A stretch of 37,243 bases of DNA from Granulosicoccaceae bacterium. Its GTDB lineage: Bacteria > Pseudomonadota > Gammaproteobacteria > Granulosicoccales > Granulosicoccaceae. Below are positions 1-37,243 of the stretch, in pieces (within the stretch, counting starts at the first letter, position 1; each line of letters opens with the position of its first letter). The position numbers were made by a program, and so were the translations under genes. The notes beneath the pieces were generated by a model that saw only the letters and a program-made list of their open reading frames with translations, was not told the origin of the DNA and ran no database searches. Where the stretch lies: NCBI GenBank assembly GCA_020629835.1, contig JAHDCO010000039.1:1-37243 (forward strand). Direction: 5' to 3'.

Positions 1-42
1 GGCTAAGAGGCCGGTCTGCTGCGGGTTTTGGGGTTACGTGGA

Positions 43-81
43 ACGCCCCCGAAAAAAAAATGTATTTTTTTTCGGGGGCGT
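43..81. repeat. Perfect 17-bp inverted repeat (long hairpin)
   Basis: The arms at 43-59 and 65-81 are exact reverse complements, each with a GC-rich outer part (ACGCCCCCG) and an inner run of eight A or T; the loop is five bases. In a normal intrinsic terminator the T run follows the GC stem, but here the A/T part lies at the loop end, so it does not look like a standard terminator in either direction. It could be a cruciform or the end of an upstream transcript. Its last base is the first base of the candidate sigma promoter at 81. Confidence 0.75.
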
Positions 82-107
82 GTCGAAATTCTGAATTGGG
101 GGGCGTC
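81..107 (+). promoter_or_regulatory. Candidate ECF42-type promoter
   Basis: TGTCGA at 81-86 is followed after 17 bases by CGTC at 104-107. From memory, the signature reported for ECF42 sigma factors is TGTCGA at -35 and CGA/TC at -10. The site lies 37 bases upstream of the MAPEG start and heads a run of three co-directional genes ending in an ECF42-like sigma factor gene, so positive autoregulation is plausible. The match is seen; its use is inferred. Confidence 0.5.
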
Positions 108-143
108 CTTGGGGTAAGTCAACAACTAAAAAGGTACTTACTC

Positions 144-536
144 ATGACATTCACCGTCACTCCAATTTACGCCCTCGCCGTTTCTGTCATCTACTTGGCC
201 CTGTGGTTCCGGGTTACCGCCATGCGAGGTGCCAAAGGCACATCCATCGGTGATGACAACGATCCCGCTTTGCTGCAGCGCATTCGCCAACACGGCAACT
301 GCGCCGAGTGGTGCTCTTTTCTACTCATCCTGATGATTCTTGCTGAAGGCATGGGGGCACCGGCTCTGTACATCCACATCACCGGCGTTCTGCTGGTTAT
401 CGGACGAGTTGCCCACCCATTCGGTCTCAAAATCGACAACGCAGGTCATCCAGCACGCTATGTCGGTAACGGCACTAATCTATTGGCCTCACTCAACATT
501 CTAATATGTCTAGCCGTGAACATCGTCGGTCTATAA
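144..536 (+). CDS. MAPEG family membrane protein
   Basis: This is a 130-residue integral membrane protein with about four hydrophobic segments (roughly residues 5-23, 58-72, 74-90 and 112-130), the size and topology of bacterial MAPEG proteins (relatives of microsomal glutathione S-transferase). The family hallmark is visible after the first segment as RIRQHGNCAEW at residues 46-56, matching the R-x-x-x-N-x-x-E pattern. The frame is open upstream to base 60, but the ATG at 144 is preferred: it has AAAAGGT about nine bases upstream and begins the hydrophobic N-terminus. It is followed by the DGPF and sigma factor genes on the same strand. Family members conjugate glutathione or reduce lipid peroxides; the substrate here is unknown. 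Confidence 0.85.
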   Translation: MTFTVTPIYALAVSVIYLALWFRVTAMRGAKGTSIGDDNDPALLQRIRQHGNCAEWCSFLLILMILAEGMGAPALYIHITGVLLVIGRVAHPFGLKIDNAGHPARYVGNGTNLLASLNILICLAVNIVGL

Positions 537-544
537 CGAATTTC

Positions 545-587
545 AAAGCAGTCAGCGATACCGACTTTGTCATCGCTGATTTGCTTT
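545..587 (+). other. Interrupted hairpin between the MAPEG and DGPF genes
   Basis: AAAGCA (545-550) plus TCAGCGAT (552-559) pair with ATCGCTGA (572-579) plus TGCTTT (582-587), with small bulges and a 12-base loop. It could be a weak terminator or attenuator after the MAPEG gene, as only a short T-rich tail follows. If it terminates, the downstream sigma operon would need its own promoter, which I do not see clearly. Confidence 0.45.
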
Positions 588-657
588 CAAGCAGTGAAAG
601 CAGTAAACACATAAGCAAACCCACGTAATACCTCCATACTGAAAAGGAACATTGACC

Positions 658-1017
658 ATGAAATACATGCTTTTAATTTACAACAACCCTTCCGAGCAAC
701 CTGAGTACGGCACACCTGAATTCGACAGCATGATGGCTGACTACTTCGCAGCGAATGAACAAATGAAGGAAGCCGGTGTTATTCGCGAAGGGGAAGGTTT
801 ACAAGGAATAGAAACCGCAACGTCGCTACGTATTAAGTCGGACAAAGTTGAAACCATGGATGGCCCGTTCGCTGAAACGCGTGAACACCTCGGTGGCTAC
901 TACGTTATCGATGTGCCCGACTTAGATACCGCTTTGAAGTACGCGGCACTGATTCCATCAGCAAAATTTGGCACTATCGAAGTCCGCCCATTGATGGATT
1001 ACAACCCGGCAGATTAA
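658..1017 (+). CDS. DGPF-type YCII-related protein
   Basis: This is a 119-residue soluble protein of the YCII-like ferredoxin fold. It opens with the typical MKYMLLIY strand and carries the DGPF motif at residues 68-71, followed by AETREHLGGYYVIDV. DGPF proteins are the near-universal genomic partners and usual targets of ECF42 sigma factors; their biochemical role is not established. The ATG at 658 is chosen over a TTG six bases earlier because AAGGA lies at a good distance from it. The sigma factor gene follows 22 bases later, which supports a functional pair. Confidence 0.9.
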   Translation: MKYMLLIYNNPSEQPEYGTPEFDSMMADYFAANEQMKEAGVIREGEGLQGIETATSLRIKSDKVETMDGPFAETREHLGGYYVIDVPDLDTALKYAALIPSAKFGTIEVRPLMDYNPAD

Positions 1018-1039
1018 ACGCTGCCAGGTTAACCACTTT

Positions 1040-2272
1040 ATGAAAGACGCCGCCCCAAGAGCCATTGCGGTAAACAAAGCCGTAGCCGACATCCTTGCGC
1101 AAGACCAGGGTCGGCTATTGGCTGGCCTTATCGCCAAACTTGGTGATTTTGAGCTCGCTGAGGATGCCTTGCAAGAAGCAGCAATTTCGGCGCTCAGTCA
1201 CTGGGGACGATCAGGTATACCGAAATCTCCAACGGCCTGGTTAATTAAAGTGGCCCACAACAAAGCCATCGACAGGATACGAAATAACATGCGCGAGGAT
1301 AGAAAAGCTAACGAGTTAGCGATCATTGCTGAATATGAAAGCACTGACTACACGTCGTTAGAAACCATACCGGATGAACGCTTGCGGTTGATTTTTACCT
1401 GCTGCCACCCAGCGCTTGAAGATAAATCACGAGTTGCATTAACGCTACGAACGGTCTGCAACTTAACCACAACTGAGATTGCACGTGCGTTTTTAGATGC
1501 TGACACAACCATGGGGCAGCGTTTGTCCCGTGCGAAAGCCAAAATCAAATCCAAAGGCATCAGTTTTACGGTCCCCGGTCCTGAGCTTTGGCCCGAAAGG
1601 CTGAGCACGGTTTTATCTACGCTTTATCTTATTTTTACCACGGGTTACGTGAATGAAGACAACACCACCAGAGACCTATGCAAGGAAGCGCTATTCCTGG
1701 TTCAACTACTTCAACAACTGCGCCCTGATGACCCGGAAATTGAAGGTGCTTACGCCTTGATGTTATTAACTGAAGCAAGGCGACCGGCTCGCATCAATGC
1801 GTCCGGAGCCAGCGAGCCGATCGAATCTCAAGATCGATCTCGGTGGCACAACGAGATGGTGGTAAACGGCCAAGCCATTTTGGAAGCCGCCGTCCTGAAA
1901 CGACAACCCGGGCCATTTCAAATCAAGGCGGCGATTGCCGACTGTCATATGCATGTCGGTGGCCCGGACTGGCCGCAAATAGCCTTGTTGTATCAATCGC
2001 TGTGGCGTTATGAGCCAACCGCAGTCGTCGCGTTAAACTGGTCTGTTGTGATGGCCGAGATGGGACAAGTTCAAGCGGCATTGACGAAAGTGGAAAGCCT
2101 TGCTGAAGAACTTGGTGAGTTTCAACCCTGGTATGCAGTTCGAGCAAGTCTGTTAGCAAAACTCGACCGACACGATGACGCAGCTGAAGCCTACAACTTA
2201 GCTATAGAAAAAGCGCCAACAGATGCCAGTCGATTGTTTCTAGAAAAAAGACTAAGTCAGATTGAAAAGTAG
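1040..2272 (+). CDS. ECF42-type RNA polymerase sigma factor with C-terminal TPR-like extension
   Basis: This is a 410-residue sigma factor, about twice the size of ordinary ECF sigmas. Sigma region 2 lies at about residues 18-83 (core LAEDALQEAAISALSHW, then AWLIKVAHNKAIDRIRN) and region 4 at about 112-170 (LRLIFTCCHPAL, then a helix-turn-helix reading TTTEIARAFLDADTTMGQRL). Residues 185-410 form the helical extension found in ECF42, ending in TPR-like repeats (about 325-405). No anti-sigma gene is next to it, as is usual for this group, where the extension is thought to control activity. The partner DGPF gene lies just upstream and a matching promoter motif is at 81-107. Confidence 0.9.
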   Translation: MKDAAPRAIAVNKAVADILAQDQGRLLAGLIAKLGDFELAEDALQEAAISALSHWGRSGIPKSPTAWLIKVAHNKAIDRIRNNMREDRKANELAIIAEYESTDYTSLETIPDERLRLIFTCCHPALEDKSRVALTLRTVCNLTTTEIARAFLDADTTMGQRLSRAKAKIKSKGISFTVPGPELWPERLSTVLSTLYLIFTTGYVNEDNTTRDLCKEALFLVQLLQQLRPDDPEIEGAYALMLLTEARRPARINASGASEPIESQDRSRWHNEMVVNGQAILEAAVLKRQPGPFQIKAAIADCHMHVGGPDWPQIALLYQSLWRYEPTAVVALNWSVVMAEMGQVQAALTKVESLAEELGEFQPWYAVRASLLAKLDRHDDAAEAYNLAIEKAPTDASRLFLEKRLSQIEK

Positions 2273-2349
2273 AGACACCGAAAAGCAAAAAATTTCAAAT
2301 TTTCTAACTAGGGGCGCGCGCACGGCTTTGAGTAAGATAATCCGCTAGC

Positions 2350-3354
2350 TCATTCAATACCTCTAGCTTGAAGAAAACGCCGTGTGGTTTCAGCAATTAC
2401 TGCTCCTTGCTCTTCCAGCGGAAAATGCCCTGTGTCAAGTAGCAGTAACTCAAAATCCTCCACATCCTTTCCGAAAGCTTCCGCCCCCTCGACAGTAAAA
2501 AAAGCATCATTCTTGCCCCAAGTAACTAAAACTGGCGGTTGGTATTCACGCAAATAGTGTTGCCAAATTGGATACGCTTCTACGTTATTCCGATAATCAT
2601 AAAATAAGTCAAGGTGCATATCATGCTGACCAGGTCGCTGCATTCTTTCGACATCCAATAGCCAGTTATCGGGCAAGATAGACTCAGGATTACGAGTTCC
2701 ATGTGTGTATTGCCACTGCAATGCCGGCGCACTGAATGCATTGGCAATTATTTGCTCTTCCAAACCCGGTGTGCGGTTTTGCCACAACTGTATTAAAGGC
2801 GCCGAGGCATTAGGGTCAATCCCCTCCTCATAAGCGTTACCATTTTGCACCAGCAAGGCATCCACACGATCTGGGTGTTGAGTTGCAATTCGAAATCCAA
2901 CGGGCGCACCATAGTCATGCAGAACGAGTGTGTAGCTTTCCAAGCCCCGTTGCTCAAGAAACGCGTTAATCAATTTGGATAAATTGTCAAATGTATATTC
3001 AAATTCACTACTAGGCGGAAAATCACTCGCACCAAACCCAGGATAATCGGGAGCGATGACATGATACGCATCGCTTAGATCTCGCATCAGATTGCGGTAC
3101 TGATGAGAAGAACTGGGGAACCCATGCAACATGACGATTGTTGGGCCCGATGACACACCGGCCTCTCGATAGAAGATTCTATGTCCGTCCACTAATTCGT
3201 AGCCGTAAGACATTGATTCCGCCATCGCCGAAGAAAAGAATATTAGTGAGAACGTACATCCAATCAATGTTCGGCGCACAAACGAGTTTGGCGTTCTAGT
3301 GTGTTTCTTTATCGTTCTACCCAAAGCATTAATTGCTTCGATTTCAATGGTCAT
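2350..3354 (-). CDS. Exported alpha/beta hydrolase (haloalkane dehalogenase / epoxide hydrolase-like)
   Basis: A 334-residue protein. Residues about 25-45 form a signal peptide (basic FVRR, then LIGCTFSLIFFSSAMA), so it probably acts in the periplasm. The fold motifs are HGFPSSSHQYR at 77-87 (oxyanion hole), HDYGAP at 146-151 with Asp147 as nucleophile, GKND with Asp283, and DTGHFP with His310. An Asp nucleophile in HD[YW]G fits dehalogenase or epoxide hydrolase-like members rather than serine esterases; the substrate is not predictable. The ATG at 3354 has TTGGAG upstream and directly precedes the signal peptide; the open frame further upstream (to 3438) is probably untranslated. It is divergent from the LysR gene, its likely regulator. 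Confidence 0.85.
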   Translation of the reverse strand: MTIEIEAINALGRTIKKHTRTPNSFVRRTLIGCTFSLIFFSSAMAESMSYGYELVDGHRIFYREAGVSSGPTIVMLHGFPSSSHQYRNLMRDLSDAYHVIAPDYPGFGASDFPPSSEFEYTFDNLSKLINAFLEQRGLESYTLVLHDYGAPVGFRIATQHPDRVDALLVQNGNAYEEGIDPNASAPLIQLWQNRTPGLEEQIIANAFSAPALQWQYTHGTRNPESILPDNWLLDVERMQRPGQHDMHLDLFYDYRNNVEAYPIWQHYLREYQPPVLVTWGKNDAFFTVEGAEAFGKDVEDFELLLLDTGHFPLEEQGAVIAETTRRFLQARGIE

Positions 3355-3453
3355 AGTTTGAACTCCAATGCGTGTAAAAGTTAGCGTATGGCTCGCTTGC
3401 TTTGTTGATGCGAGTTGGGATAATCTTATTGTTTGCAAAAAACACTTTCAAAT

Positions 3454-3466
3454 GAACATATTGTTC
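3454..3466. promoter_or_regulatory. Dyad between the hydrolase and lysR genes
   Basis: GAACATATTGTTC is a 5-bp dyad with a three-base centre, in the 125-bp divergent gap and 14 bases before the lysR start. Size and position fit a LysR-type operator that would repress lysR and control the hydrolase. Binding is inferred. Confidence 0.4.
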
Positions 3467-3479
3467 GTATTTACTTACA

Positions 3480-4388
3480 ATGCAAAGAAATCAACTTAGC
3501 GATATAGCTATCTTTGTCGAGGTAGCGCGACACGGTGGATTCAGAGCTGCTGCCCAACGAATGAATCTTGGGCCTGGGTCTGTGAGTGATGCAATCCAAC
3601 GTTTTGAGGATCGGTTGGGTGTGCGCCTTTTTGAACGGACCACCAGACGAATATCACTTACGGCGACAGGAGAGCTCTTATACAGCCGCTCAGTTGCTGC
3701 GATTGACGAACTGGACAATGCCGTACGCACACTCAACGATGAGAAAGACGAAGTAACTGGCATTCTTAAAATCAATGCACCTAGAAATACAGGTTCATTG
3801 TTTTTAAACGATCTTGTTACTCGATATTTAAAAGCTAATCCGCTGGTTCAAGTTGAAGTCAATTATGACGATGCGAAGATTGACTTGGTCAGCTCACAAA
3901 TCGATGCCGTGGTAAGGCCCATGACGTTAGTAGAGAACGACTCTCACGCCTTACCATTGGGACCGGAACTGGAAATGTCTGTTGTGGCATCACGTTCGTA
4001 TCTCAATCGATGTGGCGTTCCGCCCTCCCCTGAATCATTGACTGAGCACGATTGCATATGTTTTGCCTTTAATGGTGTTGGCACTTTAGCACCTTGGACT
4101 TTCATCGGCAAAAATGGCCCTTACACCGTTGCTACCAAACCGCGAGTTGTCGTGAATGATATACCCTCCATGTTGAAATACGTGCAGTCGGGACTGGGTG
4201 TAGCTTACGTATACACCTGCGAAATAGAGTCACTTGTAGCCTCAAAGAGGCTCGTTTCAATCTTACAGGGCAAGCCCGCTCCTCTACAGCGCTACAGCAT
4301 CAACTATTTAACCAAGCGTCATATGCCATCACGATTGCGCGCATTCCTTGATCTTGCCAAGGCAGGCGATTCTAGAACCAAGAGTTAA
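3480..4388 (+). CDS. LysR-type transcriptional regulator
   Basis: A 302-residue protein with the N-terminal winged helix-turn-helix at about residues 4-62 (FVEVARHGGFRAAAQRMN, then SVSDAIQRFEDRLGVRLFERTTR) and a periplasmic-binding-like effector domain at about 90-290. It belongs to the broad group of LysR proteins that regulate a divergent neighbouring gene, here the exported hydrolase. The ATG at 3480 has no clear ribosome binding site, but the protein starts at the usual point for the family. The inducer cannot be predicted. Confidence 0.92.
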   Translation: MQRNQLSDIAIFVEVARHGGFRAAAQRMNLGPGSVSDAIQRFEDRLGVRLFERTTRRISLTATGELLYSRSVAAIDELDNAVRTLNDEKDEVTGILKINAPRNTGSLFLNDLVTRYLKANPLVQVEVNYDDAKIDLVSSQIDAVVRPMTLVENDSHALPLGPELEMSVVASRSYLNRCGVPPSPESLTEHDCICFAFNGVGTLAPWTFIGKNGPYTVATKPRVVVNDIPSMLKYVQSGLGVAYVYTCEIESLVASKRLVSILQGKPAPLQRYSINYLTKRHMPSRLRAFLDLAKAGDSRTKS

Positions 4389-4504
4389 GCAGTACGCGCC
4401 GCTAATTGCTCTTAGTCAGTCTTCTGTGCGATGACCACTTCCTGCCAGCTGACTTTAATCATGTCGTAAACGATCGATCTAAAGGCATTGCCTACAGAGC
4501 GCTT

Positions 4505-4529
4505 GGGAGTACGACAAACGACTCCCCTT
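4505..4529 (+). terminator. Possible terminator of lysR
   Basis: GGGAGT (4505-4510) pairs with ACTCCC (4521-4526) across a ten-base loop and is followed by CTTT. The stem is short and the T run is weak, so this is a tentative intrinsic terminator for lysR, about 120 bases after its stop codon. Confidence 0.35.
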
Positions 4530-4579
4530 TGATAGTTAGCTTAGCGTTAGGCCGCTTAATCACCAGCAATCAAATTTAG

Positions 4580-4613
4580 CCCAACTGATCGTTATAACGA
4601 TCAATGTGTTGGG
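4580..4613. promoter_or_regulatory. Composite palindrome, candidate operator
   Basis: TGATCGTTATAACGATCA (4586-4603) is a perfect 18-bp palindrome. It is flanked by a second pair of arms, CCCAAC (4580-4585) and GTTGGG (4608-4613). It lies about 120 bases before the first gene of the NTF2-like run. The symmetry suits a dimeric repressor or a cruciform; there is no T run to make it a terminator. Confidence 0.5.
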
Positions 4614-4730
4614 ATTTGGCCTTGTTTAAAAAACATTAGCAGCCGCATATAGTTTCACAAACTGAAGGCAGCGTAACGATTTCGGCCTTCGAACTCACAA
4701 TCCACAGATCATTGCAACACGAGAAAATAT

Positions 4731-5117
4731 ATGACGCCTCGAGAAGAAATAGAAGCGGTAATTAACGTTTGGAACAAAGGACTAGATGCTGGTGATATAG
4801 AAGCCATGGTCAGCGTTTGTCATCAAAACACGGTTACTGTCAACGAGCGACAACCGGTCACTGTAGGCACGCAAGCGATACGCGACAAGTACGTTCCTCG
4901 CATTAGAGCTGCAGAAATCACATCCAGCTACAACATTGAGGAGCTTCAGCTTTTCGGTGATGTAGCTGTGGTTTCAGGTCGATTCTACGGCACGATGAGA
5001 ATGCGTGATACCGGGGACATTCGCAATTCACAGGGGCGACTAGTGCTCGTTTACAAAAGAGACGAGAACGGCGCATGGAAGATGATTCTTGACATGGACA
5101 ATAACGATGCATCGTGA
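4731..5117 (+). CDS. NTF2/SnoaL-like protein (DUF4440 type)
   Basis: A 128-residue cone-fold protein. It begins with the helix EEIEAVINVWNKGLDAGDIEAMVSVCH, then strand blocks (VTVNERQPVTVGTQAIRDKY; GDVAVVSGRFYGTM; GRLVLVYKRDENGAWKMILDMDN), the usual order for SnoaL/DUF4440 proteins. Such proteins are small enzymes or ligand-binding domains; no catalytic set is clear. It is the first of three NTF2-like genes in a row, with a 66-base gap to the next. It has no signal peptide, so it is probably cytoplasmic. Confidence 0.8.
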   Translation: MTPREEIEAVINVWNKGLDAGDIEAMVSVCHQNTVTVNERQPVTVGTQAIRDKYVPRIRAAEITSSYNIEELQLFGDVAVVSGRFYGTMRMRDTGDIRNSQGRLVLVYKRDENGAWKMILDMDNNDAS

Positions 5118-5183
5118 GTCGATAAGTATCGCTTTCATAACAAGTTTGCAAGCAAGCCAACCACATCATCAAAGCAGCGCAAT

Positions 5184-5618
5184 ATGGATACGCTAGAAAG
5201 AGTTACTCAACAGATCACCGATCTGCATAACTTTTTTACGGATTGGTTCAATGGAACCATCGAACGCGATCAGCTTGAACCTCGATTCCTATCGAACTTA
5301 GATTCAAATTTTGTATTGATCCCACCCGAGGGTCACATCCTACTTCGTCCTACGCTAGAGGATAGTTTTGTGCTGGGGTACGGTACTAACCCAAATTTTC
5401 AAACTCATATTCGAGATGTCATGGTGCGACACGAAGTAGGTAACTGTGTGATCGCCACTTACACTGAGTGGCAACGAGGCGCGTCACATTCAGGGTATGC
5501 CAACAACGGCCGTGCTACGTCGGTCTTCATGGACATCGACGATCACGTTAATTGGCGGCACGTCCATGAAACCTGGTTGCCCAACTCGCTGCAGAACAAC
5601 ACAGAATTCAACTCCTAA
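5184..5618 (+). CDS. NTF2-like protein of unknown function
   Basis: A 144-residue soluble protein. The N-terminal helix (ITDLHNFFTDWFNGTI), then FLSNLDSNFVLIPPEG, a middle helix near residues 60-75 and two terminal strand blocks (NCVIATYTEWQRG; RATSVFMDID...VNWRHVHETWL) match the NTF2/SnoaL topology. It is clearly different in sequence from both neighbours, so this is not a recent tandem duplication. The start is weakly supported, as no good ribosome binding site is visible. Its role is unknown; position suggests it works with the adjacent NTF2-like proteins and the flavoprotein. Confidence 0.72.
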   Translation: MDTLERVTQQITDLHNFFTDWFNGTIERDQLEPRFLSNLDSNFVLIPPEGHILLRPTLEDSFVLGYGTNPNFQTHIRDVMVRHEVGNCVIATYTEWQRGASHSGYANNGRATSVFMDIDDHVNWRHVHETWLPNSLQNNTEFNS

Positions 5619-5661
5619 CCAAACTGATGATCCCTTCATAAGAAAATAACCGAGAACTTCT

Positions 5662-6060
5662 ATGAGCCTAAATATTGCCCACAAACCTCGCGACATTGCC
5701 GACTGCGTTAGCGCCTACTTACAAGCAGGTGATCTTGACGGCATTACGTCGATGTTCCACCCAGATTGCCAAATATTCTTTCCCCCCGGCCAACCACCAA
5801 GCGTTGGTATCGCCGGAGCTCGAGCTGCGTTTGAGGCTTTTATCGAAATGCGCCCGCAAATCAAGAGTGAGGTTTTCAGTGAAGTTATTGTTGGCGATAT
5901 TGCACTAGTCCGCGCGAATTGGAGCGTTGTCACCAGCGACGGCACTGTAATAGCCGAGGGACGATCAACAGAAGTGGCCAAAAAACTCGACAATGGCGGT
6001 TGGGGCTATCTAATTGATTGTCCCAATGGTCCACCCAATCTGAGTGAGCCAGCAAACTAA
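5662..6060 (+). CDS. SnoaL-like NTF2-fold protein
   Basis: A 132-residue protein with the classic SnoaL opening (DIADCVSAYLQAGDLDGITSMFHPDCQIFFPPG), the GIAGARAAFEAFIEMRP helix and three closing strands (GDIALVRANWSVVTSDG, then IAEGRSTEVAKKLDNGGWGYLIDCPNG). The start ATG has GAGAAC upstream. It is the third consecutive NTF2-like gene, and the flavoprotein gene begins eight bases after its stop, which suggests translational coupling. Cytoplasmic; substrate unknown. Confidence 0.82.
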   Translation: MSLNIAHKPRDIADCVSAYLQAGDLDGITSMFHPDCQIFFPPGQPPSVGIAGARAAFEAFIEMRPQIKSEVFSEVIVGDIALVRANWSVVTSDGTVIAEGRSTEVAKKLDNGGWGYLIDCPNGPPNLSEPAN

Positions 6061-6067
6061 GCTATTT

Positions 6068-7012
6068 ATGACGATCAGGACCTTTCATAACGGTGAACTA
6101 GAACTACAAAAGCATACCGGCATGCGCGAAAAAATTGACCGTCTAGCACAACGCTTGATGCTGGATTACATGCCTGATGAGCATCGTTCATTCTTCGAAG
6201 GACTCGAATACATCCTGATGGGTATAGTCGATGAAAGCGGACACCCGAAGGCGTGCATTTTGACGGGTAAGACGGGATTCATTTCATCACCCAACGCTAA
6301 AACACTTGTCATTACAACTGGAAAGCGAAGTATCAACTCAGTCTTTAGCGGCCTCTGTATGGGGCAGCCCGTGGGCGTCTTGGGTATCGATTTTTCCAAT
6401 CGACGACGAAATCGTATGCACGGCCGAGTTTCTGCGATGGATGACAACTCAATTACGATTTCTGTGGTTCAGAGTTACGGAAATTGCCCGAAATACATCA
6501 GTTTGCGAGAGGTGTCGAGACGTAAGGCACAACATGAAAAAAGTGCAGTGTTTGAGCACATTGAGCTAGACAACGAGGACAGTGAACTAATTGCTAGGGC
6601 AGATACCTTCTTTATCGCATCCTATATGCAAGACGCCTCCGGAGCCCCTTATGAGGGAGCGGACATTAGTCATCGCGGAGGCCGGCCTGGTTTTGTATTA
6701 GTGGACAACCCCTCACAGATCACCATCCCAGATTACACGGGTAATTTTCTGTTCAACACTTTAGGAAACCTACTCTTACACCCAAGAGCAGGTTTGTTGT
6801 TTTTGAATTTCCAGACGGGTGACCAATTGCATATCGACGGGGAAACTTTAGTCATCAACGACGCTGCAATCGTTACACGATTTCCAGGTGCGCAGCGTCT
6901 CCTCCAAGTGAAAATTCAAAGGGTCAGCCGGCAGAACGGGGCAACCTCATTAAGATGGCATTTAGTAGAGGCTTCTCCGTTCAGTCCTGACATCAAACGA
7001 AAGAAAGAATGA
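6068..7012 (+). CDS. Pyridoxamine 5'-phosphate oxidase-like FMN-binding protein
   Basis: A 314-residue protein with features of two split-barrel domains. The first half (about 10-150) has EYILMGIVDESGHPKACILTG and the second (about 165-295) has ADTFFIASYM, then HRGGRPGFVLVDNPSQITIPDYTGN and GLLFLNF. The second block is typical of the PNPOx-like family, which binds FMN and reduces or senses small molecules. No heme or F420 specificity is visible. ATG 6068 is preferred over a GTG at 6044 that would overlap the previous gene by 17 bases; neither has a clear ribosome binding site. It is the last gene of the NTF2-like run and converges on the outer membrane protein gene. Confidence 0.8.
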   Translation: MTIRTFHNGELELQKHTGMREKIDRLAQRLMLDYMPDEHRSFFEGLEYILMGIVDESGHPKACILTGKTGFISSPNAKTLVITTGKRSINSVFSGLCMGQPVGVLGIDFSNRRRNRMHGRVSAMDDNSITISVVQSYGNCPKYISLREVSRRKAQHEKSAVFEHIELDNEDSELIARADTFFIASYMQDASGAPYEGADISHRGGRPGFVLVDNPSQITIPDYTGNFLFNTLGNLLLHPRAGLLFLNFQTGDQLHIDGETLVINDAAIVTRFPGAQRLLQVKIQRVSRQNGATSLRWHLVEASPFSPDIKRKKE

Positions 7013-7062
7013 GAAGCTAATTTAAAATACCAACTCACTACAGACGACCCAGCGGTTCTACG

Positions 7063-7614
7063 TTAGAAATACACTTTCAAACCGAAGTTCACCGCAGATA
7101 ACTCATCAAACACACCCGTATACTGCGTATACCGCATGTAGTCAGCAGTTAAATCAAGGTTCTTGGTTAGTTGTGTTTCTAATCCAAAACCGTAGGAAAA
7201 ACCGGATTGGTAATTCGTGCTCTCGAGCTGGTCATTGCTTTGCGTTAAATCCATATAGCTCATACCAGCGAGTCCAAACAAAGCACTCTTAAATCCCAAC
7301 GGCAAATAACCTTTAAGGTACACACCCGCATAGGCGGCTGAAAATTCTGTATCGAGCTTGGATTTTTCGTCAACCGCCGCACCAAGCTGAGCTTCTAAGT
7401 CGAACGAATGGGTAAGGCGCGTTCCAAATTTAAAACGTAAGCCAGAAGGATCGGCTGAGCTTGTCGAGTGATGGCTAGAGGAACCCACACTGACTGATGT
7501 GTGTTCGATAGAAAAGTACGTACCAATGTGGTCGGCGTACGACGGACCCACCGTACCGAGGGACAAAGTAGCAACACTCAGTGCAGCAACTGCAGCGCGA
7601 ACAGAAACGTTCAT
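7063..7614 (-). CDS. Small outer membrane beta-barrel protein
   Basis: A 183-residue protein with a signal peptide (about residues 1-27, ending GPSYA before DHIG). The mature part has alternating hydrophobic strands and turns (LRFKFGTRL; FDLEAQLGAAV; AAYAGVYLKGYLP; ALFGLAGMSYMDL; SGFSYGFGLETQL; LDLTADYMRYT; VNFGLKVYF) and ends in Phe, the signature used for assembly of barrels in the outer membrane. It resembles the eight-stranded OmpA/OmpX/OmpW-like class, without a peptidoglycan-binding domain. AGAGATG precedes the ATG. The leader upstream holds the 22-bp repeat cluster at 7678-7773. Confidence 0.85.
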   Translation of the reverse strand: MNVSVRAAVAALSVATLSLGTVGPSYADHIGTYFSIEHTSVSVGSSSHHSTSSADPSGLRFKFGTRLTHSFDLEAQLGAAVDEKSKLDTEFSAAYAGVYLKGYLPLGFKSALFGLAGMSYMDLTQSNDQLESTNYQSGFSYGFGLETQLTKNLDLTADYMRYTQYTGVFDELSAVNFGLKVYF

Positions 7615-7677
7615 GAATCATCTCTTATGTATGTGATGACCTCACTGTAAGAGAGTGAAACTGAACGGTGTCTGAAT

Positions 7678-7773
7678 GCGGATGCAATACGGGTGTAACG
7701 CGGATGCAATACGGGTGTAACGCGGTTGCAATACGGGTGTATTGCAACCGCATTACATCCGTATTGCAACCGC
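7678..7773. repeat. Cluster of 22-bp repeats, three direct and one inverted, plus a half unit
   Basis: Identical 22-bp units at 7678-7699 and 7700-7721 share the core GATGCAATACGGGTGTAAC. A third unit with three changes lies at 7722-7743, an inverted half unit at 7739-7751 and a full inverted unit at 7752-7773. The third unit and the half unit form a perfect 13-bp hairpin (arms 7722-7734 and 7739-7751, loop GGGT). The cluster lies between the gcvP stop and the outer membrane protein gene, both on the minus strand. It could be a row of protein-binding sites in that gene's promoter or an RNA hairpin at the 3' end of the gcv transcript; there is no T run for a normal terminator. Confidence 0.85.
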
Positions 7774-7787
7774 GCAGTTACCAGCCG

Positions 7788-10715
7788 TTACGACGCCTCA
7801 GAGTTTTTGGGCTCTGCACTCAGGCTCAGATCGTTGTTGGCGGCGATTGGATCGTCTAAGTAGTCGGTCAACGGTGGGCAACTGCATATCAGGTTTTTAT
7901 CTCCGTAAACATGATCCACTCGATCGACGGGAGGCCAATATTTAACCGCCAGCTGTGTGGTACCACAAGGGAACGCAGCCACTTGACGGCTGTAGGGCGC
8001 ATCCCATGCATCATTGACCAGCACGTCAGCGGTATGTGGTGCGTTAACCAATGGGTTGTTGTCAGCAGGCCACTCGCCTTGGCTAACCCGTACCGCTTCA
8101 TCGTAGATGGACAACATCGCGTCACAGAATCGATCAATCTCAGCCAACGATTCACTTTCTGTGGGTTCTACCATTAAGGTCCCGGGCACGGGAAATGACA
8201 TGGTGGGTGCATGGAAACCATGATCAATGAGTCGCTTGGCAATGTCGTCAACGGTGATACCCGCTGAATCTTTTAGTACTCGAGTGTCCACAATGCATTC
8301 GTGTGCTACGCGACCGTGCTCACCCTGATACAAAATAGGGAAAACAGTGGATAAGCGTTTAGCAATGTAATTGGCATTCAAGATTGCAAGCTTCGTTGCC
8401 TGCGTTAGACCGTGGCTGCCCATCATCCGAATGTACATCCAGGTGATAGGTAAAATCATGGCGCTGCCATAAGGTGCTGCACTAACCGCGCCCTGCTGAC
8501 GCTCCAGCAAGTCATGGCCAGGCAGAAACTCTGCCAAATGCGCACCCACAGCAACTGGCCCAATGCCTGGCCCACCGCCTCCGTGAGGAATACAAAACGT
8601 CTTGTGTAAATTGAGGTGCGAAACATCACCACCAAACTCGCCAGGCTGTGCGACGCCCACCATGGCATTCATGTTAGCGCCATCGATGTATACCTGCCCC
8701 CCAGCCTCATGCACGCGTTGGCATACCGTACGGACGTTCGTTTCAAACACCCCGTGCGTTGACGGGTAGGTAATCATAATGGCGGCAACCGCACCCTGGT
8801 GCTTGGTCAGTTTGCCATCAAGATCATCCAGGTCCACGTTACCCGCGTCGTCACACTTCACCACCACGACACGCATGCCTACCATCTGTGCGCTGGCTGG
8901 GTTAGTACCGTGGGCAGACGCCGGAATCAAACACACATTTCGATTGCCCTCCCCTCTACTTCGGTGATACTCCCGAATGGCCAAAAGCCCAGCGTATTCA
9001 CCCTGGCTACCGGCATTGGGTTGTAACGACACGGCGTCGTAACCGGTACACGCGCATAGTCCCTTTTCAACGTCTGCAATCAACTGTTGATAACCCTGGG
9101 TTTGTGAAGCCGGCGCAAAAGGATGCATGCGTGAAAATTCCGGCCATAAGATCGGTAACATTTCACTGGCCGCATTCAGCTTCATGGTGCAGGAGCCCAG
9201 CGGTATCATGGCACGGTCAAGCGCCAGGTCTTTATCGGCCAACTGTCTGCAATAACGCATCATGTCCGTTTCAGAGTGGTAAGCGTTAAAACAGTGCTGC
9301 GTTAGAAAGTTAAGCGGTCGGTCACTGGCCGATTGCCGCTGACGAGGCGCTGCGTTAATCGCAGCGAGTACAGCGACCTCATCGTCTATTCCTAACCCGG
9401 CAGCACACGCGGTTATGATGCAGCGAACCTCGTCAGCGGACACGGTTTCGTCAACGCTGAACGTTAAAGTGTCGCCGTTATAGCGCCTTACATTAAAGTT
9501 GGCCTCAAGCAACGCCTCAATCACGTTGCCAATACGAGCACTGTCCACTCGAACGCTGAAGGTATCAAACCAGTCCTCAGTTAATACGTCGAAACCGAGT
9601 GCTTCTAGGCCCGCCGCCAGGTAATCCGCATTGGCTCTTGTGCGTGACGCAATATTTCGTAGTCCGCTTGGTCCGTGATAACAGGCGTAAAGCGTAGCCG
9701 CGATAGCCAATAACGCTTGCGCGGTACATATGTTGGACGTGGCTTTATCGCGCCTTATGTGCTGCTCTCGCGTTTGCAACGCCAGGCGGTATGCGGCTTG
9801 CCCACTGGCGGTGATGGATTGCCCTACGAGCCGCCCAGGCATATTGCGTTTACAGGCATCCGTGCAGGCCATAAAAGCTGCGTGAGGCCCACCAAAACCC
9901 ATGGGCACACCGAATCGCTGCGCACTGCCTACAACGACATCTGCACCCAAAGACCCGGGCGCAGGCAGAACCATAAGTGCTAAAGGATCGGCAACGACAA
10001 CGCTTAGCGCTTTTACAGCCTGCGCCGCTTTTATCGCAGGTTCTATGTCCTGCACATCACCGCAGGTGTGAGTGTATTGCGTGACGACCGCAAACACATC
10101 CTCTGCTCGTTCAGCTATCGCTTTGGGTATTTCAGCCACATCAGCCAATTCAATGTGTATGCCCAAAGGTTCTGCACGGGTATTTAATACGGCCAGTGTT
10201 TGCGGGTGGCAACCAGAGTCCACGACAACCCACTGCTTCTTGCCTCGTGCTGTACGGTGCGCCATGGCAACGGCTTCTGCAGTGGCGGTGGCTTCGTCCA
10301 ATAACGATGCATTCGCAATTGGCAAACCGGTTAACTCCGCTATAAGAGTTTGAAAGTTGAACAGGACTTCTAAACGTCCTTGGGCAATTTCAGGTTGATA
10401 GGGTGTGTAGGCGGTATACCATCCGGGATTTTCCAGCACACAGCGCCGGATGACGCTGGGTGTATAACAATCGAAGTAGCCCTGTCCTAAAAGACTTCGT
10501 ACAACCTGATTTTTAGACGCAATAGATTGCAACGCTGCCAGCGCATCGTGCTCGCTGAGTGCCTCATCCAACGCTAAAGGCTGAGTGTTTAGAATACTGC
10601 TGGGCACAACTTCGTTAAGTAATTCATCCAGCGAGTTCAACGACAACGCCTCCAACATCTTAGCGGTGTCGTTAGCGTTCGGGCCGATGTGTCGTGCTGG
10701 AAAATCCGGGTTCAT
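7788..10715 (-). CDS. gcvP: Glycine decarboxylase P protein, single-chain form
   Basis: The 975-residue PLP-dependent P protein removes CO2 from glycine and passes the aminomethyl group to lipoyl-GcvH. The whole family length is present as one chain (many bacteria split it in two). N-terminal marks are RHIGPN and the [17 protein letters not shown] block; the PLP lysine is Lys705 in [28 protein letters not shown] and [12 protein letters not shown] are also family blocks. The start overlaps the gcvH stop by four bases (ATGA), so the two are translationally coupled. It is the last gene of gcvTHP under glycine riboswitch control. Confidence 0.98.
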
Positions 10716-11098
10716 GCGTTTTCTACCATCTCGTCGTATTCAGGGGCGTCCATCAAAGCGTTTAAGTCATCTTTGTTGTCCGGTTGCAGTGTAAAAATCC
10801 AGCCGTCATCAAACGGGCTATCGTTAATTATCTCGGGTGATTCAGCTAACGCCTCGTTAACCGCCACGACGGTTCCTGTTACCGGCGCATAAATATCGGA
10901 TGCGGCTTTGACCGATTCCACGACCGCGATTGCGTCTTCAGCATCCACGGATGCATCGACTTCGGGTACCTCAACGAAGACGAGATCTCCCAACTGTTCC
11001 TGGGCGTGGTGCGAAATACCGACGGTGATCGTGCCATCATCGTTCAAGCGGGCCCACTCATGAGACTCTGCAAATTTCAGATCGCCTGGGGTTTCCAT
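10712..11098 (-). CDS. gcvH: Glycine cleavage system H protein
   Basis: This 128-residue lipoyl carrier protein shuttles the aminomethyl intermediate from GcvP to GcvT. The lipoylated residue is Lys64 in [15 protein letters not shown], followed by the [13 protein letters not shown] block. The N-terminal [11 protein letters not shown] is typical of the family, and length is normal. A GGAG ribosome binding site lies in the 34-base gap after gcvT. The stop overlaps the gcvP start by four bases. Confidence 0.98.
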
Positions 11099-11132
11099 AA
11101 TTAAAGGACTCCAAAAAAGTTAAAAACGGTTT

Positions 11133-12230
11133 TCAAGGTTGACGATAAAAGGGTAATTTCACACGCACCGCTTCCACGGGTTTGTTGCGAATAACCACAG
11201 TTAATTGTGCGTCATTATCGTCTACCTCGGGGGCACCGACGCGCTGCACACGCGCCAGCCCAATGGTTTTTTTCAGTGACGGACTGTAAGTGCCTGAGGT
11301 CACCTCACCCACCGCTTGACCTTGGCAGTGCACTGGCTGCCCAGCACGCAATACGCCGCGGCCAGTCAGCTCTACCCCGATCCGAATACTGGTTGATAGA
11401 CTCTCTTTTTGAGCCTGTAGAACGGTACGCCCGATGAACTCTCTGTCGGGGTTAGACAGATCTACCGTCCAACCCACGCCTGACTCAAACGGTGTGTGCA
11501 CATCGTCCAGATCTTGCCCATACAAACTCATACCCGCTTCCAGGCGCAACGTGTCTCTGGCACCCAATCCACACGGTTCCACCTGTGCGTCAACAAGTGC
11601 TGCCCAAAGAGATTCTGCATTGGCTTTGGGGACAATCAGTTCAACCCCGTCCTCACCGGTGTATCCGGTGCGCGCAACAAACACATCACCCACATAAACA
11701 CAGTTAAAGCTCGCCAGGTGGGTAAGATCTACTGACTGATCAAGCACCGAAGTCAATGCGCGTTGTGTTTTGTCTATGGCGTTCGGACCTTGCACAGCTA
11801 ACATGGCTAAATCACCTGCAGCAACGGTTGCGCAGTCTTCCACGTTATTCGCTTTCAACCAATCAAGAACGCTGTGGCGCGTACCGGCATTTGAGATAAC
11901 GCGATAGTGCCGGTTTGCAAGGCGGTAAACGATGATGTCGTCAATCACGCCGCCGTTGTCCGTGCATAAACAGCCGTACAACGCTTCATTGTCACGCAGT
12001 TTCGACAAATCATTAGCGCACAGTGTATGTAACCGGCTAGCTGAATCACCGCGTATATCGCTTACAGTCATGTGAGAGACATCGAATACACCGGCATCAG
12101 TGCGCACAGCCTGATGTTCTTCCACCAGGGATCCGTAGTGAATCGGTAACGACCACCCAGCAAACTCTACAAGTTTGCCACCAGCGTTGAGGTGCTGACT
12201 GTAAAAGGGTGTCTTTAAGGGTTCGGGCAT
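11133..12230 (-). CDS. gcvT: Aminomethyltransferase (glycine cleavage T protein)
   Basis: This 365-residue protein transfers the methylene group from aminomethyl-GcvH to tetrahydrofolate and releases ammonia. Family marks are the N-terminal LKTPFYSQHLNAGGKLVEFAGWSLPIHYG and the VFDVSHM block carrying the conserved Asp region near the folate site, later YTGEDGVELIV and GLGARDTLRLEAGM, and the C-terminal GEVTSGTYSPSLKKTIGLA block. The ATG at 12230 matches the family N-terminus, though its ribosome binding site is weak. It is the first gene of the operon, behind a glycine riboswitch whose 3' end is 62 bases upstream. Confidence 0.98.
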   Translation of the reverse strand: MPEPLKTPFYSQHLNAGGKLVEFAGWSLPIHYGSLVEEHQAVRTDAGVFDVSHMTVSDIRGDSASRLHTLCANDLSKLRDNEALYGCLCTDNGGVIDDIIVYRLANRHYRVISNAGTRHSVLDWLKANNVEDCATVAAGDLAMLAVQGPNAIDKTQRALTSVLDQSVDLTHLASFNCVYVGDVFVARTGYTGEDGVELIVPKANAESLWAALVDAQVEPCGLGARDTLRLEAGMSLYGQDLDDVHTPFESGVGWTVDLSNPDREFIGRTVLQAQKESLSTSIRIGVELTGRGVLRAGQPVHCQGQAVGEVTSGTYSPSLKKTIGLARVQRVGAPEVDDNDAQLTVVIRNKPVEAVRVKLPFYRQP

Positions 12231-12266
12231 ATCAATCAGTTTCAGTTGCGTTGGAACACCGCGCCC

Positions 12267-12280
12267 AACCCGCTTGGGTT
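12267..12280 (-). promoter_or_regulatory. Hairpin downstream of the glycine riboswitch
   Basis: On the transcribed strand AACCC pairs with GGGTT across the loop AAGC, 12 bases after the second aptamer and about 37 bases before the gcvT start. It may be part of the expression platform. No T run follows, so control of translation or of downstream folding is more likely than termination. Confidence 0.4.
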
Positions 12281-12291
12281 GAGCAAGGCTC

Positions 12292-12489
12292 CTCTGTCCT
12301 GAAACCTGAGAGATTCAAATGCAGACTTAGCGCGGTTACCCGTTACGCATCGCCTGATTCTTTCCCCTTGGGCGGGTGCCGCGCTGGGCACCACTCTCCA
12401 GAGATGACTCGATTTTGGTGGTCCTGGGTACCTGAGCGTTTCCGAGCAGTTGCGCCTTCGGTGCCGGCGTTTAGCCGAACTCTCCCACC
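12292..12489 (-). ncRNA. Tandem glycine riboswitch
   Basis: Two aptamers are read on the minus strand. Aptamer 1 spans 12489-12417, closed by GGTGG/CCACC, with GGGAGAGT, then GCCGGCACCGAAGGCGCAA, and CGCTCAGGTACCCAGGAC. Aptamer 2 spans 12403-12292, closed by CTCTG/CAGAG, with GGAGAGTGG, the GGCACCCGCCCAAGGGG block and TCTCAGGTTTCAGGACAG. The linker is 13 bases. This is the established two-aptamer glycine sensor found ahead of gcv operons, where glycine normally switches expression on. The reported open frames on both strands across it are not genes. Confidence 0.95.
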
Positions 12490-12511
12490 AATCAATTACG
12501 TCATGTCTAGG

Positions 12512-12539
12512 ACTATACGCGACGCCGCTGGATTTGCAA
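12512..12539 (-). promoter_or_regulatory. Sigma-70 type promoter of gcvTHP inside the lnt 3' end
   Basis: On the minus strand TTGCAA (12539-12534) is followed after 16 bases by TATAGT (12517-12512), four and five of six matches to the -35 and -10 consensus. Initiation would fall near 12504, about 15 bases before aptamer 1. The -10 box contains the TAG stop codon of lnt (12515-12513). Readthrough from lnt is also possible, since no terminator separates them. Confidence 0.55.
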
Positions 12540-14012
12540 GCCAATTGCGAGTGCGATTATGCCGAAGCTCAGTAATCCGACCGGCCAGTTACCGGTGGCA
12601 GCGTAAGGCGTTTGGCCTTGTTGAGGTAATACGGTTCTGTCCAGGACGCCTTTTTTATTGTGCGCGATACGACCACTTACCTCGCCTCTTTCATTGATAA
12701 AGGACGACACACCCGTATTGGTAGAGCGAACCATTGGCCTTGAGAATTCACGCGCTCGCATTCGGGCTTTTTGTTCATGCTGATGCGGCGCAAAGCTGTC
12801 ACCAAACCAGGCATCGTTCGATACGTTAACCAGCACCGTTGCCTCAGGCAGCAACGCGCGCATCTCCTCTCCAAACACATCTTCATAACAAATGGATACA
12901 CCCAAGGCGATGTTCTGTACCACGAGAGGCTTTAACGGCAAAGGGCCGGCGGATAAGTCAAAGTTTGGAATAGTGACCAGCGACGAAAACCACTGCAAAG
13001 CAAATCGAAAAGGTACGTACTCGCCAAAGGGTACTAGGTGGCTTTTACGATACAACGCCTGGTTGCCACCCAACTGTCTGACGGCGTTGTAGTTACCCGT
13101 ATCATCAGAATAAAAACCACCCGACAGCACATCAATACCGCGAGCATCCATCTCCCTAACCCAAGGTGCGAGAACCCGTTCTACGTTTGAAAAATAGGTG
13201 GGGATAGCGGTTTCAGGCCAAACAATAAGCTGTGTACCTTCTGGGGCATCTACGGATAAGGCGGTGTATTCCTGTATGGATTGCTGCAGCCGCTCGCGAC
13301 TAAATTTAAGTTCTTGCGCAATGTTTGCCTGAACAATTCGTACTTTAAATTCTTCGCCCGTTGGGGTGGAAAACGACACGCTATTCAGCGCAATTCCAAC
13401 AATGGGTATGAACGCTAAACACACCACACTGCTCACCCGCGTTACCAATGCTTGCTTCGGTACCGCTAAAGTTGTAAGCAACACCGACCAAAATACAACG
13501 AGAAAACTAATTCCGTACACACCGACTAGCGGAGCAAAACTACCCAACGGACCGCTAGTTTGGCTATAGCCGATAAGCACCCATGGGAACCCGCCCATAA
13601 TCTTCCCGCGCGCTAACTCTGCTACAACCCAAAGGCCTGCAAAAAGTAATGCGTTAAACGCTTTCATTCGCGCCGCATGTTGATGAGTAAGCTTACGAAA
13701 CGCGAATGCTGTTACCGCGGGGAAACAGGCCATAACGCACACAAATACGGTGGTGAGGGCTACGGCAACCGGTAATGCGGCCCCACCGAAGACATGCAAT
13801 GAGTTGTAAACCCATGACACGCTTACGCCAAAGAAACCTAACCCGAATAGGAAACCAATTAACGCGGCGCGCTTAGGTGCGACCGGTTGGATAAGGGTGT
13901 ACAAGCACCCCAGGCATACCGGGGCCAGCCACCAGAACTCAAATGGCGCAAACGCCAGTGATAAAGCAGCTCCGGCCAGTACCGCTAGCGCAGCTTTGAA
14001 CTTGAATGGCAT
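12513..14012 (-). CDS. lnt: Apolipoprotein N-acyltransferase
   Basis: This 499-residue inner membrane enzyme adds the third acyl chain to lipoproteins in the periplasm. About six membrane segments fill residues 1-215, one more lies near the C-terminus, and a nitrilase-like domain lies between. The catalytic triad is visible: Glu267 (IVWPETAIP), Lys323 (YRKSHLVPFGEY) and Cys375 (SICYEDVFGEE). ATG 14012 is preferred over the adjacent TTG. It closes the miaB-phoH-ybeY-corC-lnt operon, 40 bases after corC. Its last codons carry the promoter of gcvTHP. Two lipoproteins and a lipoprotein esterase encoded in the window are plausible clients. Confidence 0.97.
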   Translation of the reverse strand: MPFKFKAALAVLAGAALSLAFAPFEFWWLAPVCLGCLYTLIQPVAPKRAALIGFLFGLGFFGVSVSWVYNSLHVFGGAALPVAVALTTVFVCVMACFPAVTAFAFRKLTHQHAARMKAFNALLFAGLWVVAELARGKIMGGFPWVLIGYSQTSGPLGSFAPLVGVYGISFLVVFWSVLLTTLAVPKQALVTRVSSVVCLAFIPIVGIALNSVSFSTPTGEEFKVRIVQANIAQELKFSRERLQQSIQEYTALSVDAPEGTQLIVWPETAIPTYFSNVERVLAPWVREMDARGIDVLSGGFYSDDTGNYNAVRQLGGNQALYRKSHLVPFGEYVPFRFALQWFSSLVTIPNFDLSAGPLPLKPLVVQNIALGVSICYEDVFGEEMRALLPEATVLVNVSNDAWFGDSFAPHQHEQKARMRAREFSRPMVRSTNTGVSSFINERGEVSGRIAHNKKGVLDRTVLPQQGQTPYAATGNWPVGLLSFGIIALAIGLQIQRRRV

Positions 14013-14052
14013 CAATGACTCTCGTGGACCTACCTGACGGGGTGCCGGCGCA

Positions 14053-14898
14053 TTAACCGGTTAAGCTAACGGCCATAACTCGCACGCGGCGTGAATCTGC
14101 TTCAACGATACGAAACTCACATCCGTCGATTTCGGTGGTCTCTCCTTCTTTTGGCATACGCCCTATATGCTGCATAACAAGGCCACCAATGGTATCGAAT
14201 TCATCATCGCTGAACGATGTACCCATGGTTTCGTTAAAGTCTTCGATTGGGGTTAACGCGTTGACGGTGTAACCACCGTCAGCAAGGCGACGCATGTGCG
14301 CATCTTCTTCAGTGTCGTGCTCGTCATCAATTTCGCCCACGATTTCCTCAAGCACATCTTCGATGGTGACCAAACCAGCAACACCGCCATACTCATCCAG
14401 AACAATGGCCATATGATTTCGTTTCGCCCTAAACTCCTTCAGCAATACATTCAGTCTTTTGGTTTCTGGAGTTACCGTCGCCGGACGTAGAATGCTCTCC
14501 ATATTGAATTCCGCACTATTCGAGGAGCCACCGGAATACTTCAGTAAATCCTTCGCCAACAACACGCCCACTACATTGTCTTTGTTTTCATCAATAACCG
14601 GAAAGCGAGAATGACCGGATTCAGTGATGATTGGTAACAGTTCTTCCAGTGGTGCCTCTTGGTCCAGCACCACCATTTGAGCGCGAGGGATCATGATGTC
14701 ACGCACTCGCATTTCGACTACCTGGAAAGCGCCTTCCACCATTTGCAGCGTGTCTGCATCAAACACCTCTCTGGCCTGCGCATCTCTAAGCACTTCCAAG
14801 AGCTCGTCCTGGTCTTTAGGCTCACCCCCCATGGCGTGAACAATGCGGTCCATGAAAGAGCGATTACCGCTCGCCGATTCTGATTTTTCGTCACTCAT
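14053..14898 (-). CDS. corC: CorC-type CBS and transporter-associated domain protein
   Basis: A 281-residue cytoplasmic protein. Two CBS domains (about residues 66-185) bind adenosine nucleotides, with blocks VRDIMIPRAQMVVLD and HMAIVLDEYGGVAGLVTIEDVLEEIVGEIDDEHD; the C-terminal CorC_HlyC domain covers about 200-280. Proteins of this kind (also called YbeX) are linked to magnesium or cobalt handling and, more recently, to ribosome maintenance. The N-terminal 45 residues are charged, and no membrane segment is present. Its ATG overlaps the ybeY stop by one base (TAATG). Confidence 0.93.
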   Translation of the reverse strand: MSDEKSESASGNRSFMDRIVHAMGGEPKDQDELLEVLRDAQAREVFDADTLQMVEGAFQVVEMRVRDIMIPRAQMVVLDQEAPLEELLPIITESGHSRFPVIDENKDNVVGVLLAKDLLKYSGGSSNSAEFNMESILRPATVTPETKRLNVLLKEFRAKRNHMAIVLDEYGGVAGLVTIEDVLEEIVGEIDDEHDTEEDAHMRRLADGGYTVNALTPIEDFNETMGTSFSDDEFDTIGGLVMQHIGRMPKEGETTEIDGCEFRIVEADSRRVRVMAVSLTG

Positions 14899-15446
14899 TA
14901 GGTTTCGAACGACACTTGATAAGGATTAGGTATAGACAATTCAGCCAGCAAGGACACTTCCAACGACTCCATGAGTGTTGCTTCGTCGCTGTCGATATGA
15001 TCGTGCCCCAATAAATGCAGCACGCTGTGAATCAACATATGAGCCCAGTGCTGTTCTGTAGGTTTATGTTGGGCTTGCGCTTCTGCCACCACCACATCGT
15101 GACAAATGACGATATCACCTAACGGGTGCAGACCTTCGGCGGGAGTATCGCCAGGTAGAACCGGCATATCGGATGGGAAGCTAAGAACGTTAGTCGGTTT
15201 GTTTTGGTCACGGTACTCACGATTTAACGCTTGTATTTCATCGCGGCCTACCACCGATAACGAGACTTCGAACTGAAGCAGGTTGTCTGATTCTATCGAT
15301 GAAGCCAGGGTGTGCCAGACCCAACGTTGCATCAGATCTGGATTCGGCAATTGCGCTTCCGGCACACCATCGGAAACACGCACGGAGAACTGTAATCGAC
15401 TCGACGGAGGTTCCGCGTCGTCTCGACTTAAATCACTGGCGCTCAC
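14898..15446 (-). CDS. ybeY: Endoribonuclease YbeY
   Basis: This 182-residue zinc-dependent RNase acts in 16S rRNA maturation and ribosome quality control. The metal site is the H3xH5xH pattern at His140, His144 and His150 in HSVLHLLGHDH. The block REYRDQNKPTNVLSFP is also diagnostic. It is about 25 residues longer than the E. coli protein, mostly at the charged N-terminus. The start is a GTG that overlaps the phoH stop (GTGA), so translation is coupled. Confidence 0.96.
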   Translation of the reverse strand: MSASDLSRDDAEPPSSRLQFSVRVSDGVPEAQLPNPDLMQRWVWHTLASSIESDNLLQFEVSLSVVGRDEIQALNREYRDQNKPTNVLSFPSDMPVLPGDTPAEGLHPLGDIVICHDVVVAEAQAQHKPTEQHWAHMLIHSVLHLLGHDHIDSDEATLMESLEVSLLAELSIPNPYQVSFET

Positions 15447-16453
15447 GTTGACGACTCACGCTGGCGCTCTTTGGCTTTCTCACGCTCTTCTTCTTGCTTT
15501 TCTGCCACCGCGTACGCGGCAACTACGCGCTGCACCATCGGGTGGCGCACCACGTCATTGGCTTTAAACTCACAAAAACCGATACCGTCAACTCCCTGCA
15601 ACACACCTTGCACATGCTTCAGCCCGGACAATTGGTGTTTCGGCAAATCCACTTGCGTTACGTCCCCGGTCACGATGGCGCGGGAACCAAAGCCGATGCG
15701 CGTCAGAAACATTTTCATCTGCTCAACCGTCGTGTTTTGCGCCTCATCCATGATCACGCAGGAGTGGTTCAACGTTCGTCCACGCATATACGCCAGAGGT
15801 GCGATCTCGATAACATTTCGCTCCACTAACTTGGCGACTCGTTCAAATCCCAAAAATTCGTACAACGCATCGTAGATCGGCCGTAGGTAAGGATCCACTT
15901 TTTGCATCATGTCACCAGGCAAAAAACCCAATCGCTCACCAGCTTCGACAGCCGGACGCACCAACACCAACCGGCGAACCTCTTCGGCTTCCAAGGCCTC
16001 AACCGCACACGCCACAGCGAGGAAAGTTTTTCCGGTACCCGCGGGGCCGATACCGAACGTTAGGTCCCGCGTCTTGATGCTTTGAACGTAGTCAATTTGT
16101 CGCTCACCTCGGCACTGAATAACCGCGCGGCGAGTTTTTATGGTGCTGCGTGTTCGCTCTGCATCTTCGGGTGAGTCGGTTAGCGATTCCAGCTCGGCTT
16201 CCTGCATATAAAGATGTACTCGTTCAGGTTCTAAGGTTTCTGATTCGGTGGCAGCGTATAAGTGGGTAATCAATCGTTTTGCGTTAGCAACGGGTTGGAC
16301 TGTTTCCCCCGTTACCATAAACCGATCGCCCCGATGGCTGACACTCACCGATAAGCGCTGCTCAATCTGTTTTAGATGCTCATCAAACTGACCACACAGG
16401 TTCGCCAAGCGGTCATTATCAGGCGGCTCTACACGAAACGCTAATTCAGCCAC
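15443..16453 (-). CDS. ybeZ: PhoH-like ATPase (YbeZ)
   Basis: A 336-residue P-loop ATPase of the PhoH family, the usual partner of YbeY in RNA metabolism. Walker A is GPAGTGKT at 136-143 and Walker B is VIMDEAQN near 235-242; the block [19 protein letters not shown] is typical. The N-terminus (about 1-65) looks like a KH-type RNA-binding region and the last 25 residues are highly charged ([15 protein letters not shown]). Start is a GTG with CAGGTG upstream, overlapping the end of miaB by eight bases. Confidence 0.95.
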
Positions 16454-17801
16454 AAACAGTCACACCTGAAGGCGCGTGAGCTTGTAACTCACCACGCAAG
16501 GAATTGGGCAGCGCTTCTGTGATTAGAACATCCGCGAATTCACCGATCAACGATGCGTCAGCGGTAAAGTTTACAACCCGATTGTTTTCAGTCCGGCCAC
16601 TGACCTGCGCTGCGTCTTTTTTCGATAAACGATCCACCAGAACTCTCTGTACGGAGCCAACCATCGATTGGCTGATGGTGGCTGCCTGAGCGGTGATGGT
16701 GGCTTGCAAACGATGCAGTCTTGCTTTCTTCGTATCCATCGGTGTGTCGTCAGCGAGATTAGATGCAGGTGTGCCTGGTCGAGCACTGTAAATAAAGCTG
16801 AATGAGTGATCAAACCCGATATCTTCAATCAGCTTCATGGTGTCTTCAAAGTCTTTGTCCGTTTCACCGGGGAAACCGACAATAAAATCCGATGACAGCG
16901 TTAGAGAAGGACGCGCCGCCATGATTTTCCTGATTTTGGATTTGTACTCCAGCGCGGTATGACCACGTTTCATCGCAGCCAAGATTCTGTCAGAGCCTGT
17001 TTGTACCGGTAAATGCAGAAAGCTAACCAACTCAGGAACAGTCCGATACGCATCAATCAACGCATCGTTAAATTCGACTGGGTGCGACGTGGTAAAGCGG
17101 ATTCGATCAATACCATCTACCGCTGCTACGTAGTGAATTAGCAATGCCAGGTCCGCTATACCACCATCATGCATCGGGCCGCGGTAAGCATTCACGTTCT
17201 GCCCTAACAGATGAATTTCCCGTACACCCTGGTCTGCCAGAGCAACCACTTCGGCCAACACATCATCAAGCGGTCGAGAAATCTCTTCGCCGCGGGTATA
17301 TGGCACCACGCAAAAGCTGCAGTACTTGCTGCACCCCTCGATGATGGAAACAAACGCACTAGCGCCTTCAGCCTTGGGCTCGGGTAGACGGTCGAACTTT
17401 TCGATCTCTGGAAAGCTGATGTCTACAACCGGGCGGTTTGCCGTGATTGAGTCGTCCACCATTTCGGGCAATCGATGCAACGTCTGGGGACCGAACACCA
17501 CATCCACAAACGGCGCGCGCTGATGAATAGCTTCACCTTCCTGACTGGCAACACAACCGCCCACGCCAATGACGACATCGCTGCGCGCATCTTTCAGTGG
17601 CTTCCATCTGCCCAACTCAGAGAACACTTTCTCCTGTGCTTTTTCTCGGATAGAGCAAGTGTTCAACAGCAGGATGTCGGCCTCAGCAGGGTTGTTCGTC
17701 GGCTCAACCGGGCCGTGCTCCCCTAATACGTCCAGCATTTTCGCCGAATCGTACTCGTTCATCTGACAGCCGTGCGTCTTGATAAAAACTTTGCGTGTCA
17801 T
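16446..17801 (-). CDS. miaB: tRNA-2-methylthio-N6-dimethylallyladenosine synthase
   Basis: This 451-residue radical-SAM enzyme adds the methylthio group to i6A37 of tRNAs. The N-terminal [4Fe-4S] ligands are Cys12, Cys49 and Cys83; the radical-SAM CxxxCxxC is Cys157, Cys161, Cys164 (GCSKYCSFC); a TRAM domain lies at about 380-445 ([12 protein letters not shown]). The start [19 protein letters not shown] aligns with the E. coli protein, so ATG 17801 is preferred; the frame is open for 53 codons more, but that part is unlike any MiaB and is probably untranslated. It is first in the operon with ybeZ, ybeY, corC and lnt. Confidence 0.97.
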
Positions 17802-17805
17802 GGAT

Positions 17806-17820
17806 GTGCCTGGGTGGCAC
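17806..17820 (-). promoter_or_regulatory. Hairpin over the miaB ribosome binding region
   Basis: On the minus strand GTGCC pairs with GGCAC across ACCCA, ending five bases before the miaB ATG. The only SD-like bases near the start (CAGG) lie in the stem, so translation of miaB could be limited by this structure. Five base pairs is short, so this is a weak call. Confidence 0.3.
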
Positions 17821-18124
17821 CTCTTTAAGTTTTGTAGCCCTTCAGGATACCGCTTTTGGAGGCTAAATTGAGGGAAAAAGATTCTGCCGCATCCGCACAT
17901 TCGCCCGGCTGCGCATCGCCCAAAAAACACTCTTGCTTGCCGCCGAGCTTTACATAACACCTATACTTTAATACTTATCACAATATTTTCATATATATCA
18001 ATGGATTAAGAGTTACTTAATAGACTGCAATGACTTTTGTATCAAGAAACAGCTTCAAATAGCCCTGAAGTGATATCCATATTTATTATTTAATAGCCAG
18101 CATATTTGTGACTGCTTCGACAGA

Positions 18125-18140
18125 AAGGTGAAAACACCTT
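18125..18140. promoter_or_regulatory. Dyad upstream of the cysD fusion, candidate operator
   Basis: AAGGTGAAAACACCTT has perfect 6-bp arms around AAAA, centred about 70 bases before the TTG start of the cysD fusion. It is not a + strand terminator because A residues, not T, follow. The fused protein carries helix-turn-helix motifs, so self-binding here is a natural hypothesis. Confidence 0.45.
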
Positions 18141-18203
18141 AAAAGCGGCATAAGTTTTGTTACATTCTGCAGCTAAGAGGAAAAACAGACACCATAATTC
18201 GCT

Positions 18204-19949
18204 TTGAACACCAGCTCTACAACTATTAAAGATTTAAATGCTCGACGTATTGATGCCGTCAAACGCCGTCTGGCCGGTGAATCGCTAGCAAAAATAAGTC
18301 AATCGGTTGATTTAAGCGTACCTACCGTTGTTGCAGCTATTAAAGCATTTGAGAAAAACGGTTGGGGTGGTGTTCCAGTCAAAAAACGAGGACGCCCTAC
18401 CCGTGGCAAGGCGCTCTCCACGGCACAAATTGATTCGTTGCGCCTTCACTGGATGGAGCAATCCATCGTCGCCGACAAGGCACTGAGTGAAGCCAACCTA
18501 CTCACTATCGACCGCTTGCATAACTGGCTATGCGGTCAAGAGCTGACGGTCAGCGCGGCAACCACCCAACGGTATGCGAGAAATTGGGGGTTAGCACCCG
18601 CCTCACCCGCTCAACGACTCGGCTCCAAACCCGGCGGCGAGGTAAAACGCTACATCGACCAGGCGCGACACAACAAACGCCGATTGGTGTGGGTAAGCGC
18701 GCACACGCTTCAACTTAACAACGAACCAGTGACCTTGCTGTGTGCACACACCGCACGTGGGCTCTGTCTTTCGGTACTGGTTCAACAGCTTCATTCACAT
18801 ACGTTGAGTGAATTTCTATCTGCGGTAACTACCCATCTAGGCACAGCCCTTGCGCCAGTAATGCAGCTATCTCCGGCTTTAGAGAAGTCGTGGATTCTGC
18901 CGTGGCAAACGAGCACTGGACTCAAGGCTCTGATCCTGCCGCCCGGTATGGAATCGAACACTCTCGAACGGACACTTAAATCAACGGCTTCAACTATGAC
19001 AGCGCTTAAAGACATCAAAGACAACGACAGCAACCTACTGCTCGCACCTGAGCGACTAACCCACCTTCAACGATTGGAAGCAGAAAGCATTCATATCATG
19101 CGTGAGGTGGTGGCTGAGGCTGAAAACCCCGTCATGATGTACTCGGTAGGTAAAGACAGTGCTGTCATGCTGCACCTGGCCGTCAAAGCCTTTTATCCAG
19201 CACCACCCCCATTTCCTTTACTGCACGTGGATACGACGTGGAAGTTTAAGGCCATGTATGAGTTTCGTGATTCGATTGCGAAAGAGCTCGGCTTTGAATT
19301 GCTTGTGCATCAAAACGAAGAAGGTATTCGCCAAGGCGTTAGCCCGTTTACGCACGGCTCTGAACTTCATACCGACATCATGAAAACGCAAGCGTTAAAA
19401 CAAGCCCTGGATAAGTACGGTTTTGATGTAGCGTTTGGTGGCGCGCGGCGCGATGAAGAAAAATCACGGGCGAAAGAACGTGTCTTTAGTTTTCGTACAT
19501 CAGCTCATCGCTGGGAACCCAAAAGCCAACGGCCAGAGCTGTGGAATTTATATAACGCTAAAAAACGTCAAGGTGAATCCATCCGAGTGTTCCCAATATC
19601 CAACTGGACAGAATTGGATATTTGGCAGTACATCCACCAGCAGTCCATTCCTATCGTACCGTTGTACTTCTCCGGGGAACGGCCCGTTGTTGAACGCGAT
19701 GGGCAATTAATTATGGTAGATGACGATCGAATGCCATTGCGAGATGGAGAAACCCCTGAAATGAAGCGTGTTCGCTTCCGAACCCTGGGCTGTTATCCCT
19801 TAACCGGTGCAGTGGAGTCAAACGCTACAACGCTCACCGATATCATTCAAGAAATGCTGCTGGCCACCACGTCGGAACGACAAGGCCGACTCATCGATCA
19901 CGACACCTCCGCCTCAATGGAGAAGAAAAAACAAGAGGGTTACTTCTAA
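18204..19949 (+). CDS. cysD: Sulfate adenylyltransferase subunit CysD with N-terminal IS630-transposase-like domain
   Basis: 581 residues. The C-terminal part (from Met265, base 18996) is a complete CysD, which with CysN makes APS from ATP and sulfate. It starts [19 protein letters not shown], has the PP-loop at 313-320 (YSVGKDSA) and [21 protein letters not shown] at 411-431. The first 264 residues are not part of CysD. They hold a helix-turn-helix (about 15-52), a basic linker (KKRGRPTRG), a second helix-turn-helix-like part (71-132) and a degenerate DDE-like core: VWVSAHT (162-168) stands where IS630 has W-x-D-E, and [15 protein letters not shown] (245-259) resembles LPPYSPELNPIE, with Glu255 retained. 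The frame is unbroken. An in-frame TAA at 18195 limits the start to TTG 18204, whose ribosome binding site is poor. Internal initiation at 18996 has no clear site either. The stop overlaps the cysNC start by one base. Confidence 0.88.
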
Positions 19950-21859
19950 TGAATCAGCCAAACCACGATTTAATTGCAAGTGACATCGACGCGTACTTAA
20001 ACCAGCACGAAAACAAGAGTCTGCTTCGCTTTATCACCTGCGGAAGCGTTGATGACGGCAAAAGCACACTGATTGGCCGTTTGCTTTACGAAAGCAAGGT
20101 GTTGTTCGAAGACCAATTAGATGCGGTAGCCAGTGACTCAAAAAAGTGGGGCACGCAAGGTAAGGCCATGGACTTTGCACTCCTGGTGGATGGTCTGGCC
20201 GCTGAGCGTGAACAGGGTATAACGATTGATGTGGCTTATCGCTTTTTCGCCACTGACCACCGGAAGTTTATCGTTGCCGATACCCCAGGGCATGAGCAGT
20301 ACACTCGTAACATGGTTACCGGTGCATCCACTTGCGATGCGGCTGTTATCTTGTGCGATGCACGTCAAGGTGTGTTAACACAAACCCGCAGGCACAGTTA
20401 CCTACTCTCTTTATTGGGCATTCGCAACGTTGTGTTAGCGGTGAACAAAATGGACTTAATGAAATACGATGAATCGGTATACGAAGACATCGTTGAGGAT
20501 TATCAGGCGTTTGCCAAAGAGATTGGCTTGAACAACGTTACCGCCATTCCGATGTCCGCGCTGGCCGGCGATAACATTCTGGTTCGTAGCGATCAAATGC
20601 CTTGGTATCACGGCCCGACATTACTTTCGTACCTTGAAACCGCAGAAGTGAATGATGAGCATCGAAAAACCGCGCCGTTTCGCATGCCGGTGCAATGGGT
20701 GAATCGCCCTAACCTGAATTTTCGTGGTTTCGCCGGTACGGTTGCCAGTGGCTCTATTAAACCCGGTGACACGATTCGCGTTCAACCTTCAGGTAAAACC
20801 AGTTCAATCGCACGCATCGTAACTCATGATGGAGACTTAGCAGAAGCCATTCCCGGCCAAAGCATTACGCTAACCTTGAATGATGAAATTGATGTTTCAC
20901 GCGGGGACGTAATTTCAACTACTGATGAACCGGCAAGTACGGCTGATCAGTTCGAGACAACGTTGGTGTGGATGCACGATGAACCCATGCACAGCGGGCG
21001 TCCTTACTGGCTAAAGATTGGCACCAAAACCGTATCAGCGACCATCACGCAAATTAAGCATGAAGTTAACGTTAATACACTAGAACATACGGCCGCAAAG
21101 CAGTTAGAACTGAACGCCATCGGTGTTTGCAACATCAGCACCGATCAACCGATCGCATTTGATGCGTTTGCAGACAATCAAGAAACCGGTAGCTTTATCC
21201 TAATCGACCGAGTGAGCAATCACACCGTTGGTGCTGGGATGCTGCACTTTGCCCTGCGCCGTTCTGCCAATATTCACATGCAGGCTACCGATGTGAATAA
21301 AGAACGCCGCGCCGAGCTTAAAGGACAAAAGCCCGCGGTTGTCTGGTTTACCGGATTATCCGGCGCGGGCAAATCAACCGTTGCCAACCTCGTTGAAAAG
21401 AAGTTGGCTGCTGCGGGGCATCACACCTACTTACTCGATGGTGACAACGTTCGTCATGGATTAAACAAAGACCTTGGCTTTACCGATGCGGACCGCGTTG
21501 AAAACATTCGACGTATTGGCGAAGTCGCTGGGTTAATGGTGGACGCGGGTATGATCGTACTGACGGCATTTATCTCTCCATTTCGTTCAGAACGAGCGCT
21601 TGCTCGCAGTATCGTGGGTGAGGACGAATTCATCGAAGTGTATGTGGAAACACCACTGGCGGTTGCTGAAGAACGAGACCCTAAAGGCTTGTACAAAAAA
21701 GCACGTCGTGGCGAATTGAAAAACTTCACAGGGATTGACTCACCGTACGAAGCGCCTGAGAACGCCGAGATCTTAGTGGATACAGGTACCTTAAGCGCCG
21801 AGCAAGCCGCTGAGCGGGTAGTGGCAGAAATGAGAAAACGTGGTTTACTAGAAAGCTAG
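19949..21859 (+). CDS. cysNC: Bifunctional CysN/CysC: ATP sulfurylase GTPase subunit fused to APS kinase
   Basis: A 636-residue fusion. The CysN part (1-450) is an EF-Tu-like GTPase that drives APS formation: G1 GSVDDGKST (32-40), G3 DTPGH (111-115), G4 NKMD (166-169), then two beta-barrel domains. The CysC part (about 455-636) phosphorylates APS to PAPS: P-loop GLSGAGKST (469-477), [15 protein letters not shown], and [20 protein letters not shown]. The ATG overlaps the cysD TAA (TAATG), so the subunits are coupled. No reductase genes follow in the window. Confidence 0.97.
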
Positions 21860-21881
21860 TTTCTATCCCTACGGTTTTTTT

Positions 21882-22808
21882 ATGCGACGACTGATCATTG
21901 ATACCGACACCGCGTCTGACGACGCGGTGGCTATCATGATGGCTTTGGCACAGCCTAATATAAGCGTGGATGCGCTGACGATCGTAGCCGGTAATGTGAA
22001 CCTCAGCCAGGCCAGCCAGAACGCGCGTTTTGTACTCGAGCTATGCAACGCTTCGGTACCTGTTTACGAAGGCTGCCCTGCACCATGGCTACAACAGGCA
22101 GCACCGGCTGATTGGTTTCATGGTGAAGACGGCATGGGCAATCAACACTACCCGCCGCCACAACAACCAGCCGAATCCTTGCACGCAGTCAGTGCGCTCA
22201 TCGACCGGTTTAAAGCAGAGCCAGGTGAGATAGAACTGGTTACGCTGGGGCCACTGACCAATCTCGCCACAGCCCTTGCTATGGAGCCGCAATTAGCCGC
22301 GTGGATCAAACACACTTGGATTATGGGTGGTGCCGCTAACACGGTTGGTAACGTAACGCCTGCAGCGGAATACAACATCTGGTGTGACCCTGAAGCTGCA
22401 CAATGCGTTATCCAGTCCGGCCTCTCCATGACTCTGTTGGGTTGGGAACTTAGCTGTGACGAGGCGACGTTAAACCGCGCAGAAATGCAAGCAATTCGCG
22501 CACTGAACAACCAACGCGCAACCGTGGCTATCGATTGCAACGTACACGCGCTGCAAGCGGTGGAAACGCTACAAGGCCAAAATGGCCTAGCTCTGGCAGA
22601 CCCGGTGGCCATGGCCGTAGTACTGGATGAAAGCATCGCCACGTCCTTGGAACATTTTCACGTGGAGATCGCCGTGGGAAACACCAATACACGAGGTATG
22701 ACCATCGTCGATAAGCTTCACGTAACTGGCCAGCCAGCAAACGCTAGAGTTTGTCACGCTATCGATGCGATGCGATGGAAATCTCTGTTGACCTACGCTT
22801 TGTCATGA
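21882..22808 (+). CDS. Inosine/uridine-preferring nucleoside hydrolase
   Basis: A 308-residue protein of the nucleoside hydrolase family, which cleaves ribonucleosides to base and ribose. The calcium-binding motif DTDTASDDAVA is at residues 7-17. The EIELVTLGPLTNLATAL block and IMGGAANTVGNVTPAAEYNIWCDPEAA are family blocks, with the conserved Asn and Asp near the active site; LADPVAMAVVLD gives the last metal-site Asp. It has no signal peptide. It starts 22 bases after cysNC without a clear ribosome binding site, so it may be read from the cys transcript; a link to sulfate activation is not obvious. Confidence 0.93.
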   Translation: MRRLIIDTDTASDDAVAIMMALAQPNISVDALTIVAGNVNLSQASQNARFVLELCNASVPVYEGCPAPWLQQAAPADWFHGEDGMGNQHYPPPQQPAESLHAVSALIDRFKAEPGEIELVTLGPLTNLATALAMEPQLAAWIKHTWIMGGAANTVGNVTPAAEYNIWCDPEAAQCVIQSGLSMTLLGWELSCDEATLNRAEMQAIRALNNQRATVAIDCNVHALQAVETLQGQNGLALADPVAMAVVLDESIATSLEHFHVEIAVGNTNTRGMTIVDKLHVTGQPANARVCHAIDAMRWKSLLTYALS

Positions 22809-22913
22809 TTAAAACCAACAAACTGTGACTCAATCGAATGAGCACTGTACTGCTGTGGTCCTAAATTCGCATCCTTTCCAGGCACCTATCCATGGATCCA
22901 GATCTTGGTCTGC

Positions 22914-23402
22914 ATGCGCAATTTTGCTTCTCCAACAAAGAAGGCCGTTAAGAGAATGGCCCAAAGCGCGCTTTTGAGTAGCGTGTGCCTGCTGTCCGCG
23001 TGCGACCCCATCAGTGGAGGCAGCTTGCTGCTGGACTGCATTGATGACGACGGCCCGGTTTTGAGTCCGCGTATCCTACCCACACCCGTTTTGAACTACA
23101 GCTACGAAGCGGTTATTACCGCATCGATTGAAAACGAACCTTACGACGATCGATTTGAATATACGTTCACGCTTGGAGCAGGCTTACCCGAAGGGCTCAT
23201 CGTAGATACGTTTCAGCGGCAAGTACGCATTACCGGCGCCCCGACAGAACTGGGTGACTTTGCAATGCGCGTTGAAGTGGGTGTTGAAGACCCCACATCG
23301 GCCGATAGAGACCGGCGTTTATGCCGACGTAGTACGGCAATTAACTATGTCTTTAGTGTGGCTGAAACACTTGAAGAAGAGCAGGAAACGGCAACCGAGT
23401 AA
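22914..23402 (+). CDS. Small lipoprotein with Ig-like (He_PIG-type) fold signature, copy 1
   Basis: A 162-residue lipoprotein: residues about 13-29 are the signal peptide and LLSAC is the lipobox, with Cys30 lipidated; Asp at +2 would favour the inner membrane by the E. coli rule. The mature part has DCIDDDGPV, then ASIENEPYDDRFEYTFTLGAGLPEGLIVDTFQRQVRITGAPTELG in sequence blocks typical of the putative Ig (He_PIG) fold, and a Cys pair (Cys42 and one near 143) that could form a disulfide. It is a clear paralogue of the product at 24231. ATG 22914 is chosen over TTG 22905. No function is assigned. Confidence 0.75.
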   Translation: MRNFASPTKKAVKRMAQSALLSSVCLLSACDPISGGSLLLDCIDDDGPVLSPRILPTPVLNYSYEAVITASIENEPYDDRFEYTFTLGAGLPEGLIVDTFQRQVRITGAPTELGDFAMRVEVGVEDPTSADRDRRLCRRSTAINYVFSVAETLEEEQETATE

Positions 23403-23414
23403 AACCCTTCTAAG

Positions 23415-24137
23415 CTATTGCCGGCTTTTGTTCGGGTCGTACCAGGTTTGACATAACCGTTTTGAGTAAAGTGCACCGGGTATCAGAACCATCACAAACT
23501 GCATCAACAGTTGCTTTCGAGAGTACCAGTTCAGTTTCCGGGCGGATGTCTTGATCGTTTGATCAGGCAAAATCAGAAACGGCAGGTTTACTTTCTTACC
23601 CCATCGAGTTAGTCGGCGTGTTAACACCAGTTCTTCGCCCGCGTACAGTCGCGTATCAAAACCGCCGATCGCTTCGAACGCGTCACGTCGGCAAAAGATA
23701 AAACTGCCTGCTGCTAATCTAAAACGCTTTGATAAAAAATTCCATACGCGCAACACCCACTCGGCCGACCCTGTTGCCGGTTCATCCAGAGCAATAAGCA
23801 CCCCACCGGCAACTGCCGCGTCTGCCGCTAAGGCGTCTAAACCTGATTGCAGTAATTCAACGGTCAATGTCGTGTCTGCATCAAGGAACACTAACGCATC
23901 CGTATCTGCTGCTTTAGCCCCCGCATTGCGGGCGCGAGCAATCTGATTCTCTGGCTCAAATACGACCGTTGCTCCCGCTTCAGCTGCGATGCGTGCAGTG
24001 TCATCGGTTGAGTTGTTATCCACGACGATCAAGCTGCCGGCGTGAGTGCAGGCGTCCATCGACTGTTTCGCGTGATGCAGCGTGGACGGAAGGTAAGACG
24101 CTTCATTCCACGCAGGTATGATCAAGGTGTAATTCAT
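23415..24137 (-). CDS. Family 2 glycosyltransferase
   Basis: A 240-residue GT-A fold enzyme: YTLIIPAWNEASYLPSTL at the N-terminus, VVDNNSTDDTARIA for the nucleotide-sugar site, ARARNAGAK, and the metal-binding DxD as LDADTT near residue 85; later GAGEE-like acceptor block AGEELVLTRRL. It has a short hydrophobic patch near the C-terminus and is probably membrane-associated. ATG 24137 matches the start of the fold; the 17 codons of open frame before it lack family similarity. It lies on the minus strand between the two paralogous lipoprotein genes. The acceptor is unknown. Confidence 0.88.
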   Translation of the reverse strand: MNYTLIIPAWNEASYLPSTLHHAKQSMDACTHAGSLIVVDNNSTDDTARIAAEAGATVVFEPENQIARARNAGAKAADTDALVFLDADTTLTVELLQSGLDALAADAAVAGGVLIALDEPATGSAEWVLRVWNFLSKRFRLAAGSFIFCRRDAFEAIGGFDTRLYAGEELVLTRRLTRWGKKVNLPFLILPDQTIKTSARKLNWYSRKQLLMQFVMVLIPGALYSKRLCQTWYDPNKSRQ

Positions 24138-24230
24138 AGGATTTGTACGCAGCTGCTGCGAAAACAGCACACAGAAAAGCTTACACAAGCTACAGTGAAT
24201 GTAACTACTGCGTGAATCAAGGAAATACTC

Positions 24231-24692
24231 ATGCTACCGCGCCTGTACAAGACAAAAATTGGCCCATTCGGCTCGGTAGTCGTGCTCTCAGTTTTGTTAT
24301 CCGGGTGCGACCCGATAACCGATTTACTGGTGGACTGCCTGGATGATGATGGCCCCGTAATCACACCCACTGCGATACCCAGCCCCATACTGAATCAAAC
24401 GTATGACGTCAGGCTAACCGCCTCGATTGAAAATGAACCTAATGACGATCTTTTTGACTACGCAATTTCGGTATCCAACACGCTACCTACTGGCTTAAGC
24501 GCTGAAGTCTTCGAACGCCAAATTCGCCTAATCGGAACCGCCACCGAGCTGGGTACCTTTGAAGTGGATATCTCCGTTGTCGTGACCGATCCATTTTTTT
24601 CCGATCAAAGCACCACATCGGGAACCAGTAGCGGCTTATGTCGTAACAGCACTCAGCGCACGTATTTCATGACCGTCCTGCCTACCAATTAA
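24231..24692 (+). CDS. Small lipoprotein with Ig-like (He_PIG-type) fold signature, copy 2
   Basis: A 153-residue lipoprotein with lipobox LLSGC (Cys26, Asp at +2). It parallels the product at 22914 through CDPI, VDCLDDDGPVITP, LTASIENEPNDDLFDYAISVSNTLPTGL, VFERQIRLIGTATELGTFEVDI and a C-terminal LCRNST in place of LCRRST. Conserved paired cysteines suggest a disulfide. It has a good ribosome binding site (AAGGAAA, about seven bases before ATG). Its stop overlaps the start of the next gene (TAATG), so it is coupled to the membrane EEP protein. Confidence 0.78.
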   Translation: MLPRLYKTKIGPFGSVVVLSVLLSGCDPITDLLVDCLDDDGPVITPTAIPSPILNQTYDVRLTASIENEPNDDLFDYAISVSNTLPTGLSAEVFERQIRLIGTATELGTFEVDISVVVTDPFFSDQSTTSGTSSGLCRNSTQRTYFMTVLPTN

Positions 24693-25777
24693 TGGTCGCG
24701 CTCATGATAAAAATTTTTCTGATTATCCTGGCTGCAAGCTTTACCGTTACTACGTTTTTGCCCGTGCTAAAACATAAGCACTGGTTGGTCAGAGCCTTTG
24801 AATTTCCGCGTCTGCAAACCGTTGGCATCATCCTGAGTTGGCTGCTAATTGCCACAGCTTCCGGGCTCATAAACGAAAAACCCGTTGTCTACTTCACGGT
24901 GCTGGCCGTGATATGCCTGATTTATCAATTGAAATGGCTTGTGCCCTACACAAAGCTGAAGTCGGTTGAGCTAAAAGACACCGAATCCAGCGACGATCCT
25001 GAGATATCGTTACTGCTTATGAACGTGCTCATGAGCAATCACAACAGCGATGCGTTTCTAAATTTAGTAGAGGTATTTCAACCGGATTTAGTTATAACGC
25101 TTGAGTCAGATCTTTGGTGGCAAAACAAACTAAACACACTCAAAAACTATCCCCATCGCGTTCAAAGGCCAATGGACAACTTGTACGGTATGCATCTTTA
25201 TTCAAAGCGGCCGTTGGTATCACCCCATATCGACTACCTGGTGGACGACGACATTCCATCCATTTGCGCCAGAGTTCGTTTAAACGATAATTTAACGGTT
25301 CGTCTGCATGCGATTCACCCAAAACCACCTGCCCCTGGTGAGAGTGAAACATCACTCGAACGGGACATTGAGCTAATTGTTCTGGCAAGTACGCTTAAAG
25401 ATTCGAAAGAACCGATTATCGTCGCAGGCGACTTTAACGACGTGCCCTGGTCTCACAGTGTCAGGCAATTCAGAAAAATCAGTGGCTTGTTAGACCCACG
25501 CGTTGGCCGAGGTTTCTACAATACTTTTCATACCACAAGATGGTATTTTCGCTGGCCACTAGATCAATTCTTTACGTCATCCCACTTTCGAGTAAAGCTA
25601 TTCAAACGCTTACCGCATATCGGCTCTGATCATTACCCGCTATTTCTGAAATTAAGCGTTACGCCTATTGCAGACCCTGAGCAACTGCAAGAGACTTTAA
25701 TAGACGATACGGAGTATACAAAGCAAACCATGTCCACCGACAAGGCCGTAAATTCACGCAAACCTTCGATTCATTAA
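24692..25777 (+). CDS. Membrane-anchored endonuclease/exonuclease/phosphatase-fold protein
   Basis: A 361-residue protein with about three hydrophobic segments at residues 5-22, 43-60 and 66-85, then an EEP domain (about 105-322). Metal and catalytic residues fit the fold: Asn111 (LLMNVL), Glu138 (ITLESD), HP at 209-210, GDFND at 246-250 and SDHYP at 312-316. The family includes phosphodiesterases, phosphatases and DNases; three segments ahead of an EEP domain is a common architecture of uncharacterised proteins in this class. The domain side is probably periplasmic. The C-terminal 45 residues are polar. It is coupled to the lipoprotein gene just before it. Confidence 0.85.
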   Translation: MVALMIKIFLIILAASFTVTTFLPVLKHKHWLVRAFEFPRLQTVGIILSWLLIATASGLINEKPVVYFTVLAVICLIYQLKWLVPYTKLKSVELKDTESSDDPEISLLLMNVLMSNHNSDAFLNLVEVFQPDLVITLESDLWWQNKLNTLKNYPHRVQRPMDNLYGMHLYSKRPLVSPHIDYLVDDDIPSICARVRLNDNLTVRLHAIHPKPPAPGESETSLERDIELIVLASTLKDSKEPIIVAGDFNDVPWSHSVRQFRKISGLLDPRVGRGFYNTFHTTRWYFRWPLDQFFTSSHFRVKLFKRLPHIGSDHYPLFLKLSVTPIADPEQLQETLIDDTEYTKQTMSTDKAVNSRKPSIH

Positions 25778-25802
25778 TTGAACAGCCGATCGGTGCGCTG
25801 GG

Positions 25803-26663
25803 CTACTGATCAGCCGGTGTATACCGGGATAGAAAATCGAAAACATCCTGTTTCGCATCATTCAAAAATTCCAGTCGAATAGACAATCCGGCCACCACTT
25901 GAGCATGCCCTTCTCCTTCCAACAACAGCGCGGTATGCTCAACGCCTTGTTCCTCCAAAACCTCAGCGTAACGCTTCGTGTGTTTCGGTAGTACACGCTG
26001 ATCATCGGCACCGTGTATCAACAAGCTGGGCGGGTGGGTCGATGTAGCAAGCGCTGTGGGATTTACAGAATCAGGGTCAGCAACATCAGGAAATACGCGA
26101 ACGACCTCTTCCAAATCCAGGGGCAAATCGTAAGGGCCTGACAAACCGATCAACCCGACTAACCAGGGTTCGTCTTGAAAGTATTCGTCACTCGCAGTTA
26201 ATAGTGCCGCCGCATGGGCACCGGAGGAATGTCCCATCAATACAATGTCAGTAGAGGCTAGCCCTAGCGTTTCACTATTGTCGCGAAGATAAACAACCGC
26301 GTCTCTGACGTCATTTACGATGTCCGGGTAAACGACTTCAGGATGCAAGCGATAATTAGGAACGACCGTGGTGTAACCCTCCGACGCCAATGCGTGAGCA
26401 ACAAACTCGTAGTCCTCTTTAGCGCCTTCACGCCAGGCGCCACCGAAAATAAAAACAACGGTGGGAGCGGATTTGGGCTCGTTAGAATGATACACATCCA
26501 GTGTTTGCCGTTCGTTTGATCCATAGGCCACATTGGCAATTAGTGTATAACCGCTTTGTGGTGTGAGCTTATTTAATATGTCCAGCGGGCCAAGGTTGCC
26601 GCAGCCTGCCAGAAACACACTCGCCGCAACACACACTAATTGACTTGCTCGCTGTCTAAACAT
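25803..26663 (-). CDS. Lipoprotein alpha/beta hydrolase (BD-FAE / hormone-sensitive lipase-like)
   Basis: A 286-residue serine hydrolase carrying a lipoprotein signal (residues 1-20, FLAG before Cys21). The motifs are GGAWREG (oxyanion hole, about 74-80), GHSSGAH with Ser146 nucleophile, HGADDQRVLP giving the Asp and EGEGHAQV giving the His. Such enzymes are esterases of small esters or polysaccharide acyl groups. Gly at +2 would favour the outer membrane by the E. coli rule. It precedes no coupled gene, and the MFS gene lies 31 bases upstream of it on the same strand, so the two may be cotranscribed. Confidence 0.88.
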   Translation of the reverse strand: MFRQRASQLVCVAASVFLAGCGNLGPLDILNKLTPQSGYTLIANVAYGSNERQTLDVYHSNEPKSAPTVVFIFGGAWREGAKEDYEFVAHALASEGYTTVVPNYRLHPEVVYPDIVNDVRDAVVYLRDNSETLGLASTDIVLMGHSSGAHAAALLTASDEYFQDEPWLVGLIGLSGPYDLPLDLEEVVRVFPDVADPDSVNPTALATSTHPPSLLIHGADDQRVLPKHTKRYAEVLEEQGVEHTALLLEGEGHAQVVAGLSIRLEFLNDAKQDVFDFLSRYTPADQ

Positions 26664-26694
26664 GGGCTTCTAGCTCGGCTGGTGATTGTCACCG

Positions 26695-27885
26695 TTACCT
26701 GATTGTTGCACGGTGCTCTTTCATTAGGGGCCACATACTTAAAATGCCCAATGCCGGTCCTAGTGCCATGATGGCAAATACACCCGGCCAGCTAATGAGC
26801 TGAGCTACCACGGGCGTAAGTTGCACCGTGGCGATGGTCAGCAAGAACCCCAGGGCTGTTTGAAGCGTGAGTAAGCTCCCTGCGCTCTCCGGCGGAGCCA
26901 AGTCAGCCACTAAGGCAGAGAACTGCGCTGAATCTGGAATGATAAAAACACCCCATAAAACAAATGTAATGAAGACCCAAATGACTGGACCTCCGAACGC
27001 TATGGCACTAAGTACAGCAAAGCTACCGCTGCATATCAGCATGATAATTGTAAGTTTTGCTTTACCAATCGTATCGGCTACTTTGCCCGCAAAAGGACAC
27101 GCCAATGCACCCGCACCAATCGCAATAAAGGCGGTTAGCTTGGCCAGCTGCAATGCATCATCTGAGGTCATGTGCAGTTGATATGACACCGCAGCCGCAA
27201 CGCCCAGCCACGACCACATGGCATAAAGCTCCCACATGTGTCCTAGATAGCCGCCAAAGGCGCGACGAATGCTGACATTTGTCCACGCCTCCTTAATTGC
27301 CATAGGATTAAAGCGAGCGGCTGTGGCGTGCGCTGGCCCCAAACTCGTGCCCATAACAAGCACACCACTGACTGCTGCAAAAAACGATGCAGCCATGACC
27401 GTGTGCTGCCACTGAGCGCCGCCTAACCACGCCAGTAAATGGGGTGAGGATGACCCGAGTGTTAACCCGCCGACCAGCAGTCCAACCAACCAGCCACGAT
27501 CATGGGTTCCCCAACCCACCATGATTTTCATGCCAACCGGGTATACCCCCGCCAACGTAAAGCCTGTGAAAAAACGTAAGACCACCGTCACGGCACTATC
27601 ACTGGGGAACACCAACATCAACAGATTAAAACCCCCACCTAGCCATGCGCTAAACGCAAAAACCACGCGCGGATCAATCCGATCAGCAATCCCACTGACA
27701 GCCACCAGTAAGGCACCCACCACAAAGCCTGCGGGCACAGCAGAACTTAGCCACGCCCCCATCAGAGTATTGATCGCACCTATCGCCTGTAAGTCATTCA
27801 GGATGGCCGCTGAAACAAACCACAGCCCCATGGCGCAGATCTCAGCCACAACTAACAGCGTTACGGTGCGTTGCTTTTCGCTCAT
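26695..27885 (-). CDS. MFS transporter
   Basis: A 396-residue integral membrane protein with about 12 segments. The A-motif-like loop GIADRIDPRVVF is at about 65-76, and GFTLAGVYPVGMKI at about 112-125 resembles the cyanate/nitrate-type exchanger subfamily. The second half repeats with GKVADTIGKAKLT. The substrate cannot be predicted. It is 31 bases from the downstream lipoprotein esterase gene, suggesting an operon. Confidence 0.88.
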   Translation of the reverse strand: MSEKQRTVTLLVVAEICAMGLWFVSAAILNDLQAIGAINTLMGAWLSSAVPAGFVVGALLVAVSGIADRIDPRVVFAFSAWLGGGFNLLMLVFPSDSAVTVVLRFFTGFTLAGVYPVGMKIMVGWGTHDRGWLVGLLVGGLTLGSSSPHLLAWLGGAQWQHTVMAASFFAAVSGVLVMGTSLGPAHATAARFNPMAIKEAWTNVSIRRAFGGYLGHMWELYAMWSWLGVAAAVSYQLHMTSDDALQLAKLTAFIAIGAGALACPFAGKVADTIGKAKLTIIMLICSGSFAVLSAIAFGGPVIWVFITFVLWGVFIIPDSAQFSALVADLAPPESAGSLLTLQTALGFLLTIATVQLTPVVAQLISWPGVFAIMALGPALGILSMWPLMKEHRATIR

Positions 27886-27968
27886 GGGGTTGTGGGTATC
27901 GATAAGTAATTCGCCTGATTATCTGCGATCCTGTAAACCTGTGAAAGTTCGACAAAGCAACCGCAGGA

Positions 27969-28580
27969 TCAGCGTGTTTCAATAGTACCGAGTACAACGG
28001 GGCTACCCGAATCAACGCCAACAATGACTATCTCACCAGACGCTGGGAACACACCGGTAAGGCCAGTAATGTTGACTTGGTGACTCACCAAGATGGCGGT
28101 GCGGCTAGTGCTTTTTTCTGTGTTTTGAAGCCTTGACACAATCCATTGCTTCAAGCTAAGTGTTTGCTCGTTGGCGGTAGATCGGTCTTGAAAAAAGGAA
28201 TTGAGTATGGGTAACGGCTGAACATCAGCCAAGCCAAACCCCGTAGCGGTATCCATACAGCGACACCACTCACTGCTGAATACCTCAGCATCCACGATAC
28301 CACCGCGTTTAAACAATTCACCCATCTGCTGTGATTGACGATGACCTTCTTCGGATAGATTTCGTTGCGTGCTGCAATCATCAATCGAAAAATTAAACGG
28401 ATCACCGGTACCCGGTGCGATAGCGTGCCGCACCAACGCCACCGCCCTACCTTGTTGAAGCGCTTTCCACGCTCTGTCGGTATACACATCAGACGGAGTA
28501 TTGGTCTGCGCCACTACCGGTGATAGCACCACACTGCTCAACGTAATGAAAAATCCTAACGCAAGAAGTCGTTTCAACAT
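27969..28580 (-). CDS. Periplasmic histidine phosphatase family protein
   Basis: A 203-residue protein with a signal peptide (about 1-24, LGFFITLSSVVLSPVVAQ) and the catalytic RH at Arg51-His52 in LVRHAIAPGTGDP. A second conserved region has CSTQRNLSEEGHRQSQQMGELF, SSEWCRCMDTA and the C-terminal VSHQVNITGLTG with the second catalytic His. Two or more cysteines may form disulfides. ATG 28580 is preferred to the longer open frame because the signal peptide begins there and GGAG is upstream. That site lies seven bases after the T run of the ahcY terminator. Confidence 0.87.
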   Translation of the reverse strand: MLKRLLALGFFITLSSVVLSPVVAQTNTPSDVYTDRAWKALQQGRAVALVRHAIAPGTGDPFNFSIDDCSTQRNLSEEGHRQSQQMGELFKRGGIVDAEVFSSEWCRCMDTATGFGLADVQPLPILNSFFQDRSTANEQTLSLKQWIVSRLQNTEKSTSRTAILVSHQVNITGLTGVFPASGEIVIVGVDSGSPVVLGTIETR

Positions 28581-28597
28581 GTGTTTTAGCGCTCCAA

Positions 28598-28633
28598 TAA
28601 AAAAGCCCGCTGCCTGAAACCAGTCAGCGGGCT
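28598..28633 (-). terminator. Intrinsic terminator of ahcY
   Basis: On the minus strand AGCCCGCTG pairs with CAGCGGGCT over a 12-base loop, followed by TTTTTT. It starts 24 bases after the ahcY stop and is a classic intrinsic terminator. The ribosome binding site of the next gene lies immediately after it. Confidence 0.93.
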
Positions 28634-28656
28634 CGATCATTCCAAACGACTGACTA

Positions 28657-29949
28657 TCAGTAGCGGTAGTGGTCAGGTTTGAATGGGCCTTCCTTATCAA
28701 TACCCAGGTAAGCAGATTGCTCATCGCTTAATTCGGTCAGGTTAGCACCAATCTTTTTCAGGTGCAGTCGTGCAACTTTTTCATCTAAATCTTTAGGCAG
28801 CACGTGCACGTCTACCGAATACTTATCCGGATTGTTGTACAGCTCCATTTGTGCAAGAACCTGATTGGTAAACGAAGCACTCATAACAAAACTTGGGTGC
28901 CCTGTAGCGCAACCTAAATTAACCAGTCGCCCTTCAGCCAGCAACGTGATGCGCTTACCGTCGGGGAAAATAACCTGATCAACTTGCGGCTTAACGTTAT
29001 CCCATTGGAAGTTACGTAGCCCTTCCACCTGAATTTCGTTATCAAAGTGACCGATGTTGCAAACGATCGCTTCGTTCTTCATGTCTTTCATATGGTCTAG
29101 CGTTATGACGTCGACATTACCTGTGGCGGTTACGAAGATATCGCCTTGGTCAGCTACATCATCCATGTTCACAACTCGAAAGCCTTCCATCGCTGCCTGA
29201 AGAGCGTTGATGGGGTCAACTTCTGTGACCATTACCGTGGCGCCCATGCCGCGGAATGCCTGAGCACATCCTTTACCCACATCACCGTAACCCAGCACGA
29301 CCGCAGTTTTACCCGCAATCATCACATCAGTGGCACGCTTGATACCGTCCAGTAAAGACTCTCGACAGCCGTACAAATTGTCGAACTTAGACTTCGTTAC
29401 TGAATCGTTGATGTTAATCGCGGGCACTTTGAGTTCGCCGTTTTTAGCCATCTCAACCAGTCGATGTACGCCGGTTGTTGTCTCTTCAGATAAACCTTTA
29501 ACACCCTTCAACAGCTCAGGGTAGTCTTTGTGCATCATGACGGTTAAATCACCACCGTCATCCAAAATCATATTCGGTACCCAACCGTCTGGACCTTCGA
29601 TGGTCTGCTGGATACACCAGTCAAATTCTTCTTCAGTTTCACCTTTCCAAGCAAACACGGGAATGTTCGCCGCAGCAATCGCAGCAGCTGCTTGATCCTG
29701 TGTTGAAAAGATATTGCATGATGACCAACGAACTTCTGCACCCAGGGCAGTTAAGGTTTCAATCAGCACCGCTGTTTGAATGGTCATGTGTAAACAACCC
29801 GCAATACGAGCACCTTTCAAAGGTTGCTCGCTTCCGTACTCCTCACGCAACGCCATCAGACCAGGCATTTCATGTTCAGCGATGGTTATCTCTTTGCGGC
29901 CCCACTCAGCTTGGCTGATGTCCGCGACTTTATAGTCGGTAAAGCTCAT
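28657..29949 (-). CDS. ahcY: S-adenosylhomocysteine hydrolase
   Basis: A 430-residue NAD-dependent enzyme that splits S-adenosylhomocysteine to adenosine and homocysteine, keeping methylation running. The family opening [32 protein letters not shown], the NAD motif [11 protein letters not shown] and the C-terminal KPDHYRY are all present. It follows metK by 47 bases on the same strand, so methionine-cycle enzymes that make SAM and clear SAH are cotranscribed. It ends in a clear intrinsic terminator. There is no room for an SAH riboswitch in the gap. Confidence 0.98.
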
Positions 29950-29996
29950 AGTTGTTTCTCAAAAATATCGATAAATTAGGGGGTAAGCAGCGCCAG

Positions 29997-31163
29997 TTAC
30001 ACACCGGCCGCTTGGCGAATGGCGTCGGCTTTGTCAGTCTTTTCCCAACTGAATTCCGCGTTCTCACGGCCAAAATGGCCATAGGCTGCTGTTTGTTGAT
30101 AGATGGGCCGAATCAGGTCTAGCATGGTGACGATGCCATACGGCCGTAGGTCGAATACCTCTCCTACGATGGCTTCAATTTTTCGATCATCAATCTTTCC
30201 GGTACCAAACGTATCGATTGAAATTGATGTTGGCTTGGCCACACCAATGGCGTAAGACACCTGGATCTCACAACGATCCGCAAGACCTGCGGCCACGATG
30301 TTTTTCGCTACATATCGGCCTGCATAGGCAGCCGATCGATCTACTTTCGATGGATCTTTGCCGGAGAACGCGCCACCACCGTGACGCGCCATGCCACCGT
30401 AGGTATCAACGATGATCTTACGACCGGTTAAGCCACAATCACCGACCGGGCCACCGATGATGAATTGACCGGTTGGATTGATGTGTATGTTGTCCGATGG
30501 GCAGTTCGCCAACCAGTCTGCCGGTAACACAGGCTTTAACACGTGTTCCATGACCGCTTCGCGCAAATCGTCCAGCGACACATCCGGATCGTGCTGCGTA
30601 GACAAAACCACAGCATCAAGACCAACAGGCTTGCCATCCTGGTAGCGCAACGTGACCTGACTTTTTGCATCCGGGCGCAACCACGCTAAGGTGCCGTCGC
30701 GGCGCACTTTGGATTGTTGCTCTACCAATCGGTGAGAGTAAGTAATCGGCGCCGGCATCAGCACATCGGTTTCGTTAGTTGCGTAACCGAACATCAGCCC
30801 CTGGTCGCCAGCCCCCTGCTCTTCTGGTGCGGAGCGGTCCACACCCATGGCAATATCCGGGGACTGCTTTCCGATACCGTTCAGAACGGCACACGTCTCG
30901 CCGTCAAAACCCACATCAGAGCTGGTGTAGCCAATGTCAGTTACCGTTTTTCTGACCAGGTCTTCCAGGTCCACCCAGGCGCTCGTGGTGATTTCGCCAG
31001 CTACCACCACCAAGCCAGTTTTTACCAAGGTCTCGCACGCAACGCGCGCTTTGGTGTCTTGCTTGAGGATGGCATCAAGCACGGCATCAGAAATCTGGTC
31101 AGCCATTTTGTCCGGGTGGCCTTCGGACACTGATTCTGATGTAAAGATGTAATCAGAGGACAT
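29997..31163 (-). CDS. metK: S-adenosylmethionine synthetase
   Basis: A 388-residue enzyme making SAM from methionine and ATP. Diagnostic blocks are [26 protein letters not shown] and [20 protein letters not shown]. The length and start match the family. It leads the metK-ahcY unit, and a 26-bp dyad element overlapping a TATAAA sequence lies about 80-105 bases upstream. The ribosome binding site is weak (AAGAG). Confidence 0.98.
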
Positions 31164-31242
31164 GTAACGGTCTCTTTAGTCGCAGGTAATCGATCAAGAC
31201 GCTGTTGCAGCGCCAGTCCAACCCACATTGTACCGTTATTCA

Positions 31243-31268
31243 CATAAACATTTCTTTATATGTTTATG
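31243..31268. promoter_or_regulatory. Candidate metK-ahcY operator, overlapping a -10-like sequence
   Basis: CATAAACAT (31243-31251) and ATGTTTATG (31260-31268) are perfect 9-bp inverted arms with an eight-base centre. On the minus strand TATAAA lies within it (a -10-like hexamer). It does not match the E. coli MetJ box (AGACGTCT repeats). ArsR-family SahR and SamR regulators control methionine-cycle genes in many proteobacteria and bind AT-rich dyads; I propose that class, without proof. Confidence 0.5.
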
Positions 31269-31332
31269 CTAACAAGATTGAAATCCCATGCATTGAAGGA
31301 ATGAAAACGTGGCCGAATGACAACTCGCGCAC

Positions 31333-31363
31333 AAAAAAGGCCCGCCGGAGGGTCCGACGGGCC
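31333..31363 (-). terminator. Intrinsic terminator of ssb
   Basis: On the minus strand GGCCCGTCGG pairs with CCGGCGGGCC around a short loop with one mismatch region, followed by six T residues (complement of A at 31333-31338). It is 28 bases after the ssb stop and separates ssb from metK-ahcY. Confidence 0.95.
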
Positions 31364-31391
31364 TGATAATTACCGTTAGCGTATGCCGCTG

Positions 31392-31868
31392 CTAGAACGG
31401 GATATCGTCATCGAATTCAGCCGCTTCCGCTACCGGTTCCCGCTGCTGAGGGGCGGGCTGACCACCGCCGCGGTTCATCGGCGCAGTCGCACCGCCGGGT
31501 GCACCCATACCGGGGTTTTGCCCATCCGCTCGACCGCCCAGTAGCTGCATATTATTAGCGATGATTGAGGTGGAGTATCGGTCTTCACCGGTTTTCTTAT
31601 CTTGATATTTGTCGGTTCGGAGCGATCCTTCGATGTACACCTGCGAACCCTTGCGACAGTATTCACCCGCAATTTCGCCCAAACGATTGAACAGCGTGAC
31701 ACGATGCCACTCGGTTCGCTCCTGGCGTTCCCCGGTCTTTTTGTCCGTCCAGGACTCGGAGGTGGCAATGCTGATGTTGGCTACAGCGCTGCCGCTGGCC
31801 GAATACCGTATGTCGGGATCTGCCCCGAGGTTGCCCACCAAAATGACTTTATTGACACCACGTGCCAT
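31392..31868 (-). CDS. ssb: Single-stranded DNA-binding protein
   Basis: A 158-residue protein. The OB-fold covers about 1-110 ([51 protein letters not shown]) and a Gly/Pro-rich linker leads to the acidic tail FDDDIPF, which recruits replication and repair proteins. ATG 31868 is chosen over an earlier in-frame codon at 31889 because AAGGAG lies about six bases upstream and the protein then begins [10 protein letters not shown]. It sits downstream of the YajR-like transporter and uvrA, as in Pseudomonas. Confidence 0.97.
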
Positions 31869-31887
31869 TGACTTCTCCTTGTAACGC

Positions 31888-31929
31888 ACTCAGTCCGTGA
31901 GTGATTCCGGGCCAGATATTCCCTATCTG
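31888..31929. promoter_or_regulatory. Two small hairpins in the ssb leader
   Basis: CACTCA/TGAGTG (31888-31903, five-base loop) and CAGATA/TATCTG (31913-31929, five-base loop) lie just upstream of ssb. They may be regulatory or part of the end of the upstream transporter transcript. No LexA-type box (CTGT-N8-ACAG) is seen here. Confidence 0.3.
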
Positions 31930-31993
31930 ACAGGCGCTATGGTAACCGATAAACGATGCGTTCAAAACGTCTTCGGGCACAGCATGTCTTTGC

Positions 31994-33346
31994 TTACGCC
32001 GGGGATTCGTAAACCGCTTTGTCCACTTTCAAGTAGGCCACGCCTTCTGCTTCAACGAAACCCACCTCGGCCACACCCGGGCGACTTCTTAAGGCCTCAA
32101 GCACAGCCGGTATTTGCTGCAGCTCAGCCGCACTCAGACGGTGTCGGCGCATGAATAATTTTTGCGGACTGACAAAACCGCGCAGGAACACCAGCCACGC
32201 CACGCAAATCACACTTAAGGCTATAAAAACACCCTGGGGGCCATAGGCGCCGTACAACCAGCCACCGCCAGCCCCGCCCACAAATCCACCCATGAACTGA
32301 CTGCTGGAGTAAACCCCCATCGCACTGCCTTTTGCATCAGCAGGAGCAATGCGTGAAACCAACGACGGAAACAACGCTTCCAGAACAGTTAGAAAGCTGA
32401 AGAACAACACCACCCCAATAAACAGGTTAGTTACCGAACCTGGAGCCAGCCAAAAAAACAACTGTGTAGCCAGTAAGCCAGCGATACACGCCAATAGTAT
32501 GGGACGTAGATAATTGCGTTCGGCCCCCATCATCATCGGCACCAACACAATGGAAGCCAGCACCATCGCTGGTAGGTACACGCGCCAATGTTGCTCAGCG
32601 GCCAAGCCATAGTCGCGCAGCAACAAAGGAACCACCAAAAACGTGGCTGTAATAATCAGATGCAGCACAAAAATACTGACATCAAGCCTTACCAGCTGAG
32701 GGTTTCTGAGTAACTGCCTCATGGTGCCCAAGTTGGCCGCAGTTTCTGCTCGGTGCACTTGCACTTCAGGGTCAGGTACGACCGTGTGCAACAGCAGTAA
32801 GCCCACCACGGCCGTGGCAGCGGTTAACCAAAATAATGCGCTTATCGAAAACCACGTGATGAGCACTGGGCCCAACATCAGTGCCAACACGAATGCAAAG
32901 CCAATACTGGCTCCTAAGATTGCCATGATTTTAGTGCGTTGCTCATCACGCGTAAGATCTGCCGCCAACGCCATGATGACTGCTGAGATAGCACCCGCAC
33001 CTTGCAACGCCCGGCCAATGATGACCCAGTAAATCGAATCCGCGGTGGCGGCCAGCACACTGCCTACCGCCAGCGATACCAACCCGATGGAAATCATGAT
33101 TTTACGGCCATAGAGATCGCTTAACATACCGAACGGCACTTGCAGGAGGGCCTGAAAAATTCCATACACGCCGATGGCTAAGCCCACCATAAAGGGTGTG
33201 CTGTGCTCGTACTCACCCGCGAACAAACTGAACACCGGCAAGACAATGAACAACCCCAACATGCGAAAGATGTAAATAGCAGACAGTGACGCGGTGGCGC
33301 GACGCTCACTGGGATGCATTGCAGATGATGTTGATGAACTGGCCAT
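31994..33346 (-). CDS. YajR-like MFS transporter with C-terminal YAM-type domain
   Basis: A 450-residue membrane protein: about 12 segments and the A motif GMLSDLYGRKIM near residue 75. After the last segment the protein has a soluble tail of about 65 residues (MRRHRLSAAELQQIPAVLEALRS and so on to EAEGVAYLKVDKAVY) with the ferredoxin-like fold features of the YAM domain seen in E. coli YajR. Substrate unknown. Start ATG 33346 is chosen because GGGTGG precedes it; the GTG at 33370 has no ribosome binding site. It is divergent from uvrA and followed by ssb. Confidence 0.88.
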   Translation of the reverse strand: MASSSTSSAMHPSERRATASLSAIYIFRMLGLFIVLPVFSLFAGEYEHSTPFMVGLAIGVYGIFQALLQVPFGMLSDLYGRKIMISIGLVSLAVGSVLAATADSIYWVIIGRALQGAGAISAVIMALAADLTRDEQRTKIMAILGASIGFAFVLALMLGPVLITWFSISALFWLTAATAVVGLLLLHTVVPDPEVQVHRAETAANLGTMRQLLRNPQLVRLDVSIFVLHLIITATFLVVPLLLRDYGLAAEQHWRVYLPAMVLASIVLVPMMMGAERNYLRPILLACIAGLLATQLFFWLAPGSVTNLFIGVVLFFSFLTVLEALFPSLVSRIAPADAKGSAMGVYSSSQFMGGFVGGAGGGWLYGAYGPQGVFIALSVICVAWLVFLRGFVSPQKLFMRRHRLSAAELQQIPAVLEALRSRPGVAEVGFVEAEGVAYLKVDKAVYESPA

Positions 33347-33408
33347 GACCACCCGTACGGATATCGACACAGGTATATTACATGGCTTATCGCTTGGCTG
33401 GATTCACA

Positions 33409-36219
33409 ATGCAGACGATTAAAATTCGTGGTGCTCGCACCCACAATTTAAAAAATATCGACACCGATCTACCGCGCGATAAATTGGTGGTCATCACCGG
33501 GCTATCCGGCTCTGGCAAATCATCACTGGCCTTTGATACGTTGTTTGCTGAAGGTCAGCGACGGTATGTGGAGTCACTGTCAGCGTATGCCCGACAATTT
33601 CTATCGGTCATGGATAAACCGGATGTGGATTTAATCGACGGGCTGTCACCAGCCATCTCCATTGAACAAAAGTCCACATCGCACAATCCGCGTTCTACCG
33701 TCGGCACCATCACAGAAATTCACGACTACCTGCGTTTGTTATTTGCACGAGCCGGCACACCCACCTGCCCCAAACACAACGAGCCCCTGGAAGCTCAAAC
33801 AGTAAGTCAAATGGTGGATGCGATTCTGGCTCAACCCAGTGGCAAAAGTTACGCCTTACTCGCCCCGGTGGTAAACGGCAAAAAAGGCAATCATGAAAAA
33901 CTGATTGAGCAAACTCGTGCACAAGGATATTTACGCTTGCGGGTAAATGGCGACATCGTTGAGCTGGACGACGAGATAAAACTCAATGCGCGAAAAAAAC
34001 ACTCAATTGATGTGGTAATTGACCGGTTTAAAATTCGTGAAGACTTATCGCTTCGTTTGGCTGAATCCCTGGAAACCACACTTGCGATGAGCGAGGGGAC
34101 GGCCGTTTTGGCACCACTGGATGGCGACGGTGAGGATGTTATTTTCTCTAGCCGATATGCGTGTCGTTTTTGTGGTTATTCGGTTGCTGCGTTAGAACCC
34201 CGCTCGTTTTCTTTTAACAGCCCCCACGGGGCCTGCCCCGATTGTGATGGCCTGGGTGTCAGTCAGTTTTTTGATCCTGAATTAATTGTGACTCAACCAT
34301 CCAGTAGCGTTGCTGACGGTGCAATACGCAGCTGGGACAAGAAGAACCCGTACTTTTTCCAAATGGTGACATCGCTTGCCAAACACTACGGTTTCAGTTT
34401 GACCGTGCCGTTCAACGAGTTATCGAAGCAGCATCAGGATGTGTTGCTCTACGGTAGCGGGGATGAAGAGATAACGTTTACCTATAAAAGCGACGGAAAA
34501 AATTCACGTAAACGCGTACATCCGTTCGAGGGCGTTATCCCTAACCTGGACCGGCGGTACAAAGAAACTGAATCCAACGCCGTGCGCGATGAATTGTCGA
34601 AACTCTTAGCTCAGCGTCGCTGCACTACGTGCGATGGCACACGCTTAAACGAGGCAGCACGTTATGTGTTTATTGATGGGCAAACCTTGCCGGTTATTGC
34701 CGCTTGCTCCATCGTTGAAGCCAGACAATTAATTGCTGACTTAACGCTGGCCGGCCAACGCAAAGAAATTGCCGACAAAGTTCTGATTGAAATTTTACAG
34801 CGCTTGGATTTTTTAATAAACGTCGGGTTGGATTACCTGTCGCTTGATCGTGGAGCAGACACCTTATCTGGCGGTGAAGCGCAGCGCATACGACTGGCCA
34901 GCCAAATCGGTGCAGGACTTATGGGCGTGATGTATGTCCTGGATGAACCTTCTATCGGGCTGCACCAACGTGATAACGATAAGCTGTTGGGTACACTAAG
35001 GTATCTCAGAGATTTGGGTAATACCGTGATCGTGGTTGAACACGATGAAGATGCCATCCGTACCGCTGATCACGTTATCGATATTGGCCCTGGCGCTGGC
35101 CGCCATGGTGGTGAAATTGTTGCCTCCGGCACTCCAAAAGCCATCATGCGATCAAAGCAATCACTCACAGGGCAATATTTGTCGGGTAAAAAATCCATTG
35201 ACGTACCGGCTCGCACGCCACCGGGTAAACAATGGATATCCATCACCAAAGCGCGTGGCAACAATCTTAAATCGGTCAGTGCAAAGTTGCCCGTTGGATT
35301 ATTTACGTGCATCACCGGTGTTTCCGGTTCAGGCAAATCTACACTGATAAACGACACACTGTATCGTCATGCAGCAAACACTATTAACCGAGCTCGCCAT
35401 GATGTAGCGCCCGTTCAACGCATTACCGGGCTAAAGGTGTTCGATAAAATTGTAGACATTGATCAAAGCCCGATTGGCCGTACACCGCGCAGTAATCCTG
35501 CTACCTACTCCGGTCTTTTTACAGGCATTCGGGATTTGTTCGCAGGTACCCGTGAGGCTCGCTCACGCGGTTATAAAACAGGGCGTTTCAGTTTCAACGT
35601 TAAAGGTGGTCGCTGTGAAGCGTGTCAGGGCGATGGCCTTATAAAAGTTGAAATGCACTTTCTTCCTGACGTCTATGTGCCCTGCGATGTCTGTGAAGGT
35701 CGGCGCTATAACCGAGAAACGCTGGAAATTCGATACAAGGGTAAGAACATTCACGAAGTGCTGGAAATGACCGTTGAAGATGCCTGTGACTTCTTCTCTG
35801 CCGTGCCGGTGTTGTATCGGAAACTTAGCACCCTAATGGACGTTGGCCTTTCCTACATTACACTAGGGCAAAACGCCACAACCCTGTCCGGTGGCGAGGC
35901 GCAACGCATAAAACTGGCCCGTGAATTATCCAAGCGTGACACCGGGAACACGCTGTACATATTGGATGAGCCCACCACTGGCCTGCACTTTGAAGACGTC
36001 AAAGCGTTATTAGCCGTGTTGCTTCGGCTGCGTGATGCCGGTAACACGATCATTGTTATTGAGCACAACCTGGATGTTATCAAGTGTGCCGATTGGCTGG
36101 TAGACCTTGGGCCTGAAGGTGGCTCAGGAGGAGGAACGATCGTGGCCAGTGGCACCCCGGAAGATGTTGCTAAAGTCAAAGCGTCTTACACCGGTCAGTA
36201 CTTAACGCGCATGTTATAG
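33409..36219 (+). CDS. uvrA: Excinuclease ABC subunit A
   Basis: A 936-residue nucleotide excision repair ATPase that recognises damage with UvrB. Both ABC modules are intact: Walker A GLSGSGKS (31-38) and GVSGSGKS in the second half, signature LSGGEAQRI twice, and Walker [12 protein letters not shown] and [11 protein letters not shown]. Zinc-finger cysteine clusters are visible (CRFCGYS... [14 protein letters not shown]... CDVCEG). ATG 33409 matches the E. coli start and has GGA upstream; the nine earlier codons are probably not translated. No E. coli-type LexA box is visible in the 62-bp gap from the transporter start. Confidence 0.98.
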
Positions 36220-36242
36220 CCGCGTCGCGTTTCAACTCAACG

Positions 36243-36917
36243 TCAGCTGGACACGCTACTGACGTTAAGCTGGCGCGCGACGTGGACGCATTCAGTTCGA
36301 GTGCGCACATTCAGTTCGCGGAATAATCCGGCAATGTGAAATTTAACCGTTGACTGGCTAATCCCCAGAACGCCCGCAATCTGTTTATTCGTCTTGCCAC
36401 TTTCCATCAAATCCAGTATTTCATGTTGGCGACTTGATAGTGCTGGGGCTCGACGGTCGGAAGGCGGAACCGTGGCACGACGAATCTGAGTGCTACTGGG
36501 TGTGTGAAGACGACTCCACAGATCGTTAGGTAGATAAATCTCACCGCGGAGCACTTTTTCCACTGCGCTGAGCATCGCATCGGGTGCCGTGCTTTTGGGT
36601 ATGTACCCGCGCGCACCCGCTGCCAATGCTCGTTCGACTTCGCGCGTGTGCTCTGTGGCAGACACAATGATGAGTGGTGTCGAAATTTCACGAGCTTTTA
36701 ATGCGATCAGTAGATCAATTCCGCTGACTGAAGGCATCTCGATATCGGCCATCACGATATCGTAGTCACCCACACGTTCCAGTTCGGTGAGGGCCTGCAT
36801 ACCGTTGTAGATTTCTTTGACCTCTACCGGTCGGGGCAACATGCGTAAAACCGAAGACATGCCCGCTGCGAACAACCGGTGGTCATCTACAACGAGTATC
36901 TTGATCTTATTGTTCAC
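36243..36917 (-). CDS. NarL/FixJ-type response regulator
   Basis: A 224-residue regulator. The receiver domain (about 1-120) has Asp11-Asp12, the phosphoacceptor Asp58 (VMADIEMP) and Lys108 (GYIPKST). A linker rich in Arg/Ser leads to a LuxR-type helix-turn-helix (about 160-220: LSSRQHEILDLMESGKTNKQIAGVLGISQSTVKFHIAGLF). The kinase is not next to it, so this is an orphan. GTG 36917 has GCAGGC seven bases away and begins MNNKIKILVVDD; a TTG at 36947 is an alternative. It converges on uvrA, and AACGTCAG/CTGACGTT at 36239-36266 spans its stop codon. Confidence 0.92.
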   Translation of the reverse strand: MNNKIKILVVDDHRLFAAGMSSVLRMLPRPVEVKEIYNGMQALTELERVGDYDIVMADIEMPSVSGIDLLIALKAREISTPLIIVSATEHTREVERALAAGARGYIPKSTAPDAMLSAVEKVLRGEIYLPNDLWSRLHTPSSTQIRRATVPPSDRRAPALSSRQHEILDLMESGKTNKQIAGVLGISQSTVKFHIAGLFRELNVRTRTECVHVARQLNVSSVSS

Positions 36918-36994
36918 GCTAGTGCCTGCATTATTACCCTTATGCAACCTACAAGCGATTGTAACGCAGAGCTACTGTACTTATGGCTAGCCCG

Positions 36995-37243
36995 CTACAA
37001 ACCACCGGAATCCTGACCACTTGCACGGCTCAGTAAGTCGGTGACAGCCTGCTGCACCGGCTTATCTTCGTGCAATACGGCGTAGATTTGCTCCACGATG
37101 GGCATAGACACATTCATCGCTTTGGACTTCTCATACACCGCCTTAGCGGCGGGCACGCCCTCTACCACTTGCTGGATTTTCTCCGCAGCCTCGGCCTGAG
37201 AATCACCTGAAGCCAATGCCATACCCATACGACGATTACGCGA
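36995..37243 (-). CDS. gpsA: Glycerol-3-phosphate dehydrogenase (NAD(P)+), C-terminal part
   Basis: The last 82 codons are in the window; the start lies beyond 37243. The C-terminal helical substrate domain is clear: SRNRRMGMALASG, then the QVVEGVPAAKAVYEKSKAM and MPIVEQIYAVLHEDKPVQQAVTDLLSR blocks. The enzyme makes sn-glycerol 3-phosphate for phospholipids. The reading frame is open to the window edge, so the truncation is due to the window, not mutation. Confidence 0.93.
   Translation of the reverse strand, partial: SRNRRMGMALASGDSQAEAAEKIQQVVEGVPAAKAVYEKSKAMNVSMPIVEQIYAVLHEDKPVQQAVTDLLSRASGQDSGGL

Follow-up and report, generated by a model that had tools for sequence, protein, structure and literature searches.

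The window, meaning the whole stretch of DNA analysed here, spans the 37,243 bases of contig 76 from end to end, in an assembly of 149 contigs, and sequence 5′ of base 1 lies beyond view. Near its start, three genes share the + strand: a MAPEG family membrane protein of 130 aa with four helices (144–536; PF01124, 57.7 bits against a cut-off of 23.4), a YCII/DGPF protein of 119 aa (658–1017; PF03795, 66.7 bits against 24; DGPF motif TMDGPFAETREHLGG) and an ECF42-type sigma factor of 410 aa, with DUF6596 and a TPR-like C-terminal extension (1040–2272; Pfam domains and predicted model). All three lie 3′ of TGTCGAAATTCTGAATTGGGGGGCGTC, which reads TGTCGA-N17-CGTC at 81–107 on the + strand with a 17-nt spacer. 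The initial annotation placed this motif and the three genes behind it on one strand, and both placements are borne out, the genes by their Pfam matches. TGTCGA/CG[AT]C is, we take it, the published ECF42 promoter motif. The putative −35 element TGTCGAAAT occupies 81–89 (+; pattern match and 44-site alignment) and the −10 element with discriminator CGTCCTTGG occupies 104–112 (+; 44-site alignment and analogy with the S. meliloti RpoE10 promoter). The best MAPEG start is 144, which is 63 nt past the motif start, compared with 60–63 nt in six orthologues; the ATG at 60 is not favoured. By analogy, a transcript start is expected near 116, if the lower-case base of the RpoE10 promoter is read as the start. 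Genes 3′ of the operon encode an alpha/beta hydrolase, a LysR regulator and a DUF4440/SnoaL-like protein. No anti-sigma gene was seen among genes up to 5117, with the contig end cutting the upstream side.

A perfect 17-bp inverted repeat with an A8/T8 core and a loop of 5 lies at 43–81 (arms 43–59 and 65–81). It was rejected as an intrinsic terminator because its T run sits within the stem, not 3′ of it. The long repeat is not conserved in relatives, judged by eye over 30 upstream bases; the A/T tract alone is kept, and the T-rich half of the repeat occupies the position of the relatives’ tract, 9–18 nt 5′ of the −35 element.

The predicted MAPEG structure is confident (pLDDT 96.4), with helices at residues 6–31, 41–69, 74–94 and 103–128. 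Its best PDB folds in Foldseek are LTC4 synthase, then MGST2 and mPGES-1, with TM of about 0.7 and probability 1.00 against LTC4 synthase and MGST2, and with E-values against MAPEG structures just above 0.001 (best 1.1e-3). No solved relative was found by sequence. Residues R48, H50, G51, N52, E68, G87, R88, H91, R105 and G108 are invariant in 34 MAPEG orthologues, and the invariance persists, except at H50 and G51, when one further orthologue and four other MAPEG proteins are added. The window protein shares the four-helix fold and the R-x-H-x-N-x-x-E/D and GRxxH...R residues with LTC4 synthase, MGST2, mPGES-1 and E. coli YecN; we liken its R-x-H-x-N-x-x-E to the active sites of human MAPEG proteins. 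The YCII protein resembles PA1349 (1s7i). In the sigma factor, the core domains PF04542 (Sigma70_r2, 39.9 bits) and PF08281 (Sigma70_r4_2, 27.8 bits) both exceed their cut-offs; DUF6596 is matched at 103.7 bits and TPR_2 at 24.5 bits, below its cut-off of 27. The predicted sigma model is mostly helical with a mean pLDDT of 85, and is more confident in the C-terminal extension from about residue 211. Its profile search matches TPR proteins such as OGT, as whole-sequence matches only. By sequence, the locus thus has the features of the ECF42 group: an ECF core, a TPR-type extension of about 200 residues, an adjacent YCII/DGPF gene and a TGTCG...CG[AT]C promoter.

Taken alone, the motif is at chance level in both window and genome. 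It occurs once in the window against 0.68 expected, a count reached in 48 of 100 shuffles. The genome-wide scan suggested in the initial annotation was uninformative with a loose pattern (TGTCGA-N15-18-CGWC; 74 matches in the window’s own genome against 95 for the reversed control) and became informative with the refined forms described below. A motif matched by chance, ahead of three genes that are no more than neighbours, would be compatible with these counts, yet this reading is barely credible given what comparison reveals: a conserved gene order, a conserved motif position, a very low background, single occurrences per genome and divergent spacers.

Orthologues of the window MAPEG occur at 65–73% identity in 6 of 56 other related genomes and stand well apart from other MAPEG copies there, which reach at most 36% identity to it. 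All seven loci (window plus orthologues) have MAPEG, then YCII, then an ECF42-type sigma gene, and all seven have TGT[CA]GAAA-N15-CGTCCT 60–63 nt 5′ of the MAPEG start. Scanning a GTDB species-genome collection with an alignment of the orthologous MAPEG proteins gave 49 loci, which span Granulosicoccaceae, many Alphaproteobacteria, Variovorax and one Leptospiraceae bin. Six of these (L066, L076, L084, L085, L089 and L090) coincide with the relatives’ loci L037–L042, and the two sets are not summed. Named cultured carriers include Ensifer adhaerens, Tritonibacter mobilis, Ahrensia kielensis, Sulfitobacter dubius and Maritalea porphyrae. Order and orientation of MAPEG, YCII and sigma genes are kept in 47 of the 49 loci (exceptions L088 and L104), where the sigma match reaches or nearly reaches the contig end in L062 and L073, aligns over its first half only in L068 and aligns as two pieces in L107.

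The motif, with a spacer of N16–18, lies 60–69 nt 5′ of MAPEG in 45 of the 49 loci, L104 included, which supports its reading as a candidate ECF42 promoter; its absence from related ECF42/MAPEG loci, named beforehand as grounds for abandoning that reading, did not occur. The N16/18 spacing proposed for the scan is amended to 17 nt: the spacer is N17 in 44 of the 45 loci and N18 only in L105. Within 120 nt 5′ of MAPEG, the N17 form is present in 44 of 49 loci against 0.0018 expected per 120-nt region. This background derives from 11 occurrences in 735,564 strand-bases in the remainder of the same loci and is, if anything, overstated because at least two of the 11 matches look like real promoters of another ECF42 (TGTCGG sites in L069, adjoining a second YCII-ECF42 pair). 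The misses are graded: L099 has one mismatch per box, the −10 of L100 is CGATCA, L106 (Leptospiraceae) has a clear −35 half only, and L088 has nothing, so that the full operons L099, L100 and L106 have degenerate sites only. Over 990 pairs of 45 sites, the flank has a mean pairwise identity of 0.27 and the spacer one of 0.35, values near random; the motif is therefore not explained by shared recent descent. Set among its relatives, the motif lies far beyond chance.

Alignment of 44 sites refines the candidate promoter to an A/T tract followed by TGTCGAAAW-N14-CGTCCTWGG, with the post-spacer part being CGTCCTWGGGGTAT. Conservation of TGT[CA]G and CG[TA]C reflects row selection because the N17 patterns fix those bases; the AAAW after the −35, the CTWGG after CGTC and the A/T tract are exempt from this effect. 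The tract is 90% A+T compared with 45% in the background, and a run of at least eight A/T is found at 32 of 44 sites versus 32 of 1,606 background windows. The window’s own tract is the core of its perfect inverted repeat.

Exactly one copy of the strict form TGTMGAAA-N15-CGTCCT, always at the MAPEG operon, is present in 27 of 37 carrier genomes (38 minus that of L108; coordinates matched to loci by hand), with three control hits in total. The remaining ten contain the locus with no strict site, their promoters departing from the strict form (e.g., L069, L072, L082, L086, L099–L101 and L103). Among 57 related genomes, including the window’s own, ten have the strict form (control, seven hits): seven at MAPEG operons, two within reading frames (L143, L145) and one intergenic (L141). 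A longer form with one mismatch allowed gave 26 sites in 23 chosen genomes, 21 at the operon and five elsewhere, with five in the control; all five off-operon near-sites lie inside open frames of at least 420 aa, and the operon promoters of two of these genomes (G064, G076) are too divergent to be listed. A slightly looser form gave two sites in the window’s own genome, the operon and one inside a 226-aa open frame (control, 0). A third form, which also allows TGTCGG, gave seven sites in 17 chosen genomes (control, 0), five of them at MAPEG operons; the other two are TGTCGG sites in Rhizobiaceae-type genomes, and they look like those of another ECF42 type because that of L151 adjoins another ECF42 gene. 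As off-operon sites equal the control (five versus five), these sequence counts make it most likely that the only strong target of the sigma factor is the operon that encodes it, where MAPEG is the first product. A regulon beyond the operon was not detectable by sequence in the genomes searched; weak or divergent sites are possible.

YCII-only ECF42 operons mostly have a related but different promoter, TGTCGATTT...CGTCT. Among 20 such operons with 150 nt upstream, 12 have an exact N17 site and eight do not; one of the 12 (L069) is TGTCGG, and the other 11 have TGT[CA]GA with T or AT next and never AA; 10 of these 11 have CGTCT. For five sigma records, no YCII or MAPEG gene was found in the vicinity. 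In a first tree of 73 sigma proteins, the 47 MAPEG-linked ones form one clade with 100/100 support, which is partly a sampling effect because most rows were found through MAPEG. A sigma-first search covered 295 genomes from the family to which G059 (source of Tritonibacter mobilis locus L064) belongs. Matches at E 1e-90 or better came from 33 genomes and loci from 30, of which six (G058, G059, G072, G074, G075 and G084) were already among the 49 MAPEG loci. MAPEG adjoins the sigma gene in 18 of these 30 loci, with three of the other 12 at contig edges; 24 of the 30 carry the exact N17 motif, 17 of them among the 18 loci that have MAPEG. In the enlarged tree of 95 rows, MAPEG needs nine changes, with at least five forced by well-supported branches. 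A single origin of the MAPEG linkage was dropped once the sigma-first loci raised the changes to this level. The 43-row clade around the window sigma is MAPEG-linked throughout. Both trees omit sigma proteins that are shorter than 300 aa, have internal stops or are near-duplicates, and the enlarged tree also omits L181 and L182. On this sequence comparison, MAPEG is a frequent cargo of these operons that appears to be lost or gained at times and is not universal.

Promoter type follows the clade of the adjoining sigma factor. The AAA/C type is found at 43 of 54 typed MAPEG-linked sites, with five more untyped, and AAA at none of the 11 typed sites of sister YCII-only operons; in the enlarged tree, the rows left without a promoter class are 16 of the 35 labelled ‘none’, 5 of the 59 with MAPEG and all three at contig edges. 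The rule is broken by L216 (MAPEG with ATT/T) and by L195, L211, L212 and L213 (AAA with CGTCT). Three YCII-only operons in the same wider sigma clade (L198, L202 and L208) keep the AAA...CGTCC promoter before YCII without MAPEG, and the promoter therefore goes with the sigma factor. Among residues that separate the MAPEG and YCII-only sigma branches, none stands out clearly as a single promoter-reading residue.

Odd loci provide natural tests. In a same-genus genome, L141 keeps a perfect promoter and leader 5′ of a broken remnant, read by eye, of the first part of MAPEG, and no DUF6596 sigma gene was found in that genome (assembly 87% complete). At L088, MAPEG is shortened at its 3′ end and has neither an adjacent sigma gene nor the motif; another DUF6596 sigma gene lies at a different place in that genome. 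The MAPEG gene of L104 has a TGTCGATTT-N14-CGTCT promoter with no adjoining sigma gene found, and the sole DUF6596 sigma gene found in that genome sits behind YCII with TGTAGATTT...CGTCT. This one case suggests, from sequence, a switch of promoter class.

Known ECF42 systems offer a partial precedent. S. meliloti RpoE10, S. venezuelae ECF42 and P. putida ECF-10, as described in PMC6180224 and PMC8999054, share with the window unit sigma2/sigma4 domains plus a long TPR-type extension, a YCII/DGPF gene directly 5′ and a TGTCG-N17-CGTC promoter; in contrast to them, the window unit has MAPEG first, a −35 of TGTCGAAAW rather than TGTCGG, and an A/T tract. RpoE10 promoters are given as TGTCGG-N17-CGTC, one continuing CTTGGAATg (PMC6180224). 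In the RpoE10 overexpression data given there, six genes were raised, apparently not including its own operon, and the YCII gene that heads that operon was not raised; autoactivation is therefore seemingly not universal in ECF42. The window-type promoter, by contrast, heads the whole operon and its strict form occurs once per genome. The unit also resembles ECF41 operons (S. meliloti RpoE9, R. sphaeroides), which, as described in PMC6180224, combine a fused C-terminal domain, a sole target in their own small operon and a CGTC −10. In S. meliloti, the ECF41 factor targets a carboxymuconolactone decarboxylase gene (PMC6180224) compared with MAPEG and YCII here, and ECF41 extensions are SnoaL-like (SigJ; PMC8103513) versus DUF6596/TPR in the window sigma.

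We consider it highly probable that the unit is a self-contained, self-activating sigma switch, in which one strong promoter at 81–112 drives MAPEG, YCII and sigma genes. Comparison supports the gene order, the promoter and its position, and the presence of just one strict site in most of the carrier genomes examined; from these we infer sigma recognition of the 81–112 promoter, transcription, feedback, gating, chemistry and detoxification. The ECF42-type sigma factor (1040–2272) would recognise this promoter and transcribe from it its own gene along with those for MAPEG and YCII, and activation would therefore be amplified by positive feedback. The upstream A/T tract probably acts like an UP element, and the long DUF6596/TPR extension, not an anti-sigma factor, probably gates sigma activity. 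As output, a membrane glutathione-dependent enzyme (MAPEG) together with YCII would likely act on a toxic compound that is reactive or lipophilic; a stress or detoxification role is a guess from the modelled MAPEG fold. An extension that we regard as unlikely, if conceivable, is an anti-sigma-free homeostat for a lipophilic toxic compound within one operon, in which the substrate, product or loading state of a glutathione-dependent MAPEG enzyme would be the signal read by the DUF6596/TPR extension.

Two other readings compete with the self-activating switch. The promoter at 81–112 might be read by another sigma factor, either another ECF42 or an ECF41, with the adjacent sigma as a passenger that has its targets elsewhere. 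ECF41 promoters such as that of S. meliloti RpoE9 also have a CGTC −10 (PMC6180224), a similar motif accompanies sister ECF42 proteins in related genomes, and at L104 a different ECF42 may drive MAPEG. Against this stands the tracking of promoter type with the clade of the adjacent sigma; in Ensifer adhaerens, which has a pair of ECF42 genes, TGTCGG sites accompany one of them and TGTCGAAAT the MAPEG unit. We consider a passenger sigma unlikely. A sensor role for MAPEG in place of an output, in which this membrane protein would bind the signal and relay it to the TPR extension of the sigma factor, is rather improbable. It would fit the leading place of MAPEG in the operon, its strong conservation and membrane location, the lack of an anti-sigma gene among genes up to 5117, and the view that ECF42 extensions work through protein contacts (PMC8999054). 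Similar sigma genes, however, stand without MAPEG in 12 of 30 sigma-first loci, the L104 MAPEG lies under another promoter class without a MAPEG-type sigma, and residues conserved across MAPEG proteins at large are retained, as for an enzyme.

The self-activating switch, read from a conserved promoter, a conserved operon and apparently one strong target per genome, makes a stronger case than the initial annotation did. The signals and products of ECF42 sigma factors are poorly known, and one branch now has a defined promoter, a single predicted strong target and a recognisable enzyme class as its first product. With many carrier species available, one can directly test which signal and output are involved and how promoters are told apart by co-resident ECF42 paralogues. 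No link between MAPEG and an ECF sigma factor was found in the literature searched; a MAPEG neighbourhood may be listed in two main ECF42 papers or the 2021 ECF reclassification, which lie outside that set; the term ‘MAPEG’ is absent from the ECF42-mentioning PMC8999054 and PMC6180224 and from the DUF6596 paper PMC11119718. In one annotated plasmid record, the sigma gene is labelled only as a DUF6596 protein, and units like MAPEG-YCII-sigma can therefore be overlooked.

Paired ECF42 units occur in Ensifer adhaerens, where a stretch of 5 kb (L069, positions 1026-6004 of that locus) holds two such units behind unlike promoters, with TGTCGG at one unit and TGTCGAAAT at the other. This pair offers a natural system for studies of promoter insulation. 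YCII is doubled in tandem between the MAPEG and sigma genes in two of the compared loci (L091, 861-1574, and L102, 4420-5133), and in a third, whose operon is otherwise standard, about 460 nt separate YCII from the sigma gene (L200, 1034-1498). In a genome of the same genus as the window (L141), the stretch at 1480-1720 holds an intact promoter and leader followed by a broken MAPEG remnant, read by eye; the remaining operon genes were not found in this assembly, which is 87% complete. The operon adjoins polysaccharide genes on a Tritonibacter mobilis plasmid (L160, 5004-7027), where the sigma gene is annotated solely as a DUF6596 protein, and a Rhizobium plasmid has a MAPEG gene with 44% identity to that of the window (L161, 3001-3393), whose neighbours carry no annotation in the record's table.

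Within the window, positions 43-81 form a perfect inverted repeat of 17 bp, with A8/T8 at its core, whose last base also opens the -35 element of the operon promoter; the identification of this repeat as a standard terminator was rejected. Directly after the operon are an alpha/beta hydrolase gene and a divergent LysR regulator (2350-4388), with haloalkane dehalogenases as the top NCBIfam matches of the hydrolase, under the cut-off. Farther along, about three tandem copies of a unit of ~22 nt lead into an inverted repeat of 36 nt (92%, loop of 4) at 7686-7774, flanked by two minus-strand open frames, and a glycine riboswitch aptamer (60 bits) lies on the minus strand at 12409-12497.
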